A stretch of DNA of 64,000 nucleotides from an uncultured Pelagibacteraceae bacterium (GTDB lineage Bacteria > Pseudomonadota > Alphaproteobacteria > Pelagibacterales > Pelagibacteraceae): the NCBI GenBank assembly GCA_902546765.1, contig CACCLG010000003.1:1-64000 (forward strand), read 5' to 3'. Each line of letters begins with the position of its first letter. Positions within the stretch are counted from its first letter, which is position 1. Positions 1 to 64,000 of the stretch are shown here, piece after piece. The notes under the pieces were generated by a model, which did not search any database, was not told where the DNA came from, and saw only the letters and a list, made by a program, of their open reading frames with translations. The position numbers and the translations under genes are program-made.

Positions 1-676
1 AGAGATAATAAAAAAAATTAAAAGACTAAAACCAAAAAAAACTGCATTATGTGCTGGAAATGTTGCAACTGCTAATGCTGCAAAATATTTAATTAAATTA
101 GGTGTAGATATTATTAAAGTAGGTATTGGTCCAGGATCAATTTGCACAACAAGATTGGTTGCTGGAATTGGTGTTCCCCAACTAAGTGCTATTTTAAGTG
201 TTAAAAAAGGAATGGGAAAAAGTAAATGTAGTTTGATAGCTGACGGAGGAATAAAATTTTCAGGAGATATTGCTAAAGCTTTAGCGGCTGGTTCTGATGC
301 AGTTATGATTGGGTCTTTATTTGCAGGAACTGATCAAGCTCCAGGTAAAATTATAAAAAGGAATGGAAAATTATTTAAAAGCTTTAGGGGAATGGGTTCT
401 ATTGGTGCAATGAATAAAGGATCAGCTGATAGATATTTTCAAACTAAACAAAAAGATACCTCAAAATATGTTGCTGAAGGAGTTGAGGCATTTGTAAAAT
501 ATAAAGGATCAGTAAAAAAAATAATTTATCAATTAGTAGGAGGGTTAAAGTCATCCATGGGATACCTTGGATCACCTAGAGTTGTAGATTTAAGAAAAAA
601 ACCTAAATTTGTAAAGATAACCAAAGCTGGATTTTATGAAAGTATGGTACATAATATAGATGAATTAAAAAAATGA
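1..676 (+). CDS. guaB: IMP dehydrogenase, C-terminal part (cut by window start)
   Basis: Catalyses IMP + NAD to XMP, the first committed step of GMP synthesis. The reading frame is open from base 2, so the N-terminal part lies outside the window; the TTG at 155 is an internal codon, not a start. Visible motifs are the catalytic-loop GPGSICTTR with its active-site Cys, the phosphate-binding ADGGIKFSGD, the flap YRGMGS-like segment (FRGMGSIGAM) and the C-terminal GGLKSSMGYLG. These and the guaA gene just downstream favour IMP dehydrogenase over GMP reductase. The stop overlaps the next start as ATGA (673-676), suggesting translational coupling. Confidence 0.95.
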   Translation, partial: EIIKKIKRLKPKKTALCAGNVATANAAKYLIKLGVDIIKVGIGPGSICTTRLVAGIGVPQLSAILSVKKGMGKSKCSLIADGGIKFSGDIAKALAAGSDAVMIGSLFAGTDQAPGKIIKRNGKLFKSFRGMGSIGAMNKGSADRYFQTKQKDTSKYVAEGVEAFVKYKGSVKKIIYQLVGGLKSSMGYLGSPRVVDLRKKPKFVKITKAGFYESMVHNIDELKK

Positions 677-1107
677 TTTTAAAAATATTCACCTTTTGCG
701 TATTTATACTTGGTTTAAGCTCAATAGTTAATGCGAGCGAAAATAATTTTTATGATAAAGGTAAGAAATTATTTGATGAAGAAAAATACGAAGAATCAAA
801 ATTTCAGTTTGAAAGAAGTATTGTATACAATCCTAAACATTCAGATTCATATCTTTATTTAGGAAAAATTTTTAAAATAGAAAAAAATACTAAAGAGGAA
901 GAAAAAAATATTAATACTGCTTTGTTATTAGATCCAAAAAATGAAGAGGCAATGTATATTTTAATTGATCTAGAATTAGAAAGGTCAAATTTTTCAAAGG
1001 TTCAAGATTTAAAAAAAGATTTTAAGAAAATCTGTAATACATTATGTGAAAATTTAACTTCTATAGATACAAGACTTAAAGATTTTGAAAAAAAAGATGC
1101 TTCTTGA
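673..1107 (+). CDS. Secreted TPR-repeat protein
   Basis: A 144-residue protein with an N-terminal signal peptide (hydrophobic residues 4-20, likely cut after VNA) followed by about two tetratricopeptide helices pairs, e.g. [20 protein letters not shown] and [23 protein letters not shown] units usually mediate protein-protein contacts; no enzyme motif is present. A Cys pair near the C terminus (ICNTLC) could form a periplasmic disulfide. It is sandwiched between guaB and guaA, overlapping both, so it is probably co-expressed with GMP synthesis although no functional link is known. Function is unassigned. Confidence 0.8.
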
Positions 1108-2659
1108 GAACAGTCTTAAGAAAATCTTGATAATAGATTTTGGTTCGCAGTTCACACAACTAATAGCAAGAAAAGTAAGAGAACTTGGTGTTTATTGTGA
1201 AATTATCAGTCATCACAAATCAAATAATATTAAACTTTTAGATAAAAATGTTAGTGGGCTTATATTATCTGGAGGGCCTTTAAATGTTTATCAAAGTAAA
1301 AAAGTAAAATTTCATAAAAATTTACTAAATTCTAATATTCCAGTGCTTGGAATATGTTTTGGTCACCAAATAATATCAAAAGAATTAGGCGGCAAGGTTA
1401 AACAATCAAAATCAAGAGAATTTGGTTTAGCAAAGGTTAAAAAAGTAAAAGAGAGCATTCTTACAAAAGATTTTTTTACAAAAAAAGAAAATAATGTCTG
1501 GATGAGCCATGCAGATGAAGTTACTAAATTACCAAAAGATTTTAAGGTAATAGGGAAAACAAATAATGCAAAATTTTGTATAGTTGAAAATTCTAAGAAA
1601 AAACTATTTGGTATTCAGTTTCATCCAGAGGTAACTCATACAAATAGAGGAAAAATTATCTTAAGAAATTTTGTATTTAAAATATGCAAAATTAAAAGAA
1701 ACTGGTCTTCTAAAGATCAGAAATTAAAGCTTATTGATCAAGTTAAAACACAAGTTGGTAATTCAAAAGTCATTTGTGCCCTCTCGGGTGGCGTAGACAG
1801 CAGTGTTGTTGCAAAATTACTATCTAATGCAATTGGTAACCGATTAACTTGCATATTTGTAAATACAGGACTTTTGAGAAAAGATGAGGAAAAGCAAGTT
1901 GTTCATACATTTAAAAAACGGTTTAAAATTAATCTAGTTTATGTGAATGCAGAAAAACAGTTTTTAAATAAATTGAAAAATATTTCTGACCCTGAAAAGA
2001 AAAGAAAAATAATTGGAAATTTATTTATTAAAATTTTTGAAAATTATGCAAAAAAAATCAAAAACGCTCAGTTTTTAGCACAAGGAACTTTATACCCAGA
2101 CTTAATTGAGAGTAAATCTGTAACTGGAAGTCAAACATCAAAAATTAAATCTCATCATAATGTCGGAGGTTTACCAAAAAAAATGAATTTAAAATTAGTG
2201 GAACCTTTGAAATATTTATTTAAGGATGAGGTTAGAAAGTTAGGTTTAGAGCTTGGATTAAATAAAGAGATAATATCAAGACATCCTTTTCCAGGACCTG
2301 GTTTAGCTATTAGAATGCCAGGAACTATAACAAAAGAAAAAATTAAAATTTTAAAAGAGGCTGATCATATTTTTATAGATGGATTGAAAAAAAATAATCT
2401 TTATCATAAAATTTGGCAAGCTTATGCTGCTTTGCTACCTGTAAAAACTGTTGGTGTGATGGGTGATAATCGAACATATGAATACTTATGCTTATTAAGA
2501 GCAATAACATCTGAAGATGGCATGACTGCAGATTTTTTTAAATTTGAAAAATCTTTTTTACAGAACATTTCTAACCAAATAGTAAATAATATAAGAGGAA
2601 TTAATAGGGTAGTATATGACGTCACTTCAAAACCACCTAGCACCATTGAATTAGAATAA
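1097..2659 (+). CDS. guaA: GMP synthase (glutamine-hydrolysing)
   Basis: Converts XMP to GMP using ATP and glutamine in the cytoplasm. The class I glutamine amidotransferase domain occupies about residues 10-200, with nucleophile Cys in GICFGHQ and His/Glu in QFHPEVTHT. The ATP pyrophosphatase domain follows with the P-loop ALSGGVDSS, and the C-terminal dimerisation domain contains [12 protein letters not shown] and ends KPPSTIELE, so it is full length (about 520 residues). I chose the ATG at 1097; a TTG at 1085 in the same frame would add only MKKK. The start overlaps the TPR gene stop by 11 bases. Confidence 0.96.
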
Positions 2660-2730
2660 TAAGAATGTATTAATTAATGACACAATATGTACATAATACT
2701 TTATTAAATTATTATATCTAAAAAAACCAA

Positions 2731-3507
2731 ATGTTAGATAAAGTAAAAAAAATAAAACAAAAAAAAAACAAGTCAAAAATTGTTTGTCTAACAGCATATT
2801 CAAAAAATATTGCAGAAGAAGTAGATAAATTTACAGATCTTATTTTAGTTGGAGATTCTCTTGGATCGGTTCTTTACAATTACAAATCAACCAGACAAGT
2901 CACACTTGAAAAAATGATAGAACACTCAAAGAGTGTTAGATTGGGAATATCTAAAAGTCTAATGATTGTAGATATGCCATATAATACTTATAGAAATAAA
3001 GCTGAGGCTTTAAAAAACTGCAAAAAAGTAATGAAAGAAACAAAATGTGACGGAGTAAAATTAGAAGGTGGACTTAGAATTAAAGAAATAGTTAAACACT
3101 TAATTAAGAACAAAATACCTGTTTTAGGCCATCTTGGTATAACTCCTCAAACTGTTAGAGGAAAATTTAAATCAAAAGGAAAGTCTGCACGTGAAAGAAA
3201 ACGTCTATTAAGTGATGCTGGACTTTTAGAAAAATCTGGAGCATTTGCAATAGTTCTTGAATGTGTAAAGGGCGATTTGTCAAAAGAGATTACTAGAAAA
3301 ATTACAATTCCAACGATTGGAATAGGATCATCTAATAATTGCGATGGTCAAATTTTAGTCACTGATGACATTTTAGGACTAACTCAATCAAAAATAAAAT
3401 TTGTTAAAAAATATATTGATTTAAAACGTTATATCCGAGAAGGAATTAGCAAATTTTCAAAAGAGGTTAAAAGCAAAAAATATCCTAGTAAGAAATATTC
3501 TTATTAA
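2731..3507 (+). CDS. panB: 3-methyl-2-oxobutanoate hydroxymethyltransferase
   Basis: Transfers a hydroxymethyl group from 5,10-methylene-THF to 2-oxoisovalerate to give ketopantoate, the first step of pantothenate synthesis. At 258 residues it is close to the family length. Recognisable motifs are CLTAYSKNIAE, the metal-binding LVGDSLG and VDMPYNTY, the substrate-binding VKLEGG, GHLGITPQ and the catalytic Glu in FAIVLECV. About 70 bp separate it from guaA, with no clear terminator. No panC lies in the window. It consumes methylene-THF, which the glycine cleavage genes downstream produce. Its stop overlaps the stop of the convergent TerC gene. Confidence 0.95.
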   Translation: MLDKVKKIKQKKNKSKIVCLTAYSKNIAEEVDKFTDLILVGDSLGSVLYNYKSTRQVTLEKMIEHSKSVRLGISKSLMIVDMPYNTYRNKAEALKNCKKVMKETKCDGVKLEGGLRIKEIVKHLIKNKIPVLGHLGITPQTVRGKFKSKGKSARERKRLLSDAGLLEKSGAFAIVLECVKGDLSKEITRKITIPTIGIGSSNNCDGQILVTDDILGLTQSKIKFVKKYIDLKRYIREGISKFSKEVKSKKYPSKKYSY

Positions 3508-4115
3508 AAATATTTTTTAAATTCCTCATTTATATTTATTATTTCTAAATCAACCATTCCACCTATTATTAATTGGATGGCTACTAGCAAAATAAAACCT
3601 AAACCTATATAGGCAATCCATAAATGTTTTTGAATATAATTTGCTAAGTATGTTGCTAAAGCACCAGTTAATACTACTGATAAAACTAATCCAAATATCA
3701 TAAATCCAAAGTTACCTTTTGAGGCTCCAACGACGCCAATAACGTTATCAAAGCTAATTGTAATATCAGCAAATAGAACCTTGTAGATACTTTTAATAAA
3801 TGATGGTTCCATTGACTTTTTTTTTGGTGATTTAATTTTTTGAATTTCAAATAAATCTTTTCTTAAATCATTTACAATCCAAATTAAAAGCAACCCTCCT
3901 AAAATTTTGATGAAATAGAATTTAAATAGGTATGTAGCAAATATTGCAAAAACTACTTTAAAAACAAGCGCACCTACAACACCCCAAAAGATAATTTTTT
4001 TTCTATTTTTGGGAACAAAGTTTGCAGCAATTAAGCCAATTATAATTGCATTATCTGCAGCTAAAATTATATCAATAAAGATAATTTGTAATAGTATTAA
4101 GGATTGTTCTATCAA
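3504..4115 (-). CDS. TerC-family integral membrane protein
   Basis: A 203-residue membrane protein with about six or seven hydrophobic helices. It carries the TerC family signature of acidic residues within membrane segments: DIILAADNAIIIGL near the N terminus and DITISFDNVIGVVGA in the middle, separated by a charged loop (KKKSMEPSF). TerC/YjbE/Alx proteins are linked to metal ion (manganese, tellurite) handling and insertion of exported metalloproteins; the substrate here is unknown. It overlaps the 3' end of convergent panB by 4 bases and has a 116 bp leader that may hold its own promoter. Confidence 0.85.
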   Translation of the reverse strand: MIEQSLILLQIIFIDIILAADNAIIIGLIAANFVPKNRKKIIFWGVVGALVFKVVFAIFATYLFKFYFIKILGGLLLIWIVNDLRKDLFEIQKIKSPKKKSMEPSFIKSIYKVLFADITISFDNVIGVVGASKGNFGFMIFGLVLSVVLTGALATYLANYIQKHLWIAYIGLGFILLVAIQLIIGGMVDLEIININEEFKKYF

Positions 4116-4231
4116 TTTAAAATTTTTACTTTTTTTTGGCTATTAAGTTACACTATATAAATAATTTTAATTATTTTGCTAACTAAAATTTTTTACGTAT
4201 AAAGTTTATTTTAATATCTGTTAAAGACTTG
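4116..4231. other. 116 bp intergenic gap between the TerC and TPR genes
   Basis: Very A+T-rich spacer upstream of the TerC gene (minus strand) and downstream of the TPR gene (minus strand). I see no ORF, no stable hairpin followed by a T run and no RNA signature. A promoter for TerC is expected here but I cannot pick a convincing hexamer pair. Confidence 0.4.
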
Positions 4232-4729
4232 TTAATACTTTGATTTTTCACCAGCTATGACAGCTTTAAGTTGATCATATTCCTCACAACCACAACCTTT
4301 TAAAACCTCAAGTCTTTCTACAGCAAGATTATGCCTATTTGTTGCAACATATAATTCACCTAAATATTCATTTATACCTTTATGTTTTGGATCGATAGCT
4401 AAACCTTGAAGGTAATATTTCTCTCCGTTCTCAAAATCACCCAATTTTCTAGTTGTAAAACCTAAATAGTTAAGAGTGTCGGCTTTATTTGGTTTACTCT
4501 TATTTGACTTCACTAAAAATTTCAAAGCTCTTTCATATCTTTTTTTTGCCTTATCAACTTTTCCGTCTATTTCATACTTTTTTGCAGCTTTTATAAGTTT
4601 TACAGCTTTATCATAATTGGATTTTGTATCCATATCCCCAGACCCACTGCTAGATGATGACGATCCTGCAGCAAGCGAATTAGAAGCTAATCCCAAAGTT
4701 AACAAAAGAACGACAAAAATTTTTTTCAT
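4232..4729 (-). CDS. Secreted TPR-repeat protein with Ser/Gly linker
   Basis: A 165-residue protein with a clean signal peptide (MKKIFVVLLLTLGLASNSLA, cut after SLA) followed by a low-complexity Ser/Gly linker at about residues 21-31 and then TPR units, including the typical ADTLNYLGFTTRKLGDFENG and YYLQGLAIDPKHKG. A late Cys pair (GCGCEEY) is notable for a periplasmic protein. It begins within the stop of pxpA (4-base overlap), so it is likely transcribed with the oxoprolinase subunit, though a functional connection is not evident. The general architecture resembles the TPR protein at 673-1107. Confidence 0.8.
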   Translation of the reverse strand: MKKIFVVLLLTLGLASNSLAAGSSSSSSGSGDMDTKSNYDKAVKLIKAAKKYEIDGKVDKAKKRYERALKFLVKSNKSKPNKADTLNYLGFTTRKLGDFENGEKYYLQGLAIDPKHKGINEYLGELYVATNRHNLAVERLEVLKGCGCEEYDQLKAVIAGEKSKY

Positions 4730-5502
4730 TTTTTAAATTTTTCCATTTTATTAAGTGCTTTTAGTTCAAAACCATTATCCATCAAGTTTTTTTTAATTAA
4801 CTTTGCTGTCTCTAATGAACTAAGATTATCTCCATGTATGCACACAGAGTCTATTTCACAAGGTATCTGCCTTCCACTGTGACAATTAAGTGACTGATTT
4901 TTTACCATACTTAATACGTGTTTTTTGGCTTCTTCAGGGTCGGTAATAAGAGCATGAGATTTTTTTCTAGAAACTAAGTTTCCATCATCTTCATAGTTTC
5001 GATCAGCAAAAATTTCACACGCAATTTTCATATTTAACTTTTTTGCGGCTATTTCCATTTTAGAACCAGTTGGAACTAAATAAATAATATCATTACTAAT
5101 TTCATGCACTGCTTTTGCAAGAGTGATTGCTAAATCCAAATCTTCACAGGCCATATTATTTAATGCACCATGTGGTTTTATATGTGTAACACTTTCTCCG
5201 TGATCGGATGCAATTTTTTGTAAAATTTCATATTGATCTAATATTAATTTTCTTATTTCATTGGATGATAAGTTCATTCTTTCTCTTCCAAAATTGTCTG
5301 GATCATTAAAGGAAGGGTGGGCTCCAATACTTACATTATTTTTTTTAGATACTTTTATAACATCATTCATTGTTTCTTCATCGCCAGCATGATAGCCACA
5401 GGCTATATTTGCAGAATTTACTATCTCAAGTAAATCAGGATCATGTTTATTTGAATGATGTTTGGATTTTTCACCTAAATCACAATTTATATTAATTTCC
5501 AT
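4726..5502 (-). CDS. pxpA: 5-oxoprolinase subunit A (LamB/YcsF family)
   Basis: PxpA acts with PxpB and PxpC to hydrolyse 5-oxoproline (pyroglutamate) to glutamate with ATP. The family hallmark INCDLGEK is at the N terminus, followed by ANIACGYHAGDE, IGAHPSFND and HIKPHGALNN, with SVCIHGDN near the end. I place the start at the ATG at 5502 (MEININCDLG), which matches the family; an upstream in-frame ATG at 5532 would add ten unconserved residues and overlap the divergent pxpB start. The gene is divergent from pxpBC, and the TPR gene follows it with a 4-base overlap. Confidence 0.92.
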   Translation of the reverse strand: MEININCDLGEKSKHHSNKHDPDLLEIVNSANIACGYHAGDEETMNDVIKVSKKNNVSIGAHPSFNDPDNFGRERMNLSSNEIRKLILDQYEILQKIASDHGESVTHIKPHGALNNMACEDLDLAITLAKAVHEISNDIIYLVPTGSKMEIAAKKLNMKIACEIFADRNYEDDGNLVSRKKSHALITDPEEAKKHVLSMVKNQSLNCHSGRQIPCEIDSVCIHGDNLSSLETAKLIKKNLMDNGFELKALNKMEKFKK

Positions 5503-5530
5503 AGCAATAAAGTTTAAAGTATAACATGGC

Positions 5531-6205
5531 ATGATAAAAAATATATCAAATCTTGGTGACGCAGCAGTTTATTGTGATTTTGGTGATGAGGTTAACAAAG
5601 AAATAAATTCAAAAGTAATTAATTACTTTCAAAATTTAAAAGACTGTAAGTTTGAGGGAATTACAAATTTAACTCCATCTTACAACAAGTTAATAGTTTC
5701 ATTTGATTTATCAATTACGAATTTTGAAAAAACTAAAAAAATTATTGAAAATTTAGAGATTAAAAAAAATTATAGTATATCTAAAAAAAAAATTCAAATT
5801 CCAGTATGTTGTGAGGATGAATATGCATTGGATCTTAAAAAACTTGAAAGAATATTAAATAAACCAACTGATGAAATTTTAGATACTTTTTTTTCAAAAG
5901 AATATTTCTGTTATATGACAGGTTTTATTGCAGGTATGCCTTTCTTAGGAGATATTGATAAAAATTTGCATGCTAAAAGATTAGAAACTCCTAGAGTTAA
6001 AGTTCCAAAAGGTTCAATAGGTTTAACAGAACAATTTTGCAATATTTACACTTTTGAAAGCCCAGGTGGTTGGAATATAATTGGTAAAACACCCTTGGAT
6101 GTTTTTGATTCACTGAACGAAGACAATCCAAATTTAATTAATCCAGGAGATACCGTTGGTTTTATTAAAATCAATAAGGAAAAATATAAAAACTATAATG
6201 AGTGA
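5531..6205 (+). CDS. pxpB: 5-oxoprolinase subunit B (KipI family)
   Basis: A 224-residue KipI-like protein, the partner of PxpC in ATP-dependent 5-oxoproline hydrolysis. Family signatures are the N-terminal GDAAVYCDFG, the central FIAGMPFLGDID, VPKGSIGL and the C-terminal SPGGWNIIGKTPL. The start ATG at 5531 is only 28 bp from the divergent pxpA start; a TATAAC hexamer at 5518-5523 lies just before it, which would give a very short or absent leader. The 3' end overlaps pxpC by 8 bases. In Bacillus the homologue KipI was first described as a kinase inhibitor, but the neighbourhood with pxpA and pxpC supports oxoprolinase. Confidence 0.92.
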   Translation: MIKNISNLGDAAVYCDFGDEVNKEINSKVINYFQNLKDCKFEGITNLTPSYNKLIVSFDLSITNFEKTKKIIENLEIKKNYSISKKKIQIPVCCEDEYALDLKKLERILNKPTDEILDTFFSKEYFCYMTGFIAGMPFLGDIDKNLHAKRLETPRVKVPKGSIGLTEQFCNIYTFESPGGWNIIGKTPLDVFDSLNEDNPNLINPGDTVGFIKINKEKYKNYNE

Positions 6206-7142
6206 AAATTTTTTCAAGGTCATAAGAGCAGGGATCAACACAACTTTTCAGGATTTAGGTAGAAATAATCTAAATCATATTGGAATACCAATAAGTGGGG
6301 TGATGGATAAAAGAAATTATATTATTGCCAACAAAATTCTACAAAATGATCCAGGCTATCCGGTAATAGAATTTGCATATCAAGGACCAAGATTAGTTTA
6401 TCACGGTGAACCTTTAAATATATTAGTTGCAGGAGACGTAAAATTTAAAATTTTTAAAAATAAAAATGAGATTGAGGGTAAATGTTATAAAACAATTACA
6501 TTAGAGGATCATAATGAAATTGATTTAATTTCAACAAATAAATCTGTTTATGGTTATCTGGCTATTGGAGCTGAACTTAACATAGATTATCAATGGAAAA
6601 GCTGCTCTATAAACACAAGAGCTAATATCGGCTCAAATAACGGTAAAAAACTACAAGATAATCAAATGATTGAAGTTTCAAAAATTAAAGAATTATCAAG
6701 AAGAAAATTAGATCACATTAATTCTAAAATTGAAAATATAAGAGTTATAAAAGGAACTAATTTTCATTATTTTTCCAAAGAATCTCAAGCTAAGTTTTTT
6801 AAAAAGGAATACAGCGTGACCAAACTTACAGATAGAATGGGAATGCGTTTAGAGGGAGAGAGATTAGACAATATTATTAATACCAATATTAAATCTGAAG
6901 GGCTTGTAAAAGGAGTTATACAAATCCCAGCTGATGGTAATCCTATTATAATGCTTGCAGATCATGGTACAATAGGCGGGTATCCAAAAATAGCTATTGT
7001 TATTAGTGCTGATTTCGACAGACTCTCACAATTAACACCCGGATCAAAAATAAAGTTTAAAGAAGTGAATTTAAAAGATGCAGAAACAATTTTTAAATTA
7101 TATGAAATGGAAACAAATAATATAATTTCAAAAATCTTGTGA
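6198..7142 (+). CDS. pxpC: 5-oxoprolinase subunit C (KipA / biotin-dependent carboxyltransferase-like)
   Basis: Third subunit of the prokaryotic oxoprolinase. The protein opens VIRAGINTTFQDLGR, the typical start of this family, followed by GIPISGVMD and later DRMGMRLEG and GVIQIPADGNPIIML. I use the ATG at 6198 (MSENFFKVIRAG), because the family begins here; the longer frame from 6156 would lie deep in pxpB. The stop TGA overlaps the GTG start of the next transporter gene, so pxpB-pxpC-transporter form one translationally coupled unit. Confidence 0.92.
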   Translation: MSENFFKVIRAGINTTFQDLGRNNLNHIGIPISGVMDKRNYIIANKILQNDPGYPVIEFAYQGPRLVYHGEPLNILVAGDVKFKIFKNKNEIEGKCYKTITLEDHNEIDLISTNKSVYGYLAIGAELNIDYQWKSCSINTRANIGSNNGKKLQDNQMIEVSKIKELSRRKLDHINSKIENIRVIKGTNFHYFSKESQAKFFKKEYSVTKLTDRMGMRLEGERLDNIINTNIKSEGLVKGVIQIPADGNPIIMLADHGTIGGYPKIAIVISADFDRLSQLTPGSKIKFKEVNLKDAETIFKLYEMETNNIISKIL

Positions 7143-8008
7143 ATATAATTTCAAAAATACCAGGTCCATTATTAGTATTTTTAGGTGCCTGTAGCCTTAG
7201 TTTTGGTGGTATGATTGTAAAGTTATTTGAAGGATCAACTTTATGGCAAATATTATTTTGGAGATCTCTTTTTTTTATAATTGTTGTATTTTTATTCTTA
7301 ATAATTTCTTATAAACAAAAAATTTTTACTGTGCTTATTAAATCTGGTATTCCAGGTTTATTTGGTGGCTTAATTTTAGCAGTAGGCTTTGCAAGTTATG
7401 TTTTTGCAATGTACAATACTACGGTAACAAACACTAATTTTATAATTCAGACACAAACAATATTTCTTGCTGTATTTGGTTATTTATTTTTAAAAGAAAA
7501 AATATCTAAAATCACTTTAGCTTCAATCATTTTGGCAATAGCTGGTATAATCATGATGTTGGGTAATTCTTTATCACCTGGAGAAATGTCTGGAAATATT
7601 GTGGCATTTCTAATGCCAATTTCATTCGCAATTTTAATTTTGGTAGTAAGAAAATATCCAAAGATTGACATGGTCCCACTTCAACTTGTAGCAGGTATTT
7701 TTGCAATGATTATTGGATACTTGATGTCACCAACTATTGCAATTTCTAGCCATGATATTTTTTTAGGATTTTTAGCTGGTTTTTTTCAATTGGGATTTGG
7801 ATTTATTTTTATTACAGTTGGTGCAAGATCCACACCTTCTGCATTTGTTGGTATTATTATGCTTACAGAAGCGGTTCTAGGTCCTCTGTGGGCATGGATG
7901 TTTGTAAACGAAAACCCTCCCTATATTGTTTTAATTGGTGGTTCTGTGGTTATATTTGCAGTTCTATTGCAGTTTTTAAGTTTATTTTTTCAAAAAAAGT
8001 CCGCATAA
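7139..8008 (+). CDS. EamA/DMT-family transporter
   Basis: A 289-residue polytopic membrane protein with about ten hydrophobic segments arranged as two EamA repeats; the first repeat ends with FLKEKISKITLASIILAIAG and the second carries the LTEAVLGPLWAWMFVNE motif. It starts at GTG 7139 overlapping the pxpC stop. DMT proteins move amino acids, metabolites or drugs, often outward. Coupling to pxpBC makes oxoproline, glutamate or a related amino acid a plausible substrate, but this is inference from position. Two further DMT transporters occur at 34761 and 45640. Confidence 0.88.
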   Translation: MNIISKIPGPLLVFLGACSLSFGGMIVKLFEGSTLWQILFWRSLFFIIVVFLFLIISYKQKIFTVLIKSGIPGLFGGLILAVGFASYVFAMYNTTVTNTNFIIQTQTIFLAVFGYLFLKEKISKITLASIILAIAGIIMMLGNSLSPGEMSGNIVAFLMPISFAILILVVRKYPKIDMVPLQLVAGIFAMIIGYLMSPTIAISSHDIFLGFLAGFFQLGFGFIFITVGARSTPSAFVGIIMLTEAVLGPLWAWMFVNENPPYIVLIGGSVVIFAVLLQFLSLFFQKKSA

Positions 8009-8012
8009 TCGT

Positions 8013-8041
8013 TTAAGTTTTATAATAAATTGTGTTATAAA
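8013..8041 (+). promoter_or_regulatory. Predicted promoter of the gcvTHP riboswitch transcript
   Basis: An extended -10 element TGTTATAAA (TG at 8033-8034, hexamer TATAAA at 8036-8041) predicts transcription starting near 8047-8049, which is where the first pairing strand of the glycine riboswitch begins. A weak -35 candidate (TTAAGT, 8013-8018) lies 17 bp upstream. The agreement between the predicted start and the RNA boundary supports the call; it is otherwise hexamer matching only. Confidence 0.5.
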
Positions 8042-8045
8042 TCTG

Positions 8046-8200
8046 TTACGGGAGAGACTACTTAATGTAGCGCCGAAGGAGCAAATACCCAATAATCTCT
8101 CAGGCAAAAGGACCGTACGTATTAACTCTGGAAAGAGATTAAGTTCTCGCCGAAGGAGCAAAACTCTCAGGCAACAAGACAGAGGGGTTTAAAGAGTTAA
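8046..8200 (+). ncRNA. Tandem glycine riboswitch upstream of gcvT
   Basis: Two glycine aptamers in a row. Aptamer 1 runs about 8047-8117: P1 pairs TACGG (8047-8051) with CCGTA (8113-8117), and the core holds GCCGAAGGAGCAA and TCTCAGGCAAAAGGAC. Aptamer 2 runs about 8126-8184: P1 pairs CTCTG (8126-8130) with CAGAG (8180-8184), with a second GCCGAAGGAGCAA and CTCTCAGGCAACAAGAC. The RNA leads directly into gcvT. Glycine binding typically turns on glycine cleavage genes. An alternative pairing of TTAACTCT (8122-8129) with AGAGTTAA (8193-8200), one base before the gcvT ATG, could be the expression platform. No terminator hairpin with a T run is visible, so control of translation is more likely. Confidence 0.95.
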
Positions 8201-8201
8201 T

Positions 8202-9305
8202 ATGATTAAAAAAACACCTTTATACAATTTACATATCCAACACGGTGCAAAAATGGTTGAGTTTGCAGGTTATCAAATGCCTATTCAATATAAGAGTGGA
8301 ATAATCCAAGAACATAAATTTACTAGAGAAAATGCTGGTATATTTGATGTGTCACATATGGGACAGCTATTTATTAGTGGCTCAAATCAGCTTACAGATG
8401 ATCTTGAAAAAATATTTCCGATCAATTTAAAAAATTTAAAGACAAATCAAAGTAAATATTCTTTTTTAATGAACGACCAGGGAGGAATATACGATGATTT
8501 AATAATTACAAAATTAAAAGATGGTTACTTAATTATTTTAAATGCAGCATGTAAAAGCCGAGATTTTGAAATTATTAAAAAAAAATTAGAAAATAAATAT
8601 GAACTTAATTTAGATGAAAGCCTATCTTTAATTGCAATACAGGGTCCAAAAGCAAAAAATGTATTGGGAAAAGTAGTTTCAAAAATAACTAATCTTAAAT
8701 TCATGAATGGAGAAGAATTTGAATATGATAGTTCAAATATTTATATAACAAGATCTGGTTATACTGGTGAAGATGGTTTTGAGGTATCTTTAGAAAATGA
8801 AAAAGCTGAAAAATTTGTTAACCAATTAATTAATTATGGCGCTAAACTTATAGGACTCGGTGCGAGAGACACATTAAGATTAGAGGCTGGATTATGTTTA
8901 TATGGTAACGACCTTGATGAAAAAACAAGTCCGATTGAAGCAAACCTTAAGTGGGCAATACCAAAATCACGAGTTAATACTTATTATCCTGGTTCAGATA
9001 TTATAAAAAAACAAATTGATGACGGAGTAAAAACTTTAAGAGTTGGTATCAAACCTGAAACAAGAGTAATAGCAAGAGGAAATACGAAAATTTTTGATCA
9101 AAATGATAAAGAAATAGGTAAAGTTACAAGTGGTACATTTGGACCAAGTGTTGAGTGTTCAATTGCAATGGGGTATGTTGAAAATAATTACTCACCAACA
9201 AATACAAAAATCTTTTTAGAAGTTAGAGGAAAAAAAATTCCAGCAAATGTTTGTGATTTACCATTTTATAAAAAAAACTATGTAAAAGGAGAAAAAAATG
9301 TCTGA
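8202..9305 (+). CDS. gcvT: Glycine cleavage system T protein (aminomethyltransferase)
   Basis: Transfers the aminomethyl carbon from lipoyl-GcvH to tetrahydrofolate, releasing ammonia and 5,10-methylene-THF. The 367-residue protein starts [20 protein letters not shown] and contains [33 protein letters not shown] and [14 protein letters not shown], all typical of GcvT. The start ATG at 8202 follows the riboswitch; there is no strong ribosome-binding site, but AGAG (8193-8196) sits in the strand that can be masked by the riboswitch. Its stop overlaps gcvH by 8 bases. Confidence 0.96.
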
Positions 9306-9678
9306 AGTTAAATTTTCCAAAGAGCATGAATGGATTACGCTGGAGGGTGAGGTTGCAACTATTGGAATTACAAAACATGCAACCGAAATGTTGGGTGATA
9401 TTGTTTTTGCTGAGTTACCAGAAAAAGGGAAAAATGTTGAAAAAGATGGAACTGCAGGTGTTGTAGAGTCTACAAAAGCCGCAAGTGACGTTTACACACC
9501 TATCAGTGGAGAAGTAGTTGATATAAATCAATCTATTGTAGACGATCCAGCAAAAATTAATGAGGACCCTGAAGGTGCTGCATGGTTTTTTAAATTGAAA
9601 ATAAAAGATTTGTCCGAATTAGACACGTTAATGAATAAAGAAGAATACGAGAAATTTGCAAAGGAGACATCAAGCTAA
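9298..9678 (+). CDS. gcvH: Glycine cleavage system H protein
   Basis: A 126-residue lipoyl carrier protein that shuttles the methylamine group between GcvP and GcvT. The lipoylation site is the Lys in [11 protein letters not shown]; the flanking [14 protein letters not shown] and [12 protein letters not shown] segments are conserved. A good ribosome-binding site (AAAAGGAG, 9284-9291) precedes the ATG inside the gcvT 3' end. Its stop and the gcvP start overlap as TAATG at 9676-9680, indicating an operon with coupled translation. Confidence 0.96.
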
Positions 9679-12548
9679 TGTTACATAATTCACAAAAAGA
9701 CTTTATTCGAAGACACATAGGTCCTTCAAATAATGAGCAACAAAAAATGCTTAAAGAACTTAACTTTAAGTCATTAGATGAACTTATAAATAGTACTGTT
9801 CCAGATAAAATACAGTTCAAAGGTGAATTAAATATTGGTGAGCCTAATTCAGAATATGAAGCACTTAGAAAATTAAAATCAATTTCAAAAAAAAACCAAA
9901 TCTACTCTAATTTTATTGGCATGGGTTATTATGGAACTTATACGCCGTATGTAATTTTAAGAAATATATTGGAAAATCCTGGTTGGTATACATCATACAC
10001 CCCTTACCAACCTGAGGTGGCTCAAGGAAGATTAGAAATGTTATTAAACTTCCAACAAATGATTGTTGATTTTACAGGAATGGATATTGCAAATGCATCT
10101 CTGCTTGACGAAGGTACGGCAGCTGCAGAGGCTATGGGTTTAAGTCATAGACTTAACAAAAGTGATAGTAACTTAGTTTTTGTCTCAGAAAATTGTCACC
10201 CACAAACTATCGAAGTTATACAAACTAGAGCAGAACCTATGGGTTTAAAAGTTCTTGTCGGTGATGAGGACAAAGTTTTGGATCAGTTAAAAGAGGATAT
10301 TGTTTGTGGAATTTTACAATACCCAGGAACTCTAGGTGACATTAAAGATCCAAGTGAACATATAAGTAAAATCCGTAAAAAAAATGGTAAAGCGATCTTG
10401 GCTTGTGATTTATTAGCACTTGCTAAATTAAAAACACCAGGAGAACTTGGTGCAGATATAGCTGTCGGTAGCTCTCAAAGATTTGGTATTCCAATGGGAT
10501 ACGGAGGACCTCATGCAGCTTTTTTTGCAACAAAAGATGAATTTAAAAGATCTATGCCAGGAAGAATCGTTGGTGTTTCAGTCGATAGACATGGAAATAA
10601 GGCATATAGATTATCTCTACAAACTAGAGAGCAGCATATCAGAAGAGACAAAGCAACAAGTAATATTTGTACAGCACAAGCATTACTAGCAATTGTATCA
10701 GCAGCTTATGCAATATATCATGGACCACAGGGATTAAAGGAAATTTCTGAAAGAGTATCTCAGCTAGCAAAAAATTTTGCTGATAAAATAAAACAATCTG
10801 GATATGAATTATACTCAGATTATTTTTTTGATACTGTAACTATAATCACTAAAGAGAAGACTGATCAAATTTTCAAAAATGCTTTAGATCAAAAAGTTAA
10901 TATAAGAAAAGTAAATTCAGAAATGCTTGCAATTTCTTTTGACGAAAGAAAAAATGTTTATAGAGTTAATCAATTACTTAAAATTTTTAATGCAGCAGAA
11001 TCAATAAAAAAAGAGGATCCTACAGTAAGTTTACCTAACCTACCGAAAAATTTATTAAGAACTTCAAAATATTTAGAGCATCCTGTTTTTACTTCATATC
11101 ACTCAGAAACAGAAATGCTTAGATATCTTAAAAAGTTGGAAGATAAGGACATAGCTCTTAATAGAACTATGATTGCACTAGGCTCGTGTACAATGAAATT
11201 AAATGCTACCGCAGAAATGATACCTATTTCGTGGAGAGAATTAGCCGAGCCTCATCCATTTGTTCCTGTTGAACAGATGGAAGGATATCGAGCGTTGTTC
11301 ACTGATCTTAAAAATTGGTTAAGATCAATAACTGGTTTTTCTGGTGTTTCTCTTCAACCAAATGCAGGCGCTCAAGGTGAATACGCTGGACTAATGGTGA
11401 TAAGAAAATATCATTTAGATAGAGGGGAACAAAATAGAAATATATGCTTAATTCCAAGCTCAGCACATGGAACTAATCCAGCAAGCGCCCAGATGGTGGG
11501 AATGAAGGTGGTAGTAGTTAATTGTGATAAAGAGGGAAATGTTGATTTTGAAGATTTAAAGAAAAAAGCCGAGACACACTCGGAAAATCTCGGAGCTTTA
11601 ATGGTTACATATCCATCCACACATGGAGTATTTGAGGAAAAAATAAAAGATATCTGTGATTTAATTCATAAACACGGAGGCCAAGTTTACATGGATGGTG
11701 CAAACTTAAATGCCCTTGTGGGTATAGCAAAACCAGGAAATTTTGGTCCTGATGTTTGTCATATAAACTTACATAAAACATTTTGTATTCCTCATGGAGG
11801 AGGGGGACCTGGAATGGGACCTATAGCATGTAAAAGGCATTTACAAATTTATCTTCCCAATCACCCAGTTGTTAAAGATTGTGGACCTTCAACAGGAATT
11901 GGACCTGTCTCAGCAGCACCTTGGGGAAGCTCAAGTATCTTATCAATTTCCTGGATGTATATCAAAATGATGGGATCTCAAGGATTAAAACTTGCAACAC
12001 AAATTGCGATACTAAATGCAAATTACATAGCTAATAGGTTAAAAGATCATTATCCAATACTTTATAAAGGCTCAAATGGTAATGTGGCTCATGAATGCAT
12101 TATTGATATAAGATCAATTAAAAGTGAAACAGGTATTACCGAAGAAGATATTGCCAAAAGGTTAATAGATTACGGTTTCCACGCACCTACAATGTCATGG
12201 CCAGTAGCTGGTACAATGATGATAGAACCAACTGAAAGTGAGAGCCTATCCGAACTAGATAGATTTTGTGATACCTTGATTAGCATTAAATCAGAAATTG
12301 ACATGATTAAGTCAGGTAAATTTGATAAAGTTGATAACCCAATAAAAAATGCTCCACACACTGATTTTGAATTAGCTTCGGATGAATGGAAACATAAATA
12401 CTCCAGAGAGCAAGCTGCTTATCCTGCAAAATTTTTAAGAGTAAATAAATTTTGGCCTCCAGTTGCAAGAGTAGACAATGTTTATGGAGATAAAAATATA
12501 TTTTGTACCTGTCCAAGTATTGATGAATTCAAAGAAGATGCTGCATAA
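9678..12548 (+). CDS. gcvP: Glycine dehydrogenase (decarboxylating), P protein
   Basis: PLP enzyme that decarboxylates glycine and loads the aminomethyl group onto GcvH. At 956 residues it is the single-chain form with both P1-like and P2-like halves. It opens FIRRHIGPS, has GMGYYGTYTP and YTPYQPEVAQGRLE in the first half, and HGTNPASAQM plus the PLP-lysine motif INLHKTFCIPHGGGGPGMGP in the second. It completes a gcvTHP operon under the glycine riboswitch. No lpdA (L protein) lies in the window. The FAD oxidoreductase gene starts 6 bp later, so readthrough into the fatty-acid cluster is possible. Confidence 0.97.
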   Translation: MLHNSQKDFIRRHIGPSNNEQQKMLKELNFKSLDELINSTVPDKIQFKGELNIGEPNSEYEALRKLKSISKKNQIYSNFIGMGYYGTYTPYVILRNILENPGWYTSYTPYQPEVAQGRLEMLLNFQQMIVDFTGMDIANASLLDEGTAAAEAMGLSHRLNKSDSNLVFVSENCHPQTIEVIQTRAEPMGLKVLVGDEDKVLDQLKEDIVCGILQYPGTLGDIKDPSEHISKIRKKNGKAILACDLLALAKLKTPGELGADIAVGSSQRFGIPMGYGGPHAAFFATKDEFKRSMPGRIVGVSVDRHGNKAYRLSLQTREQHIRRDKATSNICTAQALLAIVSAAYAIYHGPQGLKEISERVSQLAKNFADKIKQSGYELYSDYFFDTVTIITKEKTDQIFKNALDQKVNIRKVNSEMLAISFDERKNVYRVNQLLKIFNAAESIKKEDPTVSLPNLPKNLLRTSKYLEHPVFTSYHSETEMLRYLKKLEDKDIALNRTMIALGSCTMKLNATAEMIPISWRELAEPHPFVPVEQMEGYRALFTDLKNWLRSITGFSGVSLQPNAGAQGEYAGLMVIRKYHLDRGEQNRNICLIPSSAHGTNPASAQMVGMKVVVVNCDKEGNVDFEDLKKKAETHSENLGALMVTYPSTHGVFEEKIKDICDLIHKHGGQVYMDGANLNALVGIAKPGNFGPDVCHINLHKTFCIPHGGGGPGMGPIACKRHLQIYLPNHPVVKDCGPSTGIGPVSAAPWGSSSILSISWMYIKMMGSQGLKLATQIAILNANYIANRLKDHYPILYKGSNGNVAHECIIDIRSIKSETGITEEDIAKRLIDYGFHAPTMSWPVAGTMMIEPTESESLSELDRFCDTLISIKSEIDMIKSGKFDKVDNPIKNAPHTDFELASDEWKHKYSREQAAYPAKFLRVNKFWPPVARVDNVYGDKNIFCTCPSIDEFKEDAA

Positions 12549-12554
12549 GTTTTA

Positions 12555-13793
12555 ATGAAAATTGGAGTTGTTGGATCTGGCATCTCAGGCCTAGGCGCAG
12601 CTTACTATCTTTCAAAAAAACACCAAGTTGATTTATTTGAAAAAGAAGATCATTTTGGGGGTCACTCTCATACGATTGATTTATTAATCGAGGAAAAAAA
12701 AATATCTGTTGATATTGGTTTTATAGTTTTTAACCATAAAACTTATCCTAACTTAATTAAATTTTTTGATGAAAATAAAGTTCACATAGAGAAAAGTGAT
12801 ATGTCTTTTGCTGTGTCAGTTAAGGATACTAAATTTGAATATTGCGGGAGAGGTTTGAAGGGTATTTTTGCAAATAAATCAAATTTATTTAATAAATCTT
12901 TTTTAAAAATGTTTTTTGACATTCTAAAGTTTTATAAAAATTGTGACAGAATAAACAATTTTGATGAAAAAATTACTTTAGGAGATTATTTAATTAAAAA
13001 TAAATTATCTGAGTCATTTATAAATTTTCATTTAATACCAATGGTTTCAGCTATTTGGTCTATGCCACCGTATGAAGTTAGTAAAATGCCTTTGAAATTT
13101 TTCCTAAAATTTTTCCAAAATCACGGTTTATTTAAATTGAAAAACAGACCACAATGGTACACAGTTACAAAAAGAAGTCGGACTTATGTTGCAAAAGTAC
13201 TTTCAAGTATAAGTGGTGAATATTATAAAAATTATAATGTTAATAAATTAATAAGAAGACCAAAAGGAATTGATTTATATTATGGTGATAAAAGTGAATT
13301 TTTTAGTTATGACAAAGTGGTTTTAGCTAGTCACGCAGATCAAGCATTATCTATAATTGATGAACCAACAAATGAAGAACAGGAGATTTTATCTTCGTTT
13401 AAATATAGAGAAAATATTGCGGTCATACATACAGATGAAAGTATAATGCCTAATAATAAAGATATTTGGAGCTCTTGGAATTCAATTGTGGATAAAAACA
13501 ATATAGAAAAAAATTCTATAACTTATTGGCTAAATCTTTTACAAAATTTAGATTTTGATAAAAATATATTTTTAACTTTAAATCCTAATTTTGAAATTAA
13601 TGAAGACAAAATACTAAAAAAAGTAAATTTTACCCATCCATATTTCGATCAGTCGGCACTTGATAACCAAAATAAATTAAAAAATTTACAAAATAAAAAA
13701 AATTTACTTTTTTGCGGGAGTTATTTTGGATATGGTTTTCATGAAGATGGAATTAAATCATCCATTGAAATGACAAAAGCCATAGATGATTAA
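12555..13793 (+). CDS. FAD/NAD-binding amine-oxidase-like oxidoreductase of the CFA cluster
   Basis: A 412-residue flavoprotein with an N-terminal Rossmann dinucleotide motif (GVVGSGISGLGAAYYLS) and the GG doublet FGGHSHTID typical of amine-oxidase-like proteins. Near the C terminus, FCGSYFGYGFHEDG is the second FAD-contact region of this subfamily. In many proteobacteria this gene sits next to DUF1365 and a cyclopropane-fatty-acid-synthase-like gene, exactly as here (8-base overlap with the next gene), so a role in oxidising or desaturating membrane acyl chains is likely. Substrate is unknown. Confidence 0.85.
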   Translation: MKIGVVGSGISGLGAAYYLSKKHQVDLFEKEDHFGGHSHTIDLLIEEKKISVDIGFIVFNHKTYPNLIKFFDENKVHIEKSDMSFAVSVKDTKFEYCGRGLKGIFANKSNLFNKSFLKMFFDILKFYKNCDRINNFDEKITLGDYLIKNKLSESFINFHLIPMVSAIWSMPPYEVSKMPLKFFLKFFQNHGLFKLKNRPQWYTVTKRSRTYVAKVLSSISGEYYKNYNVNKLIRRPKGIDLYYGDKSEFFSYDKVVLASHADQALSIIDEPTNEEQEILSSFKYRENIAVIHTDESIMPNNKDIWSSWNSIVDKNNIEKNSITYWLNLLQNLDFDKNIFLTLNPNFEINEDKILKKVNFTHPYFDQSALDNQNKLKNLQNKKNLLFCGSYFGYGFHEDGIKSSIEMTKAIDD

Positions 13794-14553
13794 GAATTCG
13801 AAAATTTATATTGGAAAAGTAATACACAAAAGATTCAAACCTAAAGAACATTATTTTAAATATAATGTATTTTCATTATTAATAGATTTAAACGAGTTAG
13901 ACCAAATTAACAAAGATATAAAATTTTTTTCATACAATAAATTTAATATTATAAGTTTTTTTGATAAAGATCATGGGGACAGAGATGGATCATCCATCAA
14001 ATTATGGGTTAAAAAAAATCTAAAGAGTATTGGAATTATAACAGAAGATATAAGTATAAAATTATTATGCTATCCAAGAATATTTGGATATGTGTTTAAC
14101 CCTTTAAGTATTTTTTTTATATATAACAATCACTCAGAATTAATTTCTATATTTTATGAGGTAAAAAATACTTTCGGTGAGCAACATACATATATATTCA
14201 AAGCTAAAGATGAAAAAACAATTCATAATAAATGTAAAAAAAAATTTTACGTTTCACCTTTTATAGAGATGGATTGTGAGTACCATTTTAAAACACTTAA
14301 TCCAAGGGAACAACTATCAGTAGTAATTAACCAAAATGATAAAGATGGTAAATTATTGTTTGCTTCTCAAGACGGTATATCGAAGGATTTTAATAACAAA
14401 AATTTAATATTATCTTATTTAACTCACCCGTTAATGACTTTTAAGATTATAGGAGCTATTCATTATGAAGCATTTAAATTATGGGTAAAAAGAATAAGAC
14501 TCGTAGCTAAAAAGATTAAATTAAAAAATAATATTACAATTGAAAGTAAATGA
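13786..14553 (+). CDS. DUF1365 family protein
   Basis: A 255-residue protein of the DUF1365 family, recognised by IYIGKVIHKRFKPKEHYFKY at the start, the central CYPRIFGYVFNPLSIFFIY and YEVKNTFGEQHTY, and the C-terminal THPLMTFKIIGAIHYEAFKL. The biochemical activity of the family is not established; it almost always travels with the FAD protein upstream and the CFA-type methyltransferase downstream. It overlaps the upstream gene by 8 bases and the next by 4, so the three are very likely translated together. Confidence 0.88.
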   Translation: MIKNSKIYIGKVIHKRFKPKEHYFKYNVFSLLIDLNELDQINKDIKFFSYNKFNIISFFDKDHGDRDGSSIKLWVKKNLKSIGIITEDISIKLLCYPRIFGYVFNPLSIFFIYNNHSELISIFYEVKNTFGEQHTYIFKAKDEKTIHNKCKKKFYVSPFIEMDCEYHFKTLNPREQLSVVINQNDKDGKLLFASQDGISKDFNNKNLILSYLTHPLMTFKIIGAIHYEAFKLWVKRIRLVAKKIKLKNNITIESK

Positions 14554-15728
14554 ATTTAAATAATTGGTCAGATAAAATAGTTTTTAGCTCACTTAAACTA
14601 ATTAAAAAAGGACATCTTATTCTGACAAATTATAATGACGAAAAATATTTATTTGGTGATCCAAATCAAAAACTTAAAGTAAAAATTAAAATAAATAAAC
14701 CTGGACTAACTTATCAAATTGTTAAAAGTGGTAGTACGGGACTTGCAGAAGCTTACATGCGAGGTGATTTTGATACAGATGATTTAACAAATTTAATAGA
14801 ATTAACGGCTAAAAACATAAAACTAGTTTACAAATTTTCAGGATTACTAGACTTTTCATTATTCAATAAAATAAAAAATTTTCTTTTAAAAAATAATAAA
14901 TCCAGAAGTAAAAAAAATATTTCAAAACACTATGATTTGGGAAATGAATTTTTCTCTTTATGGCTTGATCCAACCTTAACTTATTCAAGCGCCATTTTTG
15001 ATCAAAAGGACAATGATTTGGAGAAGGCACAAATTAACAAGTATAAAAAATTAGTTGAATTAATTAAACCAAAATCAGGAAATAAAATTTTAGAAATAGG
15101 ATGTGGTTGGGGCGGTTTTGCAGAATATGTAGGTAAAAATCATGATGTAAAACTTGATTGTATAACAATTTCAAAAAAACAATTTGAGTATGCATCAAAT
15201 CGAATTTTTAAAAATGGTTTAAATGAAAAAATTAATATTCAATTTAAGGATTATAGAGATGTAAAACAAAAATATAATTCAATTGCATCAATAGAGATGA
15301 TAGAGGCTGTTGGACAAAATTATTTAGAAAATTATTTTAATACAATTAAGACGAATCTCGTTAGAGATGGCAGTGCAGCCATACAATCTATAACAATAGA
15401 TGATAATTTATTTGATAGATATAAAACTAAAGAAGATTTTATTCAAAAGTATATTTTTCCTGGTGGTTTCTTACCATCAAAAAAAAAATTATACGATTTG
15501 TCACAAAATAATGGTTTAGCTATCAATCAATATAATTCTTATGGACTCCATTATTCGAATACACTTAAAATTTGGCGTGATGAATTTTTTAAAAAATGGG
15601 AAGAGATCTCTAAGCAAGGATTTGATAATAAATTTAAAAGAATGTGGCATTTTTATTTATCTTATTGTGAAGCAGGGTTTAAATCAAAAAATATAGATTT
15701 GATCCAATTCTCATTACAAAACAGATAA
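14550..15728 (+). CDS. Cyclopropane-fatty-acyl-phospholipid synthase-like SAM methyltransferase
   Basis: Class I methyltransferase of the CFA synthase family, 392 residues, acting on unsaturated acyl chains of membrane phospholipids. An N-terminal lipid-binding region contains SGSTGLAEAYMRGDFDTDDL; the catalytic part has SKHYDLGNEFFSLWLDPTLT, SAM-binding motif ILEIGCGWGGFAEY, SIEMIEAVG and the late MWHFYLSYCEAGF. It might make cyclopropane rings or methylated acyl chains; the DUF1365/FAD context resembles clusters tied to methylated or furan fatty acids in other alphaproteobacteria, so I do not assign cfa. Confidence 0.88.
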   Translation: MNLNNWSDKIVFSSLKLIKKGHLILTNYNDEKYLFGDPNQKLKVKIKINKPGLTYQIVKSGSTGLAEAYMRGDFDTDDLTNLIELTAKNIKLVYKFSGLLDFSLFNKIKNFLLKNNKSRSKKNISKHYDLGNEFFSLWLDPTLTYSSAIFDQKDNDLEKAQINKYKKLVELIKPKSGNKILEIGCGWGGFAEYVGKNHDVKLDCITISKKQFEYASNRIFKNGLNEKINIQFKDYRDVKQKYNSIASIEMIEAVGQNYLENYFNTIKTNLVRDGSAAIQSITIDDNLFDRYKTKEDFIQKYIFPGGFLPSKKKLYDLSQNNGLAINQYNSYGLHYSNTLKIWRDEFFKKWEEISKQGFDNKFKRMWHFYLSYCEAGFKSKNIDLIQFSLQNR

Positions 15729-15729
15729 G

Positions 15730-16284
15730 ATGTTTATGATTATTTTTTCTAATATTAAATCAATTTTATTGATAATTTTTTTTGGATTGATTACAAGTTG
15801 TTCAAGTAATCAATCTATGAAACCTCAAGATTTTAAAGACAAAAAACCAAGACTTATAATAGAAGAATTTTTGTCAGGTAATGTAAAAGCATGGGGTATT
15901 CTTCAAAACAGATCAGGTAAAGTTACAAGACAATTTTCAGCAACTTTAAATGGAAATTGGGATGGGAAGAAACTTATATTAGATGAGAAATTTAATTGGG
16001 ATGATGGGGAAGTACAATACAGACAATGGCATATCACAAAACTAGATGAACATAATTATGAAGGCACAGCCTCAGATGTGGTTGGAAAAGCAAAAGGATA
16101 TTCTTATGGCCCTGCTTTTAAATTTGAATATGTTTTATTAGTCCCTGTAAAAGGAAAAGAGATAAAAATTACCTTTGATGATTGGATATTTATGCAGGAT
16201 GAAAAGGTTGCAATCAACAGAGCAAAAATGACAAAATTTGGTTTTAAAGTTGCTGAATTAACTGTTTTTTTTGTTAAGGAATAA
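15730..16284 (+). CDS. DUF3833 lipoprotein
   Basis: A 184-residue predicted lipoprotein. The signal segment is rich in Ile/Leu and ends in the lipobox-like LITSC, giving Cys near residue 24 for lipidation. The mature part shows the DUF3833 pattern: MKPQDF, AWGILQNRSGKVTRQF, WDDGEVQYRQWHI, YEGTASDVVGKAKGYSYGPA and FDDWIFMQDEKVAINRAKMT. The family has no established activity but is a regular member of the DUF1365/CFA/SDR neighbourhood. It is 1 bp past the methyltransferase stop and abuts the convergent SDR gene. Confidence 0.85.
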   Translation: MFMIIFSNIKSILLIIFFGLITSCSSNQSMKPQDFKDKKPRLIIEEFLSGNVKAWGILQNRSGKVTRQFSATLNGNWDGKKLILDEKFNWDDGEVQYRQWHITKLDEHNYEGTASDVVGKAKGYSYGPAFKFEYVLLVPVKGKEIKITFDDWIFMQDEKVAINRAKMTKFGFKVAELTVFFVKE

Positions 16285-17040
16285 TTATTTTTTTTGGAAC
16301 TTGGTAAGCTTTTTTACAAGATAAAAATATATCTTGTATGGTAAAATGCTAAAAAATTTTAACGTTAAAGTTAATTCTTTTGGAAAATGTATTTCGAAAT
16401 TGTTTTTCTTTATTAATCCATCGTAAATTTTTTCTGCAGCATACTCAGGAGTTTTTAAAAAAGGCATTTTAAAATCATTTTTATCAGTCATAGGTGTCTT
16501 AATAAAACCAGGGGAAACTAAGGAAACTCGTACATTAAATCTGCCAAAATCAAAATAAAGACTTTCAGCAAGATTATTTAAAGCAGATTTTGATGGGCCA
16601 TACCCTGTTGAATTAGGCAAACCTCTGTAGCCTGCAATAGAAGATACAATTACAATTGCACCATCTTTCTTGTCTTTATAATATTGTTCAACAGCTTTAA
16701 TAGAATTAACAGTTCCAAAAAAGTTTACTCGAAATACATTTTCAATTTGCTCAACGTCTATATCCTTTTCTCTCTTTGGGTCCCATGTTCCAGTTGAAAA
16801 AAAGCAAATATCAACTCCTCCAAACTTTTCAAGAATTTGATTAAAAATAATTTTACAATCATATTTATTTGTCACATCTAAACTAAAATCATAAATATTT
16901 TCAAACTTTTCTGATAACTCTTTTAGTAAATTTTCACGTCTTGCAGATATAGCAACATTCCATCCTTCATTAGCAAATTTGATGGCTAATGCTTTTCCAA
17001 TTCCAGTGCTACCTCCAGTGATCCAAATTGTTTTTTTCAT
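16285..17040 (-). CDS. Short-chain dehydrogenase/reductase
   Basis: A 251-residue SDR with the cofactor motif TGGSTGIGKALA near the N terminus (NADP or NAD), the structural NAG-type region replaced by FFSTGTWD, catalytic Ser in VIVSSIAGYRG and catalytic Tyr/Lys in STGYGPSKSALN. The C terminus has a basic, hydrophobic tail (FFSILPYKIYFYLVKKLT) that may contact membrane. It is antisense to and immediately abuts the DUF3833 gene, and its start is 24 bp from the divergent TspO gene. SDRs are common companions of the CFA/DUF1365 cluster; the substrate is unknown. Confidence 0.88.
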   Translation of the reverse strand: MKKTIWITGGSTGIGKALAIKFANEGWNVAISARRENLLKELSEKFENIYDFSLDVTNKYDCKIIFNQILEKFGGVDICFFSTGTWDPKREKDIDVEQIENVFRVNFFGTVNSIKAVEQYYKDKKDGAIVIVSSIAGYRGLPNSTGYGPSKSALNNLAESLYFDFGRFNVRVSLVSPGFIKTPMTDKNDFKMPFLKTPEYAAEKIYDGLIKKNNFEIHFPKELTLTLKFFSILPYKIYFYLVKKLTKFQKK

Positions 17041-17052
17041 TATATTCTGTTG

Positions 17053-17058
17053 TATAGT
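17053..17058 (+). promoter_or_regulatory. Predicted -10 element for the TspO gene
   Basis: TATAGT (17053-17058) lies 6 bp before the TspO ATG at 17065 in a 24 bp divergent gap. If used, transcription would begin at or within a base or two of the start codon, giving an almost leaderless mRNA. No good -35 element is seen. Evidence is hexamer match and position only. Confidence 0.3.
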
Positions 17059-17064
17059 ATTTAA

Positions 17065-17529
17065 ATGCTTAAAAATAAATTTATATCTTTATTTCTATTT
17101 TTGATTGTTACATTTAGCGCATCTTTTGCAGGAGGTATTTTAACAATTAAATTCAAAGATCCCTGGTATTCTCTATTAAACAAACCATTTTTCAATCCAC
17201 CAGATTGGATATTTGCACCAGTATGGACAATCTTGTATTTTTTAATGGCCCTGGCAATTTGGAACATTTGGATAAAAAGTAATAAGCTAAACCTAGTTTA
17301 CTTATATTTTATTCATCTAATATTTAACACAACTTGGAGTATCGTTTTTTTTGGGTTTAAAAATATAGAACTAGCTTTAATAAATTTAATTGTGATAATT
17401 TTATTCATTGTAATTTTATTTCTAAAATATAAAGATATAAGCAAGTTAAGTGCGTATTTAATGATACCTTATTTTTTGTGGTGTAGCTACGCACTTTTGC
17501 TAAATTTTAATTTAATGATTTTAAATTAA
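17065..17529 (+). CDS. tspO: TspO/MBR family tryptophan-rich membrane protein
   Basis: A 154-residue protein with five predicted transmembrane helices, the TspO fold. The most conserved part is present: WYSLLNKPFFNPPDWIFAPV followed by WTILYFLMALAIWNIW, and the later FNTTWSIVFFGFKNIELAL and YFLWCSYALLLNFNL. TspO proteins bind porphyrins and take part in oxidative-stress responses; in some phototrophic alphaproteobacteria they affect pigment gene expression. Here it is divergent from the SDR and follows the fatty-acid modification cluster, which fits a stress-response neighbourhood. The DAO-family gene follows after 2 bp. Confidence 0.92.
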   Translation: MLKNKFISLFLFLIVTFSASFAGGILTIKFKDPWYSLLNKPFFNPPDWIFAPVWTILYFLMALAIWNIWIKSNKLNLVYLYFIHLIFNTTWSIVFFGFKNIELALINLIVIILFIVILFLKYKDISKLSAYLMIPYFLWCSYALLLNFNLMILN

Positions 17530-17531
17530 TT

Positions 17532-18635
17532 ATGGATGATGTAGTCGTTATTGGTGGTGGTATTATTGGTGCTGCAACAGCTTACTTTTTATCCAAGGAA
17601 GGCAGAAAAGTAAAAGTCATTGAAAGAGACCCAACTTATAAAACTGCTTCTTTCCCTTTATCGCTCGGAGGATTTAGAAGACAATTTTTTCAAAAAGAAA
17701 ATATTTTACTAGGAAAATTTGCTAAAGAATTCATATTTAGTATTCCCGAATTGTTAAAAACCGAAAAAAATCCAAATCCTACAGCAAGTATGGTGCCAAA
17801 TGGATATCTACTTATGTTTGGTCCAGAACATGCTGAAGAACAATATAGAGCTCTCGAAAATCATAAAGCTTGTGATGCAGGTACAAAAAATATTAAGGGA
17901 TCAGAACTTAGTAATGTATTTCCTTATATAAACAATGAAGGAATTGAAACAGCAACTTTTACAGATAATAAAAGCGAAGGGTGGATCGATCCTTTTCTTT
18001 TTCATAGCGCACTAAAGTCAAAGGCAATTGATCTTGGAGCAGAATTTATCAAAGGAGAAGTAAAGTCTCTTTCAGAGATAAATGCTAAAACAATCGTATC
18101 AGCTGCAGGGTGTTGGACAAAAGAATTATTAGAGGACATTCCAGTAGTTCCACAAAAACACACAGTTTTTAGAGTTAAATGTCCAAAACATATTCCAGAA
18201 ATGCCATTAACAGGAGATCTTACAACGGGAGTTTATTGGCGACCTGAGGGAAAAGAATATCTAGCTGGATCACCAATATCAGTCTTTGATGCAGATGATT
18301 TAGAACCAGCTTGGAACGATTTTGAGGAATTAGTATGGCCGGCTCTGGCTAAAAGAATTCCCATTTTTGAGGAGTTAAAACTAACTGGCGGTTGGGCAGG
18401 GTATTATGATTGTAATAAATTAGATAATAATGCTGTGGTTGGAAAGCATCCAAAATACGAAAACGTTTATATGGCTTCAGGTTTTACTGGAAGAGGATTA
18501 ATGCAAGCCCCAGGCATAGGAAGAGCTTTAACAGAATTAATTACAACAGGAAGTTATCAAACAATTGACATCAGTGTATTTGCTGTTGAGAGAGTTTTGC
18601 AGAGTAATGCAAGACCCGAGCCTTACGTATTATAA
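17532..18635 (+). CDS. DAO-family FAD-dependent oxidoreductase
   Basis: A 367-residue flavoenzyme of the D-amino-acid/glycine/sarcosine oxidase superfamily. The FAD Rossmann motif is VVVIGGGIIGAATAYFLS at the N terminus, then SLGGFRRQF, and a C-terminal FAD region YMASGFTGRGLMQAPGIGR. Substrates of this family are secondary or primary amines such as sarcosine, glycine, dimethylglycine or D-amino acids; none can be fixed from sequence. Sarcosine would connect it to the creatinase at 35673, but the two genes are 18 kb apart. Its last 6 bases overlap the stop of a small ORF on the other strand. Confidence 0.85.
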   Translation: MDDVVVIGGGIIGAATAYFLSKEGRKVKVIERDPTYKTASFPLSLGGFRRQFFQKENILLGKFAKEFIFSIPELLKTEKNPNPTASMVPNGYLLMFGPEHAEEQYRALENHKACDAGTKNIKGSELSNVFPYINNEGIETATFTDNKSEGWIDPFLFHSALKSKAIDLGAEFIKGEVKSLSEINAKTIVSAAGCWTKELLEDIPVVPQKHTVFRVKCPKHIPEMPLTGDLTTGVYWRPEGKEYLAGSPISVFDADDLEPAWNDFEELVWPALAKRIPIFEELKLTGGWAGYYDCNKLDNNAVVGKHPKYENVYMASGFTGRGLMQAPGIGRALTELITTGSYQTIDISVFAVERVLQSNARPEPYVL

Positions 18636-18806
18636 TTTCTTAATAAATATTCCTAATACTCCATTAAATATTGATACTGAAATTATAACTACCTGTCCTT
18701 TCAATGAGTAAAAATCAAAAGAGGGATAAAAACTAATTGCGACGCTGAAAAAAATGTAAGTGATTAAAAAAGGTCGATAAAATTTTTTTAATTTATTAAG
18801 TAACAT
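18630..18806 (-). CDS. Small two-helix membrane protein, translationally coupled to TauE
   Basis: A 58-residue ORF in the gap between the DAO oxidase and TauE genes. Its ATG (18806-18804) overlaps the TauE stop as TAATG. The protein starts MLLNKLKKFYRPFLITYIFF, has a hydrophobic segment at about residues 13-28, a short polar turn (PSFDFYSLKGQ) and a second hydrophobic segment at about 38-54, and ends GIFIKKL. Basic residues flank both helices. The gap would otherwise be an unusually long non-coding stretch for this genome. No known family recognised; a partner or regulator of TauE is a guess from position. Confidence 0.6.
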   Translation of the reverse strand: MLLNKLKKFYRPFLITYIFFSVAISFYPSFDFYSLKGQVVIISVSIFNGVLGIFIKKL

Positions 18807-19549
18807 TACATAAAGTTATATCCTATTCTTAAAGCAACAAAAATAACCAGCAATGATGTAATTAAAGCAAGAATTTTTGTTGGAAATATTTTTATATTCA
18901 AAAAATTACCAATTTGACCACCAATTAAAACAGCTACTAATAAAATGATATAATTTTTGATTTCACTAATTTCTATACTTTTTGTTATCTGACCCAGAAT
19001 CCCTAAAACTGAATTTATTAAAATAAATAAAGATACCATTATTGTGATATTCTTTGGGTTTGCTGCACGAAATAAATACAATATAGGACTTAAAAATATT
19101 CCTCCTCCAATACCCACTAAACCAGAAATAAAACCTAAGACTATACCTATAGGAATTGAAAAGTAGATAGCTAAAGATTTATATGCTTTTGAGTTATTTC
19201 CGTAAGATCTAAAATTAAATAACAATAATATTCCCGCAATACCTAAAACAAAAAATAATATTATTTCAAAAATATCTTTTTCGATATTTAGAGAACCTCC
19301 TATAAATGCAAAAGGAATAGATCCGATTAAATATGGAATAAGTGACCTAAAATTTAAATTTCCTGCTCTTATATAATTAATTGAATTTCCTGAAACTACA
19401 ATAATATTACAGGTTAACGCTATTATGGGAAAGATAGAGTATGGAACTCCCCAAAGAAGTAACAATGCAAGATAAGTAGAACCACCACCAAACCCTACAC
19501 TTGAATATATTATAGCAGTTACAAAAAATAAAATAGGTAATATAATCAT
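18806..19549 (-). CDS. TauE/SafE-family membrane exporter
   Basis: A 247-residue membrane protein with about eight hydrophobic segments and the two glycine-rich motifs of the TauE/SafE family: SSVGFGGGSTYLALLLLWG near the N terminus and SGLVGIGGGIFLSPILYL in the second half. Family members export sulfite, sulfoacetate or similar organic anions, or are uncharacterised. The start lies 9 bp from the divergent moaB start. A sulfite exporter would suit a region with a periplasmic Mo-dependent sulfoxide reductase (MsrP), but the substrate is not known. Confidence 0.88.
   Translation of the reverse strand: MIILPILFFVTAIIYSSVGFGGGSTYLALLLLWGVPYSIFPIIALTCNIIVVSGNSINYIRAGNLNFRSLIPYLIGSIPFAFIGGSLNIEKDIFEIILFFVLGIAGILLLFNFRSYGNNSKAYKSLAIYFSIPIGIVLGFISGLVGIGGGIFLSPILYLFRAANPKNITIMVSLFILINSVLGILGQITKSIEISEIKNYIILLVAVLIGGQIGNFLNIKIFPTKILALITSLLVIFVALRIGYNFM
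19541..19546 (+). promoter_or_regulatory. Predicted -10 element for moaB
   Basis: A perfect TATAAT (19541-19546) ends 12 bp before the moaB ATG at 19559 and lies inside the first codons of the divergent TauE gene. A start near 19553 would give a leader of about 6 nt without a ribosome-binding site. No clear -35 found. Confidence 0.35.
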
Positions 19550-19558
19550 TCAATTATT

Positions 19559-20059
19559 ATGAAAGTAAATATAGCACTATTAACAGTAACAGATACAAGA
19601 ACTTTAAAAACAGACAAATCTGGAAATATTCTTGTAAAAAAAATAAATAAGGCTGGTCATAATTTAGTTGAGAGAGAAATTTGCAAAGATAGTAAAAAAG
19701 ATATTAAAAAAATTTTAAAGATCTGGATAAAAATTAAAAAAATTGATGTAATTATTACAACTGGTGGAACAGGATTAACTGGAAGAGATATTACTCCAGA
19801 AGCGGTTGATGAAATAGCAGATAAAAAAATACCAGGTTTTGGTGAAATATTTAGATATATAAGTCTATCTACAGTTGGCACATCTTCTATTCAATCAAGG
19901 GCATGTGCAGTACTTGCGAATGGAAAGTATGTATTTGCACTTCCAGGCTCTTCAGGAGGCGTAACTGATGCTTGGGATAAAATTCTTGTTCATCAATTAA
20001 ATATAAAACACAAACCATGTAATTTTGTGGAGTTATTTCCGAGATTAAAAGAGAAATAA
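19559..20059 (+). CDS. moaB: Molybdenum cofactor biosynthesis protein MoaB (MoaB/MogA family)
   Basis: A 166-residue protein of the MoaB/MogA fold, which binds molybdopterin and in MogA adenylylates it before molybdenum insertion. Motifs: LLTVTDTRT near the N terminus, ITTGGTGLTGRDITPEAV, PGFGEIFRYISL, SRACAVLANGKYVFALPGS and GVTDAWDKIL. Length and sequence fit MoaB. In organisms without a separate MogA it can do the adenylylation step. It is the first Mo-cofactor gene of the 15 kb molybdenum region and is convergent with the DUF1244 gene, which ends right at its stop. Confidence 0.92.
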   Translation: MKVNIALLTVTDTRTLKTDKSGNILVKKINKAGHNLVEREICKDSKKDIKKILKIWIKIKKIDVIITTGGTGLTGRDITPEAVDEIADKKIPGFGEIFRYISLSTVGTSSIQSRACAVLANGKYVFALPGSSGGVTDAWDKILVHQLNIKHKPCNFVELFPRLKEK

Positions 20060-20305
20060 TTACTTTTGGTATTTCTCTTTCCATTCAGTATAAGGCATAC
20101 CATAAACATGTTCTCTAGCATCAGGATCTGAAATCTCTATTCCTTTTTTTTGAGCTTCTTCGCGGTACCATTTAGAAAGGCAATTTCTACAAAACCCTGC
20201 AAGATTCATAAGATCAATGTTTTGAACATCTTTTCTCTCTCTTAAATGTTCTATAAGTCTATTAAATGCAGCAGATTGTAACTCATTCTTAATTTTATCA
20301 TCCAT
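20060..20305 (-). CDS. DUF1244 family protein
   Basis: An 81-residue protein of the DUF1244 family: FNRLIEHLRERKDVQNIDLM, then the Cys pair GFCRNCLSKWY and the C-terminal EHVYGMPYTEWKEKYQ. Function unknown; the conserved CxxC-like pair and acidic/aromatic pattern suggest a small metal or redox protein. I place the start at the ATG at 20305 (MDDKIKNELQ), since the longer frame to 20353 would overlap msrQ and add an unconserved, hydrophobic stretch. It lies downstream of msrQ on the same strand. Confidence 0.85.
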   Translation of the reverse strand: MDDKIKNELQSAAFNRLIEHLRERKDVQNIDLMNLAGFCRNCLSKWYREEAQKKGIEISDPDAREHVYGMPYTEWKEKYQK

Positions 20306-20349
20306 TATATAAGTATAGTCTTTAAATAAAAAATATGAATAGAAAAATA

Positions 20350-20943
20350 TCAAGTAACTGATTTTTTCTTAAATAGAAATTTAATAAAATCTAATCTTAA
20401 GGTTAAAAGAGTTATTAGAATTATTAAATATATCAATGGCTCAAAAAAAATAGTCTTGGACAACCATATAAAATGTAGAACAGCAAAAATACCGATTAAA
20501 TACGATAGCCTGTGAATTTTTTTCCAGTTTTGTTTTAAGATAAGCACCATTTTTTGATTTGAGGTAACAGCAAGAGGCAACATCAAAAGCCATGCAGCTA
20601 ATCCTATAAAAATAAATTTTTTATTCAAAACATCATCGATAATTGGATCTAAATTAAACTGATAATCAAAACCAATGTAAGTCAGCAAATGTAAAGTTCC
20701 ATAAAAAAAAGCAAATAATCCCAACATTCTTCGATATTTTATCCAAGCTAAAATTTTTGTAATGTTTTTAAGAGGTGTCATTGCAAGGGACAGTAAAATA
20801 AATCTTAAGGTCCACTCTCCTGTATGATGAGTTATTTGTTTTACTGGCTCTGCTCCAAGTTGATTAAACAAAATTTGATATGCTATTATTATTAAAGGAA
20901 CTAAACACAATACAAAGATTGTGGGTTTGAAAATTCTTATCAT
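20350..20943 (-). CDS. msrQ: MsrQ heme-binding membrane subunit
   Basis: A 197-residue membrane protein of the ferric-reductase-like YedZ/MsrQ family that passes electrons from the quinone pool to MsrP. About six helices are visible. Conserved features include TGEWTLRFILLSLAMTPL, RRMLGLFAFFYGTLHLLTYI and HRLSYLIGIFAVLHFIWLS, whose histidines are candidate heme ligands. It follows msrP by 4 bp on the same strand, the usual msrPQ pair. Confidence 0.93.
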   Translation of the reverse strand: MIRIFKPTIFVLCLVPLIIIAYQILFNQLGAEPVKQITHHTGEWTLRFILLSLAMTPLKNITKILAWIKYRRMLGLFAFFYGTLHLLTYIGFDYQFNLDPIIDDVLNKKFIFIGLAAWLLMLPLAVTSNQKMVLILKQNWKKIHRLSYLIGIFAVLHFIWLSKTIFFEPLIYLIILITLLTLRLDFIKFLFKKKSVT

Positions 20944-20947
20944 TTAA

Positions 20948-21865
20948 TTAAAAATTTTTTCTTAAATCCATCCCATCATAGAGACTCGCAACCTCATCAC
21001 CATAACCATTAAACATCACTGTCTTAATTCTTGGTGAGTATATATTCTCACCGATCACTCTTTCAGTAGCTTGAGACCATCTTGGGTGTGATACATTTGG
21101 ATTAACATTAGAATAAAAACCATACTCTTTTGGTGAAGCATTCATCCAGGACGAGACAGGCATTTTTTCAACAAACTTTATATTAACAATTGCCTTAGCG
21201 CTTTTAAATCCATATTTCCATGGCACTATCAATCTTAAAGGTGCACCGTTTTGATTTGGTAATTCTTTTCCATAAAGACCAGTAACCATTATCGTTAATG
21301 GATGCATGGCTTCATCGATTCTCAAACCTTCTTTATATGGCCAATTCAATACTGGAAATCTTTGTCCTTTCATTTGATCTGGATCATATACAGATGTAAA
21401 TTTTACATATTTAGCTTTAGATGTTGGCTTAACTTTATTTAATAGTTTATTGAGAGGAAAACCTAACCATGGTACTACCATCGACCAACCTTCAACACAT
21501 CTAAATCTGTATACTCTCTCCTCACTTGGGATCATGTTTTTAATTTCCTCAACTGACAAAGTAATTTCATTTTCAACTTCGCCATCAATTTTAATATCCC
21601 ATGGCTTTGTAATAAAATCTTTTGAGTTTTTATGTGGATCAGACTTACTTGTCCCAAATTCGTAATAGTTGTTGTAAGTAGTTACAAATTTATAAGGAGT
21701 TATTTTCCGTTCTGTTTCAGGTGTATAAGAGAAAGCAGATGTAATTATATTTTGAGAAGTTAAAGCAGATCCAGTTAAAATACCCATTTTCTTAAGGAAT
21801 TTTCGCCTATTTATATAAAGACTTTCAGGAGTTATTTCCGAAGATTTAAATTTATGCAATTTCAT
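20948..21865 (-). CDS. msrP: MsrP molybdopterin protein-methionine-sulfoxide reductase
   Basis: Periplasmic molybdoenzyme (YedY family) that repairs oxidised methionines in envelope proteins. The 305-residue protein has a Tat signal with twin arginine (INRRKFLKKMGILTGS). The molybdenum-ligating Cys is in YRFRCVEGWSMVVPWLGFPL, followed by PLRLIVPWKYGFKSAK. It sits between msrQ and moaE, overlapping moaE by 4 bases, so the enzyme is made with the pathway for its own cofactor. MsrP uses the plain molybdopterin form and does not need MobA. Confidence 0.95.
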   Translation of the reverse strand: MKLHKFKSSEITPESLYINRRKFLKKMGILTGSALTSQNIITSAFSYTPETERKITPYKFVTTYNNYYEFGTSKSDPHKNSKDFITKPWDIKIDGEVENEITLSVEEIKNMIPSEERVYRFRCVEGWSMVVPWLGFPLNKLLNKVKPTSKAKYVKFTSVYDPDQMKGQRFPVLNWPYKEGLRIDEAMHPLTIMVTGLYGKELPNQNGAPLRLIVPWKYGFKSAKAIVNIKFVEKMPVSSWMNASPKEYGFYSNVNPNVSHPRWSQATERVIGENIYSPRIKTVMFNGYGDEVASLYDGMDLRKNF

Positions 21866-22305
21866 GTTGTTAACGAAATACCTTTAAGCCATTCACTATC
21901 TTCATTTTCATAATGTTCCTTTTTCCATATAGGTGATCTTTTCTTTATTTCTTCAATAATAAATCTTGATAGTCGATATGCCTCATCTCTATGTTTGCAA
22001 GCTACTCCTATTAGTATGCTTTTTTCAGTAAGTTTGAGATGACCCTTTACATGTTCAATAAAAACAGCCTTATTTTTAATTCCTAGTTTTTGCTCTGTCT
22101 CATTATAAATCTCTTCAAAACTCTTAATTACCATTGTGTCTTTTGCATCGTATGTAATTCCATTAACCTTTTTATTTTCATTATTATCTCTAACAACTCC
22201 AACAAAATAAATTACTGCACCAAATTTTTCTGATTTTAAAAAATGTTCTGCTTTGGAAATTTCAATTTTTTCAATTGAAGAGTCTATAATTTTTGCGTGG
22301 AGCAT
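21862..22305 (-). CDS. moaE: Molybdopterin synthase catalytic subunit
   Basis: Large subunit of MPT synthase, which transfers sulfur from the MoaD C-terminal thiocarboxylate onto precursor Z (cPMP). The 147-residue protein has GAVIYFVGVVRDNNENK near the N terminus, HVKGHLKLTEKSILIGVACK in the middle, and the RSPIWKKEHYENEDSEWLKG region with the catalytic lysine. It is coupled to moaD (1-base overlap) and msrP (4-base overlap). Confidence 0.95.
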   Translation of the reverse strand: MLHAKIIDSSIEKIEISKAEHFLKSEKFGAVIYFVGVVRDNNENKKVNGITYDAKDTMVIKSFEEIYNETEQKLGIKNKAVFIEHVKGHLKLTEKSILIGVACKHRDEAYRLSRFIIEEIKKRSPIWKKEHYENEDSEWLKGISLTT

Positions 22306-22574
22306 TAACCACCTCCAATTGGTGGAATAATTCCAATTATTTGATTTTTATTCAAAATTTGGTTTTCCTTTATTAATTGATCTTTATCTGAGCAAAATGC
22401 CGAACTTTTTATAATTTCTTTATATTTAAAATTTCCATTAAATTTATTATCAACATGCTCATAAAGTTTTTTTTTAATGTCAATTATTTTACAAGATTTT
22501 GAAAAATTAAATTCTAAATACTTTGTTTTGCTGAATTCTCTTGTAGCTCCAAACAACTCAACAGATATTTTCAT
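22305..22574 (-). CDS. moaD: Molybdopterin synthase sulfur-carrier subunit
   Basis: An 89-residue ubiquitin-like sulfur carrier. The C terminus ends in glycines (IIPPIGGG), the site of adenylylation and thiocarboxylate formation; the usual ending is GG, and the extra Gly is a minor oddity. The N-terminal ISVELFGATREFSK is the typical first strand. Immediately follows moaC (overlap of one base) and precedes moaE. MoeB or another E1-like activator is not in the window. Confidence 0.93.
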   Translation of the reverse strand: MKISVELFGATREFSKTKYLEFNFSKSCKIIDIKKKLYEHVDNKFNGNFKYKEIIKSSAFCSDKDQLIKENQILNKNQIIGIIPPIGGG

Positions 22575-23122
22575 TAATTAAATATTTCTTTTAAAAAATC
22601 TGGTAAACCATCTGGATTTTTCCATAATCCTTTTTTTCCACCTTCTTTTATCAATAATTTTATGTCAGAAATTTTTAAATGTGGATTTACTATTTTGCTT
22701 AAATCATAAATGGTTATTAAGGCACTATTTACTCCCATAATTGCTTCCATCTCGACACCAGTTTTAGAAAATGTTGAGACAACACAAAAAACATCAAGTG
22801 AAAAAGTTTCATCATCCAATATAATTTTTGTCGAAATATGATCAATTGAAAGAGGGTGGCATAATGGAATAATTTCACTTGTTTTCTTTACACCCAATAT
22901 AGCTGATACTTCTGCTAAAGAAATAGGATCCCCCTTAGGCATTTGATTTGATTTTATTAATGAAAAAACTTCTTCACCTACAAAAATTTTTCCTGTTGCG
23001 AGCGCTCTTCTGAAGGTTTCTTTTTTTGAGGACACATCAACCATTTTGTATGAATTTTTTTGAAACAATTCCTCAGCCCAATCTTTCAAATCATTCTTTT
23101 TAATTATTTTTAAACTTTTCAT
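22574..23122 (-). CDS. moaC: Cyclic pyranopterin monophosphate synthase
   Basis: Converts the MoaA product to cPMP. The 182-residue protein is a little longer than usual MoaC (about 160) because of a short N-terminal extension. The core is clear: MVDVSSKKETFRRALATGKI, the AEVSAILGVKKTSEIIPLCH segment with conserved Lys and His, and GVEMEAIMGVNSALITIYDL. It lies between moaA and moaD, overlapping each by one base. Confidence 0.95.
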   Translation of the reverse strand: MKSLKIIKKNDLKDWAEELFQKNSYKMVDVSSKKETFRRALATGKIFVGEEVFSLIKSNQMPKGDPISLAEVSAILGVKKTSEIIPLCHPLSIDHISTKIILDDETFSLDVFCVVSTFSKTGVEMEAIMGVNSALITIYDLSKIVNPHLKISDIKLLIKEGGKKGLWKNPDGLPDFLKEIFN

Positions 23123-24114
23123 TATCCGCCAGTTACTGACAAATTATTAGTTAAACCAGTTTCACCAAGTTCTAAGTAATGAGATTCTTTTTTAAAATTT
23201 AATTGTTTCAAAATTAAATCCTTTAACTCTTCAGTTTGGTCATCTCTTTGAATTAAGTGTCTTATATTTATTCCGGTATTTCCGAACAAACACAATCTTA
23301 AGTCTCCTCTAGATGTAATTCTTAATCTGTTACAAGATTTGCAAAAATCTTTTGAATAAGGAGCAATAACTCCAAATTTTCCTTTAAATTCTGGATTTAT
23401 ATAATTTTTAGATGGACCAGCATCTTTTCCTAGAGTTTGTATTATCCAATCATTTTTAATCAAAAAGTCAGTGAATACTTTTGAAGAAATATGATATTTT
23501 TTAAAATAATCCAAATTGTCTCCTGTTTGCATCAATTCAATATATCTAAAATCTACTTGATTTAATTTTATGTAATTAGACCATTGTTTAAAATCTTTAT
23601 CATTACTATTTAATCCTTTTAAAAGAACAGCGTTAATTTTAATATTTTTAAAATTTAGTTTCTGTAGTTTTTCAATACCATTTAAAATTTCATTTAATCG
23701 ATCATGTCCTGTAATTTTATGAAACTTATTTTTATCTAAGCTATCAATACTTATATTAATTCCATCTAAACCACTTTCCACAAGCTGTTCTGCAAATTTG
23801 TCAAGTTTATATCCATTAGTAGTGATTACAGTTTTATTTATTCCTGAACTATTTTTTATTACTTTTACAATTTCATAAAAATCTTTTCTAATTGTAGGTT
23901 CTCCACCAGTTAATCTAATCTTACTCACTCCCAATTCTGATAAACCTTTAGCTAATCTTTTAATTTCTTCTAAACTTAAAAAAGTTCTATTGTCACTTTT
24001 GTCAATTTTGAAACCATTAGGTAAACAATAGCCGCATTTAAAATTACATACATCTGTTATGGATAATCTTATGTAGGGGAATTTTCTGCCAAATTTGTCT
24101 TTCAATAATTCCAT
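23122..24114 (-). CDS. moaA: GTP 3',8-cyclase (radical SAM)
   Basis: First enzyme of molybdenum cofactor synthesis, a radical SAM protein that rearranges GTP. At 330 residues it is full length. The SAM-binding [4Fe-4S] motif is SITDVCNFKCGYCLP, followed by RLTGGEPTIRKDFYEI. The second cluster sits near the C terminus in FCKSCNRLRITSRGDLRLCL. The chain ends in GG (LSVTGG), the conserved tail that enters the active site. It heads the moaA-C-D-E-msrP-msrQ series on the minus strand. Confidence 0.96.
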   Translation of the reverse strand: MELLKDKFGRKFPYIRLSITDVCNFKCGYCLPNGFKIDKSDNRTFLSLEEIKRLAKGLSELGVSKIRLTGGEPTIRKDFYEIVKVIKNSSGINKTVITTNGYKLDKFAEQLVESGLDGINISIDSLDKNKFHKITGHDRLNEILNGIEKLQKLNFKNIKINAVLLKGLNSNDKDFKQWSNYIKLNQVDFRYIELMQTGDNLDYFKKYHISSKVFTDFLIKNDWIIQTLGKDAGPSKNYINPEFKGKFGVIAPYSKDFCKSCNRLRITSRGDLRLCLFGNTGINIRHLIQRDDQTEELKDLILKQLNFKKESHYLELGETGLTNNLSVTGG

Positions 24115-24346
24115 ACTTAGATAATCATAGTTTTATAACTAAATTCAATAAGTCTTTTTTCAATTCAAAGTTGAATTCAAAATAACACATTTACAAGATC
24201 AAATTAACAGTCTTAAATTAACTTATTATAAATTTGGATTTAAAAAATTATTCAGTCTTCAATCTCTTTTAAATTCAAAAACGACTGAAATAAACAAGTT
24301 AATTTCGAATTTATATACTTAATGTACTTAACTTAGGGAGGAAATA
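24115..24346. promoter_or_regulatory. Divergent intergenic region between moaA and the aldehyde dehydrogenase gene
   Basis: This 232 bp gap carries control elements rather than genes. For the plus-strand aldehyde dehydrogenase: -35 TAAACA (24291-24296), a 17 bp spacer, and -10 TATACT (24314-24319), giving a start near 24326 and a leader with a strong ribosome-binding site. Two dyads are visible: AATTCAA-AG-TTGAATT at 24162-24177 and a wider pair TTCAGTC (24251-24257) with GACTGAA (24283-24289), just upstream of the -35. Either may be an operator. I see no ORF or structured RNA. Confidence 0.45.
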
Positions 24347-25891
24347 ATGAGTGCAGAAGCATTGAAAGTGTCGTCAGCTCTAGACACATCTCATTTAAAA
24401 GTAAAATTTCCATTTAAAGCTAAATATGGAAACTACATAAATGGGAAATTTGTAGAGCCTTTATCAGGCAAATATTTTGATAATCCAAGCCCGATATCGA
24501 ACGAGATTATCTGTTCTGTTGCAAGATCAAATGAAAAAGATGTTGAAGCAGCATTAGATGCGGCTCACGCAGCTTTTAAAGAATGGGGAAAAACAGATAT
24601 TACAACTAGATCTGTTATTCTTAACAAGATAGCAGATGTTCTTGAACAAAATAAAGACATGCTAGCTGTGGCTGAGTGTTTAGATAATGGTAAACCAATT
24701 AGAGAATGTATGGCAGCAGACATGGCTTTAGTGATAGATCATTGGAGATATTTTGCTGGAGTAATTAGAGCTGAGGAAGGCTCAGTTGCTGAAATCAGTA
24801 ACTCGCAATACTCTTACAATATACCAGAACCTTTAGGAGTAGTTGGCCAGATAGTACCATGGAATTTTCCATTGTTAATGGCAACATGGAAATTAGCTCC
24901 AGCACTTGCAGCAGGAAACTGTTCAGTTTTAAAACCAGCCGAGCAAACTCCAGCTTCAATTATGGTAATGATGGAACTTATTGGAGATCTATTACCTCCA
25001 GGAGTTGTGAACATTGTAAGTGGTTTCGGTTTAGAAGCAGGTAAACCTTTAGCATCGTCAAAAAGAGTTGCTAAAGTTGCATTCACCGGTGAAACAACAA
25101 CTGGAAGATTGATTATGCAGTATGCTGCACAAAACATTATTCCAATTACACTTGAGTTAGGTGGTAAATCTCCTAACATTTTCTTTGAGGACATCATGGA
25201 TAAAGATGATGATTTTTTAGATAAGTGTGTTGAAGGTTTTGTAATGTTCAATCTAAACCAAGGTGAAGTTTGTACTTGTCCAAGTAGAGCATTAGTCCAA
25301 GAATCTATTTATGATAAATTCATGGAAAAATGTATCGCGAGAACTAAAGCCGTCGTTCAAGACAATCCATTAAAAATGGAAACAATGATTGGGGCACAAG
25401 CCTCAGTTGAGCAAATGGAAAAAATCAAATCTTACTTAGATCTTGGTAAAAAAGAAGGTGCTAAAGTTCTAGCAGGTGGAGAAGTTGGTAAACTTAATAG
25501 TGGATTGGAAAAAGGAAATTATATTCAACCAACTATTTTTGAAGCTGACAACTCAATGAGAATTTCTCAAGAGGAAATTTTTGGACCTGTTGTATCTGTA
25601 ATTAAATTTAAAGATGAAGCAGAGGCATTAGAAATTGCTAATGATACTCTTTATGGTTTAGGCGCAGGTGTTTGGACTAGAAATGGTAATATTGCTTACA
25701 GAATGGGTAGAGCAATACAGGCAGGAATAGTATGGACTAACTGTTACCATGCTTACCCAGCCCACTCTCCATTTGGCGGTTACAAACAATCAGGAGTTGG
25801 TAGAGAAACTCATAAAATGATGCTTAATCATTACAGACAGAATAAGAACTTACATGTCTCTTATGCTGAAAAAAAATTAGGCTTCTTTTAA
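24347..25891 (+). CDS. NAD(P)-dependent aldehyde dehydrogenase
   Basis: Oxidises an aldehyde to its acid; 514 residues, full length. Motifs: [20 protein letters not shown] for cofactor binding, [21 protein letters not shown] with the general-base Glu, and the catalytic-Cys segment [11 protein letters not shown]. It starts with MSAEALKV after a strong Shine-Dalgarno (GGGAGG, 24335-24340). The DUF779 gene follows, a pairing typical of acetaldehyde/chloroacetaldehyde dehydrogenases (AldA/AcoD-like), so a short aliphatic aldehyde is a good guess. It has its own promoter, divergent from moaA. Confidence 0.93.
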
Positions 25892-25906
25892 TCAATAATA
25901 TATACT

Positions 25907-25931
25907 GGCCCGTGATTCTAAATCATGGGCC
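25907..25931 (+). other. Strong hairpin between the aldehyde dehydrogenase and DUF779 genes
   Basis: GGCCCGTGATT (25907-25917) can pair with AATCATGGGCC (25921-25931) across a CTA loop, giving an 11-bp stem with one G-U wobble. It stands out in this A+T-rich sequence. No long T run follows (the next bases are GTACTTT), so it is not a classic intrinsic terminator; it may be an mRNA processing or stability element, or a translation control for DUF779, whose in-frame upstream ATG (25925) it would bury. Confidence 0.6.
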
Positions 25932-25942
25932 GTACTTTAAAA

Positions 25943-26293
25943 ATGAAAGTATCTGCAACAAATTCAGCGTTAAACTTATTATCTGAACTCCAGGAGAGAT
26001 ATGGTGAAAAATTAATGTTTCATCAATCTGGTGGATGCTGCGATGGTAGTGCACCCATGTGTTTTCAGGAGGGTGAATTTCCTTTAGGTGATAATGATGT
26101 AAAATTAGGAGAAATTGGGGGAGTGCCTTTTTATATGAATGGTGATCAGTATGAAAAATGGAAACATACTGATCTAACAATTGATGCTGTTAAAGGAATA
26201 GGTGGAATGTTTTCATTGGATAATGGAACAGGTCGCAGATTCCTGACTAAATCAGAAATCTGCTTAGTTGTAGATAACGACGAAAAAAAATAA
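25943..26293 (+). CDS. DUF779 family protein
   Basis: A 116-residue protein of the DUF779 family, marked by MFHQSGGCCDGSAPMCFQEG, a Cys-rich motif that could bind metal or a thiol compound, and the C-terminal SLDNGTGRRFLTKSEIC. These genes sit with acetaldehyde-type dehydrogenases in many bacteria; their biochemical role is not established. I place the start at ATG 25943 (MKVSATNSAL), which fits the family; the ATG at 25925 would lie in the hairpin stem. It converges on the GYD gene after 4 bp. Confidence 0.82.
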   Translation: MKVSATNSALNLLSELQERYGEKLMFHQSGGCCDGSAPMCFQEGEFPLGDNDVKLGEIGGVPFYMNGDQYEKWKHTDLTIDAVKGIGGMFSLDNGTGRRFLTKSEICLVVDNDEKK

Positions 26294-26297
26294 TTAC

Positions 26298-26615
26298 CTA
26301 TTGTCCTGGTGGTTTATAACCTATCTGACTTGCTTTAGTTGTAGCTTTCGTAAAGTCTATTGCCTCTAACATTGTCATATTCTTAACAGCACCAGATGCT
26401 TCAACAACTAATTTAATTGCAGCAAAATTTTCAAACGCTCCAATATCAGTCACAACAATAAAATCATATGAACCTCTAACGATGTCCATACTATGAATTG
26501 TTCCACCAACTGCTTTTGTTAATTGTTCTACAACTGCTTTTCTATCACTTGTAGGATCCTTCATGAAACCTTGAAAAGCTTTTTCTGTGTAGTTACCCAT
26601 TATATATGCTTTCAT
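26298..26615 (-). CDS. GYD-domain protein
   Basis: A 105-residue protein of the GYD family, with YIMGNYTEKAFQGFMKDP, then DIVRGSYDFIVVTDIGAFEN holding the signature G-[ST]-YD and the C-terminal GYKPPGQ. These small ferredoxin-like-fold proteins are of unknown function. A good ribosome-binding site (AAAGGAG) precedes the ATG on the minus strand. It lies downstream of the fdsA gene's 3' end region only by proximity; its own start is at 26615, 69 bp from the fdsA stop, so it could be the last gene of the formate dehydrogenase transcript. Confidence 0.82.
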   Translation of the reverse strand: MKAYIMGNYTEKAFQGFMKDPTSDRKAVVEQLTKAVGGTIHSMDIVRGSYDFIVVTDIGAFENFAAIKLVVEASGAVKNMTMLEAIDFTKATTKASQIGYKPPGQ

Positions 26616-26684
26616 TATAACTCCTTTTTTTTTAAAAATATTTTAACCTAAAAAATAAAATTTTAAAAATTTTTGGAGAATTTT

Positions 26685-29459
26685 TTAATTTCTTACAATT
26701 TCAGCTTGTTTTTCGGATGGAGAAATTTCTGTTTTAAATTTATTTGATATTTTTTGAACTTGAACTGCAGAAACTTTATATTCTGCACATTTTGTCTCTT
26801 CATCTTTACCATCACCTGTAACCATATTGACCATGTGTTCTGGAAAATGGAAAGTTGTGAATACAATTCCCTCTTTTACTTTATCTGTTACCTCAACTTT
26901 TAATGAAACCTCACCTCTACCTGAATAAAGTCTTGCTATATCGCCGTTATTTAATTCTCTTTCTTTAGCATCTATAGGGTTTACTAATAATATATCTTCA
27001 TCAACAATATTTAAATTTTTAGTTCTTCTTGTCATAGTTGCTGCATTATAATGCTGTAAAACTCTACTAGTGGTAAGAATTAGTGGATACTCTTTAATAT
27101 TATTTTTGATTTCTGTAGACTCCTTCCAGTCAAAAGACTTTAATCTTCCTTTTCCAAGTTTAAACTCTTTTTCATGTAAAATTTTTGTATCTGTTCCATC
27201 TTCTTTTACAGGCCATTGTAATCCAAGTTTACCAAGTCTTTCTCTTGTAATTCCTTTAAAGAATGGAACAACATCTGCAACTTCTGCTAATACTTGATCG
27301 GCATCATAAGTTGGCTGATCATATCCAAGCTTTTGCATCATTTCAGTAACAATGACACCATCTGGTTTTGTGCCTTGTAAAGGTTCAGCGGCTTTATTTA
27401 CTCTTTGAACTCTTCTTTCTGTGTTTGTAAAAGTACCGTCTTTTTCTAAAAATGTTGTTCCTGGAAGAACTACATCTGCTAATTTAGCTGTTTCACTCAT
27501 AAATATCTCTTGAACAACTAATAAATCTAAAGACTCCATTGCTTTAATTACATGCGCACTATTTGGATCAGTTTGAACAATATCTTCTCCAATAATCCAT
27601 AATCCTTTAACTTCCTTATTTATTGCTGCATCAAATATTTCTGGGATTTTCAATCCAGCTTTTGTTGGGTGGACTGCACCATATTTATCAGTGTAAAAAT
27701 CTTGAATTTTTTTATCAGCTACTGGGAAATAACCAGCACCTTGGTGAGGTTGGCACCCCATATCTGCAGCCCCTTGAACATTGTTCTGACCTCTTAAAGG
27801 ATTAACTCCAACACCTCTTCTTCCTATGTTGCCAGTAATCATTGCAAGGTCTGCAATCAACATCACAGTTTTAGAACCTTGTTCGTGCTCAGTAACTCCT
27901 AAACCATGGAACTCCATAGAATTTTTTGCTGTTGCATATGCAATGGCTGCTTCTTTAACTAATTGTTTATCAACACCAGCAACACTTGCTAGATGATCAA
28001 TATCTAAACTATTAATGTGATTTAAAAATTCATCAAACCCTTCAGTTCTGTTTTCAACAAAATCTTTATTTAGTAAGTTTCCTTTAACAATGTAGTAAAG
28101 CATCATGTTTAGTACAGCAACGTTTGTTCCAGGTCTTAATCTAATATGATAGTCAGCAAGTTTAGCAATATCAGTAGTAATTGGATCAAGTACAATTAAT
28201 TTTTTACCTTTCATAACCTGTTGTTTAATTTTTGCACCAGTTACAGGATGAGCATTAGTTGGATTTGCACCAATTACTAAAAATAAATCAGCGTGATAAA
28301 TATCTTCTGTGGAGTTGGTTGCTGCTCCAGTTCCAAAAGTTTGTTGCATTCCCCATGCAGTTGGCGAATGACAAATTCTTGCACAGCAATCTATATTATT
28401 TGTTCCAATTGCTGCTCTTATCATTTTTTGAAACACATAATTTTCCTCATTAGTGCATCTTGCTGAAGAAATACCAGCAATAGCATCTGGGCCACTCTCG
28501 TTTTTAATCTTTTCTAATTTTTGCTTTATATATTCGTAAGCATCATCCCAAGAAGCTTCTTCAAATTTTCCATTTTTCTTAATCAAAGGACTTCTTAGTC
28601 TGTCTGGGTGATCATAAAAACCAAATGCATATCTTCCTTTGATACATGTATGTCCTGCGTTTACCTCAGTTTCTTTTGGGGTATCTATTGCAACAACTTT
28701 TCCATCTTTTACAGAGGTCTCTAAATTACAACCAACACCGCAGTATGAACATGTAGTTCTAACTTTTTTATCAACTTTTACAGATTTAGATTGAAATACA
28801 TCTGAAATAGCATCTGTTGGACAAGTGTGAGCGCAAGCACCGCAAGATACACATGATGAGTCTCCAAAGAGCATATCATTATCAGTAGTAATTCTAGACT
28901 CAAATCCTCTTCCACTCATTGTCAAAACAAATGAACCTTGAATTTCATCACATGCTCTTACACATCTTCCACAATTTATACAGTTGTCCAAATTCATTCT
29001 CATGTAAGAGTGAGAAGTATCTTTTGGAGTTCCTTTATGTTGTTTAGGGTTGTTATATCTATGGTCGCTTATTCCTAAGTCATTTGCTACAGTTTGAAGT
29101 TCACAATTTTTATCTACTTCACAAGTATCACAATTCATTGGATGGTCTGTTAAAACTAACTCGACAATGTTTTTTCTTAAATTTTGTAATCCCTCATTGC
29201 TTGTAAATATGTGTTGGTTTTCCCCAACAGGTGTATGACATGATGCAACTACTTTAGTTGGACCGTCTTTTTCTAGAGCAACTTCAACAGAGCAAACTCT
29301 GCAAGCACCATAAGGTGCAAGGTTAGGGTCGTCGCATAGCGTTGGTACCTTCTTTTCTCCCAAATAACTTTTTACAAATTTTAAAATGGATGTATGATTT
29401 TGCCCTATTTCATAGGGTTTTCCATCTATATAGGCAATTTTTCTTTTTTCCGCACTCAT
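26685..29459 (-). CDS. fdsA: NAD-dependent formate dehydrogenase, molybdopterin catalytic subunit
   Basis: Oxidises formate to CO2 at a bis-MGD molybdenum centre. The 924-residue chain has an N-terminal [2Fe-2S] ferredoxin-like part (PYGACRVCSVEV), a His/Cys cluster motif (HPMNCDTCEVDKNCELQ), two [4Fe-4S] motifs (CINCGRCVRACDE, CVSCGACAHTCPTDA), then CSYCGVGCNLE and the molybdopterin region. The Mo ligand is Cys in CARICHSPT near residue 360, not selenocysteine. It fits the FdsA/FdhF NAD-linked type. Its start overlaps the fdsB stop as TAATG, so A is translated after B. Confidence 0.95.
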   Translation of the reverse strand: MSAEKRKIAYIDGKPYEIGQNHTSILKFVKSYLGEKKVPTLCDDPNLAPYGACRVCSVEVALEKDGPTKVVASCHTPVGENQHIFTSNEGLQNLRKNIVELVLTDHPMNCDTCEVDKNCELQTVANDLGISDHRYNNPKQHKGTPKDTSHSYMRMNLDNCINCGRCVRACDEIQGSFVLTMSGRGFESRITTDNDMLFGDSSCVSCGACAHTCPTDAISDVFQSKSVKVDKKVRTTCSYCGVGCNLETSVKDGKVVAIDTPKETEVNAGHTCIKGRYAFGFYDHPDRLRSPLIKKNGKFEEASWDDAYEYIKQKLEKIKNESGPDAIAGISSARCTNEENYVFQKMIRAAIGTNNIDCCARICHSPTAWGMQQTFGTGAATNSTEDIYHADLFLVIGANPTNAHPVTGAKIKQQVMKGKKLIVLDPITTDIAKLADYHIRLRPGTNVAVLNMMLYYIVKGNLLNKDFVENRTEGFDEFLNHINSLDIDHLASVAGVDKQLVKEAAIAYATAKNSMEFHGLGVTEHEQGSKTVMLIADLAMITGNIGRRGVGVNPLRGQNNVQGAADMGCQPHQGAGYFPVADKKIQDFYTDKYGAVHPTKAGLKIPEIFDAAINKEVKGLWIIGEDIVQTDPNSAHVIKAMESLDLLVVQEIFMSETAKLADVVLPGTTFLEKDGTFTNTERRVQRVNKAAEPLQGTKPDGVIVTEMMQKLGYDQPTYDADQVLAEVADVVPFFKGITRERLGKLGLQWPVKEDGTDTKILHEKEFKLGKGRLKSFDWKESTEIKNNIKEYPLILTTSRVLQHYNAATMTRRTKNLNIVDEDILLVNPIDAKERELNNGDIARLYSGRGEVSLKVEVTDKVKEGIVFTTFHFPEHMVNMVTGDGKDEETKCAEYKVSAVQVQKISNKFKTEISPSEKQAEIVRN

Positions 29460-31117
29460 TAATTATCTTTTACTATATCATTTTTAATTTCATCACCAAA
29501 ATACTTTAATATGTTCATTATGGGTGTTGGTATCGCTCCACAAAGCGCACATAAGCATCCTTTTTGCATGGTAACTAATAATTCATTCAAAAGTTTAAGT
29601 GGAATTTTAGATGTTCCTTTCTTTAACTGATCAAACATTTCTTTTCCTCTGTAAGATCCAATTCTTCCAGGAAAGCATTTTCCACATGACTCTTCAGCTG
29701 AAAACTCAAATAAGTGATGAATGTATTCAGCCATATTAAAATCTTTAGGAATACTAACAACACTCGCATGGCCTAACATAAAACCTGCTTTTGTAAACTC
29801 TTGGAAATCTAAATTTAGTTTTTCGATTTCTGATATAGGTACTACTCCACCTAAAGGTCCACCAATTTGGAATGCTTTTACATCTTCTTTGTATCCACCA
29901 CCATATTCTTCAAATATTTTTTTCATTGGTGTTCCCATATCAATCTCATAAACACCGGGATTATTAAAAAAACTATCTAGACAAACTAGTTTTGTTCCAG
30001 CAGATTTTTTATTTCCAACTGATGAAAATTTTTCTGCTCCATTTAGTAAAATTCCAGTTGCAGCTGCTAATGTTTCTACATTGTTAACTACAGTTGGTTT
30101 TTTGTATAATCCTTCTGTTACAGGGAATGGAGGTCTTACATCTACTTCTGCTCTTCTACCTTCAATAGATGCTATTAAAGCTGTTTCCTCTCCACAAATA
30201 TAAGCACCTTGTCCAATGCAAATATTCAAGTCAAAAGAAAATTCTGTTCCTAATATTTTTTCACCTAATAATCCTGCTTCTTTTAATGAATTAATACATC
30301 CATTAATTGCTTCAATTGATTTTGGATATTCACCTCTTATATAAAGTACTCCTTCATTGCTACCAATTACATAACCACAAACTATCATTCCAAATAACAC
30401 TTTAAGTGGTTGATCTTCCAATAAATATCTATCTGAGAAAGCACCAGAATCTCCTTCATCAGCATTACAAACTACATATTTTTTTTCTGATTTTGTTTTA
30501 CTACAGAAATCCCATTTCATTCCTGTTGGAAATCCTGCACCACCTCTACCTGTAAGATTAGAAGATAATAAAGATTTTATGATTTCTTTTTTATCCGTTT
30601 TAATAAATTTTTCTAAATGCTCTTCGAATTGATCAAAGTTTGATAATTTATCATCCATTAAAAAACTTGTTGTTGCAAAACTTTTTGAAAAGAATTTTTC
30701 TTGTTTTATTTTTTCACCTTTAATGATTTGATCTATTTGATTGATGTCATTACCTGCATAATTTTCTCCATCATAGTGAAACGCATGATTTTCATAGCAA
30801 TGGCCAAGACAAAACATCTCGCCAACTTTATCGTCACCTAATTTATCTTGTAATTTTTTCTTTAAAGGTTCTTGTGTACCTGCGCACATACAAGCACTTC
30901 CATTACATACAAAAGCTTTCTTCTCTCTGTGTGAGGGTCTTAAAAATTCGTAAAAACTTTCCGCTCCGTGAATAGTTGAAACACCCATTTTGTATTCTTC
31001 GGCTATTTCCTTCATTCCTGCATCATCTTTAGAATTCAAGGATCTGTCAGATAGCTTTTGAAATAGGTTATTTTTTAAGCCTATTCTTCCGGATAAATTA
31101 CTTATGTTTTTAGACAT
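29459..31117 (-). CDS. fdsB: NAD-dependent formate dehydrogenase, NADH-forming subunit
   Basis: A 552-residue NuoE-NuoF type fusion that passes electrons to NAD. The N-terminal third is a thioredoxin-like [2Fe-2S] domain with C71-x4-C76 and C103-x3-C107. The NuoF part follows with the FMN motif GRGGAGFPTGMKW, NADEGDSGAFSDRYLLE and the C-terminal [4Fe-4S] region ESCGKCFPGRIGSY and CLCALCG. No separate FdsG or FdsD gene is nearby, unlike the fdsGBACD layout of some proteobacteria, so the complex may be of two catalytic subunits. Confidence 0.93.
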   Translation of the reverse strand: MSKNISNLSGRIGLKNNLFQKLSDRSLNSKDDAGMKEIAEEYKMGVSTIHGAESFYEFLRPSHREKKAFVCNGSACMCAGTQEPLKKKLQDKLGDDKVGEMFCLGHCYENHAFHYDGENYAGNDINQIDQIIKGEKIKQEKFFSKSFATTSFLMDDKLSNFDQFEEHLEKFIKTDKKEIIKSLLSSNLTGRGGAGFPTGMKWDFCSKTKSEKKYVVCNADEGDSGAFSDRYLLEDQPLKVLFGMIVCGYVIGSNEGVLYIRGEYPKSIEAINGCINSLKEAGLLGEKILGTEFSFDLNICIGQGAYICGEETALIASIEGRRAEVDVRPPFPVTEGLYKKPTVVNNVETLAAATGILLNGAEKFSSVGNKKSAGTKLVCLDSFFNNPGVYEIDMGTPMKKIFEEYGGGYKEDVKAFQIGGPLGGVVPISEIEKLNLDFQEFTKAGFMLGHASVVSIPKDFNMAEYIHHLFEFSAEESCGKCFPGRIGSYRGKEMFDQLKKGTSKIPLKLLNELLVTMQKGCLCALCGAIPTPIMNILKYFGDEIKNDIVKDN

Positions 31118-31129
31118 ACTCTTTATAAA

Positions 31130-31969
31130 TTAGCTTAATACTACCCTTTTTTTATTATTATAAATATTAAAGCCACTTTCTTTTACAAAACCTAATAGAG
31201 TCATGTCAAAACGTTTAGCAAGATCCACTGCGAGACTCGTAGGCGCACCCACACCAGCCATAATACCAATATTTGCCATTAATCCCTTTTGAACTAGCTC
31301 AAAATTCAACCTTCCAGAGCAGGCAATAAACTGAGCTTTTATATTAAGCAGTCCATTTTGAATTGTATGACCTAACAATTTGTCTAAAGCATTATGTCTT
31401 CCAACATCTTCACGAGTCGCTATTACCGAACCTGCTTCATCAATTAATGCACTAGCATGAATTCCACCAGTTTTTGCAAACTCAGACTGTTCATTCATCA
31501 AGAGACTTGGAGATTTTAAAATTATTTCCTCTTTTATTTTTGGAAAATGTGAATCTAATTTATCATTTTTTAATACTTCAATTGAGTCTAATGAAGTCTT
31601 TCCACATACTCCACATGAAGAGTTTGTTACAAAGTTTCTTTTTAATTTACCAATATCTAAATTATCTGTTTTATTTATTGTAGCTTCAATAACGTTATGT
31701 AAATTATAATCTCCAACAGGATCACCAATGTGTTGAACGCTATCTATTTCATCCATATTCTCAATTATTCTTTCATTAAATAAAAATCCTCTAATTAAAT
31801 CTTCATCATTTCCAGGTGTCCTCATTGTTATAGATATATTTTGCGTTTCAATTTTTCCATTTTTTTTATATTTTAGACGCATTTCTAAAGGTTCCTCAAC
31901 AGATACAGCATCTTTTACAATTTCTTCTTTAGAACCTTTAATTTTTGATACGTTGTATTTTATATCCAT
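31130..31969 (-). CDS. fdhD: FdhD/FdsC formate dehydrogenase accessory sulfurtransferase
   Basis: Delivers sulfur to the molybdenum centre of formate dehydrogenase and binds its cofactor. The 279-residue protein carries the catalytic CxxC in NSSCGVCGKTS, then FAKTGGIHASALID, TREDVGRHNALDKLLGH and the GAPTSLAVDLAKRFDMTLLG C-terminal region. It is 12 bp upstream of fdsB on the same strand and overlaps the HPP gene upstream by 10 bases. Confidence 0.94.
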   Translation of the reverse strand: MDIKYNVSKIKGSKEEIVKDAVSVEEPLEMRLKYKKNGKIETQNISITMRTPGNDEDLIRGFLFNERIIENMDEIDSVQHIGDPVGDYNLHNVIEATINKTDNLDIGKLKRNFVTNSSCGVCGKTSLDSIEVLKNDKLDSHFPKIKEEIILKSPSLLMNEQSEFAKTGGIHASALIDEAGSVIATREDVGRHNALDKLLGHTIQNGLLNIKAQFIACSGRLNFELVQKGLMANIGIMAGVGAPTSLAVDLAKRFDMTLLGFVKESGFNIYNNKKRVVLS

Positions 31970-32433
31970 TTTTGAGGGTACTTTTTCTTTAATACAAACT
32001 TATTGATAACTATCCCAAATACCAAAACAATTATTGATCCAAGTATAATTGGACTTAACAAGTAATCGTAAGAAACACTTCCAATGATAACTATAATCGG
32101 ATTTCCTCCTGCTGGTGGATGAGTAACATCTATAAGTATCATTAAACCAACTCCTAAGCCCACACCTATCGGAATAGTTACATAAATTGGAAGTGGTACA
32201 AAATTTAAAACAATAATTCCAACAACAGATGTTAAAAAATGACCAAAAAATATATTTTTAGGCTGTGCAAAAGGACTTTCTGGAAATCCATACAATAAAA
32301 CCATTGATGATCCAAATGATGCAATTAAAAATAAACCATATGTAGTTTTGTAAGTTAAATAAGTTAAAGCGCCTATTGTGATTGCAGAAAAAAGTCCTGC
32401 TAGTAAAGATTTAATTAATTTATCTTTTTTCAT
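31960..32433 (-). CDS. HPP-family membrane protein
   Basis: A 157-residue protein with about four to five transmembrane helices and the family signature THPPAGGNPIIVIIG. HPP proteins are membrane proteins of poorly known role; some have been linked to nitrite transport in plastids and cyanobacteria. Here it sits between an IscU/NifU-like gene and fdhD, overlapping both, so a role tied to formate dehydrogenase (for example, formate or another small anion) is worth considering but is position-based. Confidence 0.82.
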   Translation of the reverse strand: MKKDKLIKSLLAGLFSAITIGALTYLTYKTTYGLFLIASFGSSMVLLYGFPESPFAQPKNIFFGHFLTSVVGIIVLNFVPLPIYVTIPIGVGLGVGLMILIDVTHPPAGGNPIIVIIGSVSYDYLLSPIILGSIIVLVFGIVINKFVLKKKYPQKWI

Positions 32434-32833
32434 GTGAAGATTTTAAGGCTTTTGCCAATGTTTTGAAAGGTAACAGAAGACACTCTTTTCTTGAGATATT
32501 TTTTTTATTAAAAAGTTTTTCTAATATTTTCCACTCTTTTGGAAATTTTTCAGATGCATTCTCAAAAAAATTATTAGTAATAGTTATAATTTCTCTCATT
32601 TTTTTAATAGACTTGTTTATAGACTTTTTTGACAAAATACTTGCTGAAGCTTGGCAGTAAATACATGATTTACATTCATAAGCAAAATCAGTAATTTTCT
32701 CACCTTTAATCATAAGACTAACATTCATTTCATCTCCACATAAAGGGTTTTTAAATTTAGCAAAATGAGAGCTTTCTTTTAAAACTTTATGATTTTTAGT
32801 ATCTGAAGCAATTTTTAAAATTTCTAAGTCCAT
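32420..32833 (-). CDS. IscU/NifU-like iron-sulfur scaffold protein
   Basis: A 137-residue protein related to the N-terminal domain of NifU and to SufU/IscU scaffolds. The cluster-ligand region is NPLCGDEMN, followed by the Cys-rich CKSCIYCQASASILS and a third Cys in SRKECLLLPF. It is the first gene of the minus-strand set that continues with HPP, fdhD, fdsB and fdsA, all overlapping or nearly so. Formate dehydrogenase carries many Fe-S clusters, so a dedicated scaffold or a redox helper is plausible. The start is 44 bp from the divergent mobA. Confidence 0.8.
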   Translation of the reverse strand: MDLEILKIASDTKNHKVLKESSHFAKFKNPLCGDEMNVSLMIKGEKITDFAYECKSCIYCQASASILSKKSINKSIKKMREIITITNNFFENASEKFPKEWKILEKLFNKKNISRKECLLLPFKTLAKALKSSHEKR

Positions 32834-32877
32834 TTATTGATCTTTATTAAAAAGATATATGACTTATATTTAATTTG

Positions 32878-33477
32878 ATGAGCGAAAACAATGTTTTGCC
32901 AGTCATATTAGCTGGTGGAAAATCAAGAAGGTTTGGTGGGAATAAAGCAAATGCCAAATTGGGAGATTTAACTTTAATCGATCATACAATTCAAAAACTT
33001 AAGAGTAGATTTAAAGAAATTTTAATCATCTCAAATGAGGAAAGTAACAAAGAAATAAGCAATGTTTTTTACTCAAATGATGTTATGGATGGACAGTTAG
33101 GACCTTTAGTTGGTGTTCTATCTTCAATGGAATGGATAATAGATAATTCAAAAAATTATAAGTGGATTATGACATTTCCTTGTGACACACCTTTTTTCAA
33201 AATTGAAATTATTGATCAAATGATGACCGCTCAAAGACACTCTAGTAAAAAATTATTTTTTTTAAAAAGTGGTGAAAAAAGACACAATATTTTTGGCTTA
33301 TGGTCAGCGGAGCTTAAAGATCAATTAAGAAAAGACTTAGAAGGAGGGGATAGAAAAGTTGAAGATTGGGCTAATAAAATTGGAACAGAAATAATTGAAT
33401 TAGATCCTAAAGACGATAATAGTTTTTTAAACATAAATACTAAAATAGATTTAGAGGAAGCGTCTAAAAAAATATGA
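32878..33477 (+). CDS. mobA: Molybdenum cofactor guanylyltransferase
   Basis: Attaches GMP from GTP to molybdopterin to make the guanine dinucleotide form that formate dehydrogenase needs. The 199-residue protein has the nucleotide-binding signature ILAGGKSRRFGGNKA, MDGQLGPLVGVLSSM and FPCDTPFF. I start at ATG 32878 (MSENNVLP), not the TTG one codon upstream. The gene's -10-like TATATT lies close to the start. The stop overlaps the moeA start as ATGA. Confidence 0.92.
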   Translation: MSENNVLPVILAGGKSRRFGGNKANAKLGDLTLIDHTIQKLKSRFKEILIISNEESNKEISNVFYSNDVMDGQLGPLVGVLSSMEWIIDNSKNYKWIMTFPCDTPFFKIEIIDQMMTAQRHSSKKLFFLKSGEKRHNIFGLWSAELKDQLRKDLEGGDRKVEDWANKIGTEIIELDPKDDNSFLNINTKIDLEEASKKI

Positions 33478-34715
33478 ATTCTTATAAAGCAGCTATAGGT
33501 AAATTGAATAACAATTCATTAAAAATCGGCAGTGAAATTGTTTCAATAAAAGATGCTTTAAATAGAATATCGAGCGAAGAGGTAATTGCTAAATCTGATT
33601 ATCCTGCTGATGATAATACAGCGTTCGATGGTTTTGCAGTAAATTCAAAAGAAACAAAAAATACATTTCAAAAGTTTAAAATTCTTAAAACTATTGCAGC
33701 AGGGGACAACCCTTATATTAAAAAAGTTTCAAAATTATCATGTATTGAGGTAATGACTGGTGCAATTATTAAAAAACCTTTTGATACCATTATTCCAATT
33801 GAGGATATTGAGTTTTTTCCAAGTAAACAAAATGCAAAATATATAATTATTAATAAAAAAATAAAAAAATCAGAATTTATTAGACCAAAAGGCTCAGATT
33901 ATAAAAAAGGAAATAAAATAATTAGAAAAGGAGAATTAATAAATCCTGCTCATATCTTATCTTTAAAAACGTTAGGTATAGATAAAGTCTTAGTTAAAAA
34001 GAAAGTAAATATAGTCTTTTATCCATCAGGAAATGAATTATCTGATAAAAAAAATATACCATCGTGGAAAATAAGAAATTCAAATACAATTTATTTAAAC
34101 TCTTTGATCAAAAGTTTACCCGTAAATTTTACAATTCAAAAAATCTTAAGAGATAAAGATCAAAAATTATTTAAAGAACAAATATCCAAACAATTAAAGT
34201 CTAAAACAGACATCTTAATTACTTCTGGAGCCGTCTCTAAAGGAAAATTTGATTTTATTCCGAGTATTATTAATCAATTTAAACTTAAAAGTCACTTTAA
34301 AGGAGTTGCAATTAGACCAGGAAAACCAATCATGTTTGCAAAATTTAATAATAACAAATGTTTTTTTGGTTTACCAGGCAATCCCATTTCCTCAGTTGCT
34401 TGTTTTAGATTTTTTGTAATTCCGTTGTTATTTAAATCTTTAGGTTTAAAAGTAGAAAAGCCAATATTTGCAAAACTAAAAAATAAATTTTCCAAAAAGA
34501 AAAAATTTACAAGATTTGTTAAAGGAAAAATAAGTTTTGACAAAAAAGGGTTTGTACAATTTGAGGTATTTGAGGGACAAGAGTCTTATAAAATCGAGCC
34601 TTTTGTTAAATCTAACGCTTGGGGTGTATTTAAAGATGGTGTTTCAGTATTCAATAAAGGAAATTTAATATATGTTTACTCAGCATCAGGTCTAAATGAA
34701 TTTTTGATCAACTAA
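33474..34715 (+). CDS. moeA: Molybdopterin molybdotransferase
   Basis: Inserts molybdate into adenylylated molybdopterin. The 413-residue protein shows the N-terminal YPADDNTAFDGFAVNS motif, EVMTGAIIKKPFDTIIPIED, ITSGAVSKGKFDFIPSII (a variation of the usual GGVS), AIRPGKPIMFAKFNN and FGLPGNPISSVACFRFFV. The gene forms a two-gene operon with mobA. No modABC molybdate transporter is in the window. The next gene begins 45 bp later and may have its own promoter. Confidence 0.93.
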   Translation: MNSYKAAIGKLNNNSLKIGSEIVSIKDALNRISSEEVIAKSDYPADDNTAFDGFAVNSKETKNTFQKFKILKTIAAGDNPYIKKVSKLSCIEVMTGAIIKKPFDTIIPIEDIEFFPSKQNAKYIIINKKIKKSEFIRPKGSDYKKGNKIIRKGELINPAHILSLKTLGIDKVLVKKKVNIVFYPSGNELSDKKNIPSWKIRNSNTIYLNSLIKSLPVNFTIQKILRDKDQKLFKEQISKQLKSKTDILITSGAVSKGKFDFIPSIINQFKLKSHFKGVAIRPGKPIMFAKFNNNKCFFGLPGNPISSVACFRFFVIPLLFKSLGLKVEKPIFAKLKNKFSKKKKFTRFVKGKISFDKKGFVQFEVFEGQESYKIEPFVKSNAWGVFKDGVSVFNKGNLIYVYSASGLNEFLIN

Positions 34716-34760
34716 TCGTATTTTCTTGTCTCAAATTTAAAATAAGATTAATAATTCGGG

Positions 34761-35666
34761 ATGCTCGATCTAAAAAATCCAAAAGTTGCAATACCAATAG
34801 TTCTTTTTGCTGGACTGTTATGGTCTTTTGGACCTTATGTTGTAAGGCATATTGATCAACCCCAGTTAGTTCCTTGGCAATATTTATTTACAAGGGGATT
34901 AGTAATATTCATTCTATTAAATCTTTATCTATATTTTGAAGAAGGATTAGATTTTTATAAAAACTACTTTAAAGTTGGTATTTCTGGTATTTTAGGCGGC
35001 ATTGGATTGGGCACAGCTATGATGACTTTTATATGGTCAATCACAAATACTAGTGCTGCAGTAACCCTTTTATGTTTAGCTGCAATGCCATTTATAACAG
35101 CGTTGTTAGGGTTTTTATTTTTAAGAGAAAAAATTTCACTTACAGTTTGGGTGGCAATTTTAGTTGCAACATTTGGAATTGTTGTAATGGCGTTTGGAAC
35201 AGGTGAAAAAAACTCTCTTCCGGGTCTTGTCTTTGGTTTAGCATCTGCTCTTGGATTTTCTGTTTTTTCTGTAACCTTGCGTTGGAGAAAAGAAACACCT
35301 AAATTTACAACAGTAGCAATTGCAGGTTTATTTTGTTTTCTATTTTCATCGATAATGTTGATTTTAAATGATAGCCAATTTTTATCTTCTAGTAAAAATG
35401 AAGCTTTGTTTGCAACTCATGGAACTTTAGTTTGTGCAGGTTTGATACTATACTCAATTGGTTCAAAAAATATTCCTGCCGCCGATTTAACCTTGTTATC
35501 TTTGACAGAAGTAATTGGAGGAATATTTTGGGTTTGGTTACCATGGCTTGGTATCAATGAGGTTCCAGCAACAAACACAATTATTGGTGGTTTTTTTATA
35601 TTTATTGCAATTTTCTATTACAGCATGATCATGCAATCCAATAGAAGGTTTATTGGTTTAAATTAA
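34761..35666 (+). CDS. EamA/DMT-family transporter at the head of the creatinase operon
   Basis: A 301-residue membrane protein with about ten helices in two EamA repeats; the first ends with FLFLREKISLTVWVAILVAT and the second has LTLLSLTEVIGGIFWVWLPWLG, the DMT signature. It starts 45 bp after moeA and only 6 bp before the creatinase gene, so it probably shares that transcript and moves a guanidino compound, amino acid or product such as urea or ornithine; the substrate is not visible in the sequence. Confidence 0.85.
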   Translation: MLDLKNPKVAIPIVLFAGLLWSFGPYVVRHIDQPQLVPWQYLFTRGLVIFILLNLYLYFEEGLDFYKNYFKVGISGILGGIGLGTAMMTFIWSITNTSAAVTLLCLAAMPFITALLGFLFLREKISLTVWVAILVATFGIVVMAFGTGEKNSLPGLVFGLASALGFSVFSVTLRWRKETPKFTTVAIAGLFCFLFSSIMLILNDSQFLSSSKNEALFATHGTLVCAGLILYSIGSKNIPAADLTLLSLTEVIGGIFWVWLPWLGINEVPATNTIIGGFFIFIAIFYYSMIMQSNRRFIGLN

Positions 35667-35672
35667 TTTTTT

Positions 35673-36890
35673 ATGGAAAGACCAGATTTTTTTGAATTAA
35701 ATAATGGTGAAAAAGTAAAACTTCCCTTTTCAGATAAAGAGTACAAAAATAGAGTATCGAAACTTAGAGAAGTCATGTCGGATAATAACATGGATATGGC
35801 AATTCTAACTTCGATGCATAACATTGCTTATTATACAGGGTTCATTTATTGTTCATTCGGAAGACCATATGGATGTGTAGTCACAAAAGATAAAATAGTT
35901 ACTATTTCTGCAAATATTGATTCAAGTCAACCTTGGAGAAGATCACATTGTAATAACGTAATATATACTGATTGGAAAAGAGATAATTTTTTAAAAGCTA
36001 TTGTATCTATAATTGGAAGAAATGATCCTCCAAAAACAATTGGAATTGAAAATGATCATGTAACTTTAGATATAAAAGAAAAATTAAACTCTATATTTAG
36101 CATCGCGATTTTTAAAGATATTTCAAAGAATTTAATGAAACAAAGAATGATCAAATCAGATGAAGAGATTTCAATAATTAAAAACGGTGCTCGTATTGCT
36201 GATTTAGGTGCTGAGGAAATTGTAAAACACATAAAACCTGGTCAATCGGAATTAGAGATTGCAATAGCAGGAAGAGATAAAATGGAGAGGGAAATAGCAA
36301 AGTCTTATCCAGATGCGGAATATATGGATACGTGGGTTTGGTTTCAGTCAGGCATTAATACAGATGGAGCGCATAATCCAAAAACAAATAGAGCATTACA
36401 AAATGGAGATATATTATCTTTAAATACTTTTCCAATGATCTCAGGTTACTACACTGCTTTAGAGAGAACATTATTTGTAAATGAAGTTGATGATGCATCT
36501 CTAAAGGCTTGGGAAGCAAATGTAAAAGTTCACAAACGTGGATTAGAATTAATCAAACCAGGTGCAAAATGTTCTGAAATTTGTGAGGAGTTAAATAATT
36601 TATTTGCTGAATTAGGTTATCTTCAATATCGAACGTTTGGTTATGGTCATTCATTTGGAATGCTTTCACATTTTTATGGAAGAGAGGCAGGATTGGAACT
36701 GAGAGAGGATACTGATACTGTTCTTGAAAAAAACATGGTGATATCAATGGAACCTATGATTATGATCCCCGAAGAAAAGCCTGGTGCAGGTGGATATAGA
36801 GAGCACGATATTTTAGTGATCAAAGAAGATGGCGCAGAAAATATTACTAAATTTCCGTTTGGACCTGATCATAATATTATAAAAAATTAA
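35673..36890 (+). CDS. Creatinase-like amidinohydrolase (M24 fold)
   Basis: A 405-residue protein that closely matches the creatinase pattern as I remember it from Pseudomonas: TSMHNIAYYTGFIYCSFGRP, ISANIDSSQPWRR, YTDWKRDN, DTWVWFQSGINTDGAHNP and GYYTALERTLF, ending AENITKFPFGPDHNII. Phe62 and Arg64 of the creatine carboxylate pocket fall at the same numbers, and the catalytic His is at 234. Creatinase hydrolyses creatine to sarcosine and urea; guanidinoacetate or a related compound is also possible. The aminopeptidase metal ligands of the fold look lost, as in creatinase. Directly abuts the amidinotransferase gene (stop then ATG). Confidence 0.85.
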   Translation: MERPDFFELNNGEKVKLPFSDKEYKNRVSKLREVMSDNNMDMAILTSMHNIAYYTGFIYCSFGRPYGCVVTKDKIVTISANIDSSQPWRRSHCNNVIYTDWKRDNFLKAIVSIIGRNDPPKTIGIENDHVTLDIKEKLNSIFSIAIFKDISKNLMKQRMIKSDEEISIIKNGARIADLGAEEIVKHIKPGQSELEIAIAGRDKMEREIAKSYPDAEYMDTWVWFQSGINTDGAHNPKTNRALQNGDILSLNTFPMISGYYTALERTLFVNEVDDASLKAWEANVKVHKRGLELIKPGAKCSEICEELNNLFAELGYLQYRTFGYGHSFGMLSHFYGREAGLELREDTDTVLEKNMVISMEPMIMIPEEKPGAGGYREHDILVIKEDGAENITKFPFGPDHNIIKN

Positions 36891-38003
36891 ATGTCAGATA
36901 AAGTAATTGTAAATAGTTGGAATGAATGGGATCCATTAAAACATGTAATAGTTGGACGTGCTGACGGGACTTGTATTCCTGCTCCCGAACCAGCTTTAGA
37001 TGCAAAAGTTCCTGAAGATAGTGATATGAGAGGTCAGTTTGGCCCAAGAACAAAAGACACTGTTGATAAAGCAAATGAACTTCTAGATAATTTTTCATCC
37101 ATACTAGAAAAACGTGGAATTAAAGTTGATAGACCAACGCCTTTGGACTTTAATCAACCTACTTCAACACCAGATTGGAAGGCTGAAACAATGTTTGGAT
37201 GTATGCCGCCAAGAGATGTTTTGCTTACAGTTGGGAATGAAATTTTAGAAGCAACTATGAGTTATAGATGCAGATGGTTTGAGTATCTTTGTTACAGACC
37301 TCTATTAAAACAGTACTATAATGAAGATCCTAATATGAGACATGAATCAGCTCCAAAACCAAGATTAACAGACGCAGATTATAGAAAAGATTATTTATCA
37401 GATAAAATTGGAGTACAAAAAAGACTTGAGTGGACTGAGCAAAAGTATTTTGTAACAACTGAGGAGGAACCATTGTTTGATGCCGCCGATATTTTGAGAT
37501 TTGGAAAAGATTTAGTAGTTCAACATGGTTTTACAACAAATTTAAAAGGAATTGATTGGATTAAAAGACATTATAAGGATCATAGAGTTCATGCAGTAAA
37601 TTTTCCAGGCGATCCTTATCCAATCCATATTGATGCAACTTTTACACCAATTAAAGAAGGATTAATTATTAATAACCCACAAAGAAGATTGCCTAAAGAT
37701 CAAAGAAAATTATTTGAGGATAATGGATGGGAAATTTTAGATAGTGCACAGCCAGCTCATAATGAACCACCTCCACTTTGTTATTCTTCAACTTGGCTAT
37801 CTATGAATGTTCTTGTTCTTGATCCAAAGACAGTTTGTGTGGAGAAAAGTGAAATTTATCAGGCAGAACAATTAGATAAATTAGGTATGGAAGTTGTACC
37901 TGTTGAACTTAGGGATGCTTATGCATTTGGAGGAGGTCTTCACTGTTGTACTGCAGATGTATACAGAGAAGGAAAATTAAAAGATTACTTTCCTAAACAA
38001 TAA
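36891..38003 (+). CDS. Glycine amidinotransferase-like protein
   Basis: A 370-residue amidinotransferase of the AGAT/StrB1 type, which moves an amidino group from arginine to an amine such as glycine, giving guanidinoacetate and ornithine. Motifs resemble animal AGAT: NSWNEWDPLKHVIVGRA, DVLLTVGNEILEA, FDAADILRFGKD with the catalytic Asp, PIHIDATF with the His, and the nucleophilic Cys in FGGGLHCCTADV (Cys352). It abuts creatinase and overlaps the threonine aldolase start (TAATG). No guanidinoacetate methyltransferase is in the window. Confidence 0.87.
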   Translation: MSDKVIVNSWNEWDPLKHVIVGRADGTCIPAPEPALDAKVPEDSDMRGQFGPRTKDTVDKANELLDNFSSILEKRGIKVDRPTPLDFNQPTSTPDWKAETMFGCMPPRDVLLTVGNEILEATMSYRCRWFEYLCYRPLLKQYYNEDPNMRHESAPKPRLTDADYRKDYLSDKIGVQKRLEWTEQKYFVTTEEEPLFDAADILRFGKDLVVQHGFTTNLKGIDWIKRHYKDHRVHAVNFPGDPYPIHIDATFTPIKEGLIINNPQRRLPKDQRKLFEDNGWEILDSAQPAHNEPPPLCYSSTWLSMNVLVLDPKTVCVEKSEIYQAEQLDKLGMEVVPVELRDAYAFGGGLHCCTADVYREGKLKDYFPKQ

Positions 38004-39049
38004 TGGCAACGATTAAAACAAAAAGAGATAGAGTAAAATTTGCATCTGACAATGTTACAGGAGCATGTCCAGAAGTATTAGATGCTATTTTAAAAGCTAA
38101 TGATGGAGATAGAACTCCATATGGTAATGACGATCTCTCAAAAAGTTTACAAGATAAATTTTCAGAAATATTTGAAAAAGAAGTAATTATTTTTCCAACA
38201 TCCTCAGGAACTGCAGCTAATGCACTTGCGTTATCTACAATGACACCTTCATTTGGAAACATTTATTGTCATAGACTTTCACATATCAATGTGGATGAGT
38301 GTGGAGCTCCAGAATTTTATACAGGTGGAGCAAAATTAGTTAATCTTAATGGAATAAATGGAAAAATTACAGCTGAAGAACTTAACAATTCAATAGGTGG
38401 AAAAGGAATTGTCCATCATACACAACCCTCATCTGTAAGTATCACACAACTATCCGAAACTGGAGAAGCTTATAATTTAGATGAAATTAAAAATATTTCT
38501 GAAGTAGCTCATAAACATAAACTTAATATACATATGGATGGAGCTAGATTTGCTAATGCTTTAGTCTCATTAAATTGCAGCCCAGCAGAAATGACATGGA
38601 AATCAGGCATCGATGTACTTTCATTTGGAGCAACAAAAAATGGATGTTTAGCAGCAGAGGCAATAATTTTTTTTAAGCCAGAATTAGTTGGTAATTTACC
38701 ATTTTTAATGAAAAGAGCAGGGCATTTACTATCAAAAATGAGTTTTGTCTCCGCACAATTAGATGCATACATTACAAATGATGTTTGGATAAAAAACGCT
38801 AAACACGCAAATGCAATGGGAAAAAAATTAAGCCAAGGTTTAGAAAAGCATAAAAATATAAAAATTGCATATCCAACGGATGCTAATGAGGTGTTTGTCA
38901 AAATGCCTAAAGATATAATTGATCAACTTAATTCAGAAGGCTACACCATAAACGATGATGAGTGGGATGGTAATGCGGTTAGATTAGTAACAGCATGGAA
39001 CACAGATCCAAGTGATATTGACACTTTTTTAAAATATATTAAATCTTAG
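38003..39049 (+). CDS. Low-specificity threonine aldolase
   Basis: PLP enzyme of the threonine aldolase/beta-eliminating lyase family, 348 residues. It splits L-threonine or L-allo-threonine to glycine and acetaldehyde, or the reverse. Seen are FASDNVTGACPEVLDAI, DDLSKSLQDKFSEIF, SSGTAANALALS, HMDGARFANALV and the PLP-lysine region SFGATKNGCLA. As the third enzyme of the operon it links a guanidino/glycine pathway to acetaldehyde; the aldehyde dehydrogenase at 24347 could remove that product, though it is in another operon. The stop is adjacent to that of the next, convergent gene. Confidence 0.9.
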   Translation: MATIKTKRDRVKFASDNVTGACPEVLDAILKANDGDRTPYGNDDLSKSLQDKFSEIFEKEVIIFPTSSGTAANALALSTMTPSFGNIYCHRLSHINVDECGAPEFYTGGAKLVNLNGINGKITAEELNNSIGGKGIVHHTQPSSVSITQLSETGEAYNLDEIKNISEVAHKHKLNIHMDGARFANALVSLNCSPAEMTWKSGIDVLSFGATKNGCLAAEAIIFFKPELVGNLPFLMKRAGHLLSKMSFVSAQLDAYITNDVWIKNAKHANAMGKKLSQGLEKHKNIKIAYPTDANEVFVKMPKDIIDQLNSEGYTINDDEWDGNAVRLVTAWNTDPSDIDTFLKYIKS

Positions 39050-39277
39050 TTAGCTTGGATTTTCCTTTAAAAATTCAATATACTTAATTACATCATCTAA
39101 TTGATCATCAGGTATATCTTTGTAACTGGCATTAAATTTACTTTTTACACAAATTGCAACATGAGCATAGGGGTTTCTACCCTTAGGGTGATTTGGATGA
39201 TCAGGTAATTGTCCCACCAAATAATCGCCAGCTTCCTTAATCAAAGTCCAGAGTTTACGCCGATTTTCTTCGTCCAT
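39050..39277 (-). CDS. Small hypothetical protein
   Basis: A 75-residue soluble protein: MDEENRRKLWTLIKEAGDYL, then the Pro/His-rich QLPDHPNHPKGRNPYAHVAI and a C-terminal acidic, helical part ending IKYIEFLKENPS. No family recognised. The DHPNHPKGRNPYAH segment looks like a conserved turn, possibly metal or nucleotide binding. It ends immediately beside the threonine aldolase stop on the opposite strand. Codon use matches neighbours, which supports a real gene. Confidence 0.6.
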   Translation of the reverse strand: MDEENRRKLWTLIKEAGDYLVGQLPDHPNHPKGRNPYAHVAICVKSKFNASYKDIPDDQLDDVIKYIEFLKENPS

Positions 39278-39325
39278 AGCCTACTAACCTTGATTTATCT
39301 CGAAATGATCTAGTCTATGATCTAG

Positions 39326-39583
39326 CTACATTATTTTCTCAAGTTTCCAAGCTTCATCTTTAGCATTAAATTTTGCGTTCCAGTCTTTAGATCTTTGATC
39401 TTCAAATAAGGCATAAAATTTTTCTTCATCAGTGACATTTGCAATAAAAATCATTTTACCTTCACGAATGTGCGCCCATTCAAATGATGATGTACATTTT
39501 GCAAGATCATCTTTAAACATACTGTATAATTCATCTGCATCTTTTTTAGTTCCTTCATACGTTGTTGTTCCAACAAAGTTCAT
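39326..39583 (-). CDS. Small hypothetical protein
   Basis: An 85-residue protein, MNFVGTTTYEGTKKDADELY then SMFKDDLAKCTSSFEWAH and IREGKMIFIANVTDEEKFYA, ending EAWKLEKIM. Its length and alternating strand/helix pattern resemble small ferredoxin-fold (dimeric alpha-beta barrel) proteins, but I do not recognise the family. A ribosome-binding site (AAAGGAAAA) precedes the ATG on the minus strand. It lies in a divergent arrangement with the hydroxyacid dehydrogenase. Confidence 0.6.
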   Translation of the reverse strand: MNFVGTTTYEGTKKDADELYSMFKDDLAKCTSSFEWAHIREGKMIFIANVTDEEKFYALFEDQRSKDWNAKFNAKDEAWKLEKIM

Positions 39584-39641
39584 AGTTTTTCCTTTCTTTA
39601 ATTAATTGAATTAATTTAATAAATTTTCCTTAATATTTTAG

Positions 39642-39647
39642 TATAAT
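39642..39647 (+). promoter_or_regulatory. Predicted -10 element for the hydroxyacid dehydrogenase gene
   Basis: Perfect TATAAT at 39642-39647, 9 bp before the ATG at 39657. A start 7 nt past the hexamer would leave a leader of 0-4 nt. No convincing -35 and no ribosome-binding site between it and the ATG. Confidence 0.45.
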
Positions 39648-39656
39648 AATTTATAA

Positions 39657-40682
39657 ATGACTAAAGATAAAATTAAAATTCATGTAAGAAATAATCATTG
39701 GAAAAAAGGATCTTTGCCTTGTGACTTAGAAGGCGAAAAAAACAGCAGTGTTACAAAAGATTTGTTTGAAAGTAAATTAAGCAAGTATCCTGGAATAAAA
39801 GATAAAATTTCATATTTAATTGATTGGGATGATGATAATTGGAAATCGTCAATGAAAGATGCCGATATCCTACTTGCATGGAATTTTCCAACAAAAGCTT
39901 TAAGTAAAATTGCACCTAAATTAAAATGGATTCACATTGTATCAGCTGGAGTTAATCATCTCTCTCCATTTAATTGGGTTAAAAAAGATTTAGTTTTAAC
40001 TAATAGTAGAGGAATACAAGCAAAAAAAGCTGGTGAATTTGGATTAATGAGTATTTTGATGCTTCAAAACCAAATGACAAGAATTATTACTAATCAAAAA
40101 CAAAAAGACTATGTCACTTTATTGAGCAACCCAATTGAAAATAAACATGTTGTAGTAGTTGGAACTGGTTCATTAGGAGGTTCAATGATTAAACATATCA
40201 GTTCACTAGGTGCAAATGTAACCGGTGTTAATAGACGAGGTAGAAATGTTGATGGATGTTCAAAAGTTATTAAATTTGATAAAATTGATGAAGTTTTACC
40301 TGATGCTGATTTTCTTTATTTAGCAGTTCCTGAAACTAATGAAACAAAAGGAATGATAAACAAAAAAAGGTTAGATGCTTTAAAACACACATGTGGAGTT
40401 GTTAATATCGGACGTGCATCTGTAATGGATTATGAGCATTTAAGAAAAAAATTAAAAAAAAATGAAATTTCTGGAGCTGTTTTAGATGTTTTTTCAGAAG
40501 AGCCTATAAAAAGAAATTCTAAATTTTGGGATACTCCAAATTTGGTAATAACTCCTCATATATCTTCAGATAGTAAAGGAAAGTACATAGAAATGGTTTT
40601 AGAAAAATTTTTAACAAACTTAACATTATTTATTGATAAAAAAGATTTAATTAACCAAGTAGATCCTGATCTAGGATACTAA
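39657..40682 (+). CDS. D-2-hydroxyacid dehydrogenase family protein
   Basis: A 341-residue NAD(P)-dependent dehydrogenase with the D-isomer-specific fold. The Rossmann motif is VVVGTGSLGGSMIK; the catalytic triad is Arg in GRASVMD, Glu in DVFSEEP and His in TPHISSD. The N-terminal domain is less conserved. It probably interconverts a 2-oxoacid such as glyoxylate or hydroxypyruvate and the hydroxyacid; the substrate is unknown. A single-gene unit under a probable own promoter. Confidence 0.88.
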   Translation: MTKDKIKIHVRNNHWKKGSLPCDLEGEKNSSVTKDLFESKLSKYPGIKDKISYLIDWDDDNWKSSMKDADILLAWNFPTKALSKIAPKLKWIHIVSAGVNHLSPFNWVKKDLVLTNSRGIQAKKAGEFGLMSILMLQNQMTRIITNQKQKDYVTLLSNPIENKHVVVVGTGSLGGSMIKHISSLGANVTGVNRRGRNVDGCSKVIKFDKIDEVLPDADFLYLAVPETNETKGMINKKRLDALKHTCGVVNIGRASVMDYEHLRKKLKKNEISGAVLDVFSEEPIKRNSKFWDTPNLVITPHISSDSKGKYIEMVLEKFLTNLTLFIDKKDLINQVDPDLGY

Positions 40683-40695
40683 TACTTCGATTATT

Positions 40696-41001
40696 TTAGG
40701 ATATTATTTTATTTTTTTCATTATCCACAATAACTGGACTTTCATAATATGTGATTTCTGGCTTAGAGTATCTCTCAGTAATCCACTTAATTCTATCTTC
40801 ATCGAACCATTTTTTGGCAAACTCTATTTTGGTAAAAGTATAAACACCACCGGCATAACCTTTCTCAATGTCTGCTATATAATTTTTTCTCAATAATCCT
40901 TCAACGTCTACATATAACGTAGAAGTTTCGATAAACTTTTCTTTTAGAGTTTTTAAATTAAGTTCATTAGATATTTTAAATTTAACTAATACTGTAATCA
41001 T
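40696..41001 (-). CDS. Putative monooxygenase, YdhR-like small protein
   Basis: A 101-residue protein in the dimeric alpha-beta-barrel group, resembling YdhR-type putative monooxygenases: MITVLVKFKISNELNLKTLK, VEGLLRKNYIADIEKGYAGG and VYTFTKIEFAKKWFDEDRIK. The spacing of a GLLRK and GYAGGVY motif is typical of that group. No catalytic residues are established for the family. The convergent hydroxyacid dehydrogenase ends 13 bp away. Confidence 0.7.
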   Translation of the reverse strand: MITVLVKFKISNELNLKTLKEKFIETSTLYVDVEGLLRKNYIADIEKGYAGGVYTFTKIEFAKKWFDEDRIKWITERYSKPEITYYESPVIVDNEKNKIIS

Positions 41002-41060
41002 TATTTCTTAACTTTTTAATTTATGTAAATGTTTACTCATCTTTTTTCAAATTTTTATTT

Positions 41061-41546
41061 TTAATCTCTAAAGTTAACAAAATCTATAGGAAGGCCAATA
41101 TCTATTGCTTTTATTGCAGTAATTGCCTCCTGAAGATCATCTTTTTTTTTGCCATCCACTCTTAATTCTTCTCCTTGTATTTTTATTTGAATTTTGAGTT
41201 TCATTTTTTTTACATCAGCAATAATTTTTTTTGCATTATCTTGGCTAATCCCTTCTTTTAACTCACTTGTTTGTCTAATTGCTCCTCCAGATGCGCCCTC
41301 AGAACTTTTAATATCAAACACTCTTGGATCTACTTTTCGTCTTATAAGATGAGTTTGTAATAATTCATTTACTTGCTTTAATTTAAGCTCATCAGGAGCA
41401 AGAGTGGTCACATTTTTTTCTTTTCTCTCTATTGTTATTTGAAGCCCTTTAAAATCATAACGATTTCCAATTTCTCTTAAACAATTAGCAAGAGCGTTGT
41501 CAAACTCTTGATAGTTTATTTTACTTATCACATCAAATGAAGGCAT
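41061..41546 (-). CDS. YajQ family nucleotide-binding protein
   Basis: A 161-residue YajQ (UPF0234) protein: MPSFDVISKINYQEFDNALA, ISREIGNRYDF-like NCLREIGNRYDFKG, then the C-terminal IQIQGEELRVDGKKKDDLQE and PIDFVNFRD. YajQ proteins bind nucleotides, and in Xanthomonas bind cyclic di-GMP, though a signalling role here is not shown. Lies 18 bp after the small membrane protein gene on the same strand. Confidence 0.92.
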   Translation of the reverse strand: MPSFDVISKINYQEFDNALANCLREIGNRYDFKGLQITIERKEKNVTTLAPDELKLKQVNELLQTHLIRRKVDPRVFDIKSSEGASGGAIRQTSELKEGISQDNAKKIIADVKKMKLKIQIKIQGEELRVDGKKKDDLQEAITAIKAIDIGLPIDFVNFRD

Positions 41547-41564
41547 ATTTAATATTTTTAAATT

Positions 41565-41753
41565 TTACTTTCTTTTAGCTCTAGTTTCTTCGTTTATTTG
41601 TCTTCCATATTCTCTGATTTGCATTCTCTCAATAGCTTCAGACTCTTTTGTTTTATCTTCAGTTTTCTTTTTTCTAGAATAATAGATTGGTAAAACAATT
41701 GATAATATGACTATAAATATAGCTAAAATAATTTGCCAAGTTTCCATGATCAT
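41565..41753 (-). CDS. Small single-pass membrane protein
   Basis: A 62-residue protein (60 if the second Met at 41747 is used) with one N-terminal transmembrane helix (WQIILAIFIVILSIVLPIYY) and a basic, charged cytoplasmic tail (SRKKKTEDKTKESEAIERMQ). Function unknown. Upstream of yajQ on the minus strand, divergent from the iron alcohol dehydrogenase with a 35 bp gap. Confidence 0.6.
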   Translation of the reverse strand: MIMETWQIILAIFIVILSIVLPIYYSRKKKTEDKTKESEAIERMQIREYGRQINEETRAKRK

Positions 41754-41760
41754 ATATTCT

Positions 41761-41766
41761 TATAAT
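41761..41766 (+). promoter_or_regulatory. Predicted -10 element for the iron alcohol dehydrogenase gene
   Basis: Perfect TATAAT (41761-41766), predicting a start near 41773 and a leader of about 16 nt that lacks a Shine-Dalgarno sequence. The -35 region is not clear. It lies in the 35 bp divergent gap next to the small membrane protein gene. Confidence 0.4.
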
Positions 41767-41788
41767 TATTCAAATAATCAATTTAAAA

Positions 41789-42955
41789 ATGCAAAAAACT
41801 AATTGGAATTATCCGACAACAATGTGGGTAGGCCAAGATAGAATTAAAGATCTTAGTGTTGCTTGTAAAAATTTAGATATAAATAAGCCCTTATTAGTAA
41901 CTGATAAAGGTCTTGCTGGCTCAGATATTATTCAAAATAGTTTATCTAACTTAAAACAAAATAGTTTTGAGGTTATTTTATATTCAAATGTAGTTGGAAA
42001 CCCAACGGGCACAAATGTAAATCAAGGTGTTGAAATTTACAGAAAAAATAACTGTGATGGTGTCATTGCCTTTGGTGGAGGAAGTGGACTTGATGTAGGC
42101 AAAGCTGTTGCTTTTATGTCAGGTCAAGATTTACCAATTTGGGATTTTGAAGATGTGGGAGATAATTGGACAAAAGCTAAGTCAAATAGCATTGCACCAA
42201 TTATTGCAGTTCCAACCACAGCAGGCACTGGATCAGAGACAGGAAGAGCATCGGTTATTTTAAATGAAGATACTGGAGTTAAAAAAATAATTTTTCATCC
42301 AAAGTTTTTACCTTCGATAGTGATTTTAGATCCATTATTAACGATTAGTTTACCTCCAGATATAACAGCCGCAACTGGAATGGATGCATTAGCTCACAAC
42401 TTAGAAGCTTATTGTTCCCCAGGTTATCATCCAATGGCAGATGGAATTGCATTAGAGGGTATAAGAATTATTAATAATTGGCTCTTAGCTGCAGTTGAAG
42501 ATGGGTCAAATATTGAAGCTAGAATGAATATGTTAACTGCTGCAAGTATGGGATCTACTGCATTTCAAAAGGGACTTGGTGCAATTCACTCATTAAGTCA
42601 TCCAGTAAACGCATTAAATAATATTCATCATGGATTATCTAACGCAATCTTTATGCCTTATGTTTTGACATTCAATAAAAACGTAATTGAAAAAAAAATT
42701 GTTAAAATCTGTGAATATTTAGAGTTTCAAAATAAAACATTCGATGAATTTTTAAATTGGACATTAAGTTTGAGGAAAAAACTTAATATTCCTCACAAAC
42801 TTTCAGATGTAATAGAATTAGAAAAAATTGATATTGATCGCCTATCAAAAATGGCTTTAGATGACCCGTCAACTAATGGAAACCCAAAAAAACTGTCATT
42901 AGCGGATATGAAGGTTATGTATGAATACAGTATTTCAGGAGAACTATTTAAATAG
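41789..42955 (+). CDS. Iron-containing alcohol dehydrogenase
   Basis: A 388-residue group III alcohol dehydrogenase. NAD-binding GGGSGLDVGKAVAF and TTAGTGSETGRASV; metal-ligand regions GMDALAHNLEAYCSPGYHP and IHSLSHPVNALNNIHHG, with several His. It oxidises alcohols, aldehydes or related compounds; methanol, ethanol or lactaldehyde-type substrates have all been reported in the family. Monocistronic, with own promoter. Confidence 0.9.
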   Translation: MQKTNWNYPTTMWVGQDRIKDLSVACKNLDINKPLLVTDKGLAGSDIIQNSLSNLKQNSFEVILYSNVVGNPTGTNVNQGVEIYRKNNCDGVIAFGGGSGLDVGKAVAFMSGQDLPIWDFEDVGDNWTKAKSNSIAPIIAVPTTAGTGSETGRASVILNEDTGVKKIIFHPKFLPSIVILDPLLTISLPPDITAATGMDALAHNLEAYCSPGYHPMADGIALEGIRIINNWLLAAVEDGSNIEARMNMLTAASMGSTAFQKGLGAIHSLSHPVNALNNIHHGLSNAIFMPYVLTFNKNVIEKKIVKICEYLEFQNKTFDEFLNWTLSLRKKLNIPHKLSDVIELEKIDIDRLSKMALDDPSTNGNPKKLSLADMKVMYEYSISGELFK

Positions 42956-43002
42956 TTAACTTCTGAAATTTATCTGCTTTTCAATTTTATTTTAGTTATA
43001 AC

Positions 43003-43830
43003 TTAATAATTACTTTTTCGACTAGCACCTTTATAAAAAATTTCTTGAAGATTATCGTTTTCTTGTTTTTTAATTTTTATATCTTTTTCATTTAACAATG
43101 ATTTTGGCCTTCCTATTTTTTTATGAAAATTAAATTTATCTTCTCCTCTTGCCAATTGAACACTATTTTTTCCTATCACTTGTTTTACATTGCTTCCTAT
43201 ATAACTTTGAATTACAAAACCTATCCTTCTATCATTACTCTTATTAATACCAGATCCATGAACTGTTTTTGGATGATGTAAAGACATTTGTCCTGCAGAC
43301 AGTATTAACGCCTTTGTTTCTTTTTTTGGAACATCATTCACTGTTTGACCTCTAGTCAAAAGATTTCCCTCATTAAATTTTTGATCATGGTCTTTGAGGT
43401 TATCTTTATGAGATCCCGACCACATTCTCATACATCCATTGTGTTCATTTGAGTCTGTTATAGCAACCCATGCAGTAACCCAATTATAAGGCTCTAATCC
43501 AATGTACTTTGCATCCTGATGATAACTTACAAATCCTTTTTCCTTTGGATTTTTTATAAATAACGTTGTCCCACAAACTAGAATATCTTTGCCAATTAAG
43601 GATTGTACTGCATCTAATATTTTTGAATTGTGCGTTAATTCATCAAGCAAAGGGGAGATAAGATGTGCATTGTATCTTCCTGCTTTTTCTAATTCTCCAG
43701 GCAATCTTTTTTCAATAGTTTCAATTTCATTTCTAATTTCTTTTGCTTTGTCTTTTGAAAAAATATTTATAGGCGAAACAAACCCCTCATCCTTGTATTG
43801 TTGAAGTTGATTTGAGGAAAGATAAGTCAT
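43003..43830 (-). CDS. Phytanoyl-CoA dioxygenase (PhyH) family protein
   Basis: An Fe(II)/2-oxoglutarate oxygenase. The iron ligands are HxD in SYHQDAKYIG and the distal His in HHPKTVHGSG; a 2-oxoglutarate Arg follows in NDRRIGFVIQ. I start at ATG 43830 (MTYLSSNQLQQYKDEGF), which fits the family; a longer frame to 43881 would overlap the divergent MOSC gene. Family members include PhnY-type phosphonate oxygenases and others; the substrate is unknown. An HD-domain protein with PhnZ-like ligands lies 7 kb away at 50677. Confidence 0.85.
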   Translation of the reverse strand: MTYLSSNQLQQYKDEGFVSPINIFSKDKAKEIRNEIETIEKRLPGELEKAGRYNAHLISPLLDELTHNSKILDAVQSLIGKDILVCGTTLFIKNPKEKGFVSYHQDAKYIGLEPYNWVTAWVAITDSNEHNGCMRMWSGSHKDNLKDHDQKFNEGNLLTRGQTVNDVPKKETKALILSAGQMSLHHPKTVHGSGINKSNDRRIGFVIQSYIGSNVKQVIGKNSVQLARGEDKFNFHKKIGRPKSLLNEKDIKIKKQENDNLQEIFYKGASRKSNY

Positions 43831-43840
43831 ACTATTTTGA

Positions 43841-44287
43841 ATGCCTGAAGTTATTAAAATTGGAATTACAGAAAAAAACAATCAAAAAATTCAAGAAGTT
43901 AAAACAGTTAAAGTAATTGCAAATCAAGGCATAGTAGGGGATAGGCATTTCAAAGAATTTAACGACCCATTTAATCAATTATCTCTAATAGAGTCTGAGA
44001 ACATTGATTATTACAATATTAAATACGGTTTAAATATTCCATATATAGATTTTAGAAGAAATATAATTACCAAAGGAATTAAACTGAACGATTTGGTTGG
44101 AAAAAAACTAAAAATTGGATCTGTTGAAGTTGAGGGTATGGATTTATGTAGACCCTGCAGACATCTTAATGAGTCATTAAATCAAGATAATGTTTTAAAG
44201 GAATTTTTAAGAAAAGGTGGTCTTAGATGTCAGATTTTAACATCTTCAAGTATAAATATTGGAGATAAAATTGAGGTTCTAGATTAA
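43841..44287 (+). CDS. MOSC domain protein
   Basis: A 148-residue MOSC protein (Moco sulfurase C-terminal-like domain): GIVGDRHFKEFNDPFNQLSL, VPYIDFRRNI-type IPYIDFRRNIITKGI, and the Cys motif MDLCRPCRHLNESL. MOSC proteins bind molybdenum cofactor or deliver sulfur. It belongs to the Mo theme of the window although it stands 9 kb beyond moeA. Ten bp separate it from the divergent PhyH gene. Confidence 0.88.
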   Translation: MPEVIKIGITEKNNQKIQEVKTVKVIANQGIVGDRHFKEFNDPFNQLSLIESENIDYYNIKYGLNIPYIDFRRNIITKGIKLNDLVGKKLKIGSVEVEGMDLCRPCRHLNESLNQDNVLKEFLRKGGLRCQILTSSSINIGDKIEVLD

Positions 44288-44294
44288 TTGAATT

Positions 44295-45608
44295 TTATCC
44301 AAAAGTTTTTTGAGTTTCATTAGCATTTGAATTTTGATCTAGTGTTGCGGGTGCATCAGGATCCAACTCTAATCCAGCAGGAGTAATAGTTGCTGGTACT
44401 GGGGTAAAAGTTGAGTCTGGATTTTCAACAGTTTCTCTCACTCTCATTCTATAAAGTCCGAATGCTCCAATTAAACTATGAATTAATATTAAAAAAACAA
44501 AAAAACCGTTTAAGCCAAACCAACCCATAAAGATAGAGCAAAGAATTGGACCACTTATTGCACCAAAACCAAAAATTAATTGTAAACCACCTCCTGCTGC
44601 TACAAATTTTGATTTTGGAACATAATCATTTGTATGCGCAAGGTTTAAAGAAAATAATGGAAGACATAAACTTGCATATAATCCAACAGCTATAAAAAAT
44701 ATTATTTTTTTAAGGGCTAATTCATTCATGTAATAAATATTTTGCAATGGATCGTTTGCGGTAAGAATTGATAAAAGCGCTAAGGCAGAACTCCCAAAAG
44801 TTGTAATAACTATAACTGTTCGTCTATCATATTTATCAGACAGATATCCAATAGGACCTTGACCAAGCACACCAGCAATTGTTGCAATAAATAAAAGCAC
44901 TGATGTTTCTAAAAGAGATAATTTTGCAAGTGTAGCATAAACTGAAATTAAAGAAAAAAACGCAGCGTGTATTACACCAGTAAAAAAAGAACTAAAAGCC
45001 CCAAGTGGTGAAATTTTATATAATTCATTTATACTTATTGTTTCTATTTTTTTGAATTTTGGAGCAGGTCTTTTTGTTAATAAAATTGGAACAAGAGCTA
45101 TAGATAATAACACCGATACTAAAATAAATGGTTCGTAGTTTTGAGGTTCGCTGACATTTAGTAATAACATACCAATTGCCAAGCCAAAAAATAAAACCAT
45201 CATGTAAGCTGAAAGTAATTGACCTCTATTTTTATTTGTAGCTCTGTCATTAAGCCAACTTTCAGTTACCACATAACAGCTGACTAAACTTATTCCCGTT
45301 ACAAATCTACTTACCGTCCACATTATTGGATTAACATAAACAACAGCCAACAACGCACTTAAAGATGCAAGTGATGCAAAAGCTGCAAATACTCTTATAT
45401 GGCCAACTTTTGATACAAAATTAGGAGTAGTTTTCGACCCGACAAAATAACCTACAAAGTATCCAGACATAAAGATACCAGTTGTTAAAACACTAAAACC
45501 CTCAAGAACAGATCTAATGCCCATCAATTGCATCTGCAATCCATGAGCAATCATCATTACCCCTATCCCCATAAAAAGAGCCCATGACTTTTTTACTTCT
45601 TTTTGCAT
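44295..45608 (-). CDS. MFS transporter
   Basis: A 437-residue major facilitator with about twelve helices: SGYFVGYFVGSKTTP with SRFVTGISLVSCYVVTESWL early, IGYLSDKYDRRTVIV in the middle. Pro-rich C-terminal tail (PVPATITPAGLELDPD) is cytoplasmic or disordered. Similar proteins (YfkF/YcaD-type) are drug or sugar exporters; the substrate is unknown. The 3' end abuts that of the MOSC gene, and the DMT gene is 31 bp upstream on the same strand. Confidence 0.85.
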   Translation of the reverse strand: MQKEVKKSWALFMGIGVMMIAHGLQMQLMGIRSVLEGFSVLTTGIFMSGYFVGYFVGSKTTPNFVSKVGHIRVFAAFASLASLSALLAVVYVNPIMWTVSRFVTGISLVSCYVVTESWLNDRATNKNRGQLLSAYMMVLFFGLAIGMLLLNVSEPQNYEPFILVSVLLSIALVPILLTKRPAPKFKKIETISINELYKISPLGAFSSFFTGVIHAAFFSLISVYATLAKLSLLETSVLLFIATIAGVLGQGPIGYLSDKYDRRTVIVITTFGSSALALLSILTANDPLQNIYYMNELALKKIIFFIAVGLYASLCLPLFSLNLAHTNDYVPKSKFVAAGGGLQLIFGFGAISGPILCSIFMGWFGLNGFFVFLILIHSLIGAFGLYRMRVRETVENPDSTFTPVPATITPAGLELDPDAPATLDQNSNANETQKTFG

Positions 45609-45639
45609 TTATATATTTACTGTCAGTTAAATCTGGCGG

Positions 45640-46515
45640 CTAAATAGTTTTGGTTTGTGTTTTTTTTATGGCTAATAATGAATGAATTGCAATTGTAATT
45701 ATAATTACAATCCCCCCTAATATAGTTTGAGTTGAGGGTTGTTCTTTAATAATCAGCCAGACCCATATTGGTCCAATAATGGTTTCTAAAAGAAAAAACA
45801 GGTTAACTTCAGCTGCAGTTATAAATCTTGGAGCTATAGTCACTAAAACAAATGGTATTGCAACACACATAACACACATAATAGGTATAAAAATCATATC
45901 TGTACCAACAAGGGCAAAGTCTTTAACGAAGAAAAAGGCAAATATAGCAACACATAATTTACCAATTACTGCAGAAGGGACTAAATCGGTAGATTTTGCA
46001 TATCTTGCTAAATTAGCATTACAGGCTAATCCAAAAGCAGTAATTAAACCAAAAAGGTCACCATAGAAATTACCAATACTTAATGAGTCGTAGAATATGT
46101 AAACACATGCTGTAAAGGTGATGATTATTGCAAACCAGGTTTTTTTTTCAGGTTTTTCTTTTAGAAATATTGCTCCTAATATCGCTGAAAGCATTGGGGC
46201 AAGCGCTATCATTAATAATGTATTTGCTACATTGGTATTTTGAATTGAGATTATAAAAGTAATATTACAAATCGAAAAACTAATTATATAAAATAATCCT
46301 GGATAACCAATTTTAAACAAAGCATTAAAAAAATTTTTTTTGTAAAAAATTATAAGACCAAAAAGTACAACTAAAAAAGGAATTGCTCCTCTATAAAAAA
46401 GCATGCCCCAAGTTTCTATGTTAGATAATCTTATAAAAAGAGAATCTGGTGTTATAAACATAACACCAATAAAAGCCATTAAAGAGCCTTTTTGCTGATT
46501 TGTGAGATTTTTCAA
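45640..46515 (-). CDS. EamA/DMT-family transporter
   Basis: A 291-residue transporter with about ten helices and two EamA repeats. Features are GVMFITPDSLFIRLSNIETW, FLKEKPEKKTWFAIIITFTA and FFLLETIIGPIWVWLIIKEQ. It overlaps the gshB start region by 4 bases (ATGA), so it may be co-translated with glutathione synthesis. A substrate such as a glutathione-related thiol or amino acid is possible but unsupported. Confidence 0.87.
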   Translation of the reverse strand: MKNLTNQQKGSLMAFIGVMFITPDSLFIRLSNIETWGMLFYRGAIPFLVVLFGLIIFYKKNFFNALFKIGYPGLFYIISFSICNITFIISIQNTNVANTLLMIALAPMLSAILGAIFLKEKPEKKTWFAIIITFTACVYIFYDSLSIGNFYGDLFGLITAFGLACNANLARYAKSTDLVPSAVIGKLCVAIFAFFFVKDFALVGTDMIFIPIMCVMCVAIPFVLVTIAPRFITAAEVNLFFLLETIIGPIWVWLIIKEQPSTQTILGGIVIIITIAIHSLLAIKKTQTKTI

Positions 46516-47441
46516 GCTCTCAAACCTTTCCAGAAATAATCTGCAAGGTTTATATTTGATAAATCAAAAAAAGTTTTTAAGCCTGTAGGCGAGGTAACGT
46601 TTATATCTCCATTTAATTTTTCATCAATAAAATCAATTCCTGCAAAATATATGTCCTCTTTTATTAGGTCTTTAGCAATTATTTTTGAAATTTTTATTTC
46701 TTTTTTTGTTAATTTAATCAATTTTGGTTTCGCGCCTTTGCTCATATTACTTAAAATTGATCCAGCTTTTGGTACTCTTGAAATACAGCCACAAATCTTA
46801 CCATTGATTATAAAAACTCTTTTATCTCCAAGTTTTATTTTTGGTAAAAATTTTTGACACATTATGTGTCCGTGTTTTTTAATAAACTTTAAAATAAGTT
46901 TTTTGTTTAGTTTATTATTTATGTAAATAATATCATTACCGCTGTAACTATGAATTGGTTTAAGTATTATTTTTTTGTATTTTTTATAAAAATGCAAAAT
47001 ATCCTCTACTTTTTTTGTAAATATTGTATCAGGCATAAAATCAATAAATTTCATTGAGTATAATTTTTCAGAAATATTTCTTATAGAAGTAGGGTTATTA
47101 ATAACTCGAACTTTATTTTTAATAGTATCTAAAATGTAGGTTGTAGATATATATTCAAGATTGAAGGGCGGGTCTTGACGAACTAAAATAAATTTTACTT
47201 TGGATAAATCAATATATGTTTTTTTAATAATCTTAAAAAATTTTTTTTTAGAGTAATCAATTTTAATAAAACTTCCATTTGCAAAAACTTTTTTATTTTT
47301 AATTGATAGATTTTTTGGTTCATAATAAAAGATTTTATAGCCTTTATTTTCACCACTTTTTGCAAGAAATATACTTGTATCTGTTAATGGATTTAAGTTA
47401 TTTAAGTTATTACCTTGAACAGCAATAATTTTATTGGTCAT
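46512..47441 (-). CDS. gshB: Glutathione synthetase
   Basis: ATP-grasp ligase joining gamma-glutamylcysteine and glycine. 309 residues: IAVQGNNLNNLNPLTDTSIF at the N terminus, VRQDPPFNLEYIS, NNPTSIRNISEKLYSMKFID, the ATP-grasp loop LKPIHSYSGNDI and the C-terminal region FAGIDFIDEKLNGDINVTSP with the metal-binding Asn. Glycine is its co-substrate, which connects it with the glycine cycle genes. Overlaps gshA by 11 bases. Confidence 0.93.
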   Translation of the reverse strand: MTNKIIAVQGNNLNNLNPLTDTSIFLAKSGENKGYKIFYYEPKNLSIKNKKVFANGSFIKIDYSKKKFFKIIKKTYIDLSKVKFILVRQDPPFNLEYISTTYILDTIKNKVRVINNPTSIRNISEKLYSMKFIDFMPDTIFTKKVEDILHFYKKYKKIILKPIHSYSGNDIIYINNKLNKKLILKFIKKHGHIMCQKFLPKIKLGDKRVFIINGKICGCISRVPKAGSILSNMSKGAKPKLIKLTKKEIKISKIIAKDLIKEDIYFAGIDFIDEKLNGDINVTSPTGLKTFFDLSNINLADYFWKGLRA

Positions 47442-48726
47442 ATAAGTTTGCTAAATTCTCATCTTTAGAAAATTTATACAACATATGATCTGCATTTGTT
47501 TTTTTATTTTCAATAATTCTAAATAAATGATCTATAAATTTTTCCTCGTTCATACCTTTCTTGTTAAGTATATTTCTGTTTGTTAGTCCTTTTTTAGAAA
47601 TATTTAATATTATTGAGGACCAATACAATAGATCTTTGCCCATCAGAGGAGTAGATAGTCCTTTTTTTGGAGCATTGCTGTAAGCCTCTAAAACCTCATT
47701 TACATCCCATTTTTTCACAACCTCTAATGCTTCATCTAAATTTCCATAAAGCAGCCCTGTATTGAAAGCAGGACCAGAGCATAAACAATCCCAACCACAA
47801 GCATCCATAGATCTTAACTCAATATATTTCTTCAATCTATTTTCTGTAAATATGGTTCCAAGATGCGTACTCAATTCTGCCTCTGTTGGTTGTAAATTTT
47901 TAATCTCATTTATTTTTCCATCCATAAAGTCCTTAAATATATATTTTTTTCCTGAAATATATTTTCCATCAGATTGGATAAATAATAATGGAATACTCAT
48001 TATAAATTCAGCATAATTTTCAAAATTTACTTTTTCTAAAAAAAATTTAGGGAGACCACCACGTGACGTTTGTTGCCATACATGCGATCTGTATGAAAAG
48101 TAATTACTATTTTTTTTTTCAATAATTGATGAATTTGCAAATAAAGCAATATTAATTGGAACTAAATAATTTGCTAACTTAAACTTTTTTGAAAAATCTT
48201 CTTCAGAAGTATAATCAATGTTTAATTGTGTACCACATGTTCTATACATCATATCTAAACTTAATGCTCCACCTTCAGGCATGTCTTTAGTCATGACTTC
48301 ATATCTTTGTTTTGGGTTGTTTGGTATTTCTGAAAGTTTGGATATAGGATCAAATCCCGCGCTTATAATTCGAAAGTTAAGTTTTTCTAAAACTTGTTTT
48401 AATTCAAATAAATACTCATGAGACTCTGAACATGCTTCATGAATATTACTTAGTTTTGCTCCAGATAATTCAATCTGATTTCCCGGCTCAAGTGTAATAT
48501 TTTTGTCTTTTTTGCAAAGTCCAATTAATTTATCATTTTCCTTAACTGGCTTCCAACCAAACTCATAGAGATGGTCAAACATTTTTATTATAGACGTATA
48601 ATCAATTCTCTTGTCATCTTTTTTATTAAATATAAATTTTTCATGTTCAACACCAATTTTAAGATTTCCCTCTTCTTTGATGCCATCTTCAAAATATTTA
48701 ATAATTTGATTTTTGTTATTTATCAT
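47431..48726 (-). CDS. gshA: Glutamate-cysteine ligase (GCS2, plant type)
   Basis: Makes gamma-glutamylcysteine. The 431-residue protein is of the GCS2 (plant/alphaproteobacterial) type: IGVEHEKFIF near residue 25, EPGNQIELSGA with catalytic Glu, MYRTCGTQLNIDYTSEEDF and RSHVWQQTSRGG, ending in ELRSMDACGW-type motif. It is followed by gshB, in the usual order gshA-gshB-DMT on the minus strand. Confidence 0.93.
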   Translation of the reverse strand: MINNKNQIIKYFEDGIKEEGNLKIGVEHEKFIFNKKDDKRIDYTSIIKMFDHLYEFGWKPVKENDKLIGLCKKDKNITLEPGNQIELSGAKLSNIHEACSESHEYLFELKQVLEKLNFRIISAGFDPISKLSEIPNNPKQRYEVMTKDMPEGGALSLDMMYRTCGTQLNIDYTSEEDFSKKFKLANYLVPINIALFANSSIIEKKNSNYFSYRSHVWQQTSRGGLPKFFLEKVNFENYAEFIMSIPLLFIQSDGKYISGKKYIFKDFMDGKINEIKNLQPTEAELSTHLGTIFTENRLKKYIELRSMDACGWDCLCSGPAFNTGLLYGNLDEALEVVKKWDVNEVLEAYSNAPKKGLSTPLMGKDLLYWSSIILNISKKGLTNRNILNKKGMNEEKFIDHLFRIIENKKTNADHMLYKFSKDENLANLYDQ

Positions 48727-48727
48727 T

Positions 48728-50665
48728 TTAATTACTTATACCTTTTAAATAATCATTTATCTCATTAATACTAGATATTTTGTTTGAACATGTCTGATTT
48801 TTACAAATTACAACACCTGAATCAGTGTCATTCTCAGTGTTGTGTATAAATATAGCTCTATCAAAATAGTTTTTTAATAAATAATTTTTTATCTCTTTGT
48901 TGTCGCCATAAAATGTAAATGAAATAGTTTCGTGATACATATCTAAAGCTTTAACAAAGCTAAACATTTGAGAAAAATTTGAGTTTAAAACTTGGTGAAA
49001 TGATTGTTGAAGTATACGTGATTTTTCAGACCAGTGTTTATCTTTTGTTATGTAATATAATTTATTTATTTGAGTTAAATAAACACTGTTACCGTTAGGT
49101 ATATTATTATCATTTAAATCAACGGGACTAACGAAAAGATCATTTTTTTTGATAGGATTTTTTTGAAGTAGTTTTGATTTGTCATCATAAAACATACCCC
49201 ATGCTTCAACCATTAGTTTGGAAGCTTCATCCAAATATTCTTTTTTTCCCTCAATTTCGTACAAATTTAATAATAATTTTGAGTAAAAGACATAATCTTC
49301 TAGAAAAACATCAATTTCTTCTGACTGATAGCAATGAAATATTTTGTCTGACATTTTCTCTTTAAGTATTTTGAACTTTTGAAAAGCAATTTCTTTAATA
49401 TTCTCATCTTCCAAAACAACAGATGCATTTAATAAAGCTGTAATTAAAAAGGCATTTTGATCTGTTTGAGATTTATCATCAAATAATGGTTTAACTCTTT
49501 TGTTTCTGATTTGAATTAAATTATTCTCTGCTCTTGAAATTATTTCTTTTTCTTTTTCATCCAAATCACTATTTTGCTCAACAAGAATATTTTTTCCCTC
49601 AAAATTACCTTCATTAGTTATTAAGTATTTTTTGGCAAATATATCTAAATTATTTTGTAAAATCTTACTTAATTCATCGAAAGACCATGTATAAAATTTT
49701 CCCTCCACACCTTCACTGTCAGCATCATATGCAGATCCATATAATCCGATATCATTTACAAATTCTGTATTTATATAGTTTATCGTTTGAGTTAATTTTT
49801 TTTTAAAATAATCAGATTTTGTTCTCTGATAAAATTTTGACAAAAGACTTACAAACTGAATGTTATCGTAGAGCATTTTTTCAAAATGAGGGATAATCCA
49901 TTTATCATCAACTGTATATCTAGCTATGCCTCCTGACAATTGATCGTAAATTCCTTTTGAACAAATATTTTTTAATAACGTCTCTACTGGTTTAAGATAT
50001 TTTTCATCATTAGTTTTTAAATAGAAATAAAACATGGCATCAAATAAATAAAATTGGGGAAATTTTGGAGCACCTTTGAAACTTCCATATTTTTCATCTA
50101 AATATGAAATAATTTTATCTACAAAAGGTAAAAGAGGTTGATTTAAAACTGCAGATCTTTGATTAATTTTAGAAAAAATATCCTGCATTTGTGATGCTTG
50201 AGCAATTATTTTTTCTCTATTATCCCTATAAACATCTGAGACATTGTTTAAAACTTTTCTAAAATCAGGTCTTCCTTGCATTTCTATTGGAGGAAAATAA
50301 GTTCCTCCTGTAAAAGGAACACCGTTTTCATCTAAAAACATTGAAAGAGGCCATCCTCCTTGTGTACCAGTTAAAATTGACAAGCTTCTCTGGAACACAT
50401 AGTCAAGATCTGGTCTTTCTTCTCTATCAACTTTAATATTTATAAATTTTTCATTCATTATTTTTGCTGTTTCTTCATTTTCAAAACTTTCATGAGCCAT
50501 AACATGGCACCAATGACAACTGGCATAACCAACACTTAGAAAAATAGGTTTTTTTTCATCTTTAGCTAATTTTAAAGTATCACTTTTCCAGGGATACCAA
50601 TCAACAGGATTATTTTCGTGTTGTTTTAGATACGGACTTTTCTCAGTGGCAAGTCGATTAGTCAT
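48728..50665 (-). CDS. YyaL-like thioredoxin-domain protein (DUF255)
   Basis: A 645-residue protein: an N-terminal thioredoxin-like domain with the CxxC in SVGYASCHWCHVMAHESF, then a six-hairpin-like helical domain with FHFEKMLYDN-type IPHFEKMLYDNIQ, LYGSAYDADSEGVEGKFYTW and DDKSQTDQNAFLITALLNAS. DUF255 proteins are widespread, unassigned enzymes that combine a redox domain with a sugar-binding-like barrel. It abuts gshA (1 bp) in the same direction. Confidence 0.92.
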   Translation of the reverse strand: MTNRLATEKSPYLKQHENNPVDWYPWKSDTLKLAKDEKKPIFLSVGYASCHWCHVMAHESFENEETAKIMNEKFINIKVDREERPDLDYVFQRSLSILTGTQGGWPLSMFLDENGVPFTGGTYFPPIEMQGRPDFRKVLNNVSDVYRDNREKIIAQASQMQDIFSKINQRSAVLNQPLLPFVDKIISYLDEKYGSFKGAPKFPQFYLFDAMFYFYLKTNDEKYLKPVETLLKNICSKGIYDQLSGGIARYTVDDKWIIPHFEKMLYDNIQFVSLLSKFYQRTKSDYFKKKLTQTINYINTEFVNDIGLYGSAYDADSEGVEGKFYTWSFDELSKILQNNLDIFAKKYLITNEGNFEGKNILVEQNSDLDEKEKEIISRAENNLIQIRNKRVKPLFDDKSQTDQNAFLITALLNASVVLEDENIKEIAFQKFKILKEKMSDKIFHCYQSEEIDVFLEDYVFYSKLLLNLYEIEGKKEYLDEASKLMVEAWGMFYDDKSKLLQKNPIKKNDLFVSPVDLNDNNIPNGNSVYLTQINKLYYITKDKHWSEKSRILQQSFHQVLNSNFSQMFSFVKALDMYHETISFTFYGDNKEIKNYLLKNYFDRAIFIHNTENDTDSGVVICKNQTCSNKISSINEINDYLKGISN

Positions 50666-50676
50666 ATTTAAGAATT

Positions 50677-51234
50677 CTAGTGATGATAAAAAGGATCTCT
50701 TGAAAATATTTTCCTTACCATGGGCTCAAATTCTTTTAATGTCATTGATTTGTAATCTGGATCAAAGGAACATTGGTCGTAATTTTCACAAAAATCAACG
50801 GTTGCTTGATAATATTTATGATCTTTATATCTCTCTCTAGCATTTTTATCTCCACCCAAATGCTCTGCTGAATAATAAGTTTGAAATAAACCATGTTTTT
50901 CAATGATCCAATGTGTTTTTTCAGATACATAAGGTCTTAATATTGATGCAGCGTATTGAGAGTGATTCATTGGAGCTAACTCATCTCCAATATCATGTAA
51001 TAAAGTTGCAACAATCATTTCCTCGCTCTCGCCATTTTTAAATGCTCTAGTAGCTGATTGTAAAGAATGTTCTAATCTTGAAACTTTATATCCCTCAAGT
51101 GTGCTATCTAGTTTTGCAAGATAGTTTAAAATTCTATCTGCAGTTTTTCTTTCATATTCTTTTTCGTGTTTCTCTAAAAGTGCATAATCCTCTTTGGTTC
51201 CATGCTTCATTTCAGTAAAACTTACTTTTTTCAT
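50677..51234 (-). CDS. HD-domain protein with PhnZ/MIOX-type diiron ligands
   Basis: A 185-residue HD-superfamily protein. Candidate metal ligands in order are His56 (RLEHSLQSAT), His80-Asp81 (TLLHDIGDE), His91 (MNHSQYAAS), His114 (IIEKHGLF) and Asp153 (CENYDQCS), the six-ligand set and spacing of diiron oxygenases such as PhnZ and MIOX, rather than the four of a simple phosphohydrolase. Overlaps the purF stop by one base, so it is co-expressed with purine synthesis by position. PhnZ acts on 2-amino-1-hydroxyethylphosphonate; the actual substrate here is unknown. Confidence 0.8.
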   Translation of the reverse strand: MKKVSFTEMKHGTKEDYALLEKHEKEYERKTADRILNYLAKLDSTLEGYKVSRLEHSLQSATRAFKNGESEEMIVATLLHDIGDELAPMNHSQYAASILRPYVSEKTHWIIEKHGLFQTYYSAEHLGGDKNARERYKDHKYYQATVDFCENYDQCSFDPDYKSMTLKEFEPMVRKIFSRDPFYHH

Positions 51235-52715
51235 CAGTTATTTGAACCAGTACTTAAGAGTGATAATTGAGTAACTTTATCCCCACCTAATTCATCAATT
51301 ATTTTTACTGGATAATCACCAGTAAAATAATGATCTGTTAATTGAGGATAGTTATCATTTCTTTTTTCAAATCCCATGGCTTTATACAGCCCATCTAAAC
51401 TCAAAAATTTCAAACTTTGTGCACTTATAAATTCTTTTATTTCATCCACAGTTTTATTAGCAGCCAAAAGTTCTTTCTTTGTAGGAGTATCTACACCATA
51501 AAAATCAGGATATTTAATTTCAGGACAAGCAATTCTAACATGCACTTCTCTAGCTCCAACATCATATAGCATCTTAACAATTTTATATGAGGTCGTTCCT
51601 CTGACAAGTGAGTCATCAATTAATATTATTTTTTTATTTTTAATTACTGACAGGTTTGCATTTAATTTTAATTTTACTCCAAGGCTTCTAATTTGTTGAG
51701 AAGGCTCTATAAAAGTCCGTCCGACATAATGGTTTCTAATAAGACCTAAATCAAATTTTACTTTTTTCTCTTGGGCATACCCTAATGCTGCGGCATTTCC
51801 AGAGTCTGGCACCGGCACAACTAAATCAGCATCAAAATTATCTTCTTTCGCTAATTGCGCTCCAAAATTTTTTCTATACTCATAAGCAGTTTTTCCACTT
51901 AAAATACTATCGGGTCTTGAAAAATAAATGTATTCAAAAATACAAGGCCTTACTTTTTTTGGAGGAAAAGGTTTTAAACTTTGAAGTTCATCATTTTCAA
52001 CGTAAACGATTTCTCCATTTTCAACCTCTCTTATAAATTTTGCACCTATTATATCTAAAGCACATGTCTCTGAAGTAAAAACGTAAGAATTTTTTAACTT
52101 TCCAATAACGAGAGGACGAATTCCAAGTGGATCTCTAACTCCTATTAAGCTATTTTGAGTCATCATAACCAAAGCATATCCTCCTTGAATTTGAAATATA
52201 GCGTCAATTATTTTATCGATTGTCCGATCTCTTTTTGACTTTGCAATTAGTTTAACAATAGTTTCTGTGTCTGAAGTTGTGTAAAAGATTGATCCTTCTT
52301 CAACCATTTTATTTCTCAAAGTGATCGCGTTAGTTAAATTTCCATTGTGAGCTACACCAATACCCCCAGAATTTGTATCTGCAAAGAATGGTTGTACGTT
52401 TCTTAAGGCAGTGCCTCCTGTTGTTGAATATCTATTATGTCCAATTGCAAATTTTCCTGGTAAATTTTTTAAAACTTTTTCATCATTAAAATTGTCTCCT
52501 ACAAGACCAAATCTTTTTTCTGAATGATATTTTTTTCCATCAAATGAGACGATCCCACATCCTTCCTGACCCCTATGTTGCAGAGCATGCAAGCCTAAAG
52601 CTGTTAAGGTAGAAGCTTCTGGAGAGTTGCTTATTCCAAAAACACCGCACTCCTCCTTAATTTTTGGACTATATATCCTGAACTTTTTCTTTAGCGTCTT
52701 GATATTCTTTTTCAT
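51234..52715 (-). CDS. purF: Amidophosphoribosyltransferase
   Basis: First step of de novo purine synthesis: glutamine + PRPP to phosphoribosylamine. The 493-residue chain has a 22-residue leader before the autoprocessed nucleophile Cys in EECGVFGI, then HALQHRGQEGCGIV, GHNRYSTTGG and the PRPP motif IILIDDSLVRGTTS. The Cys-containing region DADLVVPVPDSG and RNHYVGRTFIEPSQQIR is typical. It overlaps the cvpA 3' end by 47 bases. The cvpA-purF pair is conserved in proteobacteria. Confidence 0.95.
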   Translation of the reverse strand: MKKNIKTLKKKFRIYSPKIKEECGVFGISNSPEASTLTALGLHALQHRGQEGCGIVSFDGKKYHSEKRFGLVGDNFNDEKVLKNLPGKFAIGHNRYSTTGGTALRNVQPFFADTNSGGIGVAHNGNLTNAITLRNKMVEEGSIFYTTSDTETIVKLIAKSKRDRTIDKIIDAIFQIQGGYALVMMTQNSLIGVRDPLGIRPLVIGKLKNSYVFTSETCALDIIGAKFIREVENGEIVYVENDELQSLKPFPPKKVRPCIFEYIYFSRPDSILSGKTAYEYRKNFGAQLAKEDNFDADLVVPVPDSGNAAALGYAQEKKVKFDLGLIRNHYVGRTFIEPSQQIRSLGVKLKLNANLSVIKNKKIILIDDSLVRGTTSYKIVKMLYDVGAREVHVRIACPEIKYPDFYGVDTPTKKELLAANKTVDEIKEFISAQSLKFLSLDGLYKAMGFEKRNDNYPQLTDHYFTGDYPVKIIDELGGDKVTQLSLLSTGSNN

Positions 52716-53214
52716 TGGGAAATTCTTTTATAAGGTACTTACTACCTTTTTCAACCATAGGAAATGTAAATGAATCCTTTAAGTTTAAAGGCCATTTTTC
52801 ATAATTATAAACAATATTAGCAGCTGTGAATAAACAAACTACAAACATATATGACTTAACGATTCCAAATATCAAACCAAAAAATTTATCAATTGTACCA
52901 ATACCAGAATAGGTTACAGCTTTGCTTATGGCTTTGTTTATCATTAATATCAAGAAAATTATCAATACAAATAAGCTAACTCCCAAAATTATATCTAATA
53001 CATATTCGTTGTCTAAAATATTTTCTACATAGGGTTTTGCTTTTGGAAAAATAAAAATTGTTAAAATATATGCCAACACCCATTTTGCAGCTGATAAAAT
53101 TGATAATACAAATCCTTTAAAAGCCCCTCTAATCATTAACAAAATTGTTAAAATTATATAAGAGTAATCAAATACTGTAATTTTTTCTAAAATATCTTGA
53201 ATATTGTCAATCAC
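52669..53214 (-). CDS. cvpA: CvpA family membrane protein
   Basis: A 181-residue protein with four N-terminal transmembrane helices and the CvpA pattern MIRGAFKGFVLSILSAAKWV and IGTIDKFFGLIFGIVKSYMF. It is named for colicin V production; its function is unclear, though it is often upstream of purF as here. The start overlaps the RND gene stop by 4 bases (minus strand), so RND exporter, cvpA and purF are closely packed. Confidence 0.92.
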   Translation of the reverse strand: MIDNIQDILEKITVFDYSYIILTILLMIRGAFKGFVLSILSAAKWVLAYILTIFIFPKAKPYVENILDNEYVLDIILGVSLFVLIIFLILMINKAISKAVTYSGIGTIDKFFGLIFGIVKSYMFVVCLFTAANIVYNYEKWPLNLKDSFTFPMVEKGSKYLIKEFPNEKEYQDAKEKVQDI

Positions 53215-55589
53215 TTAATTGAAAATGGTTTAACAACTAATAATAAAGATGGAAGAAGAGTTAGCACAGAAATCATCGCTAATAACATTGCAATACCTGT
53301 AAATATACCGAAATAAATAGTTGGAATAAAATTTGATAATACTAAAATAGAAAATCCAAATACAATTGTAATTGAAGTATTTAATATAGCAACTCCTACA
53401 GTTGAGTGACAAACTCGAAGTGTTTCATTGTAGTTTTTGATTTTGGAAAATTCTTCCTTAAACCTATAGATATAATGAATACTGTTATCAACAGCAATAC
53501 CAATAGTTATTGCAGCAATTGTAATTGTCATCATATCCAATGGTATACCTGCTAATCCAATAATACCTAAAATAAAAAAAGCAGCTATAAAATTTGGAAC
53601 AACCCCAATTAAGGATAATTTGATATTTCTAAATAAAATAATGAACATAATAAATATCCCAACCATAACAAAACCAAGAGTTAATATTTGAGATTTAAAC
53701 AAACTTTGTAATAAGTTATTAAATAAAATTAGAACACCTCCCAATTTAAATTCATCTTTTTTAAGTCCCAGTTTATTTTCTAAATCAAGATTAATTTGAT
53801 TTATTAAATCGTTCCTTCTTAAATCTTCTAAAGAATCTTTTATTCTTAAACTTATTCTTGCCTCTGAATCTTTTATTGAAATATAAGGGTCTACAATTTC
53901 TTTTTTAATTGTATCGGGAATTTTTGAATACAATATACCCATTTCTAGTGTTCCTAATGGCTTATTGTTATTTAATTGAGTTGCAACTTCAATTATAGAC
54001 GAGAAAGATAGTACTTTGCCTACTGGCTCTAAGCTGTCTAAATAGTTATGTACATTATTAATTTTATCAATTTTATCTTTAGTAAACCAATATTTGTCAT
54101 TATTTTGTTCTTCATCACCCCAATCATCTTCAAAATCATCATCAGACTTTTGCTCTTTATTTTTTGGAAACTTCAGTATTACCTCTAGTGGAGTAGTGCC
54201 TCCTAACTTTTCATCAATTAATTTCATACCTTTATAAATTTCGGTATTTTTATTGAAGTAATTGATGAAACTATTTTCTACCTCTAATTTTGAAATACCA
54301 GTAACACTTAAAATAATAATTAATAGAGTTGTTCCAAAAATAATATTTTTTTTATCAATAGCAAAATCCCCTAGAAAATGTGTAAATTTTGATTTTTGAC
54401 TCTTTTTTATATTGATATTTGAACTTTCAATAAAATTTAGCAGGGTTGGTAAAAGTGTAAATGTGATTATAAAAGATGTAAGCAATCCCATTGTCATCAT
54501 CCAACCAAAATCAATGATTGGTTTTATTTCACTGAATATTAAAGATAAGAAAGCACAAATAGTTGTAAGTACAGTATAAAGTATAGGCCAATACATATTA
54601 CTTGTAGTCATTATAATGATACTGACTTTAGTTTTATTTGGAAATTTTTTTGAGAGTTGAAGAAATCGAGTACTCATGTGAATGTTCATTGCCATTGTTA
54701 GGATGAGCATCATAGCTATAAAGTTTGAGGATATAACAGTGACTTTCCATCCAACTAGACCTAAAAGTCCCATCATAATTATCACTGAAAAAAAACAACT
54801 GCTTATAGGAACAATAATCCAAATTAATTTTCTAAAAACAACCCAGAGAGTTGCAATAATAAAAATTAATACTCCAAGACCAAATACAATGATATCGTTT
54901 TTTATAAATGTCATCATATCATCTGCAATCATAGGAATACCGCCTAAATGGATTTTACCAATATTATTAAAATTTTTTATTACTTCTCTGATCTCTAAAA
55001 TATTTTCATGATTTTGTTTTTTTATCTGATCCTTATATTTTTCTAATTCTTGCTTGTTTTTAAATTCTTTGTTTTTTTCTCTAGGTTTTAGATAAACAAT
55101 TATTCCACTAGTTTTCCCATCTTCACTTATTACAAAATTTCTAAATACCGGACTATTTTTAATTTCTTGAAAACCTCTAATTTTATCAACATCATTGTCT
55201 TTTAATGATTTAAAATTATTTAATCTTTCCAAAAGAGGTTGATCAGTGCTATTAAGAAGAGGTATATCTAAAAGGGTTATGACATTGTGAACCCAATCTA
55301 ATTTTTGAATTTCTTCTTTAAGTGATAGTAAATTTGTGATGGAATTAGGTGAAATCATTTCACCATTTGGAGTATAAGTTAACACTAAAAATTCTTTTGC
55401 CCCATATCTTTCAGAAATTTCATCAAGATATTTCAGGTCTGGATCACCTTCAATAAGAAGAGTGTCTGATGATGCATCAAGCCTAAAATTTTTTGAGAAA
55501 TAACCAAAAAAAATTAAAGAAATTAAAAGTAGAAGAAAAATTAATTTTGGTTTTTCAATAATATTTTTTTGATAAAAATTAGCTAACAT
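53211..55589 (-). CDS. RND/MMPL-family exporter
   Basis: A 792-residue membrane protein with two sets of about six transmembrane helices and large extracytoplasmic loops, the pattern of the MMPL/RND exporters (patched-like). N-terminal helix, then SERYGAKEFLVLTYTPNGEM; later NFIAMMLILTMAMNIHMSTR and MTITIAAITIGIAVDNSIHY, with the paired acidic residue of the TM4 motif. A very acidic stretch (DDDFEDDWGDEEQNND) falls in the second loop, about residues 482-500. Substrate unknown; hopanoid, lipid or drug export are known in the family. Confidence 0.85.
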   Translation of the reverse strand: MLANFYQKNIIEKPKLIFLLLLISLIFFGYFSKNFRLDASSDTLLIEGDPDLKYLDEISERYGAKEFLVLTYTPNGEMISPNSITNLLSLKEEIQKLDWVHNVITLLDIPLLNSTDQPLLERLNNFKSLKDNDVDKIRGFQEIKNSPVFRNFVISEDGKTSGIIVYLKPREKNKEFKNKQELEKYKDQIKKQNHENILEIREVIKNFNNIGKIHLGGIPMIADDMMTFIKNDIIVFGLGVLIFIIATLWVVFRKLIWIIVPISSCFFSVIIMMGLLGLVGWKVTVISSNFIAMMLILTMAMNIHMSTRFLQLSKKFPNKTKVSIIIMTTSNMYWPILYTVLTTICAFLSLIFSEIKPIIDFGWMMTMGLLTSFIITFTLLPTLLNFIESSNINIKKSQKSKFTHFLGDFAIDKKNIIFGTTLLIIILSVTGISKLEVENSFINYFNKNTEIYKGMKLIDEKLGGTTPLEVILKFPKNKEQKSDDDFEDDWGDEEQNNDKYWFTKDKIDKINNVHNYLDSLEPVGKVLSFSSIIEVATQLNNNKPLGTLEMGILYSKIPDTIKKEIVDPYISIKDSEARISLRIKDSLEDLRRNDLINQINLDLENKLGLKKDEFKLGGVLILFNNLLQSLFKSQILTLGFVMVGIFIMFIILFRNIKLSLIGVVPNFIAAFFILGIIGLAGIPLDMMTITIAAITIGIAVDNSIHYIYRFKEEFSKIKNYNETLRVCHSTVGVAILNTSITIVFGFSILVLSNFIPTIYFGIFTGIAMLLAMISVLTLLPSLLLVVKPFSIK

Positions 55590-55614
55590 TCAGTATTAGC
55601 TTATATATTTAAAA

Positions 55615-57030
55615 CTAGTTGTTTTGAATATCTTTAAATTTGGTAAACATTGCCTCAAATTCAAGCATTATATTACCTGTTGGACCATGACGTTGTTTAC
55701 CAATAATTATTTCAGCTAAACTTGAGACCTCATTCATTTTTGCCTGCCATTCTGCGTGCTCAACAGTTGCAGGTCTTGGCTCCTTTCTCTCTAAGTAATA
55801 TGCTTCTCTGTAAACAAACATTACAACATCCGCATCTTGTTCAATAGAACCAGATTCTCTTAAATCAGCTAATTGTGGTTTTTTATCATCCCTAGCTTCA
55901 ACTGCTCTAGAAAGTTGAGATAAAGCAACAACTGGAACTGATAGCTCTTTTGCAAGTGCTTTTAAACCCTGCGTAATCTCCGATATTTCTTGAACTCTTC
56001 CATCTTTAAAGTTTGATGCTCTCATCAATTGAATATAATCAATAACCACCATATCAAGGCCATATAATCTCTTTATTCTTCTTGCTCTATTACTAAGAGC
56101 TGCAATTGAAATTGCTGGAGTTTCATCAATATAAAGAGGCAATTCAGATATATCTTTTGAGGTTTCAATAAATTTATCAAATTGCTCCTCTGATATTCTT
56201 CCTCTTCTTATATCATTAGATTTAATTCTAGATTGTTCAGCAAGAATTCGAGTTGAAAGTTGTTCTGATGACATTTCTAGCGAAAAAAAAGCTATTGAAG
56301 ATTTTTTTCCATCATCTTGTAACTTTTTTGCAGCATTGAATGCTATATTTGTAGCTAATGCTGTTTTTCCCATCGATGGTCTTCCTGCAATTATAATTAA
56401 ATCAGATTTATGCAACCCCCCTAATCGATCATCAAGATCTGTTAAACCAGTAGGCACACCAACAATTCCTTCATCATTTTTATATGCACTTGAAGCCATT
56501 TCAATCGTTTGTCTCATGGATTCATCAAATTTAATCAGTGAATTACTAAAAGAGCCCTTTTCAGCTAAATCAAATAATGATTTTTCAAAATTCTCAATAA
56601 TTTTTTGTCCATCATTATCTAGATCATTAAGTTTTGCAGTATCAATTACATTTTCTGAGATTTTGATTAATTCTCTTTTTACAAACAAATCATAAATTAA
56701 TTTTGAATACTCAATTGCTTGCCTTGAGGATGTTGAAAATTTAGTAACTTTTACAAGATACTCAGGTACATTTAATTCATCTTTTTCATTTTCAAAATGA
56801 TTTTTAAGAGTAATTGGATTTGCCAACATTCCACTATAAATTAACTTTTCTATCGCACCAAAAATTTTTTGATGCATTGGATCATAAAAATTTTTACTAA
56901 CAATTATCATATTGATCTCATCAAATATTTCATTAGATAGTAAAATTGATCCTATAACTGATTGTTCAGCTTCTATATTATTTGGGTGTTCCTCTAGTTT
57001 ACTTTTTATGATGTTAAGTGATTGAGACAT
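55615..57030 (-). CDS. dnaB: Replicative DNA helicase
   Basis: Unwinds DNA at the replication fork. The 471-residue protein has the N-terminal primase-interacting domain (EQSVIGSILLSNEIFDEINM) and the RecA-like domain with Walker A GRPSMGKTALATNIAFN, Walker B MVVIDYIQLM and FLSRAV-type LSQLSRAVEAR, ending QRHGPTGNIMLEFEA. A 16-bp dyad (TCTATTT-AA-AAATAGA, 57039-57054) lies just upstream. It follows rplI on the same strand, the common rpsF-rpsR-rplI-dnaB order. Confidence 0.96.
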   Translation of the reverse strand: MSQSLNIIKSKLEEHPNNIEAEQSVIGSILLSNEIFDEINMIIVSKNFYDPMHQKIFGAIEKLIYSGMLANPITLKNHFENEKDELNVPEYLVKVTKFSTSSRQAIEYSKLIYDLFVKRELIKISENVIDTAKLNDLDNDGQKIIENFEKSLFDLAEKGSFSNSLIKFDESMRQTIEMASSAYKNDEGIVGVPTGLTDLDDRLGGLHKSDLIIIAGRPSMGKTALATNIAFNAAKKLQDDGKKSSIAFFSLEMSSEQLSTRILAEQSRIKSNDIRRGRISEEQFDKFIETSKDISELPLYIDETPAISIAALSNRARRIKRLYGLDMVVIDYIQLMRASNFKDGRVQEISEITQGLKALAKELSVPVVALSQLSRAVEARDDKKPQLADLRESGSIEQDADVVMFVYREAYYLERKEPRPATVEHAEWQAKMNEVSSLAEIIIGKQRHGPTGNIMLEFEAMFTKFKDIQNN

Positions 57031-57038
57031 TGTAAAAT

Positions 57039-57054
57039 TCTATTTAAAAATAGA
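57039..57054. repeat. Perfect inverted repeat upstream of dnaB
   Basis: TCTATTT (57039-57045) and AAATAGA (57048-57054) with an AA spacer, 9 bp before the dnaB start. All A/T-rich and could be chance in this base composition, or a weak regulatory site. Confidence 0.3.
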
Positions 57055-57097
57055 CTGTATACAATATAAAATAAGAACTGGGGAAAAAAATGTATAA

Positions 57098-57556
57098 TTA
57101 TTTTATTTCTTCCTGAGGAACCACTTTGACTGTTATTTGAGTTTGTACGTCAGAATGTAGGTTTATTTCAACCTTAAATTCACCTAAAGATTTTATTTCT
57201 TTTGAAGGTTGAATATTAGAAGGATTTATTTCTACATTTTCCTTTTCGTGAATTAACTTGGAAATTTCTGTAGGTTTTACTGATCCATATAATTCTTTGT
57301 TCTCAGTACTCAGTTTTTTTATTTCATAAGTTTTATTTTGAATTTTTTCTAAAATCTTTTTAGCGTCCTTTTTTTTATCTTGATCTTTTTTATTTAACTC
57401 TTGTTTAATTTTTTCTACTTCTTTAATATTTTCTTTAGATGCAAAAAGAGCTTTTTTTTTTGAAATTAAATAGTTTCTTGCAAAACCTCTTTTAACATCA
57501 ATTATTTCTCCTATTGATCCTATTTTCCTGACATTTTCTAGAAGAATAACTTTCAT
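57098..57556 (-). CDS. rplI: 50S ribosomal protein L9
   Basis: A 152-residue L9. The N-terminal domain [20 protein letters not shown] with VKRGFARNYLISKKKALFAS is unmistakable, followed by the long connecting helix rich in Lys/Glu and the C-terminal domain (SIKPTEISKLIHEKE-like). Sits just after rpsR (1-base overlap) in the conserved order. Confidence 0.96.
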   Translation of the reverse strand: MKVILLENVRKIGSIGEIIDVKRGFARNYLISKKKALFASKENIKEVEKIKQELNKKDQDKKKDAKKILEKIQNKTYEIKKLSTENKELYGSVKPTEISKLIHEKENVEINPSNIQPSKEIKSLGEFKVEINLHSDVQTQITVKVVPQEEIK

Positions 57557-57825
57557 TATATTAATGCTAAATTTCTAGCTCTTTTAATTGAAAGTGATAA
57601 TTCTCTTTGCTTTTTTTGACTTACTGATGTTATCCTAGAAGGAAGAATTTTTCCATTTTCAGAAATATATCTCTTCAGCAGCTTAATATTTTTATAATCA
57701 ACTACTGGGGCACCCTTTCCAGATAGAGGGCACTTTTTTTTAAATTTATATTTATTATTTTGAAAAACACTGAGTTTTGAAAAATTACTCTGCGAACTTT
57801 TTCTTTTATTATTTCTTTTTTTCAT
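57556..57825 (-). CDS. rpsR: 30S ribosomal protein S18
   Basis: An 89-residue S18 with an N-terminal basic extension ([16 protein letters not shown]) and the conserved core [40 protein letters not shown] and the end RARNLALI. Overlaps rpsF by 17 bases and rplI by one. Confidence 0.96.
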
Positions 57826-58180
57826 TATTTTTTATTTTTTTTTCTACTTCTTTATCTTCACTATTTTTTTTGAAATAATCTGTATCTAAATCAAATTTTT
57901 TAACCTTAACTGTTAAATATCTAAGTAAATTTTTGTCAATTTTTTCATTTTTTTCAAGTTCAGAAATAGTTTTTCCGTCAGCTTTAATTTTAAAATGCAA
58001 GTAATTACCCTTTTTATTTTTCTTTATTAAATATGAAAGGTTCATTAATCCCCAGTTCTCAAGTTTTACGATATCACCCTCATTCTTTTCAACTATTTTA
58101 GAGTACTTTTCTTGAAGTTGTTTTAACTGTGATGGGCTAGTATCTTGTCTTGCAATAATTGTGTGTTCGTAAAAGTTCAT
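57809..58180 (-). CDS. rpsF: 30S ribosomal protein S6
   Basis: A 123-residue S6: [20 protein letters not shown], then [40 protein letters not shown] and a charged, Lys/Glu-rich C-terminal tail longer than in E. coli. First gene of the rpsF-rpsR-rplI-dnaB group, with an 84 bp divergent gap to fabD that should hold both promoters. Confidence 0.95.
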
Positions 58181-58241
58181 ATTTATTCTTTTAAAAAAGT
58201 GAGGATATACTATTATTAATTTTTAATTACAATACTAAAAA

Positions 58242-58247
58242 TACAAT
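58242..58247 (+). promoter_or_regulatory. Predicted -10 element for the fabD operon
   Basis: TACAAT (58242-58247) predicts a start near 58255, about 10 nt before the fabD ATG at 58265. A TATAAT (58257-58262) is nearer but too close to the start codon to serve fabD, which is why I prefer the former. The 84 bp gap 58181-58264 also contains promoter sequences for rpsF on the other strand, not resolved. Confidence 0.3.
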
Positions 58248-58264
58248 ATTTACATATATAATTA

Positions 58265-59185
58265 ATGTTTTCTGTTTTATTTCCTGGCCAAGGTTCTCAG
58301 TCTCCAGGTATGGCAAAATCTTTCTATGATAACTTTGATTATGTAAGGTCCTTTTTTAATGAAGCAGATGATTTACTTAATAATTCAATAAGTAAATTAG
58401 TATTGGAAGGCCCTAAAGGTGAACTTGATCTAACCGAGAATACTCAACCAGCAATATTTCTAGTAAGCTATAGTATTTTTCAAGTTTTAAAAAGAGAAAC
58501 ATCATTTGATATTAATGCCGCAAATTATTTTGCTGGTCATTCACTGGGTGAGTATTCTGCTTTAGCGTGTGCAGACTCTTTAACATTTTCTCAAACAATA
58601 AAGTTGCTAAAAAAAAGAGGTCTTGCCATGCAATCAGCTGTTCCAAAAGGACAGGGTGGAATGATAGCAGTTTTAGGATCTGATATTGAAATAATTAATC
58701 AAATTTTAGAGAAGAATAAAGATATTTTTAGTTGTTATGTAGCCAATGATAATTCAGTTGGTCAAATTGTGATTAGCGGAAATAACAAAGATTTAGAAAA
58801 ATTTTCTATAGAACTAACAAATAATAAAATAAAAAATATAAAACTACCAGTTAGTGCTCCATTTCATTGCAAACTAATGAGTAGTGCAACAAAAATAATG
58901 GAAGGAGAAATATCTAATGTAGAGTTTAAATCACCAAAGGTTGATATTATTTCAAACGTTACATCAGAACCAGTTAATGAGATATCTTCAATAAAAAAAT
59001 TGTTAATAAGCCAAATAGAAAAACCAGTAAGATGGAGAGAAATTATTAATTATATGACAAATAAAAACATAAATAAATTTGTAGAAATTGGTCCTGGAAA
59101 AATACTCTCAGGATTAGTAAAAAGGATTAATAGAAATGCAGAACTTATACAAATTAATAATTTGGAAGATTTAAAAAATATATAG
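58265..59185 (+). CDS. fabD: Malonyl-CoA-ACP transacylase
   Basis: Loads malonyl groups onto ACP for fatty acid elongation. The 306-residue protein opens LFPGQGSQSPGMAKSFYD, has the catalytic Ser in FAGHSLGEYSALAC, the substrate Arg region KKRGLAMQSAVP, and the catalytic His in VSAPFHCKLM, and the end FVEIGPGKILSGL. First of the fabD-fabG-acpP-gmk set. Confidence 0.96.
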   Translation: MFSVLFPGQGSQSPGMAKSFYDNFDYVRSFFNEADDLLNNSISKLVLEGPKGELDLTENTQPAIFLVSYSIFQVLKRETSFDINAANYFAGHSLGEYSALACADSLTFSQTIKLLKKRGLAMQSAVPKGQGGMIAVLGSDIEIINQILEKNKDIFSCYVANDNSVGQIVISGNNKDLEKFSIELTNNKIKNIKLPVSAPFHCKLMSSATKIMEGEISNVEFKSPKVDIISNVTSEPVNEISSIKKLLISQIEKPVRWREIINYMTNKNINKFVEIGPGKILSGLVKRINRNAELIQINNLEDLKNI

Positions 59186-59189
59186 TTCA

Positions 59190-59927
59190 ATGATAGAATT
59201 AAAGAATACCAATATTATTCTCACTGGAGCCACAGGAGGTATTGGCAATTCTATTTTAGAAAATTTAGTTTCTTGTGGTGCGAATGTATTAGCTACGGGT
59301 ACTAATGAGGAAAAACTTATTTTAATTAAAGAAAAATATAAGAATGTTCAAACACAAAAATTTGACATATCAAATCATTCAGAGATTGAAAATTTCATAA
59401 ATAAAGCAAATGATAGTTTGGGTGGCAGAATTGATGTTCTAATTAACAACGCTGGAATTACAAGAGATAATCTTTCTATAAGAATGAAAGATGAGGAATG
59501 GAATAAAGTTATTGATATTAATTTAACATCTACATTTCTCCTTAGTAAAAGTGTTGTTAAAAAAATGCTTAAAAATAAAAAAGGAAAAATTTTAAATATT
59601 ACCTCTATAGTTGGACATACGGGTAATATTGGGCAAGCAAATTATACTGCGTCTAAAGCTGGCGTGGTCGCAATGTCTAAAAGTTTAGCTTTAGAATATG
59701 GAAAAAAAAATATAAATGTAAATTGTATTTCCCCTGGCTTTATATCAACTGAAATGACTGATAAAATTAATAATGATTATAAAGAAGTTTTAAAATCTAA
59801 AATACCTATGAATAGATTCGGTACCCCAAATGACATTGCAAATACTGTCATTTTTTTATGCTCTAAACTTTCAGATTATATTACCGGTGAAACAATTCAT
59901 GTTAATGGCGGCATGTATTTTAGTTGA
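59190..59927 (+). CDS. fabG: 3-oxoacyl-ACP reductase
   Basis: NADPH-dependent reductase of the fatty acid cycle, 245 residues. SDR motifs: ILTGATGGIGNSILENL, NNAGITRDNLSIRMKDEEW, catalytic Ser in ITSIVGHTGN, Tyr and Lys in ANYTASKAGVVAM and ISPGFISTEMTD. Separated from fabD by 4 bp and from acpP by 46 bp. Confidence 0.95.
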   Translation: MIELKNTNIILTGATGGIGNSILENLVSCGANVLATGTNEEKLILIKEKYKNVQTQKFDISNHSEIENFINKANDSLGGRIDVLINNAGITRDNLSIRMKDEEWNKVIDINLTSTFLLSKSVVKKMLKNKKGKILNITSIVGHTGNIGQANYTASKAGVVAMSKSLALEYGKKNINVNCISPGFISTEMTDKINNDYKEVLKSKIPMNRFGTPNDIANTVIFLCSKLSDYITGETIHVNGGMYFS

Positions 59928-59973
59928 CAAAATCAACAAAATATTTATTAACAACTTAACTTAAAGGATATAA

Positions 59974-60213
59974 ATGTCAGACGATATTTCAAGCAAAGTA
60001 AAAAAAATAGTTGCAGACCATCTGGGAATTGACGAGTCAAAAGTAACAGAAGAATCTAGTTTTATCGATGATCTTGGGGCAGATAGTTTAGATACAGTGG
60101 AATTAGTAATGGCTTTTGAAGAAGAATTCGGGTCAGAGATCTCAGATAGTGATGCAGAAAAGATTCTTACAGTAGGAGATGCTGTAAAATTTATAGAGAA
60201 TAAAGCTAATTAA
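59974..60213 (+). CDS. acpP: Acyl carrier protein
   Basis: A 79-residue ACP with the 4'-phosphopantetheine attachment Ser in [18 protein letters not shown]. An acidic helical bundle protein carrying growing acyl chains. A ribosome-binding site (AAAGGA) precedes its ATG in the 46 bp gap after fabG. fabF, which usually follows acpP, is absent here; gmk comes next. Confidence 0.97.
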
Positions 60214-60226
60214 ATTTTAGTATTAA

Positions 60227-60856
60227 ATGTCCGAAAATAATGAGGGGATAATTGTAATATTATCGTCTCCTTCGGGAGCTGGCAAAACCACCCTAGTTAA
60301 AGAAATTTCAAAGAGAAATAATTTTCAAATATCTATATCTCACACAACTAGAAAACCTCGTTCAAACGAAACAGAAGGCAAAGATTATTATTTTATAAGT
60401 GAAACTGAATTTGAAAATTTAATTCATGAAGATAAGTTTTTAGAATATGCAAAAGTTTTCCAAAATTATTACGGTTCAACGAAAGATGTTGTTTTCAAAA
60501 AGCTCAATAATGGTGAAAATGTTATTTTTGATATTGATTGGCAAGGAACGCAACAAATTAAGAGACAAAAACTTAATTATAAAATAGTTACAATATTTAT
60601 TTTACCGCCAAGTCGAGATGAGCTTTACAAAAGACTGTTAAATAGAGATAAAAATGATGAAAAATTAGCAAAAGAAAGAATGACACAATTTAATGAAGAT
60701 GTGCTCCATTGGAGAGATTATAATTTTGTGGTCATCAACGATAATTTAGGAAATTGCTATAAAAAAATTATGAAATTTATTGAAACTGGCGATGATAAAA
60801 TAGAGCCTAATTATCAAAAATTAATATCTTTACATGTAGAGAGTCTACTGAATTAA
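60227..60856 (+). CDS. gmk: Guanylate kinase
   Basis: Phosphorylates GMP to GDP, downstream of guaBA at the left end of the window. The 209-residue protein has the P-loop ILSSPSGAGKTTLVKEI, the GMP-binding segment SHTTRKPRSNETEGKDYYF and the lid region RLLNRDKNDEKLAKERM. 13 bp after acpP. Its 3' end overlaps that of rsmA (convergent) by 12 bases. Confidence 0.95.
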   Translation: MSENNEGIIVILSSPSGAGKTTLVKEISKRNNFQISISHTTRKPRSNETEGKDYYFISETEFENLIHEDKFLEYAKVFQNYYGSTKDVVFKKLNNGENVIFDIDWQGTQQIKRQKLNYKIVTIFILPPSRDELYKRLLNRDKNDEKLAKERMTQFNEDVLHWRDYNFVVINDNLGNCYKKIMKFIETGDDKIEPNYQKLISLHVESLLN

Positions 60857-61636
60857 TTTTTCATAAATTAAGCAAATTTTGTAAAATGTATCTTTTTTAA
60901 GATTTTGTGGCCGTAAATTTACGTCTAGATCAAGTTTATTGATTACATCTTTTGAGTTCTTAAAAAGGATATTGAGAGGTTTTTTAATCATTTTTCTTCT
61001 TTGACTAAAAAAAACATTAGTTATGTATTCTAAATTTTTAGAGTCTTTCAACTTTATATAATTAATTTTTGGCTTAAAAATTAATAATGAACTCATTACT
61101 TTTGGTTTTGGAAAAAAACTTGATGGATTTATATCTATTAGTTTTTTTACTTCTAATTTCCAAGAGGAAAAAATTGATAAACGTCCATAATTTTTTGAAT
61201 TATCCTCTGCTAAAATTCGATCTGCAACTTCTTTTTGGAACATTAAGATTAATTTTTTATATGAAAATTTTAAATGTGAATAATTAATAAAATTTATAAG
61301 AATTTGACTTGAAATATTGTATGGAAGATTACCAAAAATAATAAAGTCTTTTTCACTTAATAATTTGAGATCATACTTGAGTATATCTTCATTGATAATT
61401 ATTAATTTATTATTAAATCTTTCATTTAAACTTTTAATTAACCTTTCATCTTTCTCTATTACATAAAATTTTTTCGGCTTTTTTTGTAAAATAAATTCTG
61501 TTAAATTTCCAGTACCAGGTCCAATTTCTAAAACAGTGTCATTTTCATTTAAATTACCAGCATTACAGATTTTTTGTATAATATTTTGGTCTATTAAAAA
61601 ATTTTGTCCTAAACTTTTTTTAGGAATTATTTTCAT
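60845..61636 (-). CDS. rsmA: 16S rRNA dimethyladenosine transferase
   Basis: KsgA methylates two adenines near the 3' end of 16S rRNA. 263 residues: KKSLGQNFLIDQNIIQKI, SAM motif VLEIGPGTGNLTEF, and IIFGNLPYNISSQILINF with the catalytic NLPY. The C-terminal part has FSQRRKMIKKPL. It overlaps pdxA by one base in the conserved lptD-surA-pdxA-rsmA order. Confidence 0.95.
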   Translation of the reverse strand: MKIIPKKSLGQNFLIDQNIIQKICNAGNLNENDTVLEIGPGTGNLTEFILQKKPKKFYVIEKDERLIKSLNERFNNKLIIINEDILKYDLKLLSEKDFIIFGNLPYNISSQILINFINYSHLKFSYKKLILMFQKEVADRILAEDNSKNYGRLSIFSSWKLEVKKLIDINPSSFFPKPKVMSSLLIFKPKINYIKLKDSKNLEYITNVFFSQRRKMIKKPLNILFKNSKDVINKLDLDVNLRPQNLKKDTFYKICLIYEKLIQ

Positions 61637-62595
61637 TAAATTTTATTGAAAAAATCCATTGCACAAAATATCGAAGATGGATCAGACCTATTTTTCCCAT
61701 ACATCGATATGTTTGGACCATGATCAGGTGAGACCCTTACAAATGGAAGACCTATTGTGATATTAATTGCATTAAAATTATATAGTGTTTTTAATGGTGT
61801 TAAAACTTGATCATGATACATGCCTATGACTACATCATAATAATCAATATTTTTTTTAATAAAAAAAGTATCTGCAGAAAAGGGTCCTGCAATGTTTAAT
61901 TTATCAGATCTTAATTTATTAATCGCAGGTATTATTTCTTTTTGCTCTTCTCCAATTTTTTCAATTGTTTCACAATGAGGATTAAGCCCAAGCACTGCAA
62001 TCTTTGGTTTTTTTCTTAGATTTCTAACAAAAAAATTATTTATTGATTTAATTTTTTTTATTATGATTAATTTATTTATATATTTTGAAACATATTTTAT
62101 TGGCACGTGAGTTGTGATAGGTGAGACAGATAAATTTTTATTATAAATTAACATTACAGGATTTTTAGAATTAGTTTTTTTTGCTAAATATTCGGTAATA
62201 CCTAAGTATTGTTTATTCAAAAAAGTTCTTTTATTCACTGGCCCATTCAACAAAACTACATTTTTATTTTTTTTGAGTATAGACAGGGATTTATTAAAAC
62301 AATCAGAGATATAACTTTGTATATCAAAATAATTTGGATATTTATATTTGTTTGTAATTTTTATATCTATCAAATTTATCAAATTTTTTTTTGATTTAGT
62401 TATATCTAAGACCTCATTTATTTTTATATTATAATTATTTTTCGTTATTTCTTTTTTTATAAGAGATATATTTCCTACAATAGAAATTATTTTTTTATTT
62501 TTTTTAAAATGAGTTGATATGAAATATTTAAATAGTATTTCTAAAAAAATACTCTTTGGCTCTGTCATTACAACTAAAATATGATTAATATTCAT
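61636..62595 (-). CDS. pdxA: 4-hydroxythreonine-4-phosphate dehydrogenase
   Basis: NAD-dependent step of pyridoxal 5'-phosphate synthesis. 319 residues, within the family's range. Metal-binding His residues are in SPITTHVPIKY, GMYHDQVLTPL and RVSPDHGPN, and PCETI-type LGLNPHCETIEKIGEE is present. Its product is a precursor of PLP, used by GcvP and the threonine aldolase. Overlaps surA by 11 bases. Confidence 0.92.
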   Translation of the reverse strand: MNINHILVVMTEPKSIFLEILFKYFISTHFKKNKKIISIVGNISLIKKEITKNNYNIKINEVLDITKSKKNLINLIDIKITNKYKYPNYFDIQSYISDCFNKSLSILKKNKNVVLLNGPVNKRTFLNKQYLGITEYLAKKTNSKNPVMLIYNKNLSVSPITTHVPIKYVSKYINKLIIIKKIKSINNFFVRNLRKKPKIAVLGLNPHCETIEKIGEEQKEIIPAINKLRSDKLNIAGPFSADTFFIKKNIDYYDVVIGMYHDQVLTPLKTLYNFNAINITIGLPFVRVSPDHGPNISMYGKNRSDPSSIFCAMDFFNKI

Positions 62596-63499
62596 TAATT
62601 GTGCTATTTTGTTTAATTTTTTTGTAAAGATTTAATGAAAAACTATTTAATTGTCTATTTTGTTCAAAATTAATTTGTTTTTTTATTTCTAAATCAGGAT
62701 CGATCTTACTTTTAACTTCTCTTTTTTGATTTAATTTAATCAATAAATTACCATTTGGGTTTTCAATTGGATTGCTGATTTGACCTTCATTCAGTCTAGA
62801 AATTTGTTTTTTTAATTTTTCATTAAGATTGTTTTTATTTATCCATCCAATTTTACCACCATTCACAGACGTGTCAGAAATACTGTATTTGCTCGCGGCA
62901 GCCTCAAAACCATAATTCTCTATAAAATCCAACAATTGTTTATAGTCAGTACTATAATTGAACAAAATCTCTGATAAGTTATACTCAAAGTTTTTCTCTT
63001 GATTGTTAATAAAAGTTTTTACCTTATTTTTAATTTTATTTTCATCAATTTTTACTTTGTCTTTGAATTTTTCGTAAATTAAAGAATTCCAAAGTCTCTC
63101 TATCAATAATTTTTCTTTTAATATTTTTATGTTGAAACCTTCTTTTGTTAAAAAATTAGAAAATTGTTTTTTATTTTCAAATCCAAGAGCAGTGTAAGTT
63201 TCCTTCAACAAACTTTCACTAAGTTCAGAATGTTTTTCTAATTTAAAATGTTTTATAACTTCTTTTTTCTTTAAAATTTGACGTATAAGAGAATTCTTAG
63301 ATAATTCATTCAATTCATTTTTATTTAAATTTTTTAATGTAGAATTTAATATAAGTAGATACTTACTCTCATTTTCTATATCAATATTTGTTAAAATTTC
63401 GTTATTAATTTTAAATACAATTTTTATCTCAGAAGTATAAGCCAGGTTAATATGGAGAAAAAATGCTATAAAAAAGAAAATTAATTTTTTTGTTATCAT
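62585..63499 (-). CDS. surA: Periplasmic peptidyl-prolyl isomerase SurA-like
   Basis: Chaperone/isomerase for outer membrane proteins. The 304-residue protein has a signal peptide (KKLIFFFIAFFLHINLAYTS), a SurA N-terminal chaperone part with IKIVFKINNEILTNIDIENE, and one parvulin-like domain (FEYNLSEILFNYSTDY through GGKIGWINKNNL). E. coli SurA has two such domains, so this is a short form. Its position between lptD and pdxA is the conserved order and supports the name. Confidence 0.88.
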   Translation of the reverse strand: MITKKLIFFFIAFFLHINLAYTSEIKIVFKINNEILTNIDIENESKYLLILNSTLKNLNKNELNELSKNSLIRQILKKKEVIKHFKLEKHSELSESLLKETYTALGFENKKQFSNFLTKEGFNIKILKEKLLIERLWNSLIYEKFKDKVKIDENKIKNKVKTFINNQEKNFEYNLSEILFNYSTDYKQLLDFIENYGFEAAASKYSISDTSVNGGKIGWINKNNLNEKLKKQISRLNEGQISNPIENPNGNLLIKLNQKREVKSKIDPDLEIKKQINFEQNRQLNSFSLNLYKKIKQNSTINEY

Positions 63500-64000
63500 T
63501 TATTGATTTATATCTGCACCTTGTCTAAATTCTGCAAAAGGTATAAATTTCAAAGTTAAAAATAAACTTTTTTCAGGCTGCAGATTACCATCTTTATAAA
63601 ACGTTTTATTATATTCAATTGATGCCTTAAGACAGTCAGTTTCATATTCATAAATAAAATCGTAATATTCAGTAAAATCTCTATTTAAATCTTTTGCTAT
63701 ATTAAATTTTAAGCTTTTTTCTTTATCTAATTGTATTGTTGATGAATTAGATATTATTTCATCATTACCAATTACTCCACCTGAGGATAAATAATTAAAA
63801 GTAGATGACATAATGCCATAATTAAGACTAGTGGATATTGAGTCATAATTAGAATTTTTTAGATTATTGTCATACGAAAAACTGTAATCAAAGTTAATTA
63901 TTTGATTAGGAGAAAAAGAAAATTTTCCAACTAAATCTGTTCTCTCTTCATTTAATTTTGTTTTAGATGGTAGACTAGTATTCTTTCTATCACTTATTGA
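63500..64000 (-). CDS. lptD: LPS-assembly protein LptD, C-terminal part (cut by window end)
   Basis: The frame is open from the stop at 63500 to the window edge at 64000; the ATG at 63811 is internal. The visible 166 residues are C-terminal beta-barrel strands with alternating polar and hydrophobic residues: LVGKFSFSPNQIINFDYSFS, SIQLDKEKSLKFNIAKDLNR, FTEYYDFIYEYETDCLKASI and the ending FIPFAEFRQGADINQ. LptD inserts lipopolysaccharide in the outer leaflet. The stop is adjacent to the surA ATG. Confidence 0.85.
   Translation of the reverse strand, partial: SISDRKNTSLPSKTKLNEERTDLVGKFSFSPNQIINFDYSFSYDNNLKNSNYDSISTSLNYGIMSSTFNYLSSGGVIGNDEIISNSSTIQLDKEKSLKFNIAKDLNRDFTEYYDFIYEYETDCLKASIEYNKTFYKDGNLQPEKSLFLTLKFIPFAEFRQGADINQ

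Follow-up and report, generated by a model that had tools for sequence, protein, structure and literature searches.

A transporter–amidinotransferase locus of SAR11 with optional creatinase and aldolase genes: a candidate system for glycine and nitrogen salvage

Organization of the locus

The window analyzed here is a stretch of DNA of 64,000 nucleotides, in which a DMT transporter, a creatinase, an amidinotransferase (AGAT) and a threonine-aldolase-type enzyme follow one another (Table 1). All four genes were confirmed; they run in the same direction and are closely spaced, with intervals of 6, 0, and −1 by ORF coordinates, which bear out the layout given in the initial annotation. The nearest named AGAT loci, in which the AGAT is 98–99% identical, belong to uncultured Pelagibacteraceae, i.e., SAR11.

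Table 1. Genes of the four-gene run and its upstream flank, in window coordinates.
Feature	Position	Strand	Description
MobA-like ORF	32875..33477	+	Precedes MoeA; named by reading the sequence; same order in relatives
MoeA (molybdopterin molybdotransferase)	33474..34715	+	Directly upstream of DMT
DMT transporter, EamA/DMT family	34761..35666	+	301 aa; Pfam EamA
Creatinase (creatine amidinohydrolase)	35673..36890	+	405 aa; Pfam Creatinase_N + Peptidase_M24
L-arginine:glycine-type amidinotransferase (AGAT)	36891..38003	+	370 aa; weak Pfam ADI match; core gene
Threonine-aldolase-type PLP enzyme	38003..39049	+	348 aa; Pfam Beta_elim_lyase

The glycine theme remarked on earlier recurs elsewhere in the window, where a single glycine riboswitch match lies at 8039–8125, far from the four-gene run; no riboswitch over the locus was found in the five sources scanned, and the promoter and terminator scan showed no excess over shuffles (33 against a shuffle mean of 37.5, and 2 against 2.6). 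The proposed absence of a guanidinoacetate methyltransferase (GAMT) holds for the immediate surroundings: none of the ten genes scanned (33474 to 43881) matched a methyltransferase family suggestive of GAMT. No tailoring enzyme was recognized in the four-gene run, and no GAMT-like or toxin gene among the scanned neighbors adjoining AGAT, in contrast to the known settings in which AGAT accompanies GAMT or toxin genes.

The creatinase

The solved creatinases 7yto, 1chm, and 1kp0 are the best PDB matches of the window enzyme (E 3e-156 to 9e-147), followed at 3e-26 by the next best and at 2e-10 by DoeA; it carries the Creatinase_N and M24 domains, is nearer to solved creatinases than to prolidase or DoeA, and is identical to 1chm at 230 of 398 aligned residues. 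As in known creatinases (EC 3.5.3.3; 1chm, 7yto), the equivalents of F62, R64, H232, E262, R335, E358, and H376, which we take to be the active-site set, are all kept (7/7). Phe62 and Arg64, singled out in the initial annotation, are indeed present in the alignment to solved enzymes but were rejected as proof by themselves: F62 occurs in 6/6 and R64 in 3/6 other M24 rows, and for this reason the full seven-residue set was used. Across 101 creatinase rows of >55% identity (drawn from overlapping loci and not deduplicated), every active-site position read is conserved, two rows lacking coverage at 62 and 64. Judged by these residues and matches, the window enzyme is a true creatinase, and it very probably acts on creatine. 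To our knowledge, creatinases with the full residue set are strict for creatine and refuse guanidinoacetate.

Unlike known creatinases, the SAR11 gene sits between a DMT transporter and AGAT. Wherever a named locus has creatinase beside AGAT (39/39), it precedes AGAT by <30 nt in the same orientation, a regularity beyond chance. A creatinase of 58–59% identity is found near AGAT in another family, on the opposite strand. A further difference from known creatinases concerns urease, for which strong matches occur in only 2 of the 23 SAR11 creatinase genomes, many of them incomplete, and are lacking in the complete genome G012.

These findings bear on a glycine-primed arginase, the first model of the initial annotation, in which AGAT would form guanidinoacetate from arginine and glycine and creatinase would split it into glycine and urea. 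The abutting genes (0-base gap) suit such a cycle, and an arginase substitute is conceivable because the PF00491 proteins examined are nearest to guanidino-acid hydrolases, not arginase. The complete set of seven creatinase residues, together with the strict specificity noted above, nevertheless argues against guanidinoacetate as the substrate, and with urease so scarce the nitrogen would be lost as urea. Moreover, AGAT was found in 99 of the 121 genomes searched (22 without a match) and creatinase in 23, which speaks against the pair as one pathway; these genomes are often incomplete, and 76 of the 99 with AGAT have no detected creatinase, so the cycle cannot be the general role of AGAT. We regard it as very improbable.

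The amidinotransferase and its acceptor site

In Pfam, AGAT gives only a weak ADI match (24.1 bits, cut-off 22.8); its best solved relative is 1jdx (E 6e-85), and 153 of 351 aligned positions are identical to the human enzyme. The catalytic Asp, His, and Cys reported earlier were recovered in the alignment to solved enzymes as Asp197, His246, and Cys352. Like GATM/AGAT (1jdx) and CyrA/AoaA, it keeps eight active-site equivalents (human Asp170, Asp254, His303, Asp305, Arg322, Ser354, Ser355, and Cys407), which presumably make up the catalytic Asp-His-Cys and the arginine site. Over 202 AGAT locus rows, not deduplicated, the catalytic Asp, His, and Cys are present in all 202 and the Arg322 equivalent in 198. 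We found no published work on a SAR11 AGAT in our literature search.

The SAR11 enzyme differs from human AGAT in having Tyr243 and Ile245 (each in 186/202 of the same non-deduplicated rows) in place of Asn300 and Met302, where CyrA has Phe/Ser. Both human residues are reported to matter for substrate binding in the accessible text of PMC4887976, and their replacement means that glycine as the acceptor is not assured. The acceptor might instead be another amine (4-aminobutyrate, beta-alanine, or taurine), tied to the guanidinobutyrase/guanidinopropionase-like hydrolases of SAR11; the changed site is consistent with this, as is a SAR11 PF00491 protein (L217, G012) whose closest PDB matches are 3-guanidinopropionase and guanidinobutyrase and which adjoins an aldehyde-dehydrogenase-like ORF. 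However, according to the accessible part of PMC3684758, glycine-specific cyanobacterial AMDTs also depart from the human residues there, with Phe/Ser, so glycine is compatible with the change, and the neighbors of AGAT are glycine-yielding. Another amine seems rather unlikely to us, and glycine/guanidinoacetate is probably what the enzyme uses.

The transporter and the aldolase

Of the 80 closest named loci, 78 have DMT upstream of AGAT, either immediately or with the creatinase in between, and the other two are at a contig edge. Among 57 further AGAT loci, 32 have DMT and 24 lack it, the latter mostly from the sister family or from outside the order; the AGAT of the sister family adjoins cell-shape genes and has no DMT partner. 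In the window's genus DMT–AGAT is the core of the locus, and the association with DMT is characteristic of that genus.

The aldolase, of the Beta_elim_lyase family, matches solved L-threonine aldolases over nearly its full length (1v72, 7e-111, and 7yvr), a group that we take to include phenylserine aldolases. It differs from these in being an optional gene placed after AGAT, with threonine, or an amino acid like it, as the putative substrate. In all 57 named loci that have it, it occupies the same slot and direction within 40 nt of AGAT, and it directly follows AGAT in 22 of the 24 aldolase genomes, 14 of these 22 having no creatinase. Since aldolases of the threonine-aldolase family release glycine, this position suggests glycine as the partner of AGAT.

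The same position would suit an AGAT that works in the forward direction to produce a guanidino solute, whether guanidinoacetate or another, exported by DMT or kept as an osmolyte, with aldolase and creatinase supplying glycine or sarcosine. EamA proteins are often exporters, and the AGATs characterized in the accessible literature are biosynthetic. Against this, nitrogen export fits poorly with a streamlined genome and with a creatinase that releases urea, the run holds no recognized tailoring enzyme, and the L084 cluster described below points to removal of the amidino group; we consider solute synthesis unlikely. Other AGAT neighbors that make glycine or demethylate are serC-serA, an FAD/GcvT fusion accompanied by a GbcA-like Rieske protein, MttB-like and DmdA-like genes, and the opposite-strand creatinase mentioned above. 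Glycine-making neighbors could equally feed AGAT for synthesis.

Distribution and inheritance of the modules

Neither genome of another genus in the same family (both 99–100% complete) gave an AGAT match at 1e-60, and loci L194 and L199 contain no AGAT ORF. Aldolase was found in 24 of the 121 genomes. Creatinase and aldolase are separate optional inserts, gained or lost repeatedly (at least 6–7 and at least 14–15 changes, respectively, on the AGAT tree) and nearly always placed in one of two fixed slots with a constant orientation, within 30 nt and within 40 nt of AGAT, respectively. A link between the two was tried and rejected: in the named loci they are negatively associated (p 0.0009), and the remaining loci show no significant association (p 0.28). 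The co-occurrence check suggested in the initial annotation therefore disfavors a four-gene pathway, the genes not being co-inherited as a block, and upholds the DMT–AGAT linkage in the genus.

Such independent turnover, along with the varying genes downstream of the locus, is also what would be expected if unrelated accessory genes had gathered in a variable island next to DMT–AGAT and shared no pathway. The constancy of slot and direction across 39/39 and 57/57 named loci speaks against this, as does the 58–59% identical creatinase near AGAT in another family, and we think it quite unlikely.

Creatinase presence tracks the upstream MoeA. In 71 scorable named loci, 34 have both, 34 neither, 2 only MoeA, and 1 only creatinase; the link is strong by counts and not significant when phylogeny is considered, because only two independent pairs fall on well-supported branches.

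A second AGAT subfamily and the ureohydrolases

A second AGAT subfamily (L084) precedes a DMT-2OG-LLM-TPP cluster, at the position taken by a PF00491 ureohydrolase in six orthologous clusters; of these ureohydrolases, the one compared with the PDB is nearest to 3-guanidinopropionase. The TPP cluster also has 10 matches in the sister family. The DMT type of this cluster occurs in 7/8 loci with either enzyme and in 0/8 loci lacking both (p 0.0014 by Fisher's test, which takes no account of relatedness), and in L225 the ureohydrolase is present without it. That AGAT stands where relatives have a guanidino-acid ureohydrolase is one lead favoring amidino removal. The swap is confined to a single locus, which lies 508 bases from the start of a contig and involves the second subfamily and not the window's AGAT; the two AGAT-linked DMTs share only 22% identity across 138 residues. 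G025 (86% complete) has just a single further PF00491 gene.

Whether an arginase role is vacant or filled was set aside as an argument in both directions, since PF00491 proteins are common (9/10 and 12/14 genomes tested) and 3-guanidinopropionase is the closest PDB match of the two that were compared. Another PF00491 gene of G012 adjoins decarboxylase-like and deoxyhypusine-synthase-like ORFs, named by reading and unscanned.

A proposed salvage scheme

Few marine cells are as abundant as SAR11, which need glycine and reduced organic compounds from outside. The presence of AGAT in 22 of 24 near-complete relatives (two without a match), with its regular DMT partner in the genus, would make guanidino compounds such as guanidinoacetate, creatine, and relatives leaked by animals and plankton a standing source of nitrogen and glycine, and the locus looks like a means of harvesting both. 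If AGAT salvages amidino groups, it would let cells that mostly have no urease use guanidino nitrogen without passing through urea.

The explanation we rate best, with roughly even confidence, is a modular glycine- and nitrogen-salvage locus. Its core would be the EamA-type transporter, with a putative guanidino cargo, and the amidinotransferase, whose reversible reaction would exchange an amidino group between guanidinoacetate, or a closely related compound, and ornithine to give glycine and arginine, with no urea lost. In the first optional module, creatinase would convert creatine to sarcosine and urea, sarcosine oxidase would yield glycine, and the sarcosine methyl group would enter a one-carbon/formate route, the molybdopterin genes for which adjoin the locus. 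In the second, the PLP aldolase would cleave threonine, or a beta-hydroxy amino acid resembling it, and so release glycine. As to the net AGAT direction, we lean slightly toward salvage rather than synthesis; the accessible text of PMC9950171 gives an equilibrium constant of 1.1 in vitro and draws the forward direction as preferred. More tentatively, and somewhat doubtfully, the SAR11 AGAT may be a salvage enzyme proper that, with a dedicated DMT importer, passes the amidino group of external guanidino acids to ornithine and so keeps the amino acid and all the nitrogen (as arginine) without urease, replacing ureohydrolases, with creatinase as an add-on for creatine, which AGAT cannot use.

Salvage of external creatine, the second model of the initial annotation, fits the creatinase, and a conversion of creatine to glycine involving formate dehydrogenase has already been published for SAR11 (PMC3686209, in its accessible text). 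That route shares with ours the organism group, the creatinase, and the formate dehydrogenase, and a link of the creatinase to MoeA is seen here; it differs in that the DMT–AGAT locus with its optional inserts is absent from the route as the accessible text describes it, and "amidinotransferase" has 0 occurrences in the main text. Two SAR11 soxBDAG operons are recorded in the accessible part of PMC3160333, which does not tell sarcosine oxidase from N-methylglutamate dehydrogenase. In our own search, a soxA-type gene (sarcosine oxidase alpha) scored above cut-off in 10/10 genomes tested.

Genes of the locus

The initial annotation's picture of four co-directional, tightly packed genes is borne out by the ORF coordinates, strands and family matches in the table and by gaps of, in order, 6, 0 and -1 bp. 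The window's own genome is 65% complete (983,920 bases in 37 contigs), and the closest named AGAT loci of its amidinotransferase belong to uncultured Pelagibacteraceae.

Genes of the window locus and the basis of their assignment
Gene	Position	Strand	Basis
EamA transporter (DMT)	34761-35666	+	family assignment of ORF
Creatinase	35673-36890	+	matches to solved creatinases
AGAT-type amidinotransferase	36891-38003	+	match to human AGAT
Threonine-aldolase-type enzyme	38003-39049	+	match to solved relatives

The creatinase matches solved creatinases at E values of 9e-147 to 3e-156, the next family reaching only 3e-26, and is identical to the solved enzyme 1chm at 230 of 398 aligned positions. Phe62 and Arg64, noticed initially, are confirmed together with five further equivalents, the full set retained in the alignment to 1chm being F62, R64, H232, E262, R335, E358 and H376, which we take to be the active site; wherever covered, all seven are invariant in 101 creatinase rows of more than 55% identity, drawn from overlapping loci. 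Because of the strength of the match and the retained residues, creatine is the likely substrate, an activity already known in kind; to our knowledge, creatinases refuse guanidinoacetate.

The AGAT is identical to the human enzyme at 153/351 aligned positions, and Asp109, Asp197, His246, Asp248, Arg265, Ser299, Ser300 and Cys352 align with what is presumably the catalytic and arginine-site set; the catalytic Asp, His and Cys reported initially are Asp197, His246 and Cys352. Human Asn300 and Met302 are replaced by Tyr243 and Ile245, each found in 186 of 202 AGAT rows (not deduplicated). Since glycine-using cyanobacterial enzymes carry Phe and Ser there, according to a passage of PMC3684758, this change neither proves nor excludes glycine as the acceptor. 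AGAT reactions are reversible; an in vitro constant of 1.1 is given in a passage of PMC9950171, although that paper draws the forward direction as preferred, and AmtA is described in part of PMC4887976 as working in both directions.

A DMT-AGAT core with two optional slots

AGAT is present in 99 of 121 genomes, the window's own included (58/73 in its genus, 41/48 in the sister family), and in 22 of 24 near-complete genomes; creatinase (at least 81% identity) is present in 23 of the 121 and the aldolase in 24, absences being soft since many of these genomes are incomplete. At 1e-60, AGAT has no match in either genome (99-100% complete) of another genus of the same family. Adjacency to AGAT holds for creatinase in 22 of 23 genomes (exception G075) and for the aldolase in 22 of 24 (exceptions G004 and G120), eight of the latter 22 also carrying creatinase. 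Among the 80 named loci, which are the closest AGATs and not a random sample, DMT lies upstream of AGAT in 78, the remaining two being at contig edges; 39 have creatinase between DMT and AGAT, and 57 have the aldolase directly after AGAT. Of a further 57 AGAT loci, 32 have DMT upstream, 24 lack it (sister family, genomes outside the order, and G004) and one is at an edge.

No positive association between creatinase and aldolase was found in the named loci (neither 3, aldolase only 34, creatinase only 15, both 20) or in the others (8, 9, 9 and 4, respectively). The minimum number of changes on the AGAT tree (137 rows; 71/116 inner branches weak) is 6-7 for creatinase and 14-15 for the aldolase. 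These counts, tree changes and lack of association make DMT-AGAT the core in the window's genus, to which two plug-in slots are added. Of the four-gene co-occurrence across SAR11 proposed initially as a check, the DMT-AGAT linkage stands in this genus, but the four-gene block does not, creatinase and aldolase not being positively associated.

This core and its modular slots appear undescribed, because the open-access literature yielded nothing on SAR11 with amidinotransferase, Pelagibacter with guanidinoacetate or AEGEAN-169 with amidinotransferase, and among its papers on glycine amidinotransferase with creatinase none is on SAR11 by title. The aldolase after AGAT in one genome (G005:C7:21907-22951) may be a decaying copy, because it matches as two overlapping pieces with a stop inside each.

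AGAT neighbourhoods elsewhere

Glycine-yielding or demethylating enzymes are recurrent AGAT neighbours, though not everywhere. In the sister family, AGAT is flanked by a hydroxylase-like gene on one side and mrd/mre genes on the other, and in genus g4 a distant M24 protein follows it. A class sample of 386 genomes gave, at 1e-60, eight AGAT matches outside the order besides three of the window's genus; in the five whose contexts were worked out, the neighbours of AGAT are serC-serA at L195, MttB-like and DmdA-like genes at L193 and an opposite-strand creatinase at L192, and L196 (scanned) and L197 (by clustering) have AGAT within an EutABC/DoeB2-like/DoeA-like cluster.

At L093 and L097 (g4, other family), the M24 hydrolase is the next gene after AGAT, in the same orientation, and is 21-22% identical to creatinase. 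The cluster at L196:785-10887 and L197 is ectoine-utilisation-like, with EutA, EutB, EutC, DoeB2-like, DoeA-like M24 and trans-3-hydroxyproline dehydratase genes, and adjoins a succinate-semialdehyde dehydrogenase.

Proposed fate of the guanidino compound

The best mechanism, to which we give an even chance, is that the locus would salvage guanidino acids for glycine and nitrogen. Creatine would yield sarcosine, whose methyl group would end as formate, which is why a link between creatinase and an upstream MoeA makes sense. Presence of the two agrees in 68/71 scorable named loci and 26/29 others; with phylogeny considered, only two independent pairs lie on supported branches, so the association is a lead. 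A soxA-type gene is above the cut-off in all ten genomes tested. Strong urease matches (E near 1e-56) occur in only 2 of 23 creatinase genomes (G022 and G050), with a weak one in G075 (1.5e-6) and none in the complete G012; most creatinase-bearing genomes therefore probably lose urea. The main text of the SAR11 one-carbon paper PMC3160333 has no occurrence of creatin* or amidino*, and a passage of it does not decide which soxBDAG operon encodes sarcosine oxidase. Use of creatine is also ascribed to AEGEAN169 bacteria, in a passage of PMC11366302.

In the window, a glycine riboswitch aptamer (8039-8125, 65.9 bits) lies just upstream of ORF 8196-9278, which matches the GcvT-like end of soxA.

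A second AGAT subfamily

A second AGAT subfamily, with Tyr at the Ser354 equivalent, occurs in G004 and G025. In G025 (L084) it is followed by DMTa, a 2OG oxygenase, an LLM monooxygenase, a TPP enzyme, an AA_synth protein, a hydrolase and an aldehyde dehydrogenase, a cluster possibly for catabolism of a guanidino compound. In 6 of 14 other such clusters of the genus, a divergent PF00491 ureohydrolase takes AGAT's place; the nearest relative of the one tested is 3-guanidinopropionase. DMTa is present in 7/8 loci with either enzyme versus 0/8 with neither (Fisher p 0.0014, relatedness ignored), the exception, L225 (ureohydrolase), also being without LLM and TPP genes. PF00491 is otherwise represented in G025 by a single gene. 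At this one locus, near a contig start, the amidinotransferase looks like a stand-in for the ureohydrolase, and because of this apparent swap the direction of amidino removal is favoured. In G004 the second AGAT forms an insertion within a cluster whose versions in G022 and G071 lack it.

The clusters compared were L084:509-8879 (G025:C22) and L224:9422-19001 (G022:C1). In the window's own genome, a PF00491 protein lies beside an aldehyde-dehydrogenase-like ORF on contig 14 (L220:909-3322), and the counterpart of this protein in G012 (L217) has guanidinopropionase and guanidinobutyrase as its closest PDB matches.
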